Shown here one piece after another: positions 1 through 64,000 of a stretch of 64,000 nt of DNA. The DNA is taken from the NCBI GenBank assembly GCA_902515565.1, contig CABXVR010000001.1:62001-126000 (forward strand), written 5' to 3'. Source of the DNA: an uncultured Bacteroidota bacterium (GTDB lineage: Bacteria; Bacteroidota; Bacteroidia; Flavobacteriales; Flavobacteriaceae). The notes beneath the pieces are model-generated. The model had not been told where the DNA came from, did not search any database, and saw only the letters and a program-made list of their open reading frames with translations. The position numbers were made by a program, and so were the translations under genes. Every line of letters begins with the position of its first letter. Position 1 is the first letter of the stretch.

Positions 1-642
1 ACTGATAAAAATTTTTATTTAATTTATTCAAACAAATCTGAAGAAACTACTATGTTTCTTAGTCAGATTAATGAGCTAAAAGATCGATTTCAGTCTAGAT
101 TTTTTGTTAAGCTTGTTTTCACTTCTACAAAGATAGCTTCTCACCAATTTGGAAGAATAACAGAGTCTAATATTTTTAGCCTTTTAGAGTTTCCTGAAAA
201 CAAATTTAAACCTCAGCAAAGCTCATTATACATTTGTGGTCCTGAAAAAATGCTAAACAGTGTATCGTCAGCACTTGAAAAAAATGGGTATTTAAAAGAA
301 AATATTTTCTATGAGCTGTTTTCAAGCTCTAAGCAGGACAGTTTTGTTTCGTCTGAAAGTGGGGATGTTATAATCTCATTCACTGTTGATGGTTTTACTT
401 CCAAAGTTAAATCAAGCAAGAACAAAACCGTTTTAGACTCTGCCTTATATAATGATATTGATGCTCCTTACTCGTGTAATGGAGGTGTTTGTGGTAGCTG
501 TATTGGTAAACTCAATAAAGGTGAAGTCAAAATGTTAAATAATACTGTTTTATCTGAGTCTGAAATAGAAGATGGTTTAATTTTAGCATGCCAAGCTGTA
601 GCAATATCAGACGAGTTGGATATTGATTTTGATGACGTTTAA
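1..642 (+). CDS. Ferredoxin-NADP reductase-like / 2Fe-2S ferredoxin-domain protein (PaaE-like), 5'-truncated by window edge
   Basis: Frame of ORF 52-642 is open back to base 1 (TDKNFYLIYSNKSEETTMFLSQ...). FNR-type YICGPEKML motif and plant-type 2Fe-2S motif CNGGVCGSC...C at the C-terminus. Confidence 0.85.
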   Translation, partial: TDKNFYLIYSNKSEETTMFLSQINELKDRFQSRFFVKLVFTSTKIASHQFGRITESNIFSLLEFPENKFKPQQSSLYICGPEKMLNSVSSALEKNGYLKENIFYELFSSSKQDSFVSSESGDVIISFTVDGFTSKVKSSKNKTVLDSALYNDIDAPYSCNGGVCGSCIGKLNKGEVKMLNNTVLSESEIEDGLILACQAVAISDELDIDFDDV

Positions 643-1646
643 ACCAAGGTTCTCAATTTTGAAATAATTTCTTTTGGAGAAATTGAAGAAATAGCCTTTT
701 CATACCCGTTTGGAAATTTCTCTCCATAAATAGAAGTAGGTATTTTTGGGAATTGCAATCTGTTAACCAAAATATTATTTTTATCTGTTTGTCCGTAAGG
801 TGAAAATCCTGCAAAAGGGTGAGTTACTCCCCAAATTGTTAAAACTTTAATTCCCATTAAAGCTGCAATGTGCCCATTAGCAGAGTCCATGGAAAGCATT
901 ATGCTAAGATTAGAAATCACATCCATTTCTTGATCTAAAGAAAATTTGTTAGCGATATTAATTACGTTTGAATGCTTGCCTGCTAAATCGTCTAAAATAA
1001 ACTCTTCTTTTTTTCCACCACCAAATAAAATCACATTAAAGTCTTTATTAATTTCTTTTATTACCTCTTCCATTTGCGCTATTGGGTACTCTTTACCTTT
1101 ATGTGCAGCAAAAGGAGCAATACCAATTAATAATTTATTGTTTTTTGGAATTAATTTTAAATCTGAGATGTCTACTCTATGTATTTGAGTTTTTGATAAT
1201 GGTTTGATTGAAATCCCAATTTTTTCAAAAACATCTCTATATCTTTGATGAGTGCTTTTTAATGGAGCGAATATTTTTCCTGAAACCAAGTTTTGTTTTT
1301 CATCTCTTCCTTTGTCTATTTGGTAAAAAGGAACCTTTAAGACTGCTTTTAAAAAGTTAGTTCTAAGCACTTCGTGTAAATCAACAACATAATCTAAATC
1401 AAGTTTTTTAATTTCTTTAAAAAGTCGAAACATTCCAAGCAGTCCTTTATGTTGTTTTTTCTTATCAAACGGTATTAAATTAACACCATTAAAGGCTCTA
1501 AAAAAAGGAAAAAACTGAAAGTTCGTCAACAATGAAATTTTATAATTTTTATTATTCTCTAACAGCTCTTTTAAAACAGGTGAAACCATGGCTACATCTC
1601 CCATTGAAGAAAGCCTGATAATAAGAATATGTTTTCTAAGTTTCAT
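639..1646 (-). CDS. Glycosyltransferase family 9 / ADP-heptose:LPS heptosyltransferase-like
   Basis: N-term ILIIRLSSMGDVAMVSPVLKEL; C-term MDSANGHIAALMGIKVLTIWGVTHPFAGFSPYGQ, typical of GT9. Confidence 0.85.
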   Translation of the reverse strand: MKLRKHILIIRLSSMGDVAMVSPVLKELLENNKNYKISLLTNFQFFPFFRAFNGVNLIPFDKKKQHKGLLGMFRLFKEIKKLDLDYVVDLHEVLRTNFLKAVLKVPFYQIDKGRDEKQNLVSGKIFAPLKSTHQRYRDVFEKIGISIKPLSKTQIHRVDISDLKLIPKNNKLLIGIAPFAAHKGKEYPIAQMEEVIKEINKDFNVILFGGGKKEEFILDDLAGKHSNVINIANKFSLDQEMDVISNLSIMLSMDSANGHIAALMGIKVLTIWGVTHPFAGFSPYGQTDKNNILVNRLQFPKIPTSIYGEKFPNGYEKAISSISPKEIISKLRTLV

Positions 1647-1652
1647 GTGTGG

Positions 1653-2039
1653 TTAAGAATAATCTTCATATGATTTTTCTTCAATTACTCCGGAATTTGT
1701 TAATATGTTAATTTCTTTTTTTAACTCAGACCTAACATCGTTAGTAAAATATACGTCTCTTGCAAGTTTCACGAACTTGGTGCCGAAATTCTTGTCTTTT
1801 TCGCACTGTCTAATATCGTCTTCAATAACCCAAAGTTTTCCATTGATTTCGGCAAGCTTAATATACAGCTTGTTAACAGCAGGGTTATATTTTTTAAATA
1901 ACTTTTGAACCAGCGGGTTTAGTTCATTAAACTCAACCTTTATATTGATTAGCTTTTTAGAGTCGGTAATGTTTTTTAATTTAAGTTCTAAAATGGAAAG
2001 TTTGTCCATAAGCTCTCCGTTTGATACTTCTACTTTCAT
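1653..2039 (-). CDS. DUF6165-like small protein (KVEVSNGELMDKLSILELKL)
   Basis: Intact ORF directly downstream of an envelope gene; characteristic N-terminus. Confidence 0.6.
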   Translation of the reverse strand: MKVEVSNGELMDKLSILELKLKNITDSKKLINIKVEFNELNPLVQKLFKKYNPAVNKLYIKLAEINGKLWVIEDDIRQCEKDKNFGTKFVKLARDVYFTNDVRSELKKEINILTNSGVIEEKSYEDYS

Positions 2040-2066
2040 AATTTAAATTTTATTAATCAAAAATAC

Positions 2067-2996
2067 TTAAAATAGAATTAAAACGTATGGGGCTAATAAG
2101 CCAATAGACAGAACAAGGTTTTTAACTAGTTCTCTTTTCGCCTGCTCAACACAACTTGTAAAAATTATAATTAAAGGTAAAAACAAAAAAACAAAAGCCA
2201 TAGAGTTAAGATTGCTAATAAAAATACTTAAAGCTAATATGGTTGTCAAAAGAATTAAAGTCGTAGTTCTTCTTCTTTCATTGGTTTTAATAACCCTGTT
2301 CCATATAAATATAAATATTAGAGGAATGAGGAAGCTAAAAAAAATAATTATTTTGACGGACCAATTAAGAGATGAAATGTTTTCATAAAAAGAAGAAATA
2401 TAATCAAGCGTTGGAATGTCAAAAAATAAAAGGTTTGTAAAATCTACGGGGTTAAGATAACCAGAGTTAATTATTTCTAATAAATATAAAAAAGTAGTTG
2501 CCGAAATTATTGCCAAAATAATAACTACTAGATTTTTTAAATTAAAGTGTGAATATAATATTAAAGCGATAATTAATACGATGAAAAAATACAGTGTAGG
2601 AATATAAAATACTGAGCTAATTAAAACCCAAAAGGAAGCGTCAAAGACTTTTTTGTTAATATTTGTTGGGGTTCTGATGCTATAAATTTTTCTGATGGCT
2701 AGAAGTAAAAACACATTTGCTATTAATATGTCGTCAAAAACAAAAATTTGCTCCATAAATAAGCCAATAAAAAAACAAACAGCAACTAAAGAATAGTTGT
2801 TTTTTTTATTTATGTAATTCTTGCTAATTATGAAATTAGCTAATAAAACGCTGGTTAGTAACAAAAACAGTGAAAAAGCCCCAATTAAAAAACTAGAAAC
2901 ATTGTAATTCAAATGAGCTAAAAAAAGCCCAAACAAGTATAAAAACGCAAAGACATAATGAATAGGGTTTGATTTTGTAAAAAAAGTTGCTATCAT
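2067..2996 (-). CDS. Multi-pass membrane protein, DUF6427-like
   Basis: 309 aa strongly hydrophobic ORF; N-term MIATFFTKSNPIHYVFAF resembles the flavobacterial DUF6427 family. Confidence 0.6.
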   Translation of the reverse strand: MIATFFTKSNPIHYVFAFLYLFGLFLAHLNYNVSSFLIGAFSLFLLLTSVLLANFIISKNYINKKNNYSLVAVCFFIGLFMEQIFVFDDILIANVFLLLAIRKIYSIRTPTNINKKVFDASFWVLISSVFYIPTLYFFIVLIIALILYSHFNLKNLVVIILAIISATTFLYLLEIINSGYLNPVDFTNLLFFDIPTLDYISSFYENISSLNWSVKIIIFFSFLIPLIFIFIWNRVIKTNERRRTTTLILLTTILALSIFISNLNSMAFVFLFLPLIIIFTSCVEQAKRELVKNLVLSIGLLAPYVLILF

Positions 2997-3008
2997 TTAA
3001 AGAGTTTG

Positions 3009-3016
3009 TATATTTG
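3009..3016 (+). promoter_or_regulatory. Bacteroidota -7 promoter element (TAnnTTTG): TATATTTG
   Basis: Exact match to TAnnTTTG about 20 nt upstream of the ATG at 3037; -33 element not convincingly resolved. Confidence 0.4.
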
Positions 3017-3036
3017 CAATGTAAAAATACTACAAT

Positions 3037-3270
3037 ATGTTAATAAGAGATATAATTTATGGGATTGAAGACTTATTTGTGAACTATCTTTTCTTTCCAT
3101 TTGATTTTTTAAGATTTACCGAACTAGAAAATTGGTGGGTAGCTAATTTTATGACTTGGATTTCCATCGTTGTATTTATATGTGCTTTTACATACTGGAT
3201 GTTACAATTAAAAAAGTTTGATGACAATCAAGAAGAAGATAAGTCTATTTCTGCACATTCTTTTTTATAA
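3037..3270 (+). CDS. Small membrane protein, DUF6341-like
   Basis: 77 aa, IYGIEDLFVNYLFFPFDFLR...ELENWWVANFMTWI...EEDKSISAHSFL; a Bacteroidota family sometimes misannotated as uracil phosphoribosyltransferase. Confidence 0.6.
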   Translation: MLIRDIIYGIEDLFVNYLFFPFDFLRFTELENWWVANFMTWISIVVFICAFTYWMLQLKKFDDNQEEDKSISAHSFL

Positions 3271-4536
3271 ATCAAAGCCTATATCTTTTCTATAGTACAT
3301 CCCTTCAAAATTAACTCTTGAAGCGCTTTTGTAAGAGTTGGTTAAAGCCTCCTGAAAATTGTTTCCAAATGAAGTGATTGCTAGCACTCTTCCTCCGTTT
3401 GTATAAACATCCTCCTTTTTTTGAACAGCCCCTGCGTGATAAACAGTCGAATCAACAACGTGGTCAATCCCCGTTATTTTAATTCCTTTATTATAATTAC
3501 TAGGGTATCCTCCTGAAACTAAAACTACTGTCGCTGCTGACCTGTGATCAACATTTAATTCAATTTTATCTAATGTTTTATTTTTAAATGATTGAAAAAT
3601 TTCTACAATGTCGTTTTGAATTCTAGGTAAAACAACCTCTGTTTCTGGATCCCCCATTCGAACATTATATTCAATAACTTTTGGCTCGTTATTTACATTG
3701 ATTAGTCCTATAAAGATAAAGCCTTGATAATCTATGTCATCTTTTTTAAGTCCTTGTATTGTAGGAACAATTATATTTTGTTCAATCTTTTTTAATAGTT
3801 TTTCATTAGCAAATGGGACAGGGGATATTGCTCCCATTCCTCCAGTGTTAAGCCCAGTGTCTCCTTCACCAATTCTTTTGTAATCTTTGGCGGTTGGAAG
3901 AACTTTGTAGTTTACTCCATCCGTTAATACAAAACAACTTAATTCTATTCCGTCTAAAAACTCTTCAATTACTACTTTAGAACTTGCTATTCCAAATTTT
4001 TCGCCAACTAACATTTCGGTTAATTGGTTCTTTGCATCATCAAAATTGTCAAGTATTAAAACACCTTTTCCTGCGGCTAACCCATCCGCTTTTAAAACAT
4101 ATGGTGGTGTAAGAGTTTTTAAAAATTCAAATCCTTCGTTTAAATTTTCTCTTGTAAATGTTGCATAAGCTGCGGTTGGGATATTGTGACGAACCAAAAA
4201 CTTTTTTGCAAAATCTTTACTCCCCTCAAGACTTGCTGCATTTTGTTTTGGTCCAATAATAGCTATTGATTTAGTTTGTTCATCTTTTGAAAAGAAGTCA
4301 TGTATTCCGTTAACTAAAGGGTCCTCTGGTCCAACAATTATCATACTAATTCCAAGCTTAAGAGATGTTCTTTTTACCTCCTCAAAATCATTTATATCTA
4401 TTGGAACATTGGTAGCAATTTGCTGTGTGCCAGAATTTCCTGGAGCAACAAAAAGCTTTTCAGTTAATTTACTGCTTGCTACTTTTAAAGCAAAAGCATG
4501 TTCCCTTCCTCCGGAACCAAGTATTAGTATGTTCAT
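3265..4536 (-). CDS. purD: Phosphoribosylamine--glycine ligase
   Basis: MNILILGSGGREHAFALKVA, KADGLAAGKGVLI, NTGGMGAISPVP, EYNVRMGDPETE. Confidence 0.96.
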   Translation of the reverse strand: MNILILGSGGREHAFALKVASSKLTEKLFVAPGNSGTQQIATNVPIDINDFEEVKRTSLKLGISMIIVGPEDPLVNGIHDFFSKDEQTKSIAIIGPKQNAASLEGSKDFAKKFLVRHNIPTAAYATFTRENLNEGFEFLKTLTPPYVLKADGLAAGKGVLILDNFDDAKNQLTEMLVGEKFGIASSKVVIEEFLDGIELSCFVLTDGVNYKVLPTAKDYKRIGEGDTGLNTGGMGAISPVPFANEKLLKKIEQNIIVPTIQGLKKDDIDYQGFIFIGLINVNNEPKVIEYNVRMGDPETEVVLPRIQNDIVEIFQSFKNKTLDKIELNVDHRSAATVVLVSGGYPSNYNKGIKITGIDHVVDSTVYHAGAVQKKEDVYTNGGRVLAITSFGNNFQEALTNSYKSASRVNFEGMYYRKDIGFDL

Positions 4537-4593
4537 TAATGTTTTTTTGTAAAAATAATGTATCTGTGATTATTAAAAAAAGGAAAAGAACAA

Positions 4594-5964
4594 CTAATAT
4601 GCTTTGTCTTCACCTTTTATAAAGTTTACTATAGTTCTAAAGATAATTTTTATATCTAACAATATTGACCAGTTTTCTAAATAGTATATGTCAAACTTTA
4701 TTCTATTAACAATGTCAGATTCTTTTTGAACTTCTCCGCGATATCCACTTACCTGCGCTAGGCCAGTAATACCAGGCTTAATCACATGTCTTAACATGTA
4801 TTTATCAACTGTCTTATAATACTTGTCATTTTCTTTAATCATGTGTGGCCTAGGGCCAACTACTGACATATCGCCAAGCAAGACGTTTATAAACTGAGGC
4901 ATCTCATCCAAACTAGTTTTTCGCAGAAATTTACCAACATTAGTTACTCTATAATCACCCTTTGTTGCTTGTTGCTTATGTGCGTCCTCGTTTACAATCA
5001 TTGATCTAAATTTGAGACAACTGAACTCCTTATAATTTATTCCATTTCTAGTTTGTTTAAAGAAAACTGGACCTATTGATTCTTTTTTAATAAATAATGC
5101 GATAATTGGAGTTAACCAACTCAAAATAAATATGATAACTGTGAGAGATAAAACAATATCAGTAAGTCTTTTAAAAAACATATTCACTGAATCTTGAAGT
5201 GGAACTTTTCTCAATGATAGTATTGGTAAAGAATCATACGTTTCGTAAATGAGTTTTTTAGAATTTAGCTTAGTTGGGTTTGGGATTAGTTTAATTGTTT
5301 TTAAATTATTATCGCAATACTTAATTAACATCTTAAGTTCTTCATCTTTAATGTCTTCAGTCGAGCAATATATTTCATCTATTTCTTGCTCTTCTACGAA
5401 GCTGATGCATTCTAAAACAGACTCCTTTGATGTGGTTAAAAATGTTTTTTTGTGCAAGTATCCGGCATCTTTATTTGTATTAAAAAAAAGTTCTAAATTT
5501 TGTGATTCTTTACTACTACCTATTATTATAGTTTTTCGGTAATTTCCACCAAAATAAGATCTAAATGTCTTAATTGAATAGTATGTCAATATCTTAACTA
5601 AAAATATTATAACTGAAATTGGAATTAATAGTTTAATAGCTGTATTTGGCTGGAGTTCTATCTCAGGAAAAATTCCTGAAAAACAAAAAAGAGATAAAGC
5701 AAATAACAAGACTTGGTTAAAAAGCAAGCTAATTATTTTTAGAATATTTGTGTATCTATAGATGTAGTAAAACCTGTTAAATACAGAAATAAGAATCCAT
5801 AAAACAGACAGCACAAAAAAATGTTTGATTTCAAACTCTTTATATAAGTAAATAGTAATGAAATAGCTGACTATAAAATTAATTATTAAAATATCAATAA
5901 AATACGACAATGGGCTAATTAAACCTGAGTATCTTCTTGTTTTAGCTTTTGTCATTTTTGCCAA
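4594..5964 (-). CDS. Polyprenyl glycosylphosphotransferase (WcaJ-type initiating sugar transferase)
   Basis: C-terminal bacterial sugar transferase domain KFRSMIVNEDAH...RKTSLDEMPQFINVLLGDMSVVGPRPHM...KPGITGLAQVSGYRGE; N-terminal TM helices. Confidence 0.92.
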   Translation of the reverse strand: MAKMTKAKTRRYSGLISPLSYFIDILIINFIVSYFITIYLYKEFEIKHFFVLSVLWILISVFNRFYYIYRYTNILKIISLLFNQVLLFALSLFCFSGIFPEIELQPNTAIKLLIPISVIIFLVKILTYYSIKTFRSYFGGNYRKTIIIGSSKESQNLELFFNTNKDAGYLHKKTFLTTSKESVLECISFVEEQEIDEIYCSTEDIKDEELKMLIKYCDNNLKTIKLIPNPTKLNSKKLIYETYDSLPILSLRKVPLQDSVNMFFKRLTDIVLSLTVIIFILSWLTPIIALFIKKESIGPVFFKQTRNGINYKEFSCLKFRSMIVNEDAHKQQATKGDYRVTNVGKFLRKTSLDEMPQFINVLLGDMSVVGPRPHMIKENDKYYKTVDKYMLRHVIKPGITGLAQVSGYRGEVQKESDIVNRIKFDIYYLENWSILLDIKIIFRTIVNFIKGEDKAY

Positions 5965-7036
5965 TTGATTTTATAAACTTCTCTATATTTAATTCAAAGT
6001 TAGTCGTACTATATTTTAAAGATTGATTTCTAATAAATTCATAATCGAATTCAATTTTATTAAAACGACTCATTGCTTCTAAAATTGCATTCGAGTCTTG
6101 TTTTTCAAAGAAAACTCCAGTTTTATTTTCAATTACAGTTTCTTTAAGCCCTCCCTTTTTAATAGCAATTACAGGTGTCCCGCAAGCTTGTGCCTCAACT
6201 GGAGCAATACCAAAATCTTCAATCCCTGCGTGAATAAATGCTTTTGCTTTACTTACATAATTATAAATAACTGAAGAGTTTGAGTATTCTATAAATTTTA
6301 TATTTTTAGACGCAATTCTTCTTAAATAATTATATTGAGAACCCGAACCTATAATAATTAAATTCTCATCAGTTTTATTAAATGCCTTAACAATTAAATC
6401 AACTCTTTTGTAAGGTTCAAGTCTACATGCAGTAACAAAATAATTCTCTTTGTTTCTTTGTAGCTTAAAGCTGTCTACATCAACTGGAGGATAAATAATT
6501 TCTGAATCCAATTTGTAGGTTTCTTTAATCCATTTTTGTACAAATCTTGAGTTAGCTATTAAATAATCAGGATTTGAAGCTTGTTTGATATCTGTTTTTT
6601 TTAAAAAATCTAAAATGGGTGAAATTAAAAATCTTGTTTTTTTCCCAAAATATATTTCCTCTTTGTCCCAAAGATATCTTTGGTTTCTTGCTTGTATATA
6701 AGAGACATGTATTTGACTAACACATGATTTTTTTATTCCTTTTGCGACAGAAAATGATGAAGAAAGTATTAATTCAATCCCTTTATCAATTTTAATTCTT
6801 TTAATAAAAAATGGGAAAAAGAAAAAGAAATATCTAAACTTACTTTTAAATAATTGAAGGAAAGAATTCTTTATTTTAATTTTTTTATTTGAAAAAACCA
6901 GTTTTCGATCTTCATTGCTCATTATGTTTACCAACGTGTAACAAGTTTCAAATTGAAATGTTTTTGTTAGAGACGATATTACCCTTTCTGCTCCTCCGTA
7001 TTTGTCTAACCAATCAACTGCTATTGCTTTTTTCAT
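5942..7036 (-). CDS. Glycosyltransferase family 4
   Basis: DWLDKYGGAERVI; C-term GIEDFGIAPVEAQACGTPVIAIKKGGLKETV. Confidence 0.9.
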   Translation of the reverse strand: MKKAIAVDWLDKYGGAERVISSLTKTFQFETCYTLVNIMSNEDRKLVFSNKKIKIKNSFLQLFKSKFRYFFFFFPFFIKRIKIDKGIELILSSSFSVAKGIKKSCVSQIHVSYIQARNQRYLWDKEEIYFGKKTRFLISPILDFLKKTDIKQASNPDYLIANSRFVQKWIKETYKLDSEIIYPPVDVDSFKLQRNKENYFVTACRLEPYKRVDLIVKAFNKTDENLIIIGSGSQYNYLRRIASKNIKFIEYSNSSVIYNYVSKAKAFIHAGIEDFGIAPVEAQACGTPVIAIKKGGLKETVIENKTGVFFEKQDSNAILEAMSRFNKIEFDYEFIRNQSLKYSTTNFELNIEKFIKSIGKNDKS

Positions 7037-8235
7037 TTTATTGCTTTTTTTTCATTTTGATCTAATAAAATGAAAATTAAAATTAAAGAAAAAAGATAAA
7101 CTCCAATTAATCGATGAAAATTATTGTAGACTGTCATATAAATTAACATGCTAATAAGCAATAGCAAATTTGTTTTTGAATCTTTAGCTAATTTAAAAGC
7201 CTGAATAAGAAATGTAAGAAAAATAAAAGCCCCTAAGATTCCTTGGCTTAATAAAATATCGAGGTATTGATTATGTGTATTAAATTCTTTTTCAATGAAC
7301 CAATTTCTCTTTTTTTCTTGAGTTATGTTTGTGTATTTTTCAACTAATTTTTCTGTTGTTTTAGCGAATCCATTTCCTGTGATTAAGTTTGTTTCTTTTA
7401 ATAATTCAAAAGAATATTTCCAAATTAAGAATCGCGGTTCATGCATTTCTATTTTTTCAAAATAACTAGTTCTAAAATTGTCATCTGAATGAAAAATTCT
7501 TTTGGATAAGTTGTTATTTGTTAATACCACAAGAGAAGTTAAAAGAAGTATTGAGAGTGCTACTACATACCTCATGTAGGATTTTAAAAATGTAAAAACA
7601 TAATAAATAATTATAAATAAAACTGAAACAATAGCAATTCTTCCAGCAATTAAAAAAACAAAAAAAACAAAAAAAACTGCTAAAAAAAGGTTGTGTTTTT
7701 TTCTGTTTTTTAATAGCCTTTCAATAACAAAGATTAAACTAAAAGCACACAAAAGACCCAGGTATAGTCTTTGAACGGTAAGTGTCTCGTTTATTAAAGG
7801 ACCTTTAGTAAAGTTAAATACTCCTGTTTGATAAATTATCATATAAATTTTAATCAAAGAATATATACAGGCTGTAAATGTTCCTAAAACAATTCCTGAT
7901 TTTAAATAGCTCGCGTTTTTTTTCTTTAAACCAAAAGATAATATTACTAAAAGCAGAACTTGAAATAGTTTTTTTATCTGAGAGATGTCTTCAATTAAAT
8001 TATTTAGAAAAACAGCCTTTAAAAAAATAAAAAATATAAATGCAGACAACCAAATTACAAGTTTATTGTTTAACTTATTTACTAGCTCACTCCAATTTAT
8101 AACAAATGGAAATAGTAAAACTAAAGCTATATTTGCGCCATTTGGTATAGCATAAAACTTGTCTCCAATAAATGCTAGAGAAAAACAAATAATAAAAAAC
8201 AAGCTTGAGTATATTTTGTCTAGAGAAAGTCTCAC
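7033..8235 (-). CDS. O-antigen ligase/polymerase family membrane protein (Wzy/WaaL-like)
   Basis: Multi-TM with ITGNGFAKT...NTHNQYLDILLSQGILGAFIFL. Confidence 0.8.
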   Translation of the reverse strand: MRLSLDKIYSSLFFIICFSLAFIGDKFYAIPNGANIALVLLFPFVINWSELVNKLNNKLVIWLSAFIFFIFLKAVFLNNLIEDISQIKKLFQVLLLVILSFGLKKKNASYLKSGIVLGTFTACIYSLIKIYMIIYQTGVFNFTKGPLINETLTVQRLYLGLLCAFSLIFVIERLLKNRKKHNLFLAVFFVFFVFLIAGRIAIVSVLFIIIYYVFTFLKSYMRYVVALSILLLTSLVVLTNNNLSKRIFHSDDNFRTSYFEKIEMHEPRFLIWKYSFELLKETNLITGNGFAKTTEKLVEKYTNITQEKKRNWFIEKEFNTHNQYLDILLSQGILGAFIFLTFLIQAFKLAKDSKTNLLLLISMLIYMTVYNNFHRLIGVYLFSLILIFILLDQNEKKAIK

Positions 8236-9017
8236 TAATAAATTTTTGATTTAATAAATGTAAGAATTTTAACAGGCATTATTAATAAAATTAAATTTCT
8301 AAGTATGGAGATAATAGGGGTGAATCCAAAATAAAAATTATCTATTAAAATACTTATACGATGATACACTTGAAGTTTTCTGTTTTTATAAGATATTGAA
8401 TCCTTAGACATTACATAATCAAGTAATATTTCGGGGTAATTCTCACTCTTAAATTGTCTTGTAATGTTGAAAAAGAAAGCATAATCTTGAGCTGCGCGCC
8501 TATATTTGAAAGGATATTTTAAAGTTGATGAAATAATTTCAGTTTTAATTACAACTGTTGGATGAACAAACATACTGTTTTTATACATTTTTCTTTGAAT
8601 TGTATCGTAGTCCGTTGGATGTTTTAAGTTATACTTAAAAACACCTTTGTCATCAACAATTCTGACCCATGTTCCAAGTAGCTTTATGTCTCTATTTTTA
8701 TATAAATAGTCCAGTTGTTTTGTGAATTTGTTTATATGACATAAATCTCCACAATCTAATCGGCCTATATATTCATATTTTTTTTCTACTGCAAAATCAA
8801 GTCCAAGATTTAGCGCTTCCCCTATTCCCGAATTAGTTTTAAGAAATTTAAAAAAAACTTTTCCATTATATTTTATATCACTTTTATCTAATTTATTTGT
8901 GCTTCCATCATCTATTACTAATATATCAATACTTATATCTTCATTAATTGAAGCTATGGTTTTTTTAAGTCCAATTAAGTTATTATAATGAGGAATAAGA
9001 ACAATTATGTTAGACAT
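8235..9017 (-). CDS. Glycosyltransferase family 2
   Basis: Likely start MSNIIVLIPHYNN inside ORF 8235-9044; VIDDGSTNK, RLDCGDLCH motifs. Confidence 0.85.
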   Translation of the reverse strand: MSNIIVLIPHYNNLIGLKKTIASINEDISIDILVIDDGSTNKLDKSDIKYNGKVFFKFLKTNSGIGEALNLGLDFAVEKKYEYIGRLDCGDLCHINKFTKQLDYLYKNRDIKLLGTWVRIVDDKGVFKYNLKHPTDYDTIQRKMYKNSMFVHPTVVIKTEIISSTLKYPFKYRRAAQDYAFFFNITRQFKSENYPEILLDYVMSKDSISYKNRKLQVYHRISILIDNFYFGFTPIISILRNLILLIMPVKILTFIKSKIY

Positions 9018-10383
9018 TGCTAATCTTTTTAGTTGAATTGACAAAAATTAAGGCCAGGCAAATCCAAAACCCATAAATTCTAAAAGTATCCATCTTTAGC
9101 CAATTTAACATAAATCCAGTCATAGATACAAACACGATTATGGCTAATAAGTTTTTTTGCCTATTCAAATTATTATAACACCAAATGAATATAAAGGTCA
9201 TAAACAACAAAAAACCTATTAATCCCAAAGCCCCTGTCTCAGCCGCTAGTCGTAAATAAAGATTGTACCCTGGTGGAAATCTTTTATTATTTTGATTAAG
9301 ATATTTTAATCTAAATTCCCAATTATTTCTTTTAGCCCAAGTTGGATACTTTGCTCTTGCTTCATATGCTTGCTGTCCATATCCAGTTCCAATAACTGGA
9401 TTTTCTAAAAATACCTGATACATTGCGTATTGAATTCCAAACCTTGATTTGTTGGAAAGCGAATGGTCATTATCGTTTAGTTTAAAAGATTGAATTTCAT
9501 TATCAACATAGTTTAAAATTTTTGGAGCGAAAGCTAAAAAACCAATTGAAATAGCTATCGCTGATGTTAACAAAATTTTAGAAAACAATTTATTATATTG
9601 ATAAGATTGAGAAATTACAATTACAAACATAATCGCTTGAACTATTATAATAAAGAATGCTGCTCTAGAGCCTGAGATAAAAGCTAGGGCTATTACCAAC
9701 AAGGCAGGCAGAAACCTTAAATAGCTTTTCGAGGTTATTATGTAGCTACACATCCATGAAAAAATTGTAATTAAATAAGTTCCAAGTGCAGGTGGTTCAA
9801 AAGTTACTGATGATATTCTTTTAAGTCTTAGGTCTGTTTTTGCCTCAACAAAAGGAAGGTAGTCAAAAATGTTTAAGACAGGTTTTTTTAAATTTATCAT
9901 ATTAAATTTAACCACTAAAATTTCGATTATAGCATAAACTATAACGATAACAAATGAGTAATAAATCGCTTTTCTGATTAGATAAATTAACCTTTTAGAA
10001 TCTATATTTAGAAAACTATTGTAAAATGTAATTGGCAATATAACGGCTGCTAAAATTAAAGAAAAATACTGTCTTAAAAATCTAACAACTCCGGAAGTTT
10101 GTTTAAAAGAATTGTCTAAAACTGTTTCAAAGTTAATCAAGGTTGTTAATGCTGCCCAAACCAAAAAAATAATTAATGAATAAAATATTGGGCTATGAAA
10201 AGGGAGTTTGATTTTTTTCTTAAATAATAGAGTAAAAAATGCTAATAAAAAAAACAAGACGCACGAGTCTCTATAATATTCTCCTAAAAAAGAAATTCCA
10301 TCCCATGAGTTAAAAGGAAGAAAAAATATTCCAGTTAAAATTAAAAAAAACGAAACGTTTAATATGTTAAGGTTTAATTTCAT
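9010..10383 (-). CDS. O-antigen ligase/polymerase family membrane protein (Wzy-like), second in locus
   Basis: Multi-TM; SGSRAAFFI and VIGTGYGQQAYEARAK...PPGYNLYLRLAAETGALGLIGFL. Confidence 0.8.
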   Translation of the reverse strand: MKLNLNILNVSFFLILTGIFFLPFNSWDGISFLGEYYRDSCVLFFLLAFFTLLFKKKIKLPFHSPIFYSLIIFLVWAALTTLINFETVLDNSFKQTSGVVRFLRQYFSLILAAVILPITFYNSFLNIDSKRLIYLIRKAIYYSFVIVIVYAIIEILVVKFNMINLKKPVLNIFDYLPFVEAKTDLRLKRISSVTFEPPALGTYLITIFSWMCSYIITSKSYLRFLPALLVIALAFISGSRAAFFIIIVQAIMFVIVISQSYQYNKLFSKILLTSAIAISIGFLAFAPKILNYVDNEIQSFKLNDNDHSLSNKSRFGIQYAMYQVFLENPVIGTGYGQQAYEARAKYPTWAKRNNWEFRLKYLNQNNKRFPPGYNLYLRLAAETGALGLIGFLLFMTFIFIWCYNNLNRQKNLLAIIVFVSMTGFMLNWLKMDTFRIYGFWICLALIFVNSTKKISNV

Positions 10384-11291
10384 TTATCGAAAAATTTTTT
10401 ATTCCACATACTGGTGTCAACACCTAATTTAGTAAGGTTATAAACTTCTTTCTTGAAAAGCTTCACAAGCTTGTTTTCGGTTTCCTCATCTACAGGAGCG
10501 GCCTTATAATGGTAATTGCTTATTAGGCTATTTTTAATTGATTTCATCCATGGTGAAATAGGTGCAATTTTTTTAAAAATAGTTTTAATTTTTCCTTGTT
10601 TAAAAATAAAATTTGTAATTATGTTTTTCTTGTAAAGCCCTCCTTTGTTATATCTATTGTTAGAGTTTTTAGGTGTAAATTCTGAGTCTACTTCAAGAAA
10701 TTTGTACACCTTAATTAAAGTTTTTTTTGTGTCTAAATTAAGCTCTTCTTGTGTTAAAATTAAAACATCTGAAAATACTTTTTTAGCTTCAATAATTTTA
10801 TCATAGTAAAAGGAGTTAAACGTATAAAGCCAAAAATCTGAATATTGCTGACTCTTCCTAAAGTTCTCCAAATCTAGAGATTTTCTAAAACTTTCTGTTT
10901 CTCTATGCTCTCTTAATAGGTGTAAATAGTTTGAATAAGCTCTTTTAATTGGGTCGCGTATTAATATAATTACTTTTGGGTTATCTAATTCTTTATTAAT
11001 TTTTTTAAAAGAGTTTGGGTAATTAATGTATGAAGGTGATGTCTCTCCAATTGTTTTCTCACCAGAAACTCCTTCAAACATTTTAAAATATGAATCTAAA
11101 CTTTTGACTTGACTTTTTTTGGCTTCTAAATCTCCAGGGCCTTTGTTCAGTTTTGAAATATACGATTGTGTAAAATAATGAAGCTCCTTTTGTTTTGGCA
11201 TAAATATTTCAGGGTGCGCATCAACATAATAATGTAGGGCTGTCGAGCCACATTTTGGGAACCCTGAAATTATAAAGTGTGGTTTATTCAT
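10380..11291 (-). CDS. Sulfotransferase (PAPS-dependent family)
   Basis: 5'-PSB-like FIISGFPKCGSTALHYYVDAHPEI and 3'-PB-like IRDPIKRAYSNYLHL motifs. Confidence 0.87.
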   Translation of the reverse strand: MNKPHFIISGFPKCGSTALHYYVDAHPEIFMPKQKELHYFTQSYISKLNKGPGDLEAKKSQVKSLDSYFKMFEGVSGEKTIGETSPSYINYPNSFKKINKELDNPKVIILIRDPIKRAYSNYLHLLREHRETESFRKSLDLENFRKSQQYSDFWLYTFNSFYYDKIIEAKKVFSDVLILTQEELNLDTKKTLIKVYKFLEVDSEFTPKNSNNRYNKGGLYKKNIITNFIFKQGKIKTIFKKIAPISPWMKSIKNSLISNYHYKAAPVDEETENKLVKLFKKEVYNLTKLGVDTSMWNKKFFDK

Positions 11292-11294
11292 GCT

Positions 11295-12578
11295 TTAAGA
11301 AATAAAGGTTTTAACATTGTCTAAATAAAATACAAGAGCTGATGCAAGTATTTTTGATATTACAAAGCTAGTAGTTGTCGATATTGCCGCGCCCAACATT
11401 CCAAGTGGTGGGACTAAAATGATATTCAACACTACATTAATTAATAGCGAGGTTAGTAAAATAACATTTAGTTTTTTTTGCCTTCCAGTCATATTGAGAT
11501 AAAGAGCAGATGGCCCTGTAATAGAGTTAAAAAATTGTGCAATAAGCAAAATCCATAAAGCATTTTTAGCCAATATATAATTACTGCCAAAAGTGGACAA
11601 AACATATTCTGAAAATAATAATAATAATATTATAATAGGGAGGCTAATTACAACGTTTATTCTTGTAGCTTTTTTTAAAATTAATTTAAGCTGAGAAAAA
11701 TTTTTATCATTATATATACTTGCGATTTTTGGTGCTATGACAATGTTTACAGAAATTAAAGCTAGTGCTGTTACTGTCGCTAATTTAACAGCAATAGAAT
11801 AATATGCGACTGACTCAAAAGTATCATAAGCGCTAATAAAAAGCACGTCTGTACTTTGCATCAAAAAATATGATATTGCGCTAAGAGCCATCGGATATGA
11901 GGTTCTTAAAATTTCTGTTGAAGAAAAATTATGGGCTGCAGATTTGGGAAAATTTTTTTTGAATAAGAAAAAGTAAACTACTGCTGTGCTAATAACAAAA
12001 ATCACTACAAAGCTGTAAATAAACCATACAACTAAATCTTCTGGGCTGTCAATTATATAAAGAATAATAGAAAAAATAAAGAAAGGTGTATATCTAAAAA
12101 CATTTCTAAAACCCTCTGAAATTAAAGTGTGTTTTAATGCTCGTATTGTGTCTATATTAAGCATTGTAATTGAGTAGAAAACTAAACCTTGTAAAGATAA
12201 GTTTACCAATTCATAAGCTCCTTGTTTATTAAAAATTTGATTAATAATCTCTTTATCAATTACAAGCAGTGGCAAGTATAAAATACTGCAAGCTATTAGA
12301 ATTAAAAAATTCATTTTAAAATAAATCGATCTAATTGAGCCAAATGATTTTTTTGAAGTTAAAATGCCCGAATAATATATAATAGCTTGATTTGTGCCAA
12401 GTAAAGATGCTCCGCTTAAAATCATAAGAAAAGATCTTACAAAATCATATTGGCCAACAATTTCAGCTGAAAATGAATTTGTTAAAAACAATGAAAGTAA
12501 AAACATCAATAAGATTCCTGATGCCCTTAACAACAGAACCTTTAAGCTGTTTTTTATTAAAAAGTTTTTTAACATCAA
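11295..12578 (-). CDS. Polysaccharide flippase (Wzx/MATE-type oligosaccharide exporter)
   Basis: Multi-TM with PMALSAISYFLMQSTDVLFISAYDTFESVAYYSIAVKLA and C-term PPLGMLGAAISTTTSFVI. Confidence 0.85.
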   Translation of the reverse strand: MMLKNFLIKNSLKVLLLRASGILLMFLLSLFLTNSFSAEIVGQYDFVRSFLMILSGASLLGTNQAIIYYSGILTSKKSFGSIRSIYFKMNFLILIACSILYLPLLVIDKEIINQIFNKQGAYELVNLSLQGLVFYSITMLNIDTIRALKHTLISEGFRNVFRYTPFFIFSIILYIIDSPEDLVVWFIYSFVVIFVISTAVVYFFLFKKNFPKSAAHNFSSTEILRTSYPMALSAISYFLMQSTDVLFISAYDTFESVAYYSIAVKLATVTALALISVNIVIAPKIASIYNDKNFSQLKLILKKATRINVVISLPIIILLLLFSEYVLSTFGSNYILAKNALWILLIAQFFNSITGPSALYLNMTGRQKKLNVILLTSLLINVVLNIILVPPLGMLGAAISTTTSFVISKILASALVFYLDNVKTFIS

Positions 12579-12582
12579 GGCT

Positions 12583-13566
12583 CTAAAGTTGCTTGCTTTC
12601 TAAATTATCTAGCCAAGAATATGTCTTCCTTAAAACCTGAATTATTATAAAAATGAAGCAAAGAAGAAGTGGATAGTAGATTATTTTGTTACTCTTAATT
12701 GAGCTGGTTTCAATCATTAGGTTTGAGTTGTTAACAACAACAACGGTATTGTTAGAGTATATTTTTTCTTCTTTTAAAATTTCTATCTCTTTTGTCAACT
12801 CAATTTTAGTGTTTATTAGATCATTCGGTCTTATGTCCTTATTGTCAACGTAAAATTGAGAGTCTTTGTTAGAAGAGTTAGAAATCTCATTTGTGTATTT
12901 TAAAATTATCGCGTCAATCTGATTAATAGCTTTTTCATTACTTTCTATTCTGTCTGAAAAACTGTTCATTTTTCTTAACTTAAGTTCAGTAAATAAGGAG
13001 TTTGTATTTAAATAATCGATAATAACGTCTATCGTTTGGCTATCTGCTGTTGGGCTAAAAGAGCAAGTCAATGTGTGGTATTTATAATTTGAAATAAAAC
13101 TATTTGTCATTGAAAGATTATCTTCAAAAGTTAAATTCTCAAAAAGTGTTTTTATCTCATTTGCCTTAAAGGTTTCATCATTAATGATTTCTTGTAAATT
13201 AACTATTGGAGATATTGTTAGCTCAAAAACATTTAATTCTTCTGACGAAAACCCTATTTCATTAAAAAAACTAATATCGTTTGCCTCAATTTTTTGGTTT
13301 ATTAATGAAACGGCGTCGTATACATAATTAACAGCATCAAAGTTTACCTTTAAAAGCACTGACGCTTCTTTATCAGAATTGTTTTGACTTTCACTAAAAA
13401 AACCTAAAATTGCTCCAAATGATATTAAAAATAAAAAAGCTTTCCACTGTCTGATTAAGTATTTAGCCCACTTAAAAAAGAAAATGATTATTTTAACAAA
13501 TGTAGCTTGAATCTTTTTAAACAATACAATTATGTCTATTTCTTCTTGGTTTTCGTTAATGCTCAT
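12583..13566 (-). CDS. Chain-length determinant (Wzz)-like protein, no kinase domain
   Basis: NEEIDIIVLFKKI-type N-term, TM near N-term and C-term, periplasmic coiled middle; last gene of the polysaccharide cluster. Confidence 0.65.
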   Translation of the reverse strand: MSINENQEEIDIIVLFKKIQATFVKIIIFFFKWAKYLIRQWKAFLFLISFGAILGFFSESQNNSDKEASVLLKVNFDAVNYVYDAVSLINQKIEANDISFFNEIGFSSEELNVFELTISPIVNLQEIINDETFKANEIKTLFENLTFEDNLSMTNSFISNYKYHTLTCSFSPTADSQTIDVIIDYLNTNSLFTELKLRKMNSFSDRIESNEKAINQIDAIILKYTNEISNSSNKDSQFYVDNKDIRPNDLINTKIELTKEIEILKEEKIYSNNTVVVVNNSNLMIETSSIKSNKIIYYPLLLCFIFIIIQVLRKTYSWLDNLESKQL

Positions 13567-13660
13567 GACTTGTTTTTTTATAAACCTATTCGTTTTTCTA
13601 TTTATTAGATGGTTTAAATAATTAACGAATAATATGTTGGTTTATTTTATTCATTAATAC

Positions 13661-15172
13661 TTATGTTTTTATGTAACTTAAAAGTTGGTCTGCAATTTTT
13701 CGGTCATTTGATAATTTTGGGATTTTAAACTGCCCACCCAGCTTGTTTTGAGAGCTCATATAATTGTTGAATCCGCTTTGTTTAATTGCCCTTATCTTAA
13801 GAGGTTGAAGTATTTTCCCTTGAACAAGGTCTAAATAGTACTTGTTTTCATCTTGCATTGCCTGGTCAAGTATTGTAGAAAACCTTTCAAGGTTGACATT
13901 GTCTGATGAAAACTCTATAAACCATTCGTGATATGGAAGCTCGTTGATTGGGTTTACTTCAGGTGCTACTGTAAACTCTGTTATTAAAATCTTTCGTTTA
14001 GAACACGCCTTATTAATGGCGTTTTCTACATCTTTAACTATAACATGTTCTCCAAAAGCAGAAATAAAATGCTTAACCCTTCCGGTTACTAAAATTTTGT
14101 GAGGTTTGAGTTGTGTAAACATTATTGTATCTCCTGTATTATATGCCCAGAGCCCTGCATTAGTAGAAATGATTAGAACATAATTGGTCTCTAATTTAAC
14201 ATCCTTAACTGTAATTCTTTTGAATATATTTTGGTTAAAATCCTCAACAGAAATAAATTCATAAAAAATTCCAGAGTTAAGAAGCAATAATAAATCTTTG
14301 CTTGTTTGATTATTTTGAAAAGCAAAAAAACCTTCACTTGCAGGGTAAAATTCAATGCTATCAACTTTTCTGCCAATTAAATCAATAAATTTTTTCTTAT
14401 ACGGTTCATAATTAACTCCACCGTAAATAAATAAATTAAAATTTTTAAAAACCTCTCCAATTTTAATGCCCTTTAGCTTTTGAATTTTTTCGAAGTACAT
14501 CTGAACCCATGAAGGAATTCCACCAATGATCCTCATGTCTTCATTAATTGTTTCTTCTATTATTTTGTCAACTTTTGTTTCCCAGTCTTCAATACAGTTT
14601 GTTTCCCATGAGGGGAGTCTACTTGATTGCAAATATTTAGGGACATGATGGGCGGATATTCCGGACAGCCTTCCTGTTTTAATCACTCCATTGGTGTCAA
14701 GAGCAGGGCTTCCTTGTAAAAAAATTAATTTTCCGGCCAAAAAATCAGTCTTTCCGGTTTCGTTTATATACAGAAGCATTGCATTTTTAGATGCGTTAAA
14801 GTGTTCTGGAAGACTTTCTTTTGTGATTGGAATGTATTTTACACCTGACGTTGTTCCTGATGTAATCGCAAAATAAACGGGAAGACCTTTCCATAAAATA
14901 TTCTTTTCTCCCTTTTTTATAAGATCTATGTAAGGGGTAAACTCTTCATAATCTCGGATTGGTATATTATTTACAAAGTCTTTATGAGAATTTACGGAGT
15001 TAAAGTTATGCTCCTGACCAAACTTAGTGTTTTGTGCAGATTTTAAAAGTCTTTTAAAAACTCTATCTTGAGTCTTAACAGGGTTCAAAGACCATCTGTC
15101 TGTCGCTCTTTTTGTTCTATGAGCAATTCTTTTAGCCAGTACTTGCTTTAAAAAACTTCCTAGATTATTCAA
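13661..15172 (-). CDS. GH3 auxin-responsive promoter family protein (acyl-adenylating fold)
   Basis: FAITSGTTSGVKYIPIT, YPASEGFFAFQ, YNTGDTIMF motifs. Confidence 0.85.
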   Translation of the reverse strand: MNNLGSFLKQVLAKRIAHRTKRATDRWSLNPVKTQDRVFKRLLKSAQNTKFGQEHNFNSVNSHKDFVNNIPIRDYEEFTPYIDLIKKGEKNILWKGLPVYFAITSGTTSGVKYIPITKESLPEHFNASKNAMLLYINETGKTDFLAGKLIFLQGSPALDTNGVIKTGRLSGISAHHVPKYLQSSRLPSWETNCIEDWETKVDKIIEETINEDMRIIGGIPSWVQMYFEKIQKLKGIKIGEVFKNFNLFIYGGVNYEPYKKKFIDLIGRKVDSIEFYPASEGFFAFQNNQTSKDLLLLLNSGIFYEFISVEDFNQNIFKRITVKDVKLETNYVLIISTNAGLWAYNTGDTIMFTQLKPHKILVTGRVKHFISAFGEHVIVKDVENAINKACSKRKILITEFTVAPEVNPINELPYHEWFIEFSSDNVNLERFSTILDQAMQDENKYYLDLVQGKILQPLKIRAIKQSGFNNYMSSQNKLGGQFKIPKLSNDRKIADQLLSYIKT

Positions 15173-16028
15173 AATTAATTAGTGTGTTTGGGTCAATTGA
15201 AAAGCCCTCGCTCCAAAGCTCAAAATGAAGATGAGGCCCGCTTGTTAAAACTCCGCTATTTCCAGATAACGCTATAATCTCTCCTTGCTTAACTATTTCT
15301 CCTTGAAACTTTAACAGCTTTGAGTTATGTTTATATACAGAAATCAGATCGTTTCCGTGATCAATTATTAATACATAGCCGGTTTGAGTTGTCCACTCTG
15401 AAAGGATTACTCGTCCATTTGAAACTGACTTTACTGCTGTACCAATGTCTACACTTATATCAATTGCTAAGTGATCGTCTGCAATTGAGTAGTTTTGGGA
15501 AACAGCCCCGCTTATTGGGGCAGATAAAAGATAAAAGTCTTTATTTTTATTAATATTCTCTAAATTATACTTGTCTTCGTTGTCAACTAATTGACGTAAT
15601 ATAGAATCTTCTTTAGATTTTTCTATTATTTGAAGATCCAAAATATCTTTAGAAATAATTGAATCTGGCTTGTATTCAATTGTTTCTAAATCACCGGTCA
15701 AGACTTGTTTTAAAGAGTTAATATATTGGTCATTCAAAAAAACTATTTGCCTTAAGGAGTCTGTTTTATAGCTAAGCATATTTGCTTGTTTTTGTAAGCT
15801 TGTAGATGAATATCCAGGAATATATTCTCTGATTGGAGTAAAAAAAAGAATTCCAGATGTTATCAAAACAATAATAAACGTTAGCGCAAACAGGACTGAA
15901 AATACGTTTAGTCTACTTATCTTAAATGAATATTTTTCTTCATAAGTGCTGTCGTTTAGAAGAACCAGCCTGTACTTGGTTAAAAGTTTTGATATAAAGC
16001 TTTTTTTGCCTGTCTGCTTACTTTTCAT
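15165..16028 (-). CDS. M23 family metallopeptidase (LytM-type)
   Basis: DHLAIDISVDIGTAVKSVSNGRVI...GNSGVLTSGPHLHFELWSEG. Confidence 0.9.
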   Translation of the reverse strand: MKSKQTGKKSFISKLLTKYRLVLLNDSTYEEKYSFKISRLNVFSVLFALTFIIVLITSGILFFTPIREYIPGYSSTSLQKQANMLSYKTDSLRQIVFLNDQYINSLKQVLTGDLETIEYKPDSIISKDILDLQIIEKSKEDSILRQLVDNEDKYNLENINKNKDFYLLSAPISGAVSQNYSIADDHLAIDISVDIGTAVKSVSNGRVILSEWTTQTGYVLIIDHGNDLISVYKHNSKLLKFQGEIVKQGEIIALSGNSGVLTSGPHLHFELWSEGFSIDPNTLINFE

Positions 16029-16112
16029 AATTACAAAACTAATTAAATAATCTTAAATGTGTAAAATGTACAATAATTAGTCAGATTTATTAACTTTGTA
16101 AAAAAAATAACA

Positions 16113-16301
16113 ATGATTAGTTACATTTTACCACTTGCTGTTCCGGGATGGGGTTCCATTGCGATAATTGCATTAGCTATAATATTTCTTTTCGGAGGAA
16201 AAAAAATTCCTGAATTAATGAAAGGTATTGGTGGAGGAATAAAAGAATTTAAAAAAGCTAGTAAAGAAGAGAGTTCTGAAGAGGAAGAAGAGACAAAATA
16301 G
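16113..16301 (+). CDS. tatA: Sec-independent protein translocase TatA/E
   Basis: 62 aa: [38 protein letters not shown]. Confidence 0.93.
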
Positions 16302-16306
16302 TTCTT

Positions 16307-17260
16307 TTAATCGATTGTAATGCTTTTTATAATTGATTCCAGTTCAAAAATATAGCTTCTTTTATTTACAGATGGCGCATAAACAAAGCCATCTACATAA
16401 ATTTGCCTATTGTTTTTTATGTCATCAAATTTGTAACCAATAAAGGGGCCTGCCATAAATTGGTTTTTGACTTCCCACATTCCACGAAACTCTTCGTAAT
16501 TTATTCCATTAGTTAAAACTCCTTTTAATGTGCTTATCAAATAGCCATTATCTACACTCATGTTTGTGTTGTCTACAGGGCCCGGTATGTGTAGCTTTGA
16601 TATAGAGTCCCTAATTTTTAAATATGATTCTGTAGAGTGATTGTCTTTATTTGAAGCTTTATAAGCCATAAGGTTTAGAGTCCCTGATTTTATGTCTTTT
16701 CTGAGCCAAATAAAATCCTTTGTAGATTTTGCAACTCTATATACTGATGGGTATTTTATGCTTATATTAAAATTCTTTTTTATTTCTAAATCTTTGGATA
16801 AAGATTTTTTTATTCTTCTTTGTTTTTCCTTGATCTCATTTTGAGTTATTAAAGCTATTATTGAATCTCTGTCTTTAGAAATTTGTTTGGTTATCTCAGA
16901 GAGGGTTGGACCGCTAAACTCTATGACAATTTGCGGCTTTGCATATTTATTATACGTAATGGTTGTGTTTGTCTTCGCGGCTTTGTTGACTTTAATAATT
17001 GTTCTGTTTTTTGTAACAAAACCTGAAAAAACATGAGAGGGAATGTGCCTAAGTTTAAAAAGAGGCTCTCTTTGAGGCAAGCCATAAGCTGGTTTTGAAA
17101 AACTCTCCTTTAGGGTTTTCCCTATGGTTCCGTCCCATAATTCGTCGCTCAATACTGTTGAGATTTCATTCAAATTCCCTGAGGAAGCGGAGAGCATGCT
17201 TTGATTGTTGTTTTCTTCACAAGAAAATAAAATCACAAAAATTATAAAAAGCTTTTTCAT
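16307..17260 (-). CDS. DUF4837-like lipoprotein
   Basis: Lipobox LFSC; neighbourhood typical of the Bacteroidota DUF4837 family (next to LysM transglycosylase). Confidence 0.65.
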   Translation of the reverse strand: MKKLFIIFVILFSCEENNNQSMLSASSGNLNEISTVLSDELWDGTIGKTLKESFSKPAYGLPQREPLFKLRHIPSHVFSGFVTKNRTIIKVNKAAKTNTTITYNKYAKPQIVIEFSGPTLSEITKQISKDRDSIIALITQNEIKEKQRRIKKSLSKDLEIKKNFNISIKYPSVYRVAKSTKDFIWLRKDIKSGTLNLMAYKASNKDNHSTESYLKIRDSISKLHIPGPVDNTNMSVDNGYLISTLKGVLTNGINYEEFRGMWEVKNQFMAGPFIGYKFDDIKNNRQIYVDGFVYAPSVNKRSYIFELESIIKSITID

Positions 17261-17269
17261 ACTTCTAAG

Positions 17270-18424
17270 TTATTGTTTTTTTGGAAACTTCTTTGGGAAT
17301 ATGATTAGTCTCTTTCCGATTCCTAACTTATCATCTTTGAGTTTGTTCCATTTTTTTATATCACTAACTCTTACTCCATAATTTCTGGCAATTTTTCCTA
17401 AAAAATCTCCGTTAACAACTCTATATACAGTTCGTGAGTTTAATTCATACAGCTGAGGTAATGGTTTTTCTCTAGAGTTATAATCTAGTTCCGCCATATT
17501 ATATATTTCGACTTCTTTTTCTGTGAAGATGTCTGTGTGTCCTTGTGGTAATGTTAAATAATATTGCTTGTTTTTTACACTCGGAATAATGCTATGAATA
17601 TAAGAAGGATTTAAAAAATTTAATGTGTCTATGGAGATGTCTATTTTGTCAGAAATATGACTAAAAGACACCATTTTTTTAATTGGTATAGAGTCTGTAA
17701 GAGCAATTGCCAATTCGTTATTCTTCTTTTTAATTTCATGTTTGTGCGCAAATTCAAACAAGTACAATGTTGCTATAAAGGAAGGAACGTAATTAGCTGT
17801 TTCTTTGGGTAAATAACCTCTTAAATTCCAAAAATTTGAGTAGCCAGAAGCTTTTATGGCTCTTCTAATGTTTCCTGGTCCGTAATTATATGCGGCAATA
17901 GCTAGGTTCCAATCATTAAATCGTGCATATAGTTCAGATAAGTATTTAGCTGCGGCCTCAGAAGATTTAATCGGGTCCATTCTCTCGTCAACATAACTAT
18001 TAACTTTTAAGTCTAAGTCTTTCGCGGTATTAAACATAAACTGCCATAATCCTGTAGCTCCAACTCTTGATTTTGCTCGTGGGTTTAAAGCAGACTCTAT
18101 TACTGGAAGGTATTTTAGCTCTAGTGGAACATTATACTTTTGTAGTGCGTTTTCGAAAATTGGAAAAAAATACTCTGATTTGCTGTAAAGCTCTAAATAT
18201 GTTGATTGTCTATTCTCTAAATAATTTATTATTGTCTCTTCCAGCAAGGGAGTGTAATCAATTTGAAAAGGGGTTTTTGAGTTAATGTATTCAATTCGAG
18301 ATTTTATAGAATCTTTATCTATTATAACCTTTTTCAATTTAATATTTGAAGGGATCGAGGAGCTTTGTGGCTGCTGGTAACTTGAATAATTAAATAAAAA
18401 AACTAAAAATATCTTTGTTAACAT
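17270..18424 (-). CDS. Lytic transglycosylase (MltD-like) with LysM domain
   Basis: LPVIESALNPRAKSRVGATGLWQFM, NLAIAAYNYGPGNIRRAI; C-term LysM YRVVNGDFLGKIARNYGVRVSDIKKWN. Confidence 0.9.
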   Translation of the reverse strand: MLTKIFLVFLFNYSSYQQPQSSSIPSNIKLKKVIIDKDSIKSRIEYINSKTPFQIDYTPLLEETIINYLENRQSTYLELYSKSEYFFPIFENALQKYNVPLELKYLPVIESALNPRAKSRVGATGLWQFMFNTAKDLDLKVNSYVDERMDPIKSSEAAAKYLSELYARFNDWNLAIAAYNYGPGNIRRAIKASGYSNFWNLRGYLPKETANYVPSFIATLYLFEFAHKHEIKKKNNELAIALTDSIPIKKMVSFSHISDKIDISIDTLNFLNPSYIHSIIPSVKNKQYYLTLPQGHTDIFTEKEVEIYNMAELDYNSREKPLPQLYELNSRTVYRVVNGDFLGKIARNYGVRVSDIKKWNKLKDDKLGIGKRLIIFPKKFPKKQ

Positions 18425-18439
18425 TTAAATCTTATTTTT

Positions 18440-19621
18440 TTAAAGGGCGGCTATTCCTGGGAGTGTTTTTCCTTCTAAACTTTCAAGCATTGCACCCCCT
18501 CCAGTACTTACATAGCTAACATCTTTGTCCATGCCAAATTCTTTAACAGCAGACACAGAGTCTCCTCCTCCCACTAGGGAATATGCGCCGTTGTTTGTAG
18601 AGATTTTAATTGCATCTCCAATAGATTTTGTTCCATTAGAAAAGTTCGGCATTTCAAAAACGCCCATAGGGCCATTCCATAAAATTGTTTTAGCATTTAT
18701 AATTACTTTTGAAAAAGCTTTTATTGATGCTGGACCAATATCTAGCCCTTGCCAGCCTGCGGTGATATTAAATATTTGTAATTCTTTTTTATTAGCTTCA
18801 TTGTTAAAATTATCCGCAGCAACAACATCGATAGGTAAATGAAGTGCAACGTTATTTTCTTTTGCTCTTTCGATTAATTCAAGAGCAAGGCCTATTTTGT
18901 CGTCTTCACAAATAGAGTTTCCTATTTCACCGCCTTGTGCTTTTATAAAAGTATATGCCATTCCTCCCCCTAATATGATTGAGTCTACTTTTTTAAAAAT
19001 GTTATTAATAATTGTAATCTTGGAAGACACTTTTGCTCCTCCCAAAATAGCAACAACAGGTCTTTCTCCAGTTTTTAACACCTTTTCTATCGCCATTATT
19101 TCTTTATTAAGTAAAAGGCCTGAACATTTTTTATTTGGAAAAAAATCAGCAATTAAAGATGTGGATGCGTGTTTTCTGTGGGCTGCACCAAAAGCATCAT
19201 TAACATAGATGTCTCCAAACTCTGAAAGTTTCTTTGCAAATTTTTTGCAGCCGCTAGTTTCTTCCTCGTAAAATCTCAAATTTTCCATTATAGCAATTTC
19301 TCCTGGCTGTAAAGATCTGATTGTTTTTAGTGTCTCTTTTCCTGTACAGTCTGGGATAAACTTAACCTGTTTGTCTAAAGCCTTTTCAACATCTTTAAGT
19401 ATGTGCCTTAGCGAGTATTTGAGGTTTCTGCCTTTTGGTCTTCCAAGATGAGACATTAATACACAAGACCCCCCGTCTCTAATGATTTTTATAATTGTGG
19501 GTTTAGCGGAAAGAATTCTTGTGTTATCAAGCACTTTTTGATTGCTATCTAACGGGACGTTAAAGTCAACTCTTATCAGAGCTGTTTTGTTAAGGAAATT
19601 AAAATCTAAAACAGTCTTCAT
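18440..19621 (-). CDS. pgk: Phosphoglycerate kinase
   Basis: ALIRVDFNVPLD, LMSHLGRPKG, NDAFGAAHRKHAS, LGGAKVSSKI, STGGGAMLESLEGKTLPGI. Confidence 0.97.
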   Translation of the reverse strand: MKTVLDFNFLNKTALIRVDFNVPLDSNQKVLDNTRILSAKPTIIKIIRDGGSCVLMSHLGRPKGRNLKYSLRHILKDVEKALDKQVKFIPDCTGKETLKTIRSLQPGEIAIMENLRFYEEETSGCKKFAKKLSEFGDIYVNDAFGAAHRKHASTSLIADFFPNKKCSGLLLNKEIMAIEKVLKTGERPVVAILGGAKVSSKITIINNIFKKVDSIILGGGMAYTFIKAQGGEIGNSICEDDKIGLALELIERAKENNVALHLPIDVVAADNFNNEANKKELQIFNITAGWQGLDIGPASIKAFSKVIINAKTILWNGPMGVFEMPNFSNGTKSIGDAIKISTNNGAYSLVGGGDSVSAVKEFGMDKDVSYVSTGGGAMLESLEGKTLPGIAAL

Positions 19622-19693
19622 TGTATCAATTTAGAAAACAAATATAATTTATTCATGCTACTTAATAGGGTTGATTTCTATTATCTTTGTGTT

Positions 19694-20854
19694 ATGTCAA
19701 AAATTAATTTAGTTGGTCAAAAAAATTTACTCAAGGAGTTAGACACAAAAATAAGCTCAGGCAGAATAGCTCATTCATACCTATTATTTGGGGCTCCTGG
19801 GGTTGGAAAACTTTCTGTGGCTATAAGGTTTGCTGAACGAATTCTTTGTTCAAAACTAAACGAAAATGAATTAGAAATAATTAGTGCTCAACAAAAAATT
19901 AATGGATTAACCCACCCTGACTTACACTTTGTATATCCAGTTAACACAAGTTCAAAGGTGAAATCTAAGGCAACTTCAAAACATTTTTTAAAAGAATGGA
20001 GAGAGTCGATAAAAGAAAGCCCTTACATAACACTATCTCAGTGGCTTGAAAAAATCGAGATTGCAAATAAAAAAGGAAATATAAGTGTTAATGAGGCTGA
20101 AGAGATTAATAAAATAATGTCGCTTAAATCATACGAGGGCGGTTATAAGGTCATGATTATTTGGATGGCTGAAAACATGAATACAGAGTGTGCGAATAAA
20201 CTTCTCAAATTAATTGAGGAGCCTAGCGCAGACACTGTTTTTTTGCTTTTAACAGAAAATCAGTCCGCGATACTTCCAACAATAAAGTCAAGATGTCAAA
20301 AAATTAATATACCTCCAATAGAGCCAAGCGAGATTGCGGAGTCTCTTATAATTAATGGGTTGGTAGATAGCGAATCTGCTAACAATATCGCAAATATGAG
20401 TGGGGGCAGTTATTTTTCAGCCCTGAATATTTTAAACTCTGATTCGAGTGGTGTGAATTTCGAGCTTCTTTTTGTTGAGTGGGTTAGACTTGCCTTTAAA
20501 GTTAAAACCTCTAAAGTCGCAGCAGGAGATTTAGTTCTTTGGAGTGAAAAAGTTAGCAAGCTTCCAAAGGATGTGCAAAAACAGTTTTTTGTTTTTGCAC
20601 TAGAAGTTTTTAGAAAATCTGTGTTAAAAAACTATAAATCAAACACTTACAAGGAAAATTTCAAGGATAAAAGTTTTAATTTTGAAAAATTTTCTCCCTT
20701 TATTCACAATAACAATATAATTGAGCTTTATGAGGAAGTGAACAAAGCAATCTATGAGCTAAATCGAAACGGCAACCCTAAAATAATCATCACTGATCTT
20801 TCGTTAAAGCTTACAAGATTAATTCACCAAAAACCAAGCATTATTGATGAGTAG
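19694..20854 (+). CDS. holB: DNA polymerase III delta' subunit-like ATPase
   Basis: Likely start MSKINLVGQKN inside ORF 19655-20854; Walker A GAPGVGKLS, clamp-loader SRC motif. Confidence 0.85.
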   Translation: MSKINLVGQKNLLKELDTKISSGRIAHSYLLFGAPGVGKLSVAIRFAERILCSKLNENELEIISAQQKINGLTHPDLHFVYPVNTSSKVKSKATSKHFLKEWRESIKESPYITLSQWLEKIEIANKKGNISVNEAEEINKIMSLKSYEGGYKVMIIWMAENMNTECANKLLKLIEEPSADTVFLLLTENQSAILPTIKSRCQKINIPPIEPSEIAESLIINGLVDSESANNIANMSGGSYFSALNILNSDSSGVNFELLFVEWVRLAFKVKTSKVAAGDLVLWSEKVSKLPKDVQKQFFVFALEVFRKSVLKNYKSNTYKENFKDKSFNFEKFSPFIHNNNIIELYEEVNKAIYELNRNGNPKIIITDLSLKLTRLIHQKPSIIDE

Positions 20855-21761
20855 CAATGGATGGTTTATTATCGTAAATCCATCTTCAGGTGGAGGGATC
20901 TCAAAAAAAAAACTAACTAAAATTAGTCAATGCCTTAAAGAAAACAACATTTTTGGAAGGCTAAACAAAACTTCACCACAAGTGAACGCAAAGTCTTTGG
21001 TCGACAAAGGAATACAGCAAGGCTTCAGGCGCATTATTTGTATTGGTGGAGACGGAACAGTTCATAATTTAGTGAACGGGGTTTTGAATCAAACAAATGT
21101 CAACCCAAAAGATATTGTTATTGGCTTAATTCCTATGGGCACGGGAAATGACTGGGCTAGACATCATAACATTCCAACAAATTACAAAAAAGCCATAGCC
21201 ATAATCGCTAAAGAAAATGTTGATCAACAAGATGTTGGTGAGCTAAGAATATTAAGCGGCACGAGGAGGGCTGTTTATTTTATAAATTATGCAGGGGTAG
21301 GGTTTGATGGGTATGTAATTTCAAAAATAGAAAAATACAAATTCCTTGGTCCCTTATCTTATCTCATTGCGGCAATTGGAAATTTTATTTCGTTTGAAAA
21401 CATAAAATTAAATATTAAAATTAATTCAAGTAAAAAAACAGTGTCTGCCTTTATGCTAGGAGTGGGGGTTTGTAAATATACTGGAGGAGGGATGATGCTT
21501 GCAAAAGATCCTAAGGACAATGATGGGCTTTTAGATATAACTCTAGCAGAGGACTTTACTAAACTTGATGTCATTAAAAGCATTCCAAGACTTTTTAACG
21601 GGAACCTTTTTAAAAACAAAAAGGTCAGCTCTTACAAAACAAAAAAACTTAATGTTGAAATAATCAATGGGGGTGATTTTGCTCAAGCAGATGGAGAGAT
21701 GATTCGTGGTAAATCCTTTGAGTTTAGAATCTTAAAAAACGCGCTAAGCTTTTTTAAGTAA
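20844..21761 (+). CDS. Diacylglycerol/lipid kinase family (YegS-like)
   Basis: VNPSSGGG, CIGGDGTVHNLVNG, PMGTGNDWAR. Confidence 0.9.
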   Translation: MMSSNGWFIIVNPSSGGGISKKKLTKISQCLKENNIFGRLNKTSPQVNAKSLVDKGIQQGFRRIICIGGDGTVHNLVNGVLNQTNVNPKDIVIGLIPMGTGNDWARHHNIPTNYKKAIAIIAKENVDQQDVGELRILSGTRRAVYFINYAGVGFDGYVISKIEKYKFLGPLSYLIAAIGNFISFENIKLNIKINSSKKTVSAFMLGVGVCKYTGGGMMLAKDPKDNDGLLDITLAEDFTKLDVIKSIPRLFNGNLFKNKKVSSYKTKKLNVEIINGGDFAQADGEMIRGKSFEFRILKNALSFFK

Positions 21762-21859
21762 AAAAAACAAGTCAAAATTAGGGTGTTTTAAGGCCGTTTT
21801 GTCAAAAACAAATAACTAGAGGTGTTATACAACAAGTAAGGGTGATAGGCTGTTTTATT

Positions 21860-22753
21860 TTAAGTTTTGTTTCTCAGAGTATATATTATGGAAGAATATT
21901 CTCCAGAAATTTTAGCCTTTATATTTGATATTAAACCAATTGTCAAGCCTCTAAAAAAAGGCAAGGGGTTGCGCAATATTTTTTCTGAAAGAATTGAAAC
22001 AAAAAATGAATCCCAATACATTGGAAATGTTTTTATAAGCTGAACATTGTGAAGCGAAAACAAATCTCTCATAGATTTTTTGTCGAAATGCCACAAGTGT
22101 CTTGGCACATCGTATGCCGCCCAATTTTTTTTATAAAAAACTGCATCAAAAGACTTATGATTTGGGCAAGCGACCACAATTGTGCCGCTAGGGTGTAACA
22201 GCTTTTTCATATCTACAATCGAACTGTTTAGGTCGTGTAAGTGCTCTAGTGAGTGCCACATTGTAATTATGTCATACTTTTCTGGTTGGCTTTTTAAAAC
22301 CTCAAAGTCTTCAAAAACGTGTTTAGAAATTTCTGGAGGTAAGATTTTTTTTGCGTTTTTATTATTTTCAACCCCTTTAACAATCCAGCCTTTTTCTAAA
22401 CACTTAATTAAAAAATACCCTGCTCCACAACCTACATCTAAAACACGGACTTCTTTTTTCAAGCGTTTCTGGTCAAGTTGTTTGGTGCAAATTTTTATTT
22501 TTTGTGATGTAGAAATAGACCTTATCTGCCTGTAGCAAAAAGAAAAAAAACTTGATGGCTTTTGATTGTGTGATAAATAGTCCTTGGAGTCATAATATTT
22601 GTGCAGGTCAGATTGATTAGGCTTAGGTAAGGTTTCTAAAATTCCTGTTTCTAGGTTTTTTGAGATCTCAAACGTTTCACCTGTTACAAGGAAATCTTTT
22701 GTGGTTAATATGTGCTTGTGGTTATTCATTCTAAATTGTTTCACGTGGAACAT
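21860..22753 (-). CDS. Class I SAM-dependent methyltransferase (start may be MNNHKHI at 22729)
   Basis: VRVLDVGCGAGYFL, ITMWHSLEHLHDL. The first residues MFHVKQ are encoded by a parS-like palindrome. Confidence 0.85.
   Translation of the reverse strand: MFHVKQFRMNNHKHILTTKDFLVTGETFEISKNLETGILETLPKPNQSDLHKYYDSKDYLSHNQKPSSFFSFCYRQIRSISTSQKIKICTKQLDQKRLKKEVRVLDVGCGAGYFLIKCLEKGWIVKGVENNKNAKKILPPEISKHVFEDFEVLKSQPEKYDIITMWHSLEHLHDLNSSIVDMKKLLHPSGTIVVACPNHKSFDAVFYKKNWAAYDVPRHLWHFDKKSMRDLFSLHNVQLIKTFPMYWDSFFVSILSEKILRNPLPFFRGLTIGLISNIKAKISGEYSSIIYTLRNKT
22737..22752. promoter_or_regulatory. parS-like ParB binding site, exact TGTTTCACGTGGAACA (reverse complement TGTTCCACGTGAAACA)
   Basis: Exact match to the widely conserved bacterial parS consensus TGTTNCACGTGAAACA read on the minus strand. 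Confidence 0.8.
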
Positions 22754-24624
22754 TACCTGCCCATATAAACTAATAATACAGAAATGTCATTTGGAGAAAC
22801 TCCACTAATTCTTGATGCCTGAGAGATATTAACGGGCCTTATGTCTGTTAGCTTTTGGCGCGCCTCTATGCTCATAGACTTGATTTCTTGAAAATTAAAG
22901 TCTTTTGGTATTTTAACATTTTCAAGTCTATTTAATTTGTCTGCGTTATTTTTTTCTTTTAAGATATAGCCGGAATACTTAATTTGTATCTCTGCTTGAT
23001 CAATAACCTCTTTATTCAAGTTGTTGTCAGACAGGTAGTCATCAACGGTTTTAATTGTTCTTAGGTCATCAAAATCAATATTCGGTCTTGACAGAATTTT
23101 ATCTATTTTGCCAGACTGCTTTACAGGTGCTGATTCTTTTTTTTCTAAAACTGGGTTAATTTCAGAGACCGAAACACTTGTTTTTTTTAAAAACGTCATT
23201 AAGCTATGGGCTTTGGTATATTTTTCTAACATTTTAGAAACTCTTTTATCAGAAGCCAATCCGATCTTGTTGCTCATTTCTGTCAATCGCGAGTCTGCAT
23301 TATCTTGTCTAAGCAGGGTTCTATATTCAGCTCTAGAGGTAAACATTCGATATGGCTCATCTGTTCCTTTTGTAATTAAATCATCAATTAGAACGCCTAT
23401 ATATGCTTGGTTTCGTTTTAGCACAAAAGAGGGTTTGTTTTGAACCTTCAGACTTGCGTTGATGCCTGCCATTAATCCTTGAGAGGCGGCTTCTTCATAG
23501 CCCGTCGTTCCATTAATCTGACCGGCAAAGAAAAGATTTTCTATAAGCTTTGTTTCTAGCGAATACCCTAGCTGAGTTGGAGCAAAATAGTCATATTCTA
23601 TAGCGTATCCAGGCCTGAAAAATTTAACTTTTTCAAAACCCTTAACAGAGCGTAAAGCGTTAAACTGAATATCTTCAGGTAAAGAAGTTGAAAAACCGTT
23701 AACATAAACTTCAACCGTATTCCACCCCTCAGGCTCTACAAAAAGCTGGTGTCTTTCTTTCTCTGAGAATCGATTAATTTTATCCTCGATAGAGGGGCAG
23801 TACCTAGGTCCAACGCTTTTAATACTTCCGTTAAACATCGGCGACCTATCGAAGCCATCCCTTAAAATATCGTGAACCAATGTGCTGGTATGAGTCATAT
23901 GACATGACCTTTGTTTTGTCAAAGTAGAGGTGAGGTCTAAATAAGAAAATTTTTCTGGGTTATCGTCACCTGGCTGTTCAATCATTTGTGAAAAATCTAA
24001 AGATCGTCCATCAACTCTTGGCGGAGTTCCTGTTTTCATTCTGCCAGAATCAAAACCTAAAGAGACAAGCTGCTCAGTAAGGCCAGTAGAAGATTTCTCT
24101 CCAGCACGCCCTCCTCCATAATTTTTGTCTCCAATATGTATTAAGCCGTTAAGGAAAGTCCCATTAGTTAGAACTACTGTTTTGGCTTTTATGGTGAGGC
24201 CAAGAGTAGTTTTTACTCCACAAACTTTATTCTTGGCTACAACAAGCCCTGTAACCATTTCTTGGTAAAAGTCTAAGTTTGGCGTGTTTTCTAATAAGTT
24301 TCTCCACTCTTCCGCAAATCGCATTCTGTCGCTTTGAACCCTTGGGCTCCACATCGCAGGGCCTTTTGATTTGTTGAGCATTTTAAACTGGATAGCAGAC
24401 CTATCACTAACAATTCCGCTGTAGCCCCCCAAAGCATCAATCTCTCTGACGATTTGGCCTTTAGCGATTCCTCCCATGGCGGGGTTGCACGACATTTGAG
24501 CAATGTTTTGAAGGCTCATGGTAACAAGCAGGGTTGACGATCCCATGTTGGCGGCTGCAGCTGCGGCTTCACTTCCAGCGTGTCCGCCACCAACAACAAT
24601 TACATCATAAGTTTCTTTAAACAT
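22753..24624 (-). CDS. mnmG: tRNA uridine-5-carboxymethylaminomethyl modification enzyme
   Basis: YDVIVVGGGHAGSEAAAAAANMG, SCNPAMGGIAKGQIVREIDALGG, MKTGTPPRVDGRS, GQINGTTGYEEAA. Confidence 0.97.
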   Translation of the reverse strand: MFKETYDVIVVGGGHAGSEAAAAAANMGSSTLLVTMSLQNIAQMSCNPAMGGIAKGQIVREIDALGGYSGIVSDRSAIQFKMLNKSKGPAMWSPRVQSDRMRFAEEWRNLLENTPNLDFYQEMVTGLVVAKNKVCGVKTTLGLTIKAKTVVLTNGTFLNGLIHIGDKNYGGGRAGEKSSTGLTEQLVSLGFDSGRMKTGTPPRVDGRSLDFSQMIEQPGDDNPEKFSYLDLTSTLTKQRSCHMTHTSTLVHDILRDGFDRSPMFNGSIKSVGPRYCPSIEDKINRFSEKERHQLFVEPEGWNTVEVYVNGFSTSLPEDIQFNALRSVKGFEKVKFFRPGYAIEYDYFAPTQLGYSLETKLIENLFFAGQINGTTGYEEAASQGLMAGINASLKVQNKPSFVLKRNQAYIGVLIDDLITKGTDEPYRMFTSRAEYRTLLRQDNADSRLTEMSNKIGLASDKRVSKMLEKYTKAHSLMTFLKKTSVSVSEINPVLEKKESAPVKQSGKIDKILSRPNIDFDDLRTIKTVDDYLSDNNLNKEVIDQAEIQIKYSGYILKEKNNADKLNRLENVKIPKDFNFQEIKSMSIEARQKLTDIRPVNISQASRISGVSPNDISVLLVYMGR

Positions 24625-24632
24625 CTTTCAAT

Positions 24633-24648
24633 AGTTTCACGTGGAACA
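24633..24648. promoter_or_regulatory. Second parS-like site AGTTTCACGTGGAACA (15/16 match)
   Basis: 14-bp core GTTTCACGTGGAAC identical to the first site; located just upstream of the mnmG start. Confidence 0.75.
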
Positions 24649-24654
24649 AAGATA
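24647..24654 (-). promoter_or_regulatory. Bacteroidota -7 element TATCTTTG for mnmG, abutting/overlapping the parS-like site
   Basis: Minus-strand reading TATCTTTGTTCCACGTGAAAC; matches TAnnTTTG. Confidence 0.4.
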
Positions 24655-24674
24655 CAATCAAAAAATAAAAAGGA

Positions 24675-25085
24675 CTAAGAAAAAGAATCCAGATAATAAT
24701 TTTCCCTATCAGACATTAACATCTTCTCTTTAGCCGTTTTGTCGTTGTAGCCGCAAAGGTGAAGAAGACCGTGTATCATAACTCTTTTTAGTTCCTGCTC
24801 AAAACTCTGTTGAAATTCGGAAGCATTTTCGCGAACCCTGTCTATAGAAATAAAAATCTCCCCAGAGATCTCGTTCAAAGTGGAGTAGTCAAAAGTAATA
24901 ACGTCAGTAAGCGTGTCGTGATTTAAAAACTCCTTATTGATTTTTGAAAGACTCTCATCGGAACAAAAATTAAACACAAGATCCCCCAAAGAACGGCCTT
25001 CATTATTTGTTGCAGATTCAAGCCATAAAGCGAGCTCGTCCTTGCCGGCAATAACAAAGTCTGTGGAAGAAAAGTATTTAATCAT
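24675..25085 (-). CDS. ybeY: Endoribonuclease YbeY (rRNA maturation)
   Basis: LNHDTLTDVITFDYS and RVMIHGLLHLCGYND; start taken at MIKYFSS within ORF to 25127. Confidence 0.92.
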   Translation of the reverse strand: MIKYFSSTDFVIAGKDELALWLESATNNEGRSLGDLVFNFCSDESLSKINKEFLNHDTLTDVITFDYSTLNEISGEIFISIDRVRENASEFQQSFEQELKRVMIHGLLHLCGYNDKTAKEKMLMSDRENYYLDSFS

Positions 25086-25158
25086 TAAAGTTTGTTTTGA
25101 TTCAAAATTACAATAAAGATTGAACAATTATTGTTTTATCTTTGTCAAAAATAAGACA

Positions 25159-26652
25159 ATGAATAGCAGCGTAAGAGTTCGTTTTGCCCCAAGTCCTACA
25201 GGCCCATTACACATTGGTGGGCTAAGAACAGCTTTGTTTAACTACTTATTTGCAAAGCAAAGCAATGGCACCTTTGTGTTGCGTATTGAGGACACAGACA
25301 AAAAAAGATATGTAAATGGTGCAGAAAAATACATTGAAGAAGCTCTAGAATGGGTTGGCATTAAGCAAGAAGAAGGCCCCTACAGACAGAGCGAAAGAAA
25401 AAGCTTATATAAAAACCACATTCAATCTCTAATAGAAAGCGGATTGGCATATTATGCTTTTGACGATGCAGAAACTTTGGATGGGCACAGAAAGTCTCAC
25501 GAAGCTAAGGGAAAAACTTTTATCTATAACTGGCATAACAGGCTTAAACTAGAAAACTCTCTTTCTTTAAACAAAGAGGAGGTTGAGAAAAAATTAATCG
25601 CAAATGAAAAATATGTTGTTCGTTTCAAATCTTTTGAAAACAAAACAATTGTTTGCAGAGACGTAATTAGAGGAGAGTTGAGCGTTGAGTCAAGATTATT
25701 AGACGACAAGATATTGTATAAGTCAGACGGCATGCCTACCTACCACTTTGCTAATGTTGTAGACGACCACCTGATGAACATTTCTCATGTTATTAGAGGA
25801 GAAGAGTGGCTGCCTTCACTTCCGTTACACTGCATGCTGTATGACGCTTTTGGGTGGGAGAGGCCAAAGTTTGCGCACCTGCCTCTAATTTTAAATCCGA
25901 AAGGCAAGGGCAAACTAAGCAAGCGCGATGGAGACAAGCTTGGGGTTCCTGTGTTTCCTCTTCAGTGGAGCGGAGAAAAAGGTGATTTATTGGGCTTTAA
26001 AGAAGAAGGGTATTTACCTGAAGCATTGACTAATTTTTTAGCGTTGTTGGGGTGGAATCCAGGAACAGAAAAAGAGATTTTCTCTATGGACGATCTTGTA
26101 GAAAATTTTGATATAAATAAAGTTAATAGTTCAGGGGCTAAATTTGATGTTGAAAAACTTAAATGGTTTAACCACAAGTATTTACAGTTAGAAAAAAACG
26201 AAAAAATTGCAGACCATCTTATATGTTCTTACCAAGAACTAAAGACAATAAAAAAAGAGCTTGTTATAAGTGCAGTTAAGCTCACCAAAGAAAGGGCTAA
26301 TACGCTAAACGAATTGTGGTCATTATGCAGCTATCTATTTATTGCGCCTGTTAATTATAATGAAAAAACACTAAAAAAAGTGTCAAGCGCTGCAACAATT
26401 GAAACCTTAAATGAGCTGTCAAAAAAAATAGAGGTAATTAACACTTTTAAGGAAAATGAAATATCCAAATTTATAAAGAGCTGGATAAATGAAAGCGGAA
26501 AAGGCTTCGGAAATGTTATGCAGCCAGCAAGGCTGGCATTAGTGGGAGAGCTAAAAGGGGTGGATTTATATGTAATTTTTGAGTTTCTAGGAAAAGAAGA
26601 GTCGCTGTCAAGACTAAACTCATTAAGTGAAGAAATCAAAAATTTGCTATAA
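25159..26652 (+). CDS. gltX: Glutamate--tRNA ligase
   Basis: VRVRFAPSPTGPLHIGGLRTALFNYLFA; KMSKS-like KLSKRDGDKLG; start at MNSSVRV in ORF 25120-26652. Confidence 0.96.
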   Translation: MNSSVRVRFAPSPTGPLHIGGLRTALFNYLFAKQSNGTFVLRIEDTDKKRYVNGAEKYIEEALEWVGIKQEEGPYRQSERKSLYKNHIQSLIESGLAYYAFDDAETLDGHRKSHEAKGKTFIYNWHNRLKLENSLSLNKEEVEKKLIANEKYVVRFKSFENKTIVCRDVIRGELSVESRLLDDKILYKSDGMPTYHFANVVDDHLMNISHVIRGEEWLPSLPLHCMLYDAFGWERPKFAHLPLILNPKGKGKLSKRDGDKLGVPVFPLQWSGEKGDLLGFKEEGYLPEALTNFLALLGWNPGTEKEIFSMDDLVENFDINKVNSSGAKFDVEKLKWFNHKYLQLEKNEKIADHLICSYQELKTIKKELVISAVKLTKERANTLNELWSLCSYLFIAPVNYNEKTLKKVSSAATIETLNELSKKIEVINTFKENEISKFIKSWINESGKGFGNVMQPARLALVGELKGVDLYVIFEFLGKEESLSRLNSLSEEIKNLL

Positions 26653-26736
26653 TAAAATTTGACGAGCGGTTTAACAACAGCGTTTAACAATATTAAAGGA
26701 ATTAATGTTTATTTATAATAATTAAAGAACTTTAAC

Positions 26737-26773
26737 ATATAATTAAAACAAGCCGACACTGTTTTAATTATAT
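26737..26773. repeat. 14-bp perfect inverted repeat with 9-nt spacer
   Basis: ATATAATTAAAACA - agccgacac - TGTTTTAATTATAT, intergenic between gltX and the SPFH gene. Confidence 0.85.
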
Positions 26774-26802
26774 TTATATCTAACATTTAAAACAAAAAAA
26801 AT

Positions 26803-27729
26803 ATGGGCAGTTTATTTATTTATTTATGGGTATTTCCAGCATTACTTTTACTATTTGGAGTCTTTTTTATTATCAACCAGCAAACAGCGGGAGTAATAGA
26901 AAGGTTTGGTAAGTTTCATAGTATACGTCAATCTGGGTTACAATTGAAAATTCCTATAATTGATAGAATAGCCGGAAAGCTTAGTTTAAAAATACAACAG
27001 CTAGATGTTATAATTGAGACAAAAACAAAAGATGATGTTTTTGTTAAATTAAAGGTTTCTGTTCAGTACAAAGTTATAAAAGAAAAGGTTTATGATGCGT
27101 TTTACAAACTAGACTTTCCTCACGAGCAAATAACAAGCTACGTCTTTGATGTTGTTAGGGCTGAAGTGCCTAAAATGATTCTTGATGATGTCTTTTTGAA
27201 AAAAGACGACATTGCTATCGCTGTAAAATCAGAACTGAATGTGGCGATGATGGAATATGGATATGACATAATCAAAACCTTAGTTACAGACATCGATCCT
27301 GATGCGCAAGTTAAAGAAGCAATGAACAGAATAAACGCCTCAGAAAGAGAAAAGGTTGCGGCGCAATTTGAGGGTGATGCGGCTAGAATACTTATTGTTG
27401 AAAAGGCGAAGGCTGAAGCAGAAAGCAAAAGGCTTCAGGGTCAGGGTATTGCCGATCAAAGAAGAGAAATTGCAAGAGGTTTAGAAGAGTCCGTTTCAGT
27501 TTTAAACAAGGTAGATATTAACTCTCAAGAAGCTTCTGCTTTAATTGTTGTTACTCAACATTACGACACACTACAATCGATAGGGCAAGAAACAAATTCT
27601 AATTTAATATTATTACCCAATTCACCGCAAGCTGGTAGCGAAATGCTAAACAACATGGTGGCTAGCTTCACTGCAAGTAATCAAATTGGTGAGGCAATGA
27701 AAAATGCTGCAAACAAAAAGAAAGAATAG
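26803..27729 (+). CDS. SPFH/Band 7 domain protein
   Basis: N-term TM; QQTAGVIERFGKFHSIRQSGLQLKIPIIDRI; coiled EREKVAAQFEGDAARILIVEKAKAEAESKRLQGQG. Confidence 0.92.
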   Translation: MGSLFIYLWVFPALLLLFGVFFIINQQTAGVIERFGKFHSIRQSGLQLKIPIIDRIAGKLSLKIQQLDVIIETKTKDDVFVKLKVSVQYKVIKEKVYDAFYKLDFPHEQITSYVFDVVRAEVPKMILDDVFLKKDDIAIAVKSELNVAMMEYGYDIIKTLVTDIDPDAQVKEAMNRINASEREKVAAQFEGDAARILIVEKAKAEAESKRLQGQGIADQRREIARGLEESVSVLNKVDINSQEASALIVVTQHYDTLQSIGQETNSNLILLPNSPQAGSEMLNNMVASFTASNQIGEAMKNAANKKKE

Positions 27730-27802
27730 TTTGAGCAAAAGCTTGTTTGATTAAGTTTTAATTTATAAACAATTAACCAAGCTTGTATTAAAGGCAAAAC
27801 TG

Positions 27803-27946
27803 ATGACTGGTGAAATAAAACTTCCACTACATACAGACACGTTGTTTGAGAGCATTTTAAACGATGGTTTTTTCGCCGTGATACTAGCGCTGCTTTTTTT
27901 AAGCATACTAATTTTAGTATATAGGCATTTTACACGAAAAAAATAA
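27803..27946 (+). CDS. Putative 47-aa single-TM small protein
   Basis: MTGEIKLPLHTDTLFESILNDGFFAVILALLFLSILILVYRHFTRKK; AAAGG upstream, one TM helix with positive C-tail; not in supplied ORF list. Confidence 0.45.
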   Translation: MTGEIKLPLHTDTLFESILNDGFFAVILALLFLSILILVYRHFTRKK

Positions 27947-28027
27947 CTGCTTATTTTAAATATTAAAGCGGCTCTTAAGTAATCTCTCTGAATTTTTGGT
28001 GGTGCGCAAGAAAGAACAATTTCTCAA

Positions 28028-29032
28028 ATGATTATAAACTGGTTTACCATAATAATTTTGCTGATATCTGTTTTAGCGATAGTTTATGTTTACAAAAAAC
28101 ACGAACAGTATCCTGTAAGTTTGCGTACGGCTGTAAGAGTGTTGCAAAAAAAAAGAGATTATAAACCGTATGTGGGACTGGCCGAAAAACTAGGACACTC
28201 GGCCAATGACAAATTACTTATAATACATGCAGATGATTTAGGGTTGGCAAGATCGGTGAATAAGGCAACATTTGATGCTTTAGAAAAAGGAGGTGTTAAT
28301 TCGGCAAGCATAATGGCAAACTGTAAGCATCTCAATGAGGTTAAAAAGTACGCCGAGAATAAGCCTGGTATTGATTTTGGGGTACATCTTACAGTTACTA
28401 ACGAGTGGAAAAACTACCGCTGGAAGAGCATAATGCCTACTATCAAAAGTCAATCGTTAGTAAATGCGGTTGGTGAGTTTCACGTAGGAATAAAAAAATT
28501 TGTTTTAAGGGCTGACCCTGGCGAGTTGAAAAAAGAAATTCAGGCACAAATTAACAAGATAAAAAAACTTGGCATAAAACCCACTCATATAGATAGTCAC
28601 GAAGGTGCTCTTTTTTGTAAAAAAGACCACTTTAAGGTGTATCTGGAAGTTGGAATAAAAAACAAACTGCCTGTCTTTGTTCCTAAAGGGGTAGATGCGC
28701 ACTTTAGCAAAAACTTTCCAAAACCAAAAAATGTTATAGTAATAAAAAATATTTATATGGCAAGAAAAGGCCTGAAAAGAGGTGAGTGGAAGGCTTTTTA
28801 TTTAAACACAATTAAGGGCCTTAAGCCGGGGCTAAGTCAATTAATAGTTCACTTGGGCTACGATGATGATGAAATGAAAGAAATTTCTGTTAACCACCCC
28901 GACTATGGGGCAAAGTGGAGGCAGCTAGACTATGAAGCTGTCACCAGTGTTGACTTTAGAAGCGCTTTAGAGAAAAACAATGTAAAGCTTGTGTCGTGGG
29001 GTGAAATTAAAAAGGTCTTATTTGACAACTAG
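28028..29032 (+). CDS. ChbG/YdjC-like polysaccharide deacetylase family protein
   Basis: LIIHADDLGLARSVNKATFDALEKGGVNSASIMANC, DFGVHLTVTNEW, THIDSHEGAL. Confidence 0.85.
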   Translation: MIINWFTIIILLISVLAIVYVYKKHEQYPVSLRTAVRVLQKKRDYKPYVGLAEKLGHSANDKLLIIHADDLGLARSVNKATFDALEKGGVNSASIMANCKHLNEVKKYAENKPGIDFGVHLTVTNEWKNYRWKSIMPTIKSQSLVNAVGEFHVGIKKFVLRADPGELKKEIQAQINKIKKLGIKPTHIDSHEGALFCKKDHFKVYLEVGIKNKLPVFVPKGVDAHFSKNFPKPKNVIVIKNIYMARKGLKRGEWKAFYLNTIKGLKPGLSQLIVHLGYDDDEMKEISVNHPDYGAKWRQLDYEAVTSVDFRSALEKNNVKLVSWGEIKKVLFDN

Positions 29033-29039
29033 AACGAAG

Positions 29040-31058
29040 CTACAAAAGGTTGTTAGACAGGTCTTTAATCCATTGCTCTTGGTCAACTAATGCTTTGGAG
29101 ACAAAATCTCTTGCGTCATCTGAAAGCGAAACTCCTCTTGACTTAAGTGCTGAAAGGGAAATTAAGACAACGGCTCTGGTTCCTCTTTTTTTAATAGCTG
29201 TAGAAAAAAGCGGAGCGAGGTCGTTAAGGGCTATCTTTTGACTTAAGCTTAAGACCTGTTGTTTAACAACGCTTTGCTTGTCGCTAGAAAGTTTTGCATA
29301 TTTTTTCCCAAGCTTTTTAATAGCTTCTATAGGTTTTAGTTCTCGCATCTCCTTTGCTGTTTGCGGGCGAGGTTTCTTAATCTTTTGTTCCCTTAGGCTT
29401 ACGGTTTTATTAAAAATTAGCTGGCTAGCGCTTGAATTGTCGTCTGTGTTAAAATAGCCCAATCTTTGAAACTGAAACTTATCAGCCGGTTTGGAACTTG
29501 AAAGAAATGGTTCAACAAATGCTTTTCTAATTTGCAACGAATTCTTGTTTATATAGGTTTCAAAAGGTATGTTTGGGTCCGAGTCTGGAGATGGGGAAGT
29601 AAAAAGTCTTTCGTATTCTCTAACCTCAGCACTAAGAGCCGTTTTTTTACAAACCCAGTGTATCGTAGTGTTAACTTTTCTTTGACTTTCTAAAGAACCA
29701 CTACCGCTTAAAGATTTAGGGTCGTATTCGCAACAAATTGCTGTAAGGTTTCCTGAGCTGTCGAGTTCTACATGTGTAGCTTTAACAATATATCCGCTCT
29801 TAAGACGAACTTCGCTTCCGATAGAGAGGCGCTTAAATCCCAAAGGAGGGTCAGCAGAGAAGTCTTCTTTTTCGATATAAAGTTCTGAGTTAAACGTAAG
29901 AGGTCTGGTGTTTGGCTCTTCGCTCTCGGGATTGTCAACAAAAAACAGTTCCTCTTCTTTATTTTTAGGGTAATTAACAATTTTTAAAAGAACAGGGTTT
30001 AGAACCGCCATTGCGCGTGTAGAAGATTTATTTAAATCTTCTCTAGCGCAGAACTCCAATAGAGAAACATCTATAATATTGTCTCTTTTAGCTACTCCAA
30101 CTTTTGAAATAAAATTCTTAATGGAGTTTGGGGTATAGCCTCTTCGCCTGAGCCCTGAAATGGTGGGCATTCTTGGGTCGTCCCATCCTGAAACGTAATT
30201 TTGCTCAACCAAGGAAAAAAGTTTTCTTTTACTCATTATGGTATAGCTTAGATTAAGGCGAGCAAACTCTCTTTGCTTGGGAACAATTCTAAGTCCCGCG
30301 ACATCACATTGAGATTTAATTGTTGATAAAAACCAATCGTAAAGATCTCTATGTGGTCTAAACTCTAAAGAGCATAAGGAGTGTGAAACCTGTTCAATAT
30401 AATCGCATTGTCCGTGGGCCCAATCATACATAGGATAGATGCGCCATTTATTTTGTGTTCTTTGGTGAGACTTGTTAATTACTCTATATATTATAGGGTC
30501 TCTCATAAGCATATTAGGATGAGACATGTCAATTTTAGCCCTTAGAACGAGCTCTCCTTCCTTAGTTTCTCCGTTTTTCATACTCTCAAAAAGAGCTAAA
30601 GACTCTTCTATTGGCCTATTTCTATATGGGCTGTTTGTTCCGGCAGAGGTCGGGGTCCCTTTTTGTGTGGCTATGGCGTTACTGTTTTGTGAGTCGACAT
30701 AAGCATGTTGATGTTTGATAAGTTTTAAGGCCCACAAATAAAGCTGGTCGAAACAATCTGAAGAGTACGTTTCTTTGCTCCACGAATATCCCATCCATTT
30801 TATATCTTTTTTTATAGCATCTACAAAGCGTTGATCTTCTTTGCTAGGGTTGGTGTCGTCAAATCTTAAGTTAACAGGGGCGCTGTACTTGTCGGCTAAA
30901 CCAAAATTAATCCCAAGAGCTTTGGTGTGTCCAATGTGTAAAAAACCATTAGGTTCTGGTGGAAAACGAAATCTTAGAGCGGACGAGGGAAGGCCTGAAG
31001 AAAGGTCTGTCTCAACAATCTGTTCTATAAAATTTTGCGGTTTAGTTTCCAACATCAA
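29040..31058 (-). CDS. glnS: Glutamine--tRNA ligase
   Basis: LRFRFPPEPNGFLHIGHTKALGINFGLA, FDDTNPSKEDQRFV, IMSKRKLFSLVEQNYVSGWDDPRMPTISGLRRRGYT. Confidence 0.95.
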   Translation of the reverse strand: MMLETKPQNFIEQIVETDLSSGLPSSALRFRFPPEPNGFLHIGHTKALGINFGLADKYSAPVNLRFDDTNPSKEDQRFVDAIKKDIKWMGYSWSKETYSSDCFDQLYLWALKLIKHQHAYVDSQNSNAIATQKGTPTSAGTNSPYRNRPIEESLALFESMKNGETKEGELVLRAKIDMSHPNMLMRDPIIYRVINKSHQRTQNKWRIYPMYDWAHGQCDYIEQVSHSLCSLEFRPHRDLYDWFLSTIKSQCDVAGLRIVPKQREFARLNLSYTIMSKRKLFSLVEQNYVSGWDDPRMPTISGLRRRGYTPNSIKNFISKVGVAKRDNIIDVSLLEFCAREDLNKSSTRAMAVLNPVLLKIVNYPKNKEEELFFVDNPESEEPNTRPLTFNSELYIEKEDFSADPPLGFKRLSIGSEVRLKSGYIVKATHVELDSSGNLTAICCEYDPKSLSGSGSLESQRKVNTTIHWVCKKTALSAEVREYERLFTSPSPDSDPNIPFETYINKNSLQIRKAFVEPFLSSSKPADKFQFQRLGYFNTDDNSSASQLIFNKTVSLREQKIKKPRPQTAKEMRELKPIEAIKKLGKKYAKLSSDKQSVVKQQVLSLSQKIALNDLAPLFSTAIKKRGTRAVVLISLSALKSRGVSLSDDARDFVSKALVDQEQWIKDLSNNLL

Positions 31059-31125
31059 ATGTTTTTAATAAGTTTACAAAGTTATCAAAATGACTTTATT
31101 AATTAAGAAAATACGCAAATAAAAG

Positions 31126-31485
31126 ATGGGAATAGTAAAAGTAACAGATTTACTTGTTTATGGTTATCATGGGTGTTTAAAAGAAGAATCTATAATTGGT
31201 AGCGAATACTTAATTAATATTAAGGCTTGGACCAATATTCAAAAAGCGGCAAAAAGCGATTCTCTTGTTGATGCTGTTGATTATGTATTGCTCTCGAACA
31301 TAGCTAAAGATGAAATGAAAAAAAGAGCAAATTTACTTGAAAACGTTGTTAACAGGATTGTAAATAAAAGCCTGAAGGTGTGTCCGAACATTAAAAAAAT
31401 TAAAGTTTGTTTGGCAAAGCTAAATCCGCCTACAAATTCAGACGCTAAATCAGTTAGTGTGAGCCTGACAAGAAAGTCGAAATAA
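31126..31485 (+). CDS. folB: Dihydroneopterin aldolase
   Basis: VTDLLVYGYHGCLKEESIIGSEYLINIKAWTN; ~119 aa. Confidence 0.85.
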   Translation: MGIVKVTDLLVYGYHGCLKEESIIGSEYLINIKAWTNIQKAAKSDSLVDAVDYVLLSNIAKDEMKKRANLLENVVNRIVNKSLKVCPNIKKIKVCLAKLNPPTNSDAKSVSVSLTRKSK

Positions 31486-31512
31486 GAGGGGGTAAATAAA
31501 AAATTTTTACAC

Positions 31513-31520
31513 TAAATTTG
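31513..31520 (+). promoter_or_regulatory. Bacteroidota -7 element TAAATTTG upstream of tRNA-Cys
   Basis: Matches TAnnTTTG 16 nt before the mature tRNA 5' end. Confidence 0.4.
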
Positions 31521-31535
31521 CATTCAGAAATTAAT

Positions 31536-31606
31536 GGCGCCTTGGCCGAGCGGCTAGGCAGAGGTCTGCAAAACCTTGTACGGCGGTTCGAATCCGCCAG
31601 GCGCCT
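31536..31606 (+). tRNA. tRNA-Cys (GCA)
   Basis: 7-bp acceptor stem GGCGCCT/AGGCGCC, anticodon loop CTGCAAA (GCA), T-arm GGCGGTTCGAATCCGCC. Confidence 0.95.
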
Positions 31607-31614
31607 CAACCAAG

Positions 31615-31639
31615 CCCTCGATATCGTTTCGGGGGTTTT
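31615..31639 (+). terminator. Intrinsic terminator after tRNA-Cys
   Basis: CCCTCGA - tatcgtt - TCGGGGG stem (one G-T pair) followed by TTTT. Confidence 0.7.
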
Positions 31640-31682
31640 ATGATTAAACTAAAAAGACCTTAAACAAATAAAATAAAAAAAA

Positions 31683-31847
31683 ATGTTTGGATTATTTAAA
31701 AAAAAATCAGAAAAAGAGAAGCTTCAAAAAAAACATGAACAACTATTAAAGCAGGCATACGAGCTTTCTAAAACGAATAGAAAAGAGAGTGACAAAAAAG
31801 CATATGAGGCAGATTTAATTGCTAAAAAAATAGAAGGCCTGGATTAG
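31683..31847 (+). CDS. Lacal_2735-family small protein
   Basis: MFGLFKKKSEKEKLQKKHEQLLKQAYELSKTNRKESDKKAYEADLIAKKIEGLD (54 aa), a small conserved flavobacterial family. Confidence 0.75.
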   Translation: MFGLFKKKSEKEKLQKKHEQLLKQAYELSKTNRKESDKKAYEADLIAKKIEGLD

Positions 31848-31936
31848 GTGTTAATTCACTTACGCTAAAACAAGAAGCTTTGCCGTAATTGTTTTTAATC
31901 TTCTTTTTTATACCTTGTAATACAAACAACAACAAA

Positions 31937-32836
31937 ATGGCAACAACTAAAAGAACTTGGGAGGCTGTTATAGACCAGATGTACGCAAGTGTTTTTTCAG
32001 ATCTTAACAAAAAAAGGTTTGAAAAAATTACGCTTTATCTTTCAATAATTGGGTTTCTTTTACACTTGGTATTAATTTACACGAAAAAACTAGAGCTGAT
32101 TGTCTTTTCTTTTGAAACTCCGCTGTTAGACAACCCGATTTCGGCTATTTACACTCCTTTTACAATAATCTTGATTTATGAGATTTATCTGCTTGTGTTA
32201 AACTTGCCTAGATCTTTTACGACATCTGTTTCTAAGCAATTTGAAATAATCTCACTAATACTTATTCGTAGAATTTTTGCTGATATACCTAAAGTGGATA
32301 TAAGCGCAAATTGGTTTTCAACAAAAGAAAATCTCGGCTTAATGTACGATGTTTTAGGTGTGTTGATTTTATATTATTTAATCTTTTTGTTCAACAAAGC
32401 GAGGCACAAACTAGAAAAGAAGCCTTTAACAGACGCTATAAATAAGTTCATAACATCCAAAAGAGGGGTTAGTTTAATCTTACTTTTCGTACTGATCGTT
32501 TTATCTTTTACTAGTGCTTATAATTGGGGTAAAGGCCTGTTTTTAAACAACTCTTCAGTAGACATAAATTCTGTTTTTTATAATGAGTTTTTCACTGTGT
32601 TGATACTTGCTGATGTCTTAATTTTATTGCTGTCGTTTCAATACACAGAAAGGTATAGTCAGATTATTAGAAACACCGGGTTTATTATTTCAACGATATT
32701 AATAAGGCTTTCGTTTGGAACAACAGGGCTGGCAAATGTTTCTCTGATAGTTTCTAGTGTGTTGTTTGGACTAATAATCTTATGGGTGTATAACTTAACC
32801 GAAAAAGAGCGAAAGAAAAGAATAACAATAATCTAA
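31937..32836 (+). CDS. Conserved multi-pass membrane protein
   Basis: Likely start MATTKRTWEAVIDQMY; several TM helices; no catalytic motif recognised. Confidence 0.6.
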   Translation: MATTKRTWEAVIDQMYASVFSDLNKKRFEKITLYLSIIGFLLHLVLIYTKKLELIVFSFETPLLDNPISAIYTPFTIILIYEIYLLVLNLPRSFTTSVSKQFEIISLILIRRIFADIPKVDISANWFSTKENLGLMYDVLGVLILYYLIFLFNKARHKLEKKPLTDAINKFITSKRGVSLILLFVLIVLSFTSAYNWGKGLFLNNSSVDINSVFYNEFFTVLILADVLILLLSFQYTERYSQIIRNTGFIISTILIRLSFGTTGLANVSLIVSSVLFGLIILWVYNLTEKERKKRITII

Positions 32837-32846
32837 GATTAAGACA

Positions 32847-33701
32847 ATGAAAGACAAAGTGTTTAACCTTGTGGGTTCGTTAATTGCGTTTTATATTCCT
32901 GTTCAAATAGCATATTTAACAGGCTCCGAGACGGTAATCAAAGCAGTTGTGTTGGCATTTATAATTCAATGGGTTTGCTTTATTCCTGCATACCTTTTGC
33001 AAACAGAAAAGTTTTATGATTTAACAGGCAGCCTGACTTATTTAACTCTAGTCTTGTTTGCTGTTTTCAGTTCAAGCTCGTTCGATAATACAAGCCTAAT
33101 TGTTTGTGGGTGTATTAGCGTCTGGGCAATTAGGCTTGGAAGTTTTTTGTTTTTACGAATAAAAAAAGACGGAGAGGATAAAAGGTTTAGATCTATCAAG
33201 CCAAATTTAACTCGCTTTTTTATGACATGGACGCTACAAGGAATGTGGGTTACAATGTGTTTGCTTTGTGTTACAACCGCACTTTCGTCAGAGAGTGGCG
33301 TAAAAGAGGGCGTTGGGTTTTATTTAGGATTAATAATTTTTGTTATCGGTTTTACACTAGAAGTGGTGGCGGATAATCAGAAAACAAAATTTAGAAAAAA
33401 ACCTGAAAACAAAAACATGTTTATAAGCTCAGGATTGTGGGGCAAAACAAGGCACCCAAATTATTTAGGGGAGCTAATTTTATGGGTAGGTGTTACCGTT
33501 ATGTCTATAGGATCTCTTCAGGGAATGCAATATATAACGCTGATATCTCCTTTATTTGTATATATCTTACTTATGTATATCTCAGGCGTAAGAATGTTAG
33601 AGGCTAGCGGGAGTAAAAAATGGGGAAACCTACCAGAATATAAAGAATATCTTAACAACACGCCTCAATTCTTTATTACATTTAAAAGCCTAGTAAAATA
33701 A
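32847..33701 (+). CDS. DUF1295 / steroid 5-alpha-reductase-like membrane protein
   Basis: GLWGKTRHPNYLGELILWVGV, SPLFVYILLMYISGVRMLE. Confidence 0.88.
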   Translation: MKDKVFNLVGSLIAFYIPVQIAYLTGSETVIKAVVLAFIIQWVCFIPAYLLQTEKFYDLTGSLTYLTLVLFAVFSSSSFDNTSLIVCGCISVWAIRLGSFLFLRIKKDGEDKRFRSIKPNLTRFFMTWTLQGMWVTMCLLCVTTALSSESGVKEGVGFYLGLIIFVIGFTLEVVADNQKTKFRKKPENKNMFISSGLWGKTRHPNYLGELILWVGVTVMSIGSLQGMQYITLISPLFVYILLMYISGVRMLEASGSKKWGNLPEYKEYLNNTPQFFITFKSLVK

Positions 33702-33923
33702 GTGAAAAACTATAAACTTGTTTTAAGTGAGAGTAAAATAATAATAAGTGGGCTGAGCTTATTGTTAAAAGAAAACAATATTATTCCAATTGTTAAATCT
33801 GGGACAATTCCTGGGTATAACTTAACATTAGATATGGATGAATTGTACGTTAAAAACTTAGACTTGAAAAAAGCGAAAACACACATAGAATCATACCAAG
33901 AACAAATTAAAAAAAGGAATTAA
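33702..33923 (+). CDS. DUF2007-like small protein, GTG start
   Basis: 73 aa; contiguous with preceding gene, start codon GTG at 33702. Confidence 0.6.
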   Translation: MKNYKLVLSESKIIISGLSLLLKENNIIPIVKSGTIPGYNLTLDMDELYVKNLDLKKAKTHIESYQEQIKKRN

Positions 33924-34540
33924 AAAGCTCCTTTTGCAATAATTATGGCGCCAGAGACAACAAGTATTAAGCTTAATATTGTTTTTATTATGGCGGTGTT
34001 TTCAGTGTTAATTTTTGAAGTTAATTTTTTTGCTATGAAAATCTTTAAAACGTCTGTTAGAAAATAGGTTGACAGAATTGTTGTGAAAAATGTAAAAACT
34101 CCGAGAGAATTTGTTTTGTTAAGATTTGGGACTACAACTAAGATAACGCCAGCCCAAAAAAGTAAAACAGCAATGTTAATAATGTTTAAAGCAAAGCCTT
34201 TTATAAAAAGACCGATGTAGTTTGTAGATGATTCTTCAAGCTGTATTTTTTTATCTTCTTTTTTTCTCTGAGTAAAAATATAAGCCCCATAAACAAGCAA
34301 AATAGATCCTCCTAAGACAAAAAGGCCTGGTTGATTGTTAATGTTATCAACAAGTTGTTTGCTGGTATAGTAACAAAATATAATAAAAAAAACATCCGCT
34401 AAAACAACACCAAGATCTAAAGAAATTGCAGCTCGAAAACCTTTTGTTATACTCGTTTCTATGAGCACAAAAAACACAGGACCTAAAACGAAGCTTAAAA
34501 AAAAACCTATTGATATTGCGGTAAAAAGATCTGTAATCAT
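33920..34540 (-). CDS. LysE-family translocator
   Basis: GFFLSFVLGPVFFVLIETSITKGFRAAISLDLGVVLADVFFI. Confidence 0.82.
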   Translation of the reverse strand: MITDLFTAISIGFFLSFVLGPVFFVLIETSITKGFRAAISLDLGVVLADVFFIIFCYYTSKQLVDNINNQPGLFVLGGSILLVYGAYIFTQRKKEDKKIQLEESSTNYIGLFIKGFALNIINIAVLLFWAGVILVVVPNLNKTNSLGVFTFFTTILSTYFLTDVLKIFIAKKLTSKINTENTAIIKTILSLILVVSGAIIIAKGAF

Positions 34541-35221
34541 TTAGTTAATATAAAGATAATTAACAATCCCTCCGAGGGTAATTTTTTCAATTATCTTGTT
34601 TGTTTTGTAGTGAACATTAACTTCTCCTCCAGCTTTTAAATCAAGCTCTAAAAGTGATGTCGTGTAAACGTCGACTACCCCTCCTGCTTTTATAAAAACC
34701 TTGGTTGTTTCTGTTTTAAGTTTTTCGGCATTTACTTGTCCACCAGTATATGCATCAATTTCATTGTGATTAGCATTACCTGCAACAGATATTTTTCCCC
34801 CTGTCAGTGCTCTAGCTCTTAGGTCTGAAGATTTTATTTTTAACGAGACCGTTGAGCCGCTTTCAGATTTTAAAAATAAAGAAGGTTCTTTAATTGTGTC
34901 TTTGGAAAAGACAAAAGAGCCTTCTTTGGCTTCAATTCTATAAATGTTTTTGTAATAGAGATCTACTTTAGTTTCTGAGCCGCTTAATCTTTTTTCGATA
35001 CCCATACGTATTTTTAACTCTCCATTTTTGTTTTTTACAACAACATAATTAGGGTGTTGTCCACTAATAATTACATGGTTTTTATCTGATTTAATCAAAT
35101 TAACTTTTAATAAATCGTAAGTCTGAATTTTATAGAAATCTCCCAAATCTCTTTTAACTTCATTTTGAGAAAAAGAAAAGAAAAAAGATAAAAAAGATAG
35201 TAGAAAAAAGGTTTTTTTCAT
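34541..35221 (-). CDS. DUF2807-type (head GIN domain) secreted protein
   Basis: Signal peptide; repetitive beta-solenoid pattern LKSESGSTVSLKIKSSDLRARALTGGKISVAGNANHNEIDAYTGGQVNAEKLKTETTKVFIKAGGVVDVYTT. Confidence 0.78.
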   Translation of the reverse strand: MKKTFFLLSFLSFFFSFSQNEVKRDLGDFYKIQTYDLLKVNLIKSDKNHVIISGQHPNYVVVKNKNGELKIRMGIEKRLSGSETKVDLYYKNIYRIEAKEGSFVFSKDTIKEPSLFLKSESGSTVSLKIKSSDLRARALTGGKISVAGNANHNEIDAYTGGQVNAEKLKTETTKVFIKAGGVVDVYTTSLLELDLKAGGEVNVHYKTNKIIEKITLGGIVNYLYIN

Positions 35222-35236
35222 AATAGTTTTTTTTAT

Positions 35237-37213
35237 TTATTCTGCTAAGATAAAGTCTAATTGCTTTTTAATCAAATCTGCGTGCTTAACTTGTACTTGT
35301 ATAGAGTCTCCAAGCTGATATTTTGTTTTTGATTTTTTTCCTATTAAGCTGTGTTCATCTTTATTATATATATAATAGTCTCCTTTTAAATCTCTAACAG
35401 GAATCATCCCTTCACATTTGTTTTCTACAATTTCTACAAATATTCCCCAATCGGTTATTCCTGAAATAACTCCATTGAATTTTTTATTTGTTTTATCTTG
35501 CATATATTTTATTTGCATGAATTTTATTGAATCTCTTTCTGCTTTTGTGGCTAATATTTCTCTTTGAGTACAGTGATCACAAGCAGAATTATAAATTTCA
35601 TGTCCAGATGGATTTTCTTTTTTTAAATACTTTTCTAACAAACGATGAACTATAACATCTGGATACCTTCTAATTGGAGATGTAAAGTGACTGTAATAAT
35701 CAAAAGCAAGGCCATAATGACCAATGTTTTTTGTTGTATACTCTGCTTTACTCATAGATCTAATTGCTAAAGATTCTATAAGACTTTGTTCTTTTTTACC
35801 TTTAACTTTTATTAATATTTTGTTTAAAGATTCTGACATTCTTTTTCTAGAACTTATATCTAAATTATAACCAAGAGATTTTGCAACCTCTTTTAGTGCT
35901 TTAATTTTACTTTCATCAGGAAGGTCGTGAACTCTATAAATAAAAATATTTTTTTTATTTTTTTTACCTATATATTCAGAAACTTTTCTGTTGGCAAGCA
36001 ACATAAATTCTTCTACAAGTTTGTTAGATTCTTTTGATTCTTTAACATAAACACCTGTTGGTTCTTTATCTTTATTTATGCTGAATCTTACTTCCTTTTT
36101 ATCGAAAGAAATAGCTCCACTATTCATTCTTTCTTTTCTCATATAAGCAGCTATTTCATTTAGCTTTAGCACTGCTTCTTTCACGTTATTTGAAACAGAG
36201 TATTCTTTATTCTTTAATGATATTTCTTTTCTAATTATATTATCTTTTGTTTCTATAATCTCTTGAGCTTCTTCATAACTAAATCTATAATTACTATTAA
36301 TTATTGTTTTACCAAACCATTCGTTTATCACTTTATTATTATCAATAATGAAAACTGCCGAAAAAGTATATTTTTCTTCATTAGGCCTTAAAGAACAAGC
36401 TTTATTTGAAAGTATTTCAGGTAACATAGGTACTACTCTATCTACTAAATAAACAGATGTAGCTCTATTAAAAGCCTCATTATCTAGGATAGTGTTTGGT
36501 TGCAAATAATGAGAAACATCCGCTATATGAACACCTATTTCATAAGAGTTATTTGATAATTTTTTAAATGAAATAGCATCGTCAAAATCTTTAGCGTCTA
36601 CAGGATCAATAGTAAAAGTTAATTCCTTTCTAAAATCTCTTCGTTTTGAAACTTCTATATAATCAATAGTAGTATCTATATTATTAGCAAAATCTTTAAT
36701 TTCTTTTTCAAAATCATAAGGAAGACCGTACTCAGCAAGAATAGAGTGAATTTCAGTATTATGTTCACCTTCTATTCCTAATACTTTTTTTATTATACCA
36801 TTTGGAGATTGACTATTTTTTCTCCATTCTGTTATTTCAACAAGAACTTTGTCATTGTTCTTTGAATTTTTGATGTGAGAAATAGGAACAAATATATCTA
36901 CATGAATTCTCTTATTATCAACAATAACAAATGAAAACTTTTCACTTATTTCAATTTTACCTACATACTCATTTTTATCTCTTTTTAATAAACGAGTTAT
37001 TTCTCCATAATATTTGTTTTTCTTTTTTCTAGAAAAAACATATACTTCAACAAAATCATTATGTAAATATTGACCTATATTTTCTAAATGAATTTTTTCT
37101 TCTAATCCTTCACAAATAACAGCAGCCACTCCACGAACCGAAACATCTAAAATTCCTACAAATCTATTTTTTTTATTTCCTTTTCTTTCTATTTTATTTT
37201 TTCTTCTACCCAA
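35237..37213 (-). CDS. rnr: Ribonuclease R
   Basis: TIDPVDAKDFDDAISF, IGVHIADVSHYL, ATSVYLVDRVVPMLPE, HFTSPIRRYPDVIVHRLL, C-term S1 domain. Confidence 0.95.
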   Translation of the reverse strand: MGRRKNKIERKGNKKNRFVGILDVSVRGVAAVICEGLEEKIHLENIGQYLHNDFVEVYVFSRKKKNKYYGEITRLLKRDKNEYVGKIEISEKFSFVIVDNKRIHVDIFVPISHIKNSKNNDKVLVEITEWRKNSQSPNGIIKKVLGIEGEHNTEIHSILAEYGLPYDFEKEIKDFANNIDTTIDYIEVSKRRDFRKELTFTIDPVDAKDFDDAISFKKLSNNSYEIGVHIADVSHYLQPNTILDNEAFNRATSVYLVDRVVPMLPEILSNKACSLRPNEEKYTFSAVFIIDNNKVINEWFGKTIINSNYRFSYEEAQEIIETKDNIIRKEISLKNKEYSVSNNVKEAVLKLNEIAAYMRKERMNSGAISFDKKEVRFSINKDKEPTGVYVKESKESNKLVEEFMLLANRKVSEYIGKKNKKNIFIYRVHDLPDESKIKALKEVAKSLGYNLDISSRKRMSESLNKILIKVKGKKEQSLIESLAIRSMSKAEYTTKNIGHYGLAFDYYSHFTSPIRRYPDVIVHRLLEKYLKKENPSGHEIYNSACDHCTQREILATKAERDSIKFMQIKYMQDKTNKKFNGVISGITDWGIFVEIVENKCEGMIPVRDLKGDYYIYNKDEHSLIGKKSKTKYQLGDSIQVQVKHADLIKKQLDFILAE

Positions 37214-37671
37214 AATTATCTAAATATATAACTAAGATACTTCTTACTTATTTAAATTTTGACTTATAAACAATTATATATATAATATCATTTTGTTTTT
37301 TTAATTTAAATAATAAATGATGTCTATTATAGCTTGTTAATATTCATTAAAACTTTCTTTAAAAAAATTTGAAATAGTTTTATTAAAAAAATATTAAGAT
37401 AATACAAACAACATATAAACATATAAAATACTTAATTAGAACACTTTAACATTATTACTAACAAACGTTTAATTAAAGCAGAAATTAAATTTTTTAATAA
37501 AAAACAAAACAAAAGATGGTTAATAAAACAAAAGGAGAGTTAATATTGTGTAAATAAATAAAAACAAATAAAATTGCTTTTTATAGACTATTTGTTAAGA
37601 GAAAAAAACAAAATTAAAAATAATGTTAGTTATTAATAATTATATTTAGATATTAACATAAAATAAACAAA

Positions 37672-38100
37672 ATGAAAGTATCAATTGGTAATGATCACGC
37701 AGGAACGAACTATAAAATACAAATTACAGAATACTTAAAGAAAAAAGGTTTTACAATTAACAACCACGGAACAGACAGCGAAGAAAGCGTAGATTATCCG
37801 GACTTTATACACCCTGTAGCAGAAGATGTTACTAATAACAGATCAATTTTTGGAATAATTATTTGCGGAAGTGGTAACGGAGCCTCTATGAGCGCTAATA
37901 AACATAAAGGAATAAGATCAGCCCTTTGTTGGAGCAATGAAATTTGTAAGCTGGCAAGAGAACATAATGATGCAAACATTTTAAGTTTACCCGCTAGGTA
38001 TATTACAATAAAAGAAGCTTTCGAAATGATAGAAACTTTTATTAAAACACCTTTTGAAGGTGGAAGACATTTAAGAAGGGTTGAGAAAATAAACAAATAA
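37672..38100 (+). CDS. rpiB: Ribose-5-phosphate isomerase B
   Basis: VSIGNDHAGTNYK, GTDSEESVDYPDF, IICGSGNGASMSANKHKGIRSALC. Confidence 0.95.
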   Translation: MKVSIGNDHAGTNYKIQITEYLKKKGFTINNHGTDSEESVDYPDFIHPVAEDVTNNRSIFGIIICGSGNGASMSANKHKGIRSALCWSNEICKLAREHNDANILSLPARYITIKEAFEMIETFIKTPFEGGRHLRRVEKINK

Positions 38101-38102
38101 AA

Positions 38103-38546
38103 TTGAAAATAACAACACACAAATATCAAGACCTAACACCAAACAAGCTGTATGAAATACTTATGCTTAGATCAGAGGTTTTTGTTGTTGAACAAAACTG
38201 TGCTTATCAAGACCTAGATAATAAAGATCAAAAAGCTCTACATCTTATTGTTGAAGAAAACAATAAAATAATAGCATATACAAGAATTTTTAAGAAAGGT
38301 GATTTTTTTAAAAACTCTAGCATAGGCAGGGTTTTGGTAAAAAAAGAACACAGAGGAAAACATCTAGGAAAAAAAATAATGATTAAGTCTATAGAGCAGA
38401 TTAAGATCGATAAAACAGAAAAAAAAATAGAACTTTCAGCACAAAAATACTTACTTAAATTTTATTTAGAACTTGGATTTAAAAAAATAGGAGAAGAATA
38501 TCTAGAGGATGGTATCCCACACGTTAAGATGATATTAAAAATCTGA
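38103..38546 (+). CDS. ElaA-like GNAT N-acetyltransferase (TTG start)
   Basis: LYEILMLRSEVFVVEQNCAYQDLDNKDQKALHL; IGRVLVKKEHRGKHLGKKIM. Confidence 0.85.
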   Translation: MKITTHKYQDLTPNKLYEILMLRSEVFVVEQNCAYQDLDNKDQKALHLIVEENNKIIAYTRIFKKGDFFKNSSIGRVLVKKEHRGKHLGKKIMIKSIEQIKIDKTEKKIELSAQKYLLKFYLELGFKKIGEEYLEDGIPHVKMILKI

Positions 38547-39338
38547 ATCAATTAAAATCTCCACCCTTCTGTCTTTTTCAGGACTTCCCCCTAAGGGAAA
38601 TTGATGGCCCAACCCCTCGAAAGACATTCTTTTAGAATCAATTCCCTTTTTTAAAAAATAATCGTAAACATATTTTGCTCTAACTACCGAAAGGTTTCTC
38701 TTTTTAGTTGCTCGATCGATAGCATCTTTTTGGCCCGAGGTACAACAGACATGTCCTTGTATTATAAAAGTAAAAGGAAGGTCTTTTATTTTTTCAAAAG
38801 CAACATCAAGGCTTTTTTTAGAGCTGGGAGTTAAGTAAGAATATCCAGTTAAAAATAACAAGTCCTCAATAACAACAGAACTGCCTTTCACAAAACTTGA
38901 TTTTTCTTTTAGCACGACATCTTCTATAAAAGAAACAGAAAGCTCAACCTTTCTATTTAAAGCCCTTATCCTTTCTGGATTTGAAGTTTTTATGGTTTTT
39001 AAAAGAAGCTCACCTTTTCCATCAACATTTGTTATTTTATTTTTGTCTATAAAATTAGCTAATAAAACTTTTTTAATTTCTTCAGCCCTCCTTTGAGACA
39101 AAGACAGATTATATGAACTAGCGCCAATATCATCGCAAAACCCAAAAATTTCGATACTTAAAACAGGCCTTTCGCTTAGGGTTGCAATAAACGATAAAAG
39201 CCTGTTTTCTTCAATATTTGTTACCTTAGAAAGATCGGTATCAAAGTAAACAGTGTGGGCTTTTTCTTGAGAAAAACTAAACAAAAACAAAAACAAAAAA
39301 AAAGACGTTAACCTCACCAAACTATTTTTTATTAGCAA
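38535..39338 (-). CDS. Protein with two OmpA-like domains
   Basis: Two OmpA_C-like segments: GFCDDIGASSYNLSLSQRRAEEIKKVL...ALNRKVELSV and GHVCCTSGQKDAID...RAKYVYDYFLKKGIDSKRMSFEGLGH...DRRVEILI. Confidence 0.82.
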   Translation of the reverse strand: MLIKNSLVRLTSFFLFLFLFSFSQEKAHTVYFDTDLSKVTNIEENRLLSFIATLSERPVLSIEIFGFCDDIGASSYNLSLSQRRAEEIKKVLLANFIDKNKITNVDGKGELLLKTIKTSNPERIRALNRKVELSVSFIEDVVLKEKSSFVKGSSVVIEDLLFLTGYSYLTPSSKKSLDVAFEKIKDLPFTFIIQGHVCCTSGQKDAIDRATKKRNLSVVRAKYVYDYFLKKGIDSKRMSFEGLGHQFPLGGSPEKDRRVEILIDSDF

Positions 39339-39669
39339 TAAATTTTTTAAAAACCCCTAAAAACCCCTTTTTAACAAAGTCAAAAGACGCTATTTCTTTT
39401 CCTAAATAAACAAAAACTAAAGAATGTCCTAAGAAAACTTTTTCTTCGGAAAAACTAAGCCTAAAAACCTCTCTCATTAAGCGCTTGGTTTTATTTCGGT
39501 CTACAGCCCTAATGAGATTTTTTTTACCAACGGTAAAAGCGACACTTGATTTTTCTTGGGCGCTATTTTTAACAAAAAAGAGCTTAATAGGAAAAGAAGA
39601 AAAGCCAGACCCGTTGTCAAAAACAAAACTTATTTCTTTTTTTGATTTTAGCCGCTCAAATTGTTGCAT
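39322..39669 (-). CDS. rnpA: Ribonuclease P protein component
   Basis: RLKSKKEISFVFDNG, VGKKNLIRAVDRNKTKRLMREVFR. Confidence 0.9.
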   Translation of the reverse strand: MQQFERLKSKKEISFVFDNGSGFSSFPIKLFFVKNSAQEKSSVAFTVGKKNLIRAVDRNKTKRLMREVFRLSFSEEKVFLGHSLVFVYLGKEIASFDFVKKGFLGVFKKFIANKK

Positions 39670-39711
39670 AGACGCCGAAGTTATAGGCTGTTAAAGGTAT
39701 AAATAAAAAAC

Positions 39712-41529
39712 CTAAATAGAGTTGTTTGTTTGGTCTACGTCTGCGCTCTTATTTAAAGGGTCAATAGTAACCCCCACAACCGCGTCACCATCAACACAAA
39801 TATCAAAACTATAGTTTTTCTTAGCCCAACTCCAAGGCCTCAAAAGAACCACACCGCTATCTAGTGGCTTGTGTCCACGACTCATCAGCAGAGGAATGTG
39901 ATACTCTTTAATCATGCCGCTCATAAACTCAACCTCCACATCATTAGAAATAGCCATCTCTCCTTTTCTATTCATCATAATAGTAACCGACTTACAGTCC
40001 TCAGCATCATTCTTCACAACACTTTTTACGGAGTAGTCTATTGTTTTTGTGGTTTGCCCCCAATCCATTAAATACCAATCGAGCTCTTGACCGCTTACTT
40101 TTTCCGCAACCCTTATAAAGTCTTCTGGGTTAGGATGGGAAAACACATAAGTAGTATAATATTTTTTTAAAACCTTTGAAAGCGCTTTTTCACCTATAAC
40201 ATAACCTAGTTGTGATAAAAAGATAGACCCCTTATCATAAGAAGACATGCCATATCCTTTGCTGCTTGAAAAACGATCAGCGTGAGTCGTTAAAGGCTCC
40301 TCATTTCCTGTACGAACAAAGTTAAAGTAATCAACATAAGCCCGGCGGTTTGCAAGCGCAAGTCCTTTTTTCAAAATTACATTTTCTGCATTATCACTTA
40401 TGTAGCTTGTAAACCCTTCGTCCATCCAAGCGTGCTTAGACTCGTTTGTGGCCAATAAAAACTGAAACCAAGTATGTGCAATTTCATGAGATATAACTCC
40501 AGCCAGACTATTAAAGTTGCGAACCCCACCAATAAAAGTACACATTGCGTACTCCATTCCACCATCCCCCGCAAGAATAACCGAGTACTGCTTGTAAGGA
40601 TAAGGGCCAATGTTTTCTATAAAATATTGCATAAACATCACCGAGTAGGGTTGAACAATTTTCCAGTTTTCAGAGTATTTATCTTCTTGTTTATAAAAAA
40701 AATGCATTTTTGGTCCGCCAGGCACATCAACAATGTCGTGCACATACTCAGTGTCTGCGGCCCAACTGAAATCATGAACATTTGGTGCTAAAAAATGCCA
40801 GGAAATTTTATCTGATTCGTAAGGTTTTTTAAGCTCAGCATAGCCGTGCCCAACTTCTTCAGGGTTTTGTAAATAACCCGAACCAGCAACAGTATATTTA
40901 TTATCTATGTTAATTGTAACATCAAAATCACCCCAGACGCCGTAAAATTCACGCCCCAAGTAAGGGTTGGCATGCCATCCTTGATTGTCATATTCACACA
41001 GTTTTGGATACCACTGAGCCATGGAAAAATCAATACCGTCTTTACTGTCTTTTCCAGCTCTTCGAACAAGCTTAGGAGTATCAACTTCAAAACGCATGCT
41101 TAGTGTTGTTTTCTCACCAGGCAAAAGAGGTTTTTTTAAAGAAGCTTCTAAAATCGTTTCTTGATTTTTTAGCGTAAGCAAAAAGCCGTCTTGTAATAGC
41201 TCTAAAACACGAACATCCCCAAAATCTTTGTTTTCTAATGAAAGAGTTTTTTTAGAAATCCCCCTATCATCATCCTTAATTTCAGAAGCTTTTACTTGCA
41301 TCTCACTTCCAGGTTTGAACGCATTAAAATACAAATGATAAAAAACTCTTGATATTGTATCAGAAGAGTTGTTGGTATAAACAAGCTCCTGTGTACCCGA
41401 ATAACTTCTGTTTTCAGCATCAACATCAACTACCATTTTGTAAGACACGTGCTGTTGCCACCTACCTCCATCTTTGTCAGAACAAGAGCAAACCAATAAT
41501 ACCAAAAAAAGAGTTCTAAAAAATTTCAT
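39712..41529 (-). CDS. M1 family metallopeptidase (lipoprotein)
   Basis: Lipobox LVCSC; GGMEYAMCTFIGG; VISHEIAHTWFQFLLATNESKHAWMDEGFTSYI (HExxH..E). Confidence 0.93.
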   Translation of the reverse strand: MKFFRTLFLVLLVCSCSDKDGGRWQQHVSYKMVVDVDAENRSYSGTQELVYTNNSSDTISRVFYHLYFNAFKPGSEMQVKASEIKDDDRGISKKTLSLENKDFGDVRVLELLQDGFLLTLKNQETILEASLKKPLLPGEKTTLSMRFEVDTPKLVRRAGKDSKDGIDFSMAQWYPKLCEYDNQGWHANPYLGREFYGVWGDFDVTINIDNKYTVAGSGYLQNPEEVGHGYAELKKPYESDKISWHFLAPNVHDFSWAADTEYVHDIVDVPGGPKMHFFYKQEDKYSENWKIVQPYSVMFMQYFIENIGPYPYKQYSVILAGDGGMEYAMCTFIGGVRNFNSLAGVISHEIAHTWFQFLLATNESKHAWMDEGFTSYISDNAENVILKKGLALANRRAYVDYFNFVRTGNEEPLTTHADRFSSSKGYGMSSYDKGSIFLSQLGYVIGEKALSKVLKKYYTTYVFSHPNPEDFIRVAEKVSGQELDWYLMDWGQTTKTIDYSVKSVVKNDAEDCKSVTIMMNRKGEMAISNDVEVEFMSGMIKEYHIPLLMSRGHKPLDSGVVLLRPWSWAKKNYSFDICVDGDAVVGVTIDPLNKSADVDQTNNSI

Positions 41530-42367
41530 TACATTTTAAAATTTGGTTAATACGCACGCCTTTCTCTGTTCTTTTTAACGAAACAATCTCATTAACACTA
41601 TCGTGCTCAAGGAGCAAAAGAACGTTATTCTCCAATGCGTAATTTAAAAACAAATCTTTTTCTTTAAGCGTTATTAACGGTCTTACATCGTAACCCATTA
41701 CGTAAGGAAGAGGAACATGGCCAGCTGTTGGAATAAGGTCACCAGCAAAAGCAATTTTTTGCCCTTTATATGACAAGATAGGGAGCATTTGTTTTTCTGT
41801 GTGCCCGTCCGCATAAAAGACCTCAAAACCAAGCTCATCGGCAAAAGAGAACTGCCCGCTTGATGTAGAAAGAAAGTTTAGATTTCCAGTTTCTTCAATT
41901 GGAAACAGGTTCTCTTTTAAAAAAGAAGCAACCTCTCGCTTATTTGGATTAACAGCCCAGTTCCAGTGATTTTTATTAGTCCAATAAATCGCATTTTTAA
42001 AAACAGGCTCGAAACCAGAACCATTTCTTTTTATTGCCCCGCCACAATGGTCAAAATGAAGGTGTGTAAAAAAAACATCAGTAACATCCTCCAAAGAAAA
42101 ACCAGCATTATTAATTGAACGTTCTAATGTGTCTTCTCCCCATAAAGAGTAATAGCTAAAAAATTTTTCGCTTTGTTTGTTGCCCATCCCCGCGTCAATT
42201 AAAACAAGCCTTTTGCCGTCTTCAATTAATAAGCAACGAGCCGCAATATCAATTAAGTTATTTTGGTCAGCAGGGTTGGTCTTATTCCAAATTGTTTTAG
42301 GAACAGCGCCAAACATTGCACCTCCATCTAATTTAAAATTTCCAGCATTAACAGCATGTAGATTCAT
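41516..42367 (-). CDS. MBL-fold metallo-hydrolase
   Basis: FFTHLHFDHCGGAI, FYADGHTEKQMLP, FAGDLIPT. Confidence 0.9.
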   Translation of the reverse strand: MNLHAVNAGNFKLDGGAMFGAVPKTIWNKTNPADQNNLIDIAARCLLIEDGKRLVLIDAGMGNKQSEKFFSYYSLWGEDTLERSINNAGFSLEDVTDVFFTHLHFDHCGGAIKRNGSGFEPVFKNAIYWTNKNHWNWAVNPNKREVASFLKENLFPIEETGNLNFLSTSSGQFSFADELGFEVFYADGHTEKQMLPILSYKGQKIAFAGDLIPTAGHVPLPYVMGYDVRPLITLKEKDLFLNYALENNVLLLLEHDSVNEIVSLKRTEKGVRINQILKCNEIF

Positions 42368-42410
42368 TTAATAAGAATATTTACTATTTTTATAAATATA
42401 AAACAATATT

Positions 42411-44609
42411 TTGAAGAAGCTAGAAAGAAGTTTGTCTCTACCCTCTGTTATAGCGATTAGCCTGGGAGGAATGTTAGGAAGTGGAATATTTGTCCTGCCA
42501 GGCTTAGCCGCAGCACAGACAGGCCCTTCAGTTTGGCTTGCCTATTTAATAGCTGCGATTTGTATTTTACCTGCAGCGCTTTCAAAATCTGAATTAGCGA
42601 CGGCAATGCCTTCATCTGGAGGCACTTATGTTTATATTGAAAGGGCTTTTGGCCCATTGTTTGGAACGATTTCAGGCCTTGGATTGTGGCTTTCAATGTT
42701 ATTAAAAAGCTCTTTTGCTCTTGTTGGTTTTGGAGCATACATGTTGGTTTTGATTGATCTTGACGAGAGCTATATTAAATATATCGCCCTTGTCTTTTTG
42801 GCATTTATTTTTGTTTTAAATGTCACGGGCGCCAAGAAAGCAGGAAAGGTTCAGCTCTATATTGTTACCGTTAGCGTTCTCTTTTTAATTGCCCTTTCTT
42901 TTTTTGGTTTGCAAAACATTAACCCAGACTTTTTAACACCTTTTTTAACCGAGGGAGACAAAGGTTTGTTATATACAATAGCCTTTGTTTATATTTCTTA
43001 CTCTGGAGTAACAAAAGTTGCCGCGATCGCCGAAGAAATAAAAAACCCTTCCAAAAACCTGCCACTATCAATGCTCGCTTCTTTGGTATTGATAACGGCA
43101 ATTTACGTGGTGGTTTCTTTTGTCTTAGTGTCTAACATTCCGGTTTCAGAGCTTGCCACAGACATTAAACCAATATTCACAATCGCCGACAAGCTCGGCG
43201 GATACACCATAGGAATAATTGCAGCTGTGGTTGGAGTGCTCACCCTTATTTCTACTGCTAACGCAGGAGTTTTGGCGGCATCTCGTTTTCCTTTTGCAAT
43301 GTCAAGGGACAGTTTGTTGCCGGAGTTTATGAGTAGGGTTAGTGAAAAATTTAAAACACCAGTCATAACCATAGCAATTACTTGTGTTGGGATGATGCTT
43401 GTTATTGTTTTTTTAGATGTTGTTAAAATCGCCAAACTTGCAAGCGCCTTCAAAGTAATGATGTTTATTTCTGTAAACATGTCTGTTATTATTTTAAGAG
43501 AAACTTCTGCTCAGTGGTACAAGCCAAAATATAAATCACCACTCTACCCGTGGATCCAGATCTTTGGGATAATAACTGGGTTTTTCCTTCTTTTCTACCT
43601 TGGGCTCATTCCTTTTCTTGCAATTGGCGCAATTTTCTTAATTGGCGCAATAATTTATGCGTTTTCAAACAAAGAAAACACAAGAACAGGTGTTTTGAAA
43701 AAATATGGACACAGGCCAGCCTTGTATCTTTTCTACACTAAGAAAAAGCAAGAAGAAATTGAAACCAAAAGAATTGAAGAGGTAGACAAAAATTTAGACG
43801 GCTCTCTAAACCCAGAAGCAGGAGTTGTTGTCCCTCTTCTAGGAAATGAACAATCAGCAGAAACGCTAGTGGAAATTGCCGCAGCAATAAACAAAAAAGA
43901 AACGATACAAGCCGTTAACATTACAGAAGTTCCAAATCAAACTTTTTTAGATGCATTTATGAAAGACGACCCAAAAATTATTTCTCTAGAGAGAAGAATT
44001 TCAGGACTTTCTAAAAGCAAAAACATAAATGTAGATTTTGAGGCTGTTGTAACCCACGAGCTCTCTGACACAATAGACCAATTAGGCAGTCAAACCAATT
44101 GCGACTGGCTTGTAATGGGCTGGAACGGAAGAGCCCATAGCGGAATATTGGTTAGTAATCCAATAGGATGGCTTCTTACAAACATTAAGTCTGATTTTGC
44201 ACTATTCAAAGACAACGGCGTAAGATATATTAGCAAGGTTCTTTTAGCTTTAAGGCCAGGCAGAAAAGACAAAAACTTTTTAGCTGTAGCGGAAAGGATA
44301 TGCGCCTTTTATGGGGCAGAACTTACCCTGTTACACGTTGTTTCAGAGCAAACGGCAAAGAATAAGATACAAGCTATTAGAAAGAAATCTCTTGGTCTTG
44401 TTTCAAAAATCAAAACCGAAAGCGATGTGCAAATATTAAAAAGCAACAACCCGATAGACACAATCTCTAATCAGTCTGCAGGATATGACCTTTTAATATT
44501 AGGAACCCCACAAAAAGACAACTGGATAAGCGTTTTATTTGGAACAGGAAAGGATAAGTTTACAGAAAAATCAGCATGTTCAGTACTAAGGCTTACAATG
44601 AAAGACTAG
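42411..44609 (+). CDS. APC-family amino acid permease fused to C-terminal UspA-like domains (TTG start)
   Basis: [35 protein letters not shown]-term [34 protein letters not shown] and DLLILGTPQ. Confidence 0.88.
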
Positions 44610-46402
44610 TCGTTTAGCTTTAAAACAGCCATAAAAGCTTCTTGAGGAATCTCCACATTTCCCACTTGACGCATACGCTTTTTTCCTTTCTTTTGTTTTT
44701 CTAAAAGCTTTCTTTTTCTTGAAATATCACCACCATAACACTTTGCAGTTACATCTTTTCGAAGCGCTTTTATGGTTTCTCTTGAAATTATTTTAGCTCC
44801 AATTGCAGCCTGAATAGGAACATCAAACTGTTGACGAGGAATAAGTTCCTTTAGCTTTTCACACATTTTTTTTCCTATTGATTGAGCGCTACTTGCGTGT
44901 ATTAGGGCCGAAAGAGCATCAACAGGCTGAGAGTTTAACAAAATATCCACTCTAACTAACCTAGAAGTTTGCATGCCTATAGGAGAATAATCAAAAGAAG
45001 CATAACCTCTAGACACGGTTTTTAATCTATCGTAAAAATCAAAAACAATTTCAGCTAACGGCATATCAAAAGTTAACTCAACCCTCTGAGTTGTTAAATA
45101 AGTCTGGTTTTTTATTAAACCTCTTTTGTCTATACATAGCGACATAACGTTGCCAACATAATCTGCTTTTGTAATAATCGTGGCCTTAATAAAAGGCTCT
45201 TCAACTCTGTCAAGAGTAGAGGGGTCAGGCAAGTCAGAAGGGTTATTAACAGTTACGGGCAAGTCCATGTTTTTTCTAGTATAGGCCAAATAAGAAACGT
45301 TAGGAACCGTTGTAATTACTGTCATTCCAAACTCTCTTTCTAATCTTTCTTGAATAATTTCCATATGCAGCATTCCTAAAAAACCACACCTAAACCCAAA
45401 ACCAAGGGCGGCTGAGCTTTCTGGAACAAAAACTAATGACGCATCATTTAGCTGAAGCTTTTCCATAGAGTTTCTAAGCTCTTCATAATCTTCTGTATCT
45501 ACGGGATAAATGCCAGCAAAAACCATAGGCTTTACGTCCTCAAAACCTTCAACAGCATTTAAAGTAGGGCTTTTTGAGTCAGTAATTGTGTCTCCAACCT
45601 TTACTTCTTTAGCCTCTTTAATTCCTGTTATAAGATAGCCAACATCTCCAGCAAAAATTTCAGGTTTTGGATTTTGCTTTAAGTTTAAAGTTCCCACTTC
45701 GTCAGCGCCGTAAGTTTTTCCTGTAGCTATAAATTTAACCTGTTGGTTTTTCTTAATACTACCATTGATTACTCTAAAATATGTTTCCACGCCCCTAAAA
45801 GGGTTGTAAACAGAATCAAAGATTAGCGCTTGTAAAGGCTCGTCATAACTTCCCACAGGAGCGGGAATAACATCGATAATTGCATTTATAATATCTTCTA
45901 TACCAAGACCTGTTTTTGCGCTAGCAGGAATAACTTCTTCAGCAGTACACCCGAGTAAATCAACAATATCGTCTGTAACTTCATCTGGGTTTGCGCTTGG
46001 TAAATCGACCTTGTTCAAAACAGGAATTATTTCTAAATCATTTTCAAGCGCTAAATATAAATTAGAGATGGTCTGCGCCTGAATGCTTTGTGCAGCATCA
46101 ACAATTAAAAGCGCACCCTCACAAGCGGCTATTGATCTTGAAACTTCATAAGAAAAGTCAACATGACCAGGAGTATCAATTAGATTTAACACATAGTCAA
46201 CTCCATTTCTTTGATAATTCATTTGAACAGCATGAGACTTTATGGTGATTCCTCTTTCTCTTTCAAGATCCATGTTGTCAAGCAGCTGGTCTTGCTTTTC
46301 TCTATCCGAAACAGACCCGGTAAATTCTAACAGCCTATCTGCAAGCGTGCTTTTTCCGTGGTCAATATGAGCTATAATACAAAAGTTTCTAATGTTCTCC
46401 AT
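44606..46402 (-). CDS. lepA: Elongation factor 4
   Basis: [71 protein letters not shown]. Confidence 0.97.
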
Positions 46403-46498
46403 TAAAGTCTATGCAATTTGATGCAAGGCACAAAAGTACATAAAAATTAACCATTATTGACGGAAGAATAAACACAAAAATCATATTATATTGTTCAG

Positions 46499-46506
46499 TA
46501 TATTTG
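46499..46506 (+). promoter_or_regulatory. Bacteroidota -7 element TATATTTG upstream of dusB
   Basis: Exact TAnnTTTG, 28 nt upstream of ATG at 46535. Confidence 0.4.
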
Positions 46507-46534
46507 TAATCAAAATAATATTAATATTGTTTAG

Positions 46535-47527
46535 ATGGTCAAAATTGGAGACATTGAATTACCTGACTTTCCTTTGCTATTAGCCCCAATGGAAGACGTT
46601 AGCGACCCGCCTTTTCGAGCGCTATGCAAGGAAAACGGAGCAGACGTTGTTTACACAGAGTTTATTTCCAGTGAAGGCCTTATTCGTGACGCCGTAAAAA
46701 GCACAATGAAGTTGGACATTTATGAAAAGGAGAGACCTGTAGGTATACAAATTTTTGGAGCAAACCTAGACTCTATGCTCAAGTCTGTAGAAATTGTTGA
46801 GAAATCAAACCCGGACATCATTGATATTAACTTTGGATGTCCTGTTAAAAAGGTAGTTTCAAAAGGAGCTGGAGCTGGTATTTTAAAAGATCTTGACTTA
46901 ATGGAAAGTCTAACTCGAGAGATGGTTAAAAGAACTCACCTTCCAATAACAGTTAAAACAAGATTAGGCTGGGACGAAAACAGTATAAAAATAGTCGAGG
47001 CAGCAGAAAGACTTCAAGACGTTGGATGCAAAGCAATTTCAATTCACGGCAGAACTAGAGCACAAATGTACAAAGGAGACGCAGATTGGACCGAAATAGA
47101 AAAAGTTAAAAACAATCAAAGAATGCATATCCCAATATTCGCAAATGGAGATATAAACACCCCGGAAAGAGCAATGCTTATAAGAGACCATTATGGTTTA
47201 GATGGAGCTATGATAGGCAGAGCTAGTATTGGCAACCCATGGTTTTTTAATCAAGTAAAACACTTTTTTAAAACAGGAGAACACTTGCCTGCTGTTTCAA
47301 TAAAAGAAAGAGTTGCTGCTGCAAGAAAACACCTCGAAATGTCTATAGATTGGAAAGGCGAAAGATTAGGGGTATTTGAAACAAGAAGGCATTACACCAA
47401 CTATTTTAAAGGTATACAAGATTTTAAACCTTTCAGGCAAAAACTTGTTACCAGCGATGATTCTGTAGATGTTTTTGCAACCCTTGATGAAATCTACGAA
47501 AAGTTTAATTCTTATGAGTTTGCCTAA
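46535..47527 (+). CDS. dusB: tRNA-dihydrouridine synthase
   Basis: LLAPMEDVSDPPFRALCKENGADVVYTEF, DINFGCPVKKVVSKGAGAGIL, TVKTRLGWDE, AISIHGRTRAQMY. Confidence 0.94.
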   Translation: MVKIGDIELPDFPLLLAPMEDVSDPPFRALCKENGADVVYTEFISSEGLIRDAVKSTMKLDIYEKERPVGIQIFGANLDSMLKSVEIVEKSNPDIIDINFGCPVKKVVSKGAGAGILKDLDLMESLTREMVKRTHLPITVKTRLGWDENSIKIVEAAERLQDVGCKAISIHGRTRAQMYKGDADWTEIEKVKNNQRMHIPIFANGDINTPERAMLIRDHYGLDGAMIGRASIGNPWFFNQVKHFFKTGEHLPAVSIKERVAAARKHLEMSIDWKGERLGVFETRRHYTNYFKGIQDFKPFRQKLVTSDDSVDVFATLDEIYEKFNSYEFA

Positions 47528-48723
47528 GCTTTTCCCACAAGCTCTTTGGATACCACACTAGACGAAATCTTAGAAGCGACACTCCCAAGAGCCAATATTG
47601 TAACACTTACAATTAGAAAAGTAGAAAGCTCTATGCTTACGGGATATGTAAGGGACGATGTTATCATAAAAACAGAAAAGTTTTGTTGTATTAACATTAA
47701 AAGAAATCCAAGAAATAGCCCTGTTACCCCGCCCAGCAAAGTAATAATTAAGCCCTGGTAATAAAATATTTTTTTAATCTCATTATGAGTCGCTCCAGAA
47801 TTATATAGCGTTTTAAGGTTGTTTCTTTTTTCAAGAACCATAATAATTATTGAGCTAATCAAGTTAAAAAGAGCAATTATAAGCACTAGTGTAAATACTA
47901 AATAAACAGCAATCTGCTCAGTATTAAGCATTTTGTATAATGTGTCGTTTAGCTGTTTTTTTGTCTTTACCTTAAACTCAGAGCCAAGCTTAGATCTTAA
48001 TAAATTAGCTGTCTCTTCAGATTTTAAAGGGTCTATTAATATAATTTCTATGGAACTTATTTGATTTTCAGCATACCCTAATAGTTCTTGAAGGTCCTTA
48101 AGTCCTGTGTAAATAAGCGAAAAATCCAAAGCTTCATTAATTTCAAACAATCCAACATTTACAACAGTTAGTTTTGAAAAAGAACCACCAATCGAAAGAA
48201 TTTGTTTTTTTCCAGGCTTAGGGGCATACAGCGTTATTCCTTTTGAATAATCATAAACCCCGTAAGACAGTTTATTGGCAATGCCCCAACCAGAAACAAT
48301 TTGATTTGAGCCAGAAATCCACTCTCCATCAAATAAAATTGAATCAATAGTTTTTGAAGGAAAAAACTCGGAGACACCTTTTGCAGAAACAATATCTCCA
48401 GTTTCGTTAGTAGATAAAAAAACATTTTCTTCAACTGTTTTGGAATAGGTTAAAAGATTGTCTAGCTGTAAAACATCTTTTAGCAAAGAATCATTAATTA
48501 CAAATGTTTTTGTTTTAACAGGAACAACCTTTAGATCAGGATCGACAAAAGAAGTGAAGGCTAAACTGTAATCTTTAAGACCATTAAAACCACATAGAAC
48601 AATAAAAAGCGCCGCAGCCCCTACAACAACTCCAAGCCCAGCCAGTTTAGACATAAAATTCACAGCATTATTAGAGCTCTTAGAAAATAGGTATCGTTTT
48701 GCTATATAATAAGAGAAATTCAA
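47524..48723 (-). CDS. ABC transporter permease (FtsX/LolE-like)
   Basis: N-term YIAKRYLFSKSSNNAVNFMSKLAGLGVVVGAAALFIV; C-term FtsX helices. Confidence 0.87.
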   Translation of the reverse strand: MNFSYYIAKRYLFSKSSNNAVNFMSKLAGLGVVVGAAALFIVLCGFNGLKDYSLAFTSFVDPDLKVVPVKTKTFVINDSLLKDVLQLDNLLTYSKTVEENVFLSTNETGDIVSAKGVSEFFPSKTIDSILFDGEWISGSNQIVSGWGIANKLSYGVYDYSKGITLYAPKPGKKQILSIGGSFSKLTVVNVGLFEINEALDFSLIYTGLKDLQELLGYAENQISSIEIILIDPLKSEETANLLRSKLGSEFKVKTKKQLNDTLYKMLNTEQIAVYLVFTLVLIIALFNLISSIIIMVLEKRNNLKTLYNSGATHNEIKKIFYYQGLIITLLGGVTGLFLGFLLMLIQQNFSVFMITSSLTYPVSIELSTFLIVSVTILALGSVASKISSSVVSKELVGKA

Positions 48724-48730
48724 GAGCTAC

Positions 48731-49099
48731 TTATTTTAATGGATTAATCGGATTGTCAACTCCTTTTAGTGATTGGTCAATTTTTTCAATATAATCTAAA
48801 GAGTCGTCTATAAAAAACATAAAGTTTGGGGTCCTTCGTAATTGGTGTTTTGTTCTTTGAGAGACTTCGTGTTTAATTAACGGGGTGTTTACTTTAATGC
48901 CAGTAAGAATTTCTTGCCCCTTATCAGATGGAAAAACACTTAAATGTACTTTTGCGATAGAAAGATCTGTAGTCACAGAAACTTTAGAAACGGAAATGAT
49001 GATTCCTTTTAGACCCCCTTTTCTAGCAGCTCCTTGAAGAATATCTGCTAAGTCTTGTTGAAGAATTTTAGAAATCTTTTTTTGTCTATTACTTTCCAT
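48731..49099 (-). CDS. rbfA: 30S ribosome-binding factor
   Basis: SNRQKKISKILQQDLADIL; SVTTDLSIAKVHLSVFP; RRTPNFMFFIDDSLDYIEKID. Confidence 0.93.
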   Translation of the reverse strand: MESNRQKKISKILQQDLADILQGAARKGGLKGIIISVSKVSVTTDLSIAKVHLSVFPSDKGQEILTGIKVNTPLIKHEVSQRTKHQLRRTPNFMFFIDDSLDYIEKIDQSLKGVDNPINPLK

Positions 49100-49165
49100 T
49101 TGGTAAAAATAAACATTTACAAGATGAAATAATTAAAACAAATTTTTTTAATTTAATTTAGTGAT

Positions 49166-49579
49166 ATGATTAATAAAGTAGAACACCTAGGGATTGCCGT
49201 TAAAGACATTGATTCATCCAATAAGCTTTTTTCAAAACTTTTAGGAAAACAGCACTATAAATTAGAGTCTGTAGGCTCCGAATCAGTAATTACGTCTTTT
49301 TTTAAAGTCGGAGATCAAAAAATAGAATTACTACAATCAACAGACAATAACGGCCCAATCGCAAAGTTTATTAATAAGAGAAAAGAAGGGCTTCATCATC
49401 TTGCTTTTCATGTAGACAGCATTTTAGAAGAGGTAAAAAGATTAAAAAAAGAAGGCTTCGAGTTCATTTCAGAAACCCCAAAAAAAGGTGCAGACAATAA
49501 AATAATTGTGTTTTTACATCCAAAAACAACCAACGGAGTCTTAATTGAATTGTGCCAAAACACAGAGAAGAAACAATAG
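49166..49579 (+). CDS. mce: Methylmalonyl-CoA epimerase
   Basis: KVEHLGIAVKDIDSSNKLFSKLLG; GLHHLAFHVDSI; HPKTTNGVLIELCQ. Confidence 0.93.
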   Translation: MINKVEHLGIAVKDIDSSNKLFSKLLGKQHYKLESVGSESVITSFFKVGDQKIELLQSTDNNGPIAKFINKRKEGLHHLAFHVDSILEEVKRLKKEGFEFISETPKKGADNKIIVFLHPKTTNGVLIELCQNTEKKQ

Positions 49580-49629
49580 CATTCTTTTTCTAGTATTAAA
49601 AAAATGTATTAATATTGCACCCTATTACG

Positions 49630-49703
49630 GGTCCTATAGCTCAGTTGGTTAGAGCACTTGACTCATAATCAAGTGGTCCCTGGTTCGAGTCCAGGTGGGA
49701 CCA
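49630..49703 (+). tRNA. tRNA with CAU anticodon (Met or lysidine-type Ile2)
   Basis: Acceptor GGTCCTA/TGGGACC, D-stem GCTC/GAGC, anticodon arm CTTGA-CTCATAA-TCAAG, T-arm CCTGGTTCGAGTCCAGG. Confidence 0.94.
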
Positions 49704-49710
49704 CCCTTAA

Positions 49711-49737
49711 AACCCCTCTTCTTGAGGGGTTTTTTCT
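49711..49737 (+). terminator. Intrinsic terminator after tRNA(CAU)
   Basis: AACCCCTC - ttctt - GAGGGGTT followed by a T-run. Confidence 0.85.
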
Positions 49738-49777
49738 TCTATAACCAGTCTCGAAAAGCTCCTAAAAGCATCTACTA

Positions 49778-49978
49778 CTAATTGACAATAAGAAAGAGAA
49801 ATAGAAGTATTATATTTGACATAGACAGTCTAATTAAACTTAAATCATCATTAAAATCACTCCATTTAAGTTGTCTAATTTCTTGATGAGGTCTTAATAA
49901 ACAACCATAGGTTGGACTTCACGATGCATCAACAGGCTTGAGTCCTAAAGGGTAAATATATTCTTCAGATGGTTTGAG
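49778..49978 (-). pseudogene. Decayed tyrosine recombinase (integrase) fragment
   Basis: Minus-strand translation LKPSEEYIYPLGLKPVDAS*SPTYGCLLRPHQEIRQLKWSDFNDDLSLIRLSMSN...*; RPHQEIRxLKWSDF matches the Arg-I box of Bacteroidota phage-type integrases; internal stop, no intact ORF. Confidence 0.6.
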
Positions 49979-50000
49979 TAAAAATTAAATGTCGTAAATT

Positions 50001-50399
50001 GTGGTTATGAAAAAGCTTCCATACATATTTTTGGCACTAAGCTTAGTATTTGGATGCAGTGACGATGATAAAGATTCAACATTAGTGCTTTTAAATAACA
50101 TCAATGAAGATTTTACTCTAACTCAATTAAGTTTTTATGGTTATGAGTTTTCTGACCTTAATCTTCAGTACGGGGAATCACATGAGTACACCCTTAATGA
50201 AGGCTTGAGTTTCGTTAACGAGGGCGAAACTGTCATTACAGTTTCTGTAAATTATATGTGTAGCTCAGAAACCTGGACTGCGATTAATGCAATAGATTTC
50301 AAAGAAGGTTCACAGACCACAATTTCATTAACGTACGATATGAATTGTGGCGGAATAACCAATGCGTCGGGATATTGTAGTGACGTTTGCATTCAATGA
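50001..50399 (+). CDS. Small lipoprotein of unknown function (start GTG 50001 or ATG 50007)
   Basis: MKKLPYIFLALSLVFGCSDDDK lipobox; Cys-containing C-terminus. Confidence 0.7.
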   Translation: MVMKKLPYIFLALSLVFGCSDDDKDSTLVLLNNINEDFTLTQLSFYGYEFSDLNLQYGESHEYTLNEGLSFVNEGETVITVSVNYMCSSETWTAINAIDFKEGSQTTISLTYDMNCGGITNASGYCSDVCIQ

Positions 50400-50590
50400 T
50401 TCTGAGACAAAAGAATATGTTTAGCAATTACACATTTTTTAACTTTGTGCACTAATTAAAAGATAAGCTTTGTCTTGACGCTTGTAAAAGAGAAAAATGA
50501 CACTACATCAGCATCGATTAGTATTCCTGTTTTCCTTTTCAATAATTCAACAGTATAAATTTCATATATTAGCTTATTAATTATTCTGCT

Positions 50591-53200
50591 ATGTCATTGA
50601 AATCCAAACAAACGATTGCGATTATTATAATCACATTATTCTCTTTGTTAACCATCCAGGCTCAAAAAGGCTTTGATTTGTCATCCATAAATTACATAGA
50701 CATAACCAACAATCAATTACAGCTTCTATTTGAAGAAGCTTCTTCAAAGGGGTATAATTATAATGATATTTTAAAAGCAGCCAAAACCCAAGGGCTTTCT
50801 GATGAAGAAATTGCATCGCTTGAAAAGCAATTTAATTCAATTGACACTCAAAGGGCATCAAAAAACAACAATATTCCAGACCAAGAATCAAGATTAAGAA
50901 ACACTAAACTTCAAGATTTAGAATTAGGTAGTTTTGATAATGAACAAGAAGAATATCCTAAAAGAGAAAGCGATATTTTTGGTTTTGATGTTTTTAAAGG
51001 AAACGGCTTACTCACATTTCAATCTAATTTAAATATCCCGACACCAGAGGGTTATGTTTTAGGCCCTGGAGACAAACTATTTATTGACATTTATGGTCAA
51101 TCAGAAGCCTATTATCAAATAGAAATTAACCCTGAAGGAACGATAATTTTAGAAAATTTCGGTCCAATTCATCTATCAGGACTTACAGTTAAAAACGCAA
51201 CAAAACGCATTGAAAAGAGGTTGTCCAAAGTATATTTAGGCATTAGCGGGGACAAAAAAAACACATTTGTAAACGTTTCTGTTGGAAAATCACGAAACAT
51301 TAAAGTTAATATTGTTGGTGAAGTAGATGTACCAGGCTCTTACACTTTAAGCGCTTTTAATACAGTTTATAATGCCTTATATGCTGCGGGAGGCATTACA
51401 GAAAACGCCACTTTAAGAGATATTAAAGTTTATAGAAACAATAAGCTTATTAGTAAAGTTGATATTTATAAATATTTAACTCAGGGTGATGCTTCTGCGG
51501 ATGTTGCCTTAGAAAACAATGACCTTATTTTGGTAAAACCCTATACTAACCGCGTTACTCTAAAAGGGGCTGTTAAAACAAAAGGTCGATTTGAATTGCT
51601 TAAAAATGAAAGTTTACAAGACTTGTTAAATTACGCAAGCGGCTTTGACGAAAAAGCCTTTACTAAAACTATAAAAGTAAAACGTGTTTCAGATGGTGAA
51701 TATATTGTTGCAGATATCAATAAAGACCAATATGAGATATTCACACCAAAATCTGGAGATGTTTTTCAAGTAGACAAAGTGTTAGATCGCTACAAAAATC
51801 GCGTCATTGTAAAAGGAGCTGTTTACAGACCCGGTGCTTATGCAATAACAAAAGACTTAGGAGTAAAAGGCTTGCTTGCCAAAACAGAGGGATTAAAACA
51901 AGAAGCCTTATTAACAACAGCAAATATTATTAGAACAAATGAAGATTCTTCAACTAACTCCATAAGCTTTAATTTAAGCGATGTTTTATCAGGAAAAGAG
52001 CAGGATATTTTACTTCAAAAGGAGGATGTGCTTACAGTTTTATCAATAAAAGACATTAAAGAAGATAATTATGTAGAAGTTGCTGGAGCTGTCAATCAAC
52101 CCGGAATATATCTTTATTCTAATGGAATGAGATTAAAAGATTTAATATTGAACGCCAAGGGTTTTAACAAAGCTGCTGCAAAAAACAGAATTGAAATTTC
52201 AAGAAAATTAAATGACAAAAACGCAGATAACTCTAAAACATCACAAGTAATTGTAGTTGACTTTTCGAATGATTTTGAGGGCTTAGAAAACGAAAACAAT
52301 ATAATATTAACCCCTTTTGATCATGTTTTCGTCAGGGTTAACCCAAATTTTAACGAAAAGGAATTTGTTTATGTTGATGGACAGGTTAATTATCCGGGGT
52401 TATACGCAATTCAATCAAAAAGCGAAAGAATATCGGCTTTATTAAAACGCGCAGGCGGATTGAATGAGTTCGCTTATGCCAATGGGGCAACTTTGATAAG
52501 GAAAACAGAATACTACAAAAACGAAACAAAAACAGAAAAGCAGTTAACAGCCTTGTTGGCCCTAAAAGGCAATTTAACAAAAGAATTAGGCTTGTTGTCT
52601 GAATCTGATTTAGGCTTACTAAAAAGAATAAATAGTGATTTAGATGGATTAAACGAGCTATCCGAAGATCAAAAAAAAGTCATTAACAAAACAGCTGATT
52701 TAATTGCCCCTAAAAAGAAAGACTCTCTACAGCCTTATTTATTATCAAGGGAAGACTTATTTAATACTACTGAATCAATTGCGATAGATCTAACAGAGAT
52801 CTTAAAAAACAAAAGCTCTATTTCAGATTTATTAGTTCAGCCTGGAGATACTTTATTTATCCCTAAAAAGCTAGAAACTGTCCGTTTGAGAGGGCACTTG
52901 TTAAATCCAACAACCCTGAGACACCAAAAAAATAAAACGACAAAATTTTATATTAACAACGCAGGTGGTTTTAAAGCTCGCGCGGATAAAAGCAAAACAT
53001 ATGTAATTTATCCCAACGGAGAAGCTCGCGCAACAAAAAAGTTTTTGTTTTTTAATATTTACCCTCAAATAGTAGCCGGCTCTGAGATTAGAGTACCTGA
53101 AAAATTAGCAAAAAAATCCTCAACAGGGGTCGGAGCTCTTACAGCTATTTTTACAGGTGTAGCAACGCTGGTTTTAGCTATTACTCAACTTAATTTGTAA
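50591..53200 (+). CDS. Polysaccharide export protein (Wza-like) with multiple SLBB domains
   Basis: EGYVLGPGDKLFIDIYGQSEAYYQIEINPEGTIILENFGPIHLSGLTV; repeated VxGAVxxPGxY SLBB segments. Confidence 0.92.
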   Translation: MSLKSKQTIAIIIITLFSLLTIQAQKGFDLSSINYIDITNNQLQLLFEEASSKGYNYNDILKAAKTQGLSDEEIASLEKQFNSIDTQRASKNNNIPDQESRLRNTKLQDLELGSFDNEQEEYPKRESDIFGFDVFKGNGLLTFQSNLNIPTPEGYVLGPGDKLFIDIYGQSEAYYQIEINPEGTIILENFGPIHLSGLTVKNATKRIEKRLSKVYLGISGDKKNTFVNVSVGKSRNIKVNIVGEVDVPGSYTLSAFNTVYNALYAAGGITENATLRDIKVYRNNKLISKVDIYKYLTQGDASADVALENNDLILVKPYTNRVTLKGAVKTKGRFELLKNESLQDLLNYASGFDEKAFTKTIKVKRVSDGEYIVADINKDQYEIFTPKSGDVFQVDKVLDRYKNRVIVKGAVYRPGAYAITKDLGVKGLLAKTEGLKQEALLTTANIIRTNEDSSTNSISFNLSDVLSGKEQDILLQKEDVLTVLSIKDIKEDNYVEVAGAVNQPGIYLYSNGMRLKDLILNAKGFNKAAAKNRIEISRKLNDKNADNSKTSQVIVVDFSNDFEGLENENNIILTPFDHVFVRVNPNFNEKEFVYVDGQVNYPGLYAIQSKSERISALLKRAGGLNEFAYANGATLIRKTEYYKNETKTEKQLTALLALKGNLTKELGLLSESDLGLLKRINSDLDGLNELSEDQKKVINKTADLIAPKKKDSLQPYLLSREDLFNTTESIAIDLTEILKNKSSISDLLVQPGDTLFIPKKLETVRLRGHLLNPTTLRHQKNKTTKFYINNAGGFKARADKSKTYVIYPNGEARATKKFLFFNIYPQIVAGSEIRVPEKLAKKSSTGVGALTAIFTGVATLVLAITQLNL

Positions 53201-53238
53201 ATTCAACTTTAAGCAACAGAAAAAATAAATAATGAAAA

Positions 53239-54315
53239 ATGCAATCAGAAAGTAATATACCAAAAGAAGAAAAAATTTCTTTAAAAAATATGATTCAAGG
53301 CTTTAAAGAGTGGCTTGTATTTATTTTAGACAAGCGCAAAAAAATTCTTTATGGGGCTTTAATAGGTTTTGTGTTACTCGTTTCTCACAATTATTTAAAA
53401 TCACCCATCCATTATGCTAACACATCTTTTGTGTTAGAAAATGATGCTTCAGCTAGTTTAGGCAGCCTATCCTCTTTAGCTTCCATGTCGGGAATTAACA
53501 CCTCAAGTATTATGAGTGCGAGTAATTTATTTCAAATTGACAATATACAAGAGCTCTATAGATCAAACAATATGTTAAAGCAAGCCTTATTAGAGGAGGT
53601 TACTATTAATGGAAAATCTCAAAAATTAGTAGATTACTTTGCTAGAGCTCAAAAATTAGAAGAAAAATGGGCCAAAAAAAAGGTCTATCTAAAGGATTTT
53701 TATAAAGATTTAAAACAGTACACCAGGCTTCAAGATAGCGTTTTAAAAGAAGCGATAAAATTGATTAAAAAAGACTTTTTAATCGTTGGAAAACCAAACA
53801 GAAACACTTCTATTTTAAATGTTGGTTTTAAACACAAAGATGAGGTTTTTGCTAAAATTTTTAATGAAGTTTTAGTTAATAAAGTCAACAGCTTTTATTA
53901 CAAAACTCAAACCAAAAAAACAGCGTTTAATTTAAATGTATTACAAGTTCAAACAGATAGTGTTAAACACCTTTTAGATTTGTCTTTTTTAGCACTAGCT
54001 GAAATAGACCAAAATATTCCAAATCTCAACCCACTTGCAAAAACAGCTAAAGTCCCTTATCAAAAAGCAATGGCCAACTTGCAAGCTAACCAAGCTATTT
54101 ATTTAGAAGTTGTAAAACAATTAGAATTGGCAAAAGTAGCTCACAGAAACAAAACACCTCTTATTCAAATTATTGATAAACCCTCTTTCCCTTTAGAAAA
54201 CAACCGCTGGACATTTTTTAACACGTTTATTTTTGGGGTTTTTGGTGGCGGGACCTTAATAGTATTGCTATTGTCGTTACAACGTACTGTAAGACAAGCA
54301 TTGGAAGAGCAATAA
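53239..54315 (+). CDS. Chain-length determinant (Wzz-like) protein
   Basis: N- and C-terminal TM; SLGSLSSLASMSGIN near the N-terminus; C-term IIDKPSFPLENNRWTFFNTFIFGVFGGGTLIVLL. Confidence 0.85.
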   Translation: MQSESNIPKEEKISLKNMIQGFKEWLVFILDKRKKILYGALIGFVLLVSHNYLKSPIHYANTSFVLENDASASLGSLSSLASMSGINTSSIMSASNLFQIDNIQELYRSNNMLKQALLEEVTINGKSQKLVDYFARAQKLEEKWAKKKVYLKDFYKDLKQYTRLQDSVLKEAIKLIKKDFLIVGKPNRNTSILNVGFKHKDEVFAKIFNEVLVNKVNSFYYKTQTKKTAFNLNVLQVQTDSVKHLLDLSFLALAEIDQNIPNLNPLAKTAKVPYQKAMANLQANQAIYLEVVKQLELAKVAHRNKTPLIQIIDKPSFPLENNRWTFFNTFIFGVFGGGTLIVLLLSLQRTVRQALEEQ

Positions 54316-54372
54316 TCAAGAGTTAAAAATAAAACTATATAAATCTTAAGATATCACTAAAATAAAACACTA

Positions 54373-55611
54373 TTGTTTAAAGGCATTTTTATTAAGAATT
54401 TTTTCAATTTAATTATTAATCAAGGGATTAATATTTTTATTGCCTTATTGGCAACACGTATTTTATTTAGAACACTAGGCGAAGCTCAGTATGGGCTTGT
54501 TAACCTTGCTCTTTCAGTTGTTTTATTGTCAAGTATTACGGTTAGTTATGGCTATCACCTAAATGGCCCAAAACGCATTGCTTTATTTAGAGATGAATCT
54601 AAAAAAAAAGAAACTTTAATCAACGAAATTATAGTAACCAGAATAATAATAGCCATAGGCATGGCAATAATTTTATTTTGCTTGACTTATTTTTTGGGAT
54701 TTTTTAAATCTTATGCGGCCTTATTATATTATTCATTAATTCTGTTGTTTAGCCAAGCTTTGTTTCCGATGTTTTATTTTCAAGGAAATGATAAAATCGC
54801 ATGGGCTTCTATCGTGAATGCTTTTGCAAAAGTAGCCTACTTGCTACTAATCTTATTGTTTATAAAAAGACCAGAAGATGCGACTTATGTCAACTTTTTA
54901 TTTGGGATTACCGCTCTTATAGTTTACATCGTTTCCTGGATCATTATTTATAAGAAAGAAAAAATTAAATGGGCTTGGGTAAGTATTCATAATATAAAAA
55001 AAAGATTTGTTGAAAACTTTCAATTTTTTATATCTTCAATAGCAGGTCATGTCTCAATTCATGGGGGCTTGATTATTTTAGCGAATTTTGTCAATAGTAG
55101 TGTTTTAGGAGAGTTTGCTTTGGCTCAAAAGATTGCTCTTTTAATGCGTATGGTGCCTGTTTTTTTTACTCAAGCCATCTTGCAAGAAGCCTCTATTCTG
55201 TTTAAAAGCGATAAGACAGAATTTAACAGATATGTCAATCGAATTTTTATAATTGGACTGTCAATTACTTTTGCGATGGGGCTGATTACAATCATTTTTT
55301 CTAAATGGATAATATTTTTATTGGCTGGCTCTCAAGTTCTTTATAGTGAGGCTATTTTAAAAATTTTAGCTTTTATTCCTTTTATGAGCATGTTAAACTT
55401 TAACAACATGATTAAAATTTTAGTAGATGAAAAAAAACATTTGCTTACTAAGGCGACCTGGGTAACAGCCATTGTCATGCTAGTTTTAGCAACAATTGGG
55501 GGTTATTATTATGGTGGTTACGGACTCTCTATTGCGCTTGTAATTACAGAAATTGTGAGTTATATTGTACATTCAGTACTCTTGATAAAAAACAAGAATG
55601 AAAGAGCCTAA
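54373..55611 (+). CDS. Polysaccharide flippase (Wzx-like), TTG start
   Basis: Multi-TM; INIFIALLATRILFRTLGEAQYGLVNLALSVVLL. Confidence 0.83.
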   Translation: MFKGIFIKNFFNLIINQGINIFIALLATRILFRTLGEAQYGLVNLALSVVLLSSITVSYGYHLNGPKRIALFRDESKKKETLINEIIVTRIIIAIGMAIILFCLTYFLGFFKSYAALLYYSLILLFSQALFPMFYFQGNDKIAWASIVNAFAKVAYLLLILLFIKRPEDATYVNFLFGITALIVYIVSWIIIYKKEKIKWAWVSIHNIKKRFVENFQFFISSIAGHVSIHGGLIILANFVNSSVLGEFALAQKIALLMRMVPVFFTQAILQEASILFKSDKTEFNRYVNRIFIIGLSITFAMGLITIIFSKWIIFLLAGSQVLYSEAILKILAFIPFMSMLNFNNMIKILVDEKKHLLTKATWVTAIVMLVLATIGGYYYGGYGLSIALVITEIVSYIVHSVLLIKNKNERA

Positions 55612-56524
55612 AATAGCCATCATCATTATTAATTGGAATACTTATCAGCTGACTTTTAATTGTCTTAAAAGCTTAGAGGCGTGTAGTTATAAAAACAAAA
55701 AAGTTTTTTTTGTAGATAATGGTTCAATAGATGGTTCAGGTGATAAAATAGCCTTAGAATTTTCTGAAATTAATTATATAAAAAATGAAAAAAACGAAGG
55801 TTTTACAGGGGCCAACAATAAAGCTTTAAAAGTAATTTTAAAACAAAATTTTGATTATGTTCTATTACTTAATAATGACACAGAGGTAAATCCAAATTTT
55901 TTATCTCTTCTTGTGGTTAGAATGGAATCTGATATAAATTTAGCTGCAACACAGCCTCTGATATTAGATCTTCCACATAAAAAAACTATCTGGAATGCCG
56001 GGGGGTCGTTTAACACCTTTTTTGGCTTGTCTAAAACCAGATCTAAAGGAGTAACCTATAAACCAAAACGTAAAATTCAAACATTCACAGACTGGATTAG
56101 TGGCTGTTGTATTTTGGTAAAGATACAGGCCGTCAAAGAAGTTGGTTTACTTGATAATCATTTTTTTGCTTATTTTGAAGATGTGGATTGGTCTATAAGA
56201 ATGAAAAATCAAGGTTATAAATTGGGCGTAGTGCCCAAAAGCATTATTTACCATCATTCATCGGCAAGCACAAAGGAGAACAACACTTCTAATGAGGGAA
56301 ATTTATCTCCTTATGTCCATTATTTAAATGTTCGTAATCACATTTATCTTATAAACAAACACGCTTTATTTTTTAATAGTATAGGGACTAAAATATATCA
56401 AATTCTCAAAATAACCTTCTATTCAATTTATTTTATTCTAAGATGTAGGTTTGAAAAATTAAAAATGGTCTGGCACGGTATGCTGGACGGTATAAAAACT
56501 AATAACATAAAACAGACATTTTGA
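55598..56524 (+). CDS. Glycosyltransferase family 2 (rhamnosyltransferase-like)
   Basis: IAIIIINWNTYQLTFNCLKSLEACSY, VLLLNNDTEVNPNFL, FFAYFEDVDWSIRMKNQGYKLG. Confidence 0.9.
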   Translation: MKEPKIAIIIINWNTYQLTFNCLKSLEACSYKNKKVFFVDNGSIDGSGDKIALEFSEINYIKNEKNEGFTGANNKALKVILKQNFDYVLLLNNDTEVNPNFLSLLVVRMESDINLAATQPLILDLPHKKTIWNAGGSFNTFFGLSKTRSKGVTYKPKRKIQTFTDWISGCCILVKIQAVKEVGLLDNHFFAYFEDVDWSIRMKNQGYKLGVVPKSIIYHHSSASTKENNTSNEGNLSPYVHYLNVRNHIYLINKHALFFNSIGTKIYQILKITFYSIYFILRCRFEKLKMVWHGMLDGIKTNNIKQTF

Positions 56525-57915
56525 TTGTAGTTGCAACAATATTATTGATTTTATACATTGGACTTATTGGTTTTGTATTAAAAAAAACCTTTGACGGAGA
56601 CGCCTATTATCTTTTATTATATATCCTATTTACACTCCCTTTTTACACCACCCTTCAACTTATTATCTTTAAAGGATTTGATTTGTCATCTTTAGTTGAT
56701 GTCTTTAAGTATAGTAAAGATTTTGTTTTCTTTACAGGTTTTTTTATTTTTATTTTTGGAAAAAAAGAATCAATTATTGAACAAAAATGGAGGCTTACTT
56801 TCTTAGATAAATTGTTTTTGGGATTTATGACCCTAACCCTTATTTACACGCTTATTCCGTTAGGGGAAATTCCTTTCTTTTCAAAAATAATTTATGCAAA
56901 AAACACATTTTTAATAGGTATCGTTTATTTTTTAGGCCGCAACACTAATATTGATAAACAAAGGTGGCGCTTCATTGTTAAAGTTTTAATTTATTTAACA
57001 ATAGGTTCTTTTGTGTTAGCATTGTCAGAAAAAATATTTGGAATGCACCTACAAAATGTTTTGGATTATGGAAGATTTAATTTAGTAATAAACGATATTT
57101 TTCCAACGGGTAATTATGGCTTGAGTTGGACTTTCGAAAGGCAGGGCGGATTTGCGCGTTATGCAGCTTTTTTTTCAAACCCATTAGAATTTGCAGCTTC
57201 ATTATTACTGTTTTTATCTGTGGGCCTTCATTATCTACTTCACTCTAAATACAATATTAATCGATTGGCTTACTTATGCTTGTTGATACTAGTATCATTA
57301 TCTTTCTTTTTTTCTTACTCAAGGGGCGCAATCATTGCAAGTGGAATTATAGTGTTTTTTACCTTATTTTTAGAAAAAAAGCACCAATTAGTGCGAATTG
57401 TTTTGGCTTTAGTTATTATATCAGTAGTATATATTTCTTTCTTTTCCTCAAAAGAATTACAATACTTTGTTTTAGACACTTTGAGTTTTCAAAACACTTC
57501 AAGTTTAGGACATCTCCTGGAATGGTTAGAAGGGGTAAACTCTATTATTCTAAACCCAATGGGTGTTGGTATAGCCATGAGTGGTAACGGTAATGGTGTC
57601 GATCAAGCTTTAAAAATTGGTGGTGAAAATCAGTTTTTAATTTACGGCGTTCAAATGGGGGTTATAGGACTTTTAATTTATGTGTCAATTTTAATCAAGG
57701 GAATTAAGGATAGTTTAAAAGTGTTTAAACTTTCCAGTAAATATCATGTAAAATCTATTTCTTTTGTAGCTGCTACAACAAAAATAGGCTTACTAATCCC
57801 TTTGTTTACGGCTAATGCAGAATTGTATCTTTTTGTCGGCTTTCTTTCTTGGTTTTTAATTGGTTTTGTTGAAACGTATTATTTAAAGAATATTTTAAAT
57901 AGAAATCTCCAATGA
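56521..57915 (+). CDS. O-antigen polymerase (Wzy/WaaL-like), TTG start
   Basis: Multi-TM; SYSRGAIIASGIIVFF, NPMGVGIAMSGNGNG...GGENQFLIYGVQMGVIGLLIYV. Confidence 0.78.
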   Translation: MIVVATILLILYIGLIGFVLKKTFDGDAYYLLLYILFTLPFYTTLQLIIFKGFDLSSLVDVFKYSKDFVFFTGFFIFIFGKKESIIEQKWRLTFLDKLFLGFMTLTLIYTLIPLGEIPFFSKIIYAKNTFLIGIVYFLGRNTNIDKQRWRFIVKVLIYLTIGSFVLALSEKIFGMHLQNVLDYGRFNLVINDIFPTGNYGLSWTFERQGGFARYAAFFSNPLEFAASLLLFLSVGLHYLLHSKYNINRLAYLCLLILVSLSFFFSYSRGAIIASGIIVFFTLFLEKKHQLVRIVLALVIISVVYISFFSSKELQYFVLDTLSFQNTSSLGHLLEWLEGVNSIILNPMGVGIAMSGNGNGVDQALKIGGENQFLIYGVQMGVIGLLIYVSILIKGIKDSLKVFKLSSKYHVKSISFVAATTKIGLLIPLFTANAELYLFVGFLSWFLIGFVETYYLKNILNRNLQ

Positions 57916-57957
57916 GTATCTTTACTTTATTCGGTTAATTAAAAGAAAGAGAATATT

Positions 57958-59100
57958 TTGGCTCAAAAAATTAAAGTTTTAATAGATACTTTTTATTACC
58001 AGGCTGCATTGTCTGGGATAAGAACATATACTAATCAGCTAGTTTTAGGAGCCAAAAACTCAAAAAATAATAACATTGAATATCTTTTTTCACACGAGAT
58101 CAATCAATGGGATAAAAATCATAAATTTTTAAATCCAAAGAGTAAGTTTTCTAGATTGCGTTTTCATCTTTATTATTTTTATTGGAAACAAATTAGATTA
58201 CCATTTAAAATATTAAAACACAAACCAAATGTGCTTATTTGTCCTGACTACGTGGCGCCTTTATGGCGCTTAAAAACACTCAAGCTTTGTGTTATTCACG
58301 ATACATTATTTTGGGATTATACTAAAAATTACAACGCATTTTGGCGTAAATATTATACTAAACTTATAAGCCTTGGTTTTCGAGGAAATTCCTCAGTGGT
58401 AACTACAAGTAATTATGTTAAAAGTAATTTAGAAAGTTTATTCTCAAAACAGAACGTTTCAATTAAAGTTATATATCAAAGTTTTTTAAAATCAAAAACA
58501 GACGATGACAGGATTTTAAAAATTTTGAATTTGGAAGAAAGCGATTTTTTATTGCACGTAGGTTCTTTTGATAAACGAAAAGATTTAATAACTCTTGTCA
58601 AAGCTTTTAAATTATTAAAATCAGACAAAAAAAACAAACATTTGAAATTAGTACTTGCGGGACAAAAAATTCTTAATGGCAATGTAGAAGTGTTAAACGA
58701 ATTAGAGAGCTATATTTTTACAAACAACTTGTCAAAAAGTGTGTTGATGACAGGCTATTTGTCAACTGAAGAAATAACCTCCTTGTACAAAAAAGCTTTT
58801 ATATATGTATTTCCATCTGTGGAAGAGGGCTTTGGCATTCCTGTCTTAGAAGCTTTTGCTTTGAAAACACCAGTTGTGGCTTCTAATGCGCCGGCAATGG
58901 TGGAAATTGCACAGGGTGCGGCGGAACATTATAACGCAGGAGATCAAGTTGAATTATTTAAAACACTTACTAAATTAATAGCTTCAGAACCAGAAAGAAC
59001 CTGTTTGATTGAAAAAGGATCAAAAAGGTTAAAAGACTTTTCTAGAGAAAAGTTTATTAAAGATTACGAATATCATATTTTAAAAAGTGTTAAGATTTAA
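57958..59100 (+). CDS. Glycosyltransferase family 4, TTG start
   Basis: LLHVGSFDKRKDLITLVKAFKLL; VFPSVEEGFGIPVLEAFALKTPVVASNAPAMVEI. Confidence 0.9.
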   Translation: MAQKIKVLIDTFYYQAALSGIRTYTNQLVLGAKNSKNNNIEYLFSHEINQWDKNHKFLNPKSKFSRLRFHLYYFYWKQIRLPFKILKHKPNVLICPDYVAPLWRLKTLKLCVIHDTLFWDYTKNYNAFWRKYYTKLISLGFRGNSSVVTTSNYVKSNLESLFSKQNVSIKVIYQSFLKSKTDDDRILKILNLEESDFLLHVGSFDKRKDLITLVKAFKLLKSDKKNKHLKLVLAGQKILNGNVEVLNELESYIFTNNLSKSVLMTGYLSTEEITSLYKKAFIYVFPSVEEGFGIPVLEAFALKTPVVASNAPAMVEIAQGAAEHYNAGDQVELFKTLTKLIASEPERTCLIEKGSKRLKDFSREKFIKDYEYHILKSVKI

Positions 59101-60252
59101 ATGAAACAATCAACCAACAAAATACTTCTATTACACAGCTCTAATGATATGTATGGGGCCAGCAGAATTGTGTTACAAGTAATAGATATTTTAATTAAAG
59201 CTAAATATGAAGTACATGTTATTTTACCTTACAATGGAGTACTAAATAAGATAATTACTGATAAAGGAGCTTCATGTAGCGTATATAATTTAGGGGTTTT
59301 TAGAAAAAAATACTTGAATTTAAAAGGCCTATACAATCGATTTTTAAAAATCAAAAAGGCCAAAAATTATATCTCAAATTATATCCATAAACACCAGATT
59401 GATTTATTGTATACTAACACATCTGTAATTATTTCTGGAGGATTAGCAGCCAAAAAAAGTGGTATTCCTAATCTCTTACATATTCACGAAATACCAACAG
59501 GCAACAAACTTTATGAAATATTTATTGGTTTGTTTGTTCGATGTTTTTCAACAAAAGTTATTGTAGTTTCTAATAGCGTTGCAAAACACTGGCAAGCTTA
59601 CCTTAAAAAAACCCAACTGATTAAAGTTTATAACGGCATTGTTTTTTCGCCTAAAGAACCACCTGAAAGCACGAAAAGAAAAACGAGTCAAGACATAACT
59701 GTTACATCAATAGCGAGGTTGATTCCTTCTAAAGGGCATAAATACTTTATAGAAGTTGCTAAAGAGTTATTAAAAATAAATAGTAAGTTTCAGTTTTTAA
59801 TTGTTGGAGACACTTTTCAAGGTTATGAATCTTATGAAGAAAAACTAAAAACATTTGTTGTTGAAAATAATTTACATGAAAAAATACATTTTTTAGGACT
59901 TAGATTAGATGTTGAATCCATATTAAGCAAATCCGACTTGGTTTTTCATTCCTCAATAACACCAGATTCTTTGCCTACAGTTCTCTTTGAGGCAATTAAA
60001 ATGAGAGTACCTGTAGCGGCTACCGATTTAGCAGGCGCGGTAGAAATTTTAGACAATGGCAATTGCGGTTTATTGGTACCGCTTAATAATGTAAAAAAAG
60101 CAGCTCATATGATAAACGACTATATTAAGGATGAAAAATTGAAGACATCAAATATTGAAAAAGCAATTGAACATACCAATCAATATTTTTCATCTACACA
60201 ATTCGAGAAAAATATTTTAGACACCTTTAAAAATACTTTGATATCAAAATGA
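59101..60252 (+). CDS. Glycosyltransferase family 4
   Basis: LLHSSNDMYGASRIVLQVID; TSIARLIPSKGHKYFIEVA; DSLPTVLFEAIKMRVPVAATDLAGAVEI. Confidence 0.9.
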   Translation: MKQSTNKILLLHSSNDMYGASRIVLQVIDILIKAKYEVHVILPYNGVLNKIITDKGASCSVYNLGVFRKKYLNLKGLYNRFLKIKKAKNYISNYIHKHQIDLLYTNTSVIISGGLAAKKSGIPNLLHIHEIPTGNKLYEIFIGLFVRCFSTKVIVVSNSVAKHWQAYLKKTQLIKVYNGIVFSPKEPPESTKRKTSQDITVTSIARLIPSKGHKYFIEVAKELLKINSKFQFLIVGDTFQGYESYEEKLKTFVVENNLHEKIHFLGLRLDVESILSKSDLVFHSSITPDSLPTVLFEAIKMRVPVAATDLAGAVEILDNGNCGLLVPLNNVKKAAHMINDYIKDEKLKTSNIEKAIEHTNQYFSSTQFEKNILDTFKNTLISK

Positions 60253-61391
60253 CTCAATTAAAACGCAATACAAATCCTTTAAAAATTGCCATTATTGGTT
60301 CTAGAGGATATCCGTATGTTTATAGTGGTTATGAAACCTTAATTAAAGAACTAAGTGAACGTTTGGTGGAAAAGGGTTGTGAAGTAACTGTTTATTGTCA
60401 TCGCAGCTTATTTAAAGAAAAACCGTCCATTGTAAACGGGATTAAATTGGTGTATGTACCTACTATTGAAACAAAATCGCTAAGTCAATTAATACATTCT
60501 TTTTTATCTATGTGCCATGCAGTAGTTTCTGATGTAGATATTATTTTTGCTGTAAATGTAGCTAACGGCCCTTTTGGCTTAATATCAAAGATATTTAGAA
60601 AACCAACGGCTATAAACGTAGATGGTTTAGAGTGGTTACGCCCTAAATGGAAAGGTTTAGGGGCCAGATATTTTAAAATAGCAGCCCAATTGTCAACAAT
60701 TTTATTCGATCAAATTATAAATGACTCTGAGGAGATGCGTAAGGTATACCTAAAGATATTTAAAAAAGAATCAGAAGTAATTGCTTACGGCGCCACAATA
60801 AAAAAATCAAATGACCCTTCTTTAATTCAACAATGGTTTATTAAGCCAAACGAATATTATTTAGTTGTTGGACGTATGATTCCAGATAATAACGCCGATA
60901 TTATTCTGAAAGGTTTTCTGGCTTCAAATTCAACAAAAAAAATGGTTGTTGTAGGTGATGTTTTTTATAAAGACAATTATGCCGATTCATTAAAAGCACT
61001 AAAAGATGAGAGACTTATTTTTACTGGCTATGTTCGTAATCCTGAAGTTTTAGCAGCTTTATACCATCATTGCTATGTATACGTTCACGGACACGAGTTT
61101 GGAGGAACTAACCCAACAATGATTAAAGCCATGGCCTATGGCTGTGCTATTTTGGCTTTAAATACTGTTTTTAACAAAGAAATGTTAAACAATGATTCAT
61201 ACGGAATTTATTTTGAGAAAAACCAGGAAGCTCTTCGAAAACAAATCGATTATGTAGATCAGCATCCAAAGCAAATTAAAAAATTAAGTCAGAATTCAAA
61301 TCTGGGTATAACAGATAAATACAATTGGGACTGTATAACAAATCAGTATTTAAAGGTTTTTAGACGGCTTGTTAGAAAGAGGAAATTTTGA
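60249..61391 (+). CDS. Glycosyltransferase with DUF1972 (GT4-like)
   Basis: IAIIGSRGYPYVYSGYETLIKELSERLVEKGCEVTVYCHR; HGHEFGGTNPTMIKAMAYGCAILAL. Confidence 0.88.
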   Translation: MTQLKRNTNPLKIAIIGSRGYPYVYSGYETLIKELSERLVEKGCEVTVYCHRSLFKEKPSIVNGIKLVYVPTIETKSLSQLIHSFLSMCHAVVSDVDIIFAVNVANGPFGLISKIFRKPTAINVDGLEWLRPKWKGLGARYFKIAAQLSTILFDQIINDSEEMRKVYLKIFKKESEVIAYGATIKKSNDPSLIQQWFIKPNEYYLVVGRMIPDNNADIILKGFLASNSTKKMVVVGDVFYKDNYADSLKALKDERLIFTGYVRNPEVLAALYHHCYVYVHGHEFGGTNPTMIKAMAYGCAILALNTVFNKEMLNNDSYGIYFEKNQEALRKQIDYVDQHPKQIKKLSQNSNLGITDKYNWDCITNQYLKVFRRLVRKRKF

Positions 61392-61394
61392 TAA

Positions 61395-61595
61395 TTATTT
61401 TTTAGAATTAAAATGGTAGGTAAGGTTGAGATTTACATGAAGGTTATTAACGTCTGTACCAGGATGGTAATAAGGCTCAGCAAAATCATCTAATTCCCAT
61501 TGATAGTTTAAACTTCTTATATAAACGACATTAACGCGTCCCCAAATATTTTTTAACTTTTTTTGGAAGCTGAAATGTACATTATAATCTTTCCA
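61395..61595 (-). pseudogene. Out-of-frame C-terminal remnant of an outer-membrane beta-barrel protein
   Basis: 66-codon open stretch in a different frame from the overlapping SASA/YadA ORF: WKDYNVHFSFQKKLKNIWGRVNVVYIRSLNYQWELDDFAEPYYHPGTDVNNLHVNLNLTYHFNSKK*; amphipathic beta strands and aromatic C-terminal strand. Confidence 0.55.
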
Positions 61596-64000
61596 ATAAC
61601 AAATGCAACCCCTGGATTTGAACCAGTATAAGTGCCATCTGCATAATAATATCCACCATAATCATTTGGATCAATTGAAGTGTCGCCGATACCAGCCTCA
61701 TTATTCACTCCAATTGCAAGCATGCCAAAGTTATCTGAAACGGTAGATAATCCTAGAGCAGTTGACGCTTGATTAATAGCTGAAGTATTTTTATTTGCAC
61801 TAAACGAACTTCTTCCTGATGCTATAGTTTGAAGACCTATTGCTGTAGCACTTCCTGCTGTTCCAACATTCGCATTTATGTCCCCTGCAATATTTTGATA
61901 ACCAGCCGTAAAATTTGTTGTTCCCCACGCAATATTTTCTTGACCTAAAGAAACAGACCCACCTCCAGCAGCATGATTTTTATATCCAATAGCTACCGTA
62001 CTTGCTCCTTCAGCCCAATTCTCTTTTCCAAGTGCTATTGTAGCGTCACCAGTTGCATAATTATAGTTTCCTAAAGCTACAGACGCTTGCCCACTAGCTG
62101 TGTTTCTAAATCCAGTTGCAGTAGAAATATTACCAATTGCTCTAGATCCCCATCCAGCAGACAATTGACCTACGTTACCACCATCAATACCACCAGCAGC
62201 TCCTACTTGAGGGCCAGAAAGTGTATTAAAACCTAAGGCAACGGATCCAAGACCAGCGGCTCTATTATAAGCATTAGCGGCAAATGAGCCCCAACCAGCA
62301 GCTCCCATTCCTTCACTTATAGTTGACCAGTTACCATCTCCACCAGTATATAAAGGATGTCCTGACTCTGTAAATCCTCCAAAATCTTGAGAAGCTTGCT
62401 CAGGACTTTTTTCTGATACAACTAAATCTACACTCCAATCTCCCTGGTTAGCAAATGCGCCGTTGGAATTTCCGTTTCCATCCCTAGATGCACCTCTTGC
62501 AGATGAAGCATAAACTTTTCCGTTGAAAACATTTTGATCTCCGTCTTCAACAAATATGACTGCAGGTTTTTTATCTTGATCTTCAACTATCCCTGTTGAG
62601 GATTGATCACAATCTCCAGAAATGCAGTAATTACCAAAACAAACTAATTCTATCCCTGCTGAGTTAGTGATATTGTCTTCTAAATCATCATGACGACCAT
62701 ATAAAGATATTATTGCATCAGCTCCAGGATCCCCATCCAGCATTAGCATTATACTACTGCCTTGAACTTCAAACCCAATTATAGAGACACTATTCGCATT
62801 TGTTAAAACAAAATCTTCAGAAATTTTTTCTAAAAGGGTTGCAGTATCCTGAGTGTTAATCATTAGCGATTCAGCATTGGTTGTTATAATTAAATTTAAA
62901 CCATTAGTACTGGAAATCTGTATATCAGTCACCATTGGAGCATTTATTTCTTCGCTATAGTCTAAAGAGTAAATATTTTCTAAAACAGGTTTGAATATTC
63001 TAGTTCCAAATTTCTCATATCCATTTGTAAATGGATAGTGACAATTATCTGAATGTGTTGTCATTGCTGTCGTAGGCATAATAGAGATATTTGTGTTGTT
63101 TACAGCTAATTGTCTCTGTGCTTCTTTAATCTTAACCCGCCCAGACTGTGACGTACCACAATCGCAGTCTCTAGTTTGAAATATGTAATATTGTTCAATG
63201 CTTGGATAGTCTTCCTGCCAAAAGCCAACTAAATTTTCAAACTCATTTTTATATTGCTCTGTAGTTAAGCCGCCAGAGAAAGAATCTGCTTCGCCTTGGG
63301 ACCACAAAACTCCCCTTACATAAGACTTCAAGCCTGATTTATTTAATCTGTAATATAGCCTTCCGTAATTTGAATTTGTAGAAGACTGGTAATTTGATGG
63401 TCTTTGAAAAAATGATATTGGCTGTCCGCCGTGAGCCCCATTAAAAATGGCAATAGGGATGTTTAATTCGTCCACTAATTTTTTTGCTAAGACAAGTCCC
63501 CATTGCCCTGTATTTCCATTTGTACCTGAATTTCCATCTCCTTGGCCGTAATACCACTGATTGTTAGTTATCACACTACTGGAGCTAGAATTACCATTTG
63601 CATAAACTCTAATAAAGTCACTTTCATATCCACTTGAACTACCATTATATGAAGGAGCTTCTGCATTGGATTGACCTTGAACAATAAAAACATCTCCACA
63701 AACAATATCTTCTGCTTCCTTAATCATTGCTGCTTCTGCATTATTTATGGCGTATGTTTTAACAGAATATTTTGAGAGTTCTGAGTTAATCTCTATGTTT
63801 ATTTCAAAAGAAGCTTGGTCGCTTGAGAAGCTCAATTCCTGATTGTAAGTTTCAAGCAGTGAATTATTTTTATATAATTCTACATAAACCTCACTATAAT
63901 TTGAATCTAAATTTGTTGGTGAAACCCATTTCCATCCACCAGTAGGTTCTTCATAACTAGGGGAATTTAAATCTTGGTATAAACCAATCCATCCTATGAA
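61553..64000 (-). CDS. Large secreted chimera: CTLD-like segment + SASA-type esterase domain + YadA-like head repeats; 5'-truncated by window edge
   Basis: Supplied ORF begins at an internal TTG; frame stays open to base 64000 (FIGWIGLYQDLNSPSYEEPTGGWKWVSPTNLDSNYSEVYVELYKNNSLLETYNQEL...). SASA motifs DVFIVQGQSNAE, GVLWSQGEADS; C-terminal AxGxxSxAxG head repeats. Confidence 0.8.
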   Translation of the reverse strand, partial: FIGWIGLYQDLNSPSYEEPTGGWKWVSPTNLDSNYSEVYVELYKNNSLLETYNQELSFSSDQASFEINIEINSELSKYSVKTYAINNAEAAMIKEAEDIVCGDVFIVQGQSNAEAPSYNGSSSGYESDFIRVYANGNSSSSSVITNNQWYYGQGDGNSGTNGNTGQWGLVLAKKLVDELNIPIAIFNGAHGGQPISFFQRPSNYQSSTNSNYGRLYYRLNKSGLKSYVRGVLWSQGEADSFSGGLTTEQYKNEFENLVGFWQEDYPSIEQYYIFQTRDCDCGTSQSGRVKIKEAQRQLAVNNTNISIMPTTAMTTHSDNCHYPFTNGYEKFGTRIFKPVLENIYSLDYSEEINAPMVTDIQISSTNGLNLIITTNAESLMINTQDTATLLEKISEDFVLTNANSVSIIGFEVQGSSIMLMLDGDPGADAIISLYGRHDDLEDNITNSAGIELVCFGNYCISGDCDQSSTGIVEDQDKKPAVIFVEDGDQNVFNGKVYASSARGASRDGNGNSNGAFANQGDWSVDLVVSEKSPEQASQDFGGFTESGHPLYTGGDGNWSTISEGMGAAGWGSFAANAYNRAAGLGSVALGFNTLSGPQVGAAGGIDGGNVGQLSAGWGSRAIGNISTATGFRNTASGQASVALGNYNYATGDATIALGKENWAEGASTVAIGYKNHAAGGGSVSLGQENIAWGTTNFTAGYQNIAGDINANVGTAGSATAIGLQTIASGRSSFSANKNTSAINQASTALGLSTVSDNFGMLAIGVNNEAGIGDTSIDPNDYGGYYYADGTYTGSNPGVAFVIGKIIMYISASKKS
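61690..62320 (-). repeat. Tandem degenerate YadA-like head repeats (protein level)
   Basis: GLGSVALGFNT / GWGSRAIGNIS / TATGFRNTASGQASVALGNYNYATGDATIALGKENWAEGASTVAIGYKNHAAGGGSVSLGQENIAWGTTNFTAGYQN. Confidence 0.85.

Follow-up and report, generated by a model that had tools for sequence, protein, structure and literature searches.

A 3'-truncated copy of a putative flavobacterial fibre enzyme with an esterase, an apparently permuted C-type lectin, and a YadA-like head

The gene at the end of the window, i.e., of the whole 64,000-nucleotide stretch analysed here (C1:62001-126000 of G000, the genome of a marine flavobacterium, 1.27 Mb and 65% complete), probably encodes a conserved flavobacterial fibre enzyme in a copy that is cut short at its 3' end, and the intact protein would be a trimeric esterase-lectin fibre that is matured by an S74 chaperone and serves a locus for mannose-rich glycans. 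This reading draws on the domain content of the protein, on gene order and conservation among relatives, on the truncation itself, and on lectin halves that match known lectins in swapped order. Three points are new: the apparently permuted lectin with its swapped halves, a head-S74 module in place of a T9SS tail, and a T9SS-tail protein encoded before fibre-like genes. The features in the window are given in Table 1.

Table 1. Features of the esterase-lectin-head gene and of the adjoining junction (window coordinates).
Feature	Position	Strand	Basis
Esterase-lectin-head gene, part in the window (residues 168-982)	61553..64000	-	Frame open at window edge
C-type-lectin-like insert, end of its N-half (...FIGWIGLY...GGWKWVSP); rest past 64000	63887..64000	-	Pfam, alignment, PDB matches
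Second part of N-terminal beta-sandwich, interrupted by lectin insert	63692..63886	-	Alignment with insert-less L020; high-pLDDT model strands 204-275
SGNH carbohydrate esterase domain (SASA; GQSNA, WSQGE, DNCH)	62987..63694	-	Pfam, alignment, fold match
C-terminal beta-sandwich	62606..62929	-	L013 model strands 525-626 and CE20 architecture (PMC12313940)
YadA-like head region; first ~600 bp identical to head of upstream paralogue	61589..62584	-	Pfam, alignment, fold match
Probable chimeric junction GTTATTGGAAA	61590..61600	-	Found in G141 barrel gene, inferred in esterase gene
Foreign out-of-frame codons closing the frame (IIMYISASKKS, then stop)	61553..61588	-	Sequence comparison
C-terminal 65 codons of outer-membrane-barrel-like gene	61395..61592	-	Intact (579 aa) in G141

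Results

The first-pass annotation described a minus-strand frame still open at the window edge, and the genome sequence bears this out: past position 64000 the frame runs on for 501 bp, uninterrupted by stops, to an ATG (64501 equivalent, C1:126501), which gives a full gene (G000:C1:123553-126501) of 982 aa. The protein consists of 1) an N-terminal signal peptide; 2) a C-type-lectin-like segment; 3) a CE20/SIAE-like SGNH esterase (Pfam SASA); and 4) a YadA-type head. Domain searches of the window gene and its relatives found no T9SS C-terminal sorting domain in head-type proteins, and Pfam found no YadA-type membrane anchor in the window gene or in the intact relatives. Anchoring as a lipoprotein, through the IVSC of the window copy's signal peptide, was rejected, since relatives do not keep this Cys. 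A prophage origin of the esterase part has no support and no phage match; only the S74 end resembles phage fibres.

The sialate-O-acetylesterase-like domain proposed from the sequence is recovered by Pfam (PF03629, 56 bits, cut-off 24.8) and by the model of the L013 orthologue, whose best fold matches are XAC1771, mammalian SIAE, FI8, and PpCE20_II. The Ser of GQSN and the Asp and His of Block V (S278, D486, and H489 in L013 numbering) are invariant in the alignment. In CE20 enzymes, beta-sandwiches flank the SGNH domain, which itself often holds an ancillary domain (PMC12313940). The sandwiches are present in the L013 model (strands 20-51 and 204-275 on the N-terminal side, 525-626 on the C-terminal side), the SGNH domain is uninterrupted, and the insertion is instead in the N-terminal beta-sandwich; a homologue from Olleya (L020) lacks exactly this insert in the alignment. 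Motifs and fold thus predict a CE20-like esterase, with a putative deacetylase activity. In the fold search, the tailspike of cyanopodophage Pan3 (9vyh) also matches the N-terminal esterase model of L013, hinting that CE20-like esterases may also occur on phage spikes.

The head had been recognised as YadA-type, and the profile and fold searches concur: the YadA_head score of the window copy, 24.4 bits, falls just short of the cut-off of 25, several homologues reach 29.7-35.8, and the modelled head of L013 has a regular strand period and matches the heads of BpaC, AtaA, CbpF, BoaA, and UspA1 (solved YadA-like structures among the matches: 7o23, 3wp8, 3s6l, and 3pr7), in a monomer model that is weak outside its core (mean pLDDT 57). 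These repeats and models predict a beta-roll that is likely trimeric. Intact lectin-SASA-head-S74 proteins of ~1093-1101 aa are found in L013, L015, L017, and L018, where the SDxRLK motif of the S74 domain is kept; the S74 end of L013 matches a phage long tail fibre subunit (6f45). Peptidase_S74 is also present in the paralogue upstream of the window gene and on another contig of the genome (C8), and many head-S74 proteins carry no enzyme. A further Peptidase_S74 gene (G000:C36:3312-4172, 1157-aa open frame) is weakly similar to the head region.

The ~600 bp of the window head that are 100% identical to the paralogue are followed by a part only ~52-77% alike, and past the identical tract the window head matches the G002 orthologue at 93-96%. 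This suggests gene conversion between neighbouring heads. That the near-identity is instead a collapse of repeats in assembly has somewhat less than an even chance: short-read assemblers collapse near-identical repeats, and contigs break inside heads in G002-G004, but similar shared tracts with other lengths and boundaries occur in L017, L018, and G004, and L013 has none. Concerted evolution of heads as a general rule was rejected, the L013 heads being only ~64-82% alike. In L018 (8001-14773), tandem esterase and alpha/beta-hydrolase genes share a nearly identical head-S74 tail (97-100%); further along the contig the start of the hydrolase gene occurs again, which may be an assembly repeat.

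The lectin call, initially tentative, gains from the whole gene. Lectin_C reaches 21.4 bits in the full protein of the window, just below the cut-off of 22.6, and 27-29 bits in two relatives (L015, L017), and the family profile matches 44 PDB sequences, nearly all of them C-type lectins. Profile segment 42-91 matches the C-half and segment 119-168 the N-half of the same C-type lectin chain, i.e., the two halves occur in reversed order on the same chains (chain positions 72-120 before 19-69). Once rearranged into lectin order they align as one stretch over positions 2-101 of the 107 of Lectin_C, versus 2-60 in native order. The insert therefore appears circularly permuted and placed in the N-terminal beta-sandwich of the esterase. 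The EPN, E, and WND motifs are invariant in all five sequences, and the E-to-E spacing is 8, as in MBP-A; a mannose-type calcium site and sugar binding are predicted. The permutation is likely but not proven, because it relies on sequence matches and the insert has a pLDDT below 50 in the predicted model. This low confidence, together with the modest gain on reordering in the window copy (from 25.6 to 29.1 bits), would also suit a pair of half-domains that remained from tandem C-type lectins, or a beta insert that is not a lectin. We regard this as rather unlikely, given that the halves fall on complementary, non-overlapping parts of the same solved chains (19-69 and 72-120), that the calcium-site residues are kept, and that insert-less homologues lack exactly this block.

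The 3' end of the gene is not natural, and a chimeric contig is its likeliest explanation. Homology to relatives ends after GTTATTGGAAA, where the sequence passes out of frame into the C-terminal codons of an unrelated barrel-like gene of the capsule locus, leaving 11 foreign codons at the end of the frame; a complete gene was accordingly rejected. The upstream paralogue (478 aa) and four relatives continue past '...GVAFV[VI]GNGD' into a neck and Peptidase_S74, which, with its SDxxxK motif, a Pfam search did not find in the window copy. As written, this copy should not mature by self-cleavage. The barrel-like gene of G141 is convergent with the same glycosyltransferase and carries the same 11-nt word. 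It is unlikely that the truncation is real, i.e., that the esterase and barrel genes were fused in a living cell by microhomology-mediated recombination, leaving a broken fibre gene beside the capsule locus. In favour of a real fusion, no break interrupts the contig at the junction, and a search of the rest of G000 did not turn up the 5' part of the barrel gene, but with a genome only 65% complete this second point says little. Against a real fusion, both genes are cut at the one common word, and C8 opens with an S74 end that lacks its upstream part, ~45 nt past the point of departure by alignment to G002; the gene directly after it is a GH3 gene, an order also seen in G002, G003, and G004. 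The missing chaperone end is thus probably located at the edge of C8. The window gene and the capsule locus are joined only through a junction that truncates two genes, and their adjacency, on which the first-pass annotation had relied, is therefore probably a chimeric join; the last glycosyltransferase of the capsule locus has no counterpart in four genus relatives.

The true neighbourhood of the esterase gene is a SusC/SusD locus. Upstream lie the head-S74 paralogue and a gene for a 229-aa T9SS-tail protein that overlaps it by 4 nt; further upstream are divergent SusC and SusD genes, two F5/8 surface proteins, three GH92 alpha-mannosidases, and, a little beyond these, a GH2 mannosidase-like enzyme, and C8 carries two GH3 genes. 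The order T9SS-tail protein, head-S74, lectin-esterase-head beside divergent SusC/SusD is found in G000, L013 (record AG-313-F11), L016, and L018, and the broken contigs of G004 are consistent with it. L018 and L019 have another enzyme gene with a head-S74, which encodes an alpha/beta-hydrolase domain. A small protein of VDYKSQA repeats (L013:12416-12751) adjoins the lectin-esterase locus.

The evidence favours a role in polysaccharide utilisation over adhesion and over remodelling of the cell's own capsule. The substrate may be a mannose-rich glycan, although the GH92 genes do not fix it. The earlier suggestion of an enzyme-bearing adhesin stands in part: glycan-binding, deacetylating, and head modules do occur in one secreted protein conserved in relatives, but the adhesin and the capsule setting are not supported: the intact relatives have an S74 end and no YadA anchor, and the conserved neighbours are a SusC/SusD system, GH92 mannosidases, and GH3 enzymes. 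The lectin and the YadA-like head would suit a surface adhesin, with esterase and lectin working on the cell's capsule or on the surfaces of hosts or algae, and S74-ended trimeric fibres of Bdellovibrio bind surface glycans (PMC10769870). This is unlikely, however, since there is no membrane anchor and the conserved linkage is to SusC/SusD, GH92, and GH3 and not to genes of the capsule.

Discussion

We infer trimerisation, self-cleavage, sugar binding, the substrate, and the export route of the fibre. The intact protein would be exported by its signal peptide, its head and S74 chaperone would trimerise, and the chaperone would cut itself off at the Ser of the SDxRLK motif, much as Bd3182 of Bdellovibrio loses its S74 domain by self-cleavage (PMC10769870). 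What remains would be three CE20-like O-acetyl-esterases held together on a YadA-type beta-roll; a permuted C-type lectin, predicted to have a mannose-type calcium site, would be set in the N-terminal beta-sandwich of each. Such a fibre may bind and deacetylate a mannose-rich glycan, letting the co-encoded GH92 and GH3 enzymes and SusC/SusD use it. The T9SS-tail protein, whose gene lies two genes upstream, would probably help the fibre to cross the outer membrane or to be anchored there.

The T9SS sorting domain is present in this upstream protein and in sister esterases, which lack the lectin. In the tree of the esterase domain, a branch with support 99/97 sets the eight head-type proteins apart from the rest, and G028 is their neighbour (92/91). 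The G028 locus encodes a T9SS-tail protein and a head-S74 protein next to its esterase, whose own C-terminus is a fused homologue of the T9SS-tail protein. The head-S74 module thus seems to have replaced the T9SS tail once, after capture from a neighbouring gene. Among the sequences compared, the lectin insert is confined to the head clade.

Several observations suggest that the T9SS-tail protein may be an export or anchoring partner of fibres. First, the next same-strand gene after standalone homologues is fibre-like in 10 of 14 loci, as a raw count. Second, this gene usually overlaps or abuts, and encodes head-S74, S74, or collagen-like proteins, or proteins similar to phage tail fibres. Third, the T9SS translocon protein SprA is present in G000. 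In our genome the gene (L003:6020-6709, minus strand, equal to C1:128019-128708) lies 2 kb past the window, and proteins of ~230 aa with T9SS tails directly precede fibre-like genes across Flavobacteriaceae (L075-L080, L095, L098, L100). A more general scheme is possible but doubtful: in a flavobacterial two-gene display, a small T9SS-exported partner would carry trimeric proteins that resemble phage fibres through the outer membrane or onto it, and the S74-matured head would have been taken over by utilisation loci as a scaffold for enzymes, in this case an esterase with a permuted mannose-type C-type lectin.

If the proposed fibre exists, marine glycan-utilisation enzymes can be presented as self-maturing trimeric fibres and not only as T9SS cargo or lipoproteins, and there is a testable candidate partner for a standing question, namely by what route trimeric fibres without an anchor get to the cell surface in Bacteroidota. 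A naturally permuted C-type lectin would extend knowledge of that fold. We found no paper in the open literature on circularly permuted C-type lectins, on S74 proteins in utilisation loci, or on T9SS partners of collagen-like or tail-fibre proteins, which does not prove that there is none.

Comparison with known systems

Each module has known counterparts. CE20 esterases (XAC1771/XacXaeA, Fl8CE20_II, PpCE20_II, and the sialate O-acetylesterases) share the SGNH domain, the N- and C-terminal beta-sandwiches, and the GQSN nucleophile motif, and also sit in a utilisation locus, but here the ancillary domain inside SGNH is missing, the lectin occupies the N-terminal sandwich, D-x-x-H replaces D-x-H, and a head-S74 is added. 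The T9SS-exported SASA esterases of Flavobacteriaceae (L020 from Olleya, and G028) have the same core, 44-52% identical, but no lectin insert, and a T9SS type A tail where head-S74 sits here. Mannose-type C-type lectins (mannose-binding protein, collectins) have the same EPN...E...WND calcium-site motifs; unlike in these, the halves are swapped and inserted in another domain, with no conserved cysteines. Trimeric autotransporter adhesins (YadA, BpaC, AtaA, UspA1) have the same YadA-like head repeats and predicted beta-roll, whereas here an S74 chaperone takes the place of the C-terminal translocating anchor and the enzyme is N-terminal. Finally, S74 tailspikes and fibres (K1F endosialidase, T5) and the MAT fibres of Bdellovibrio, which also use lectin folds (PMC10769870), share the C-terminal S74, the SDxxxK motif, and the trimeric fibre that we predict, but in our system the enzyme and lectin are N-terminal, a YadA head serves as the shaft, and the gene is part of a SusC/SusD locus.
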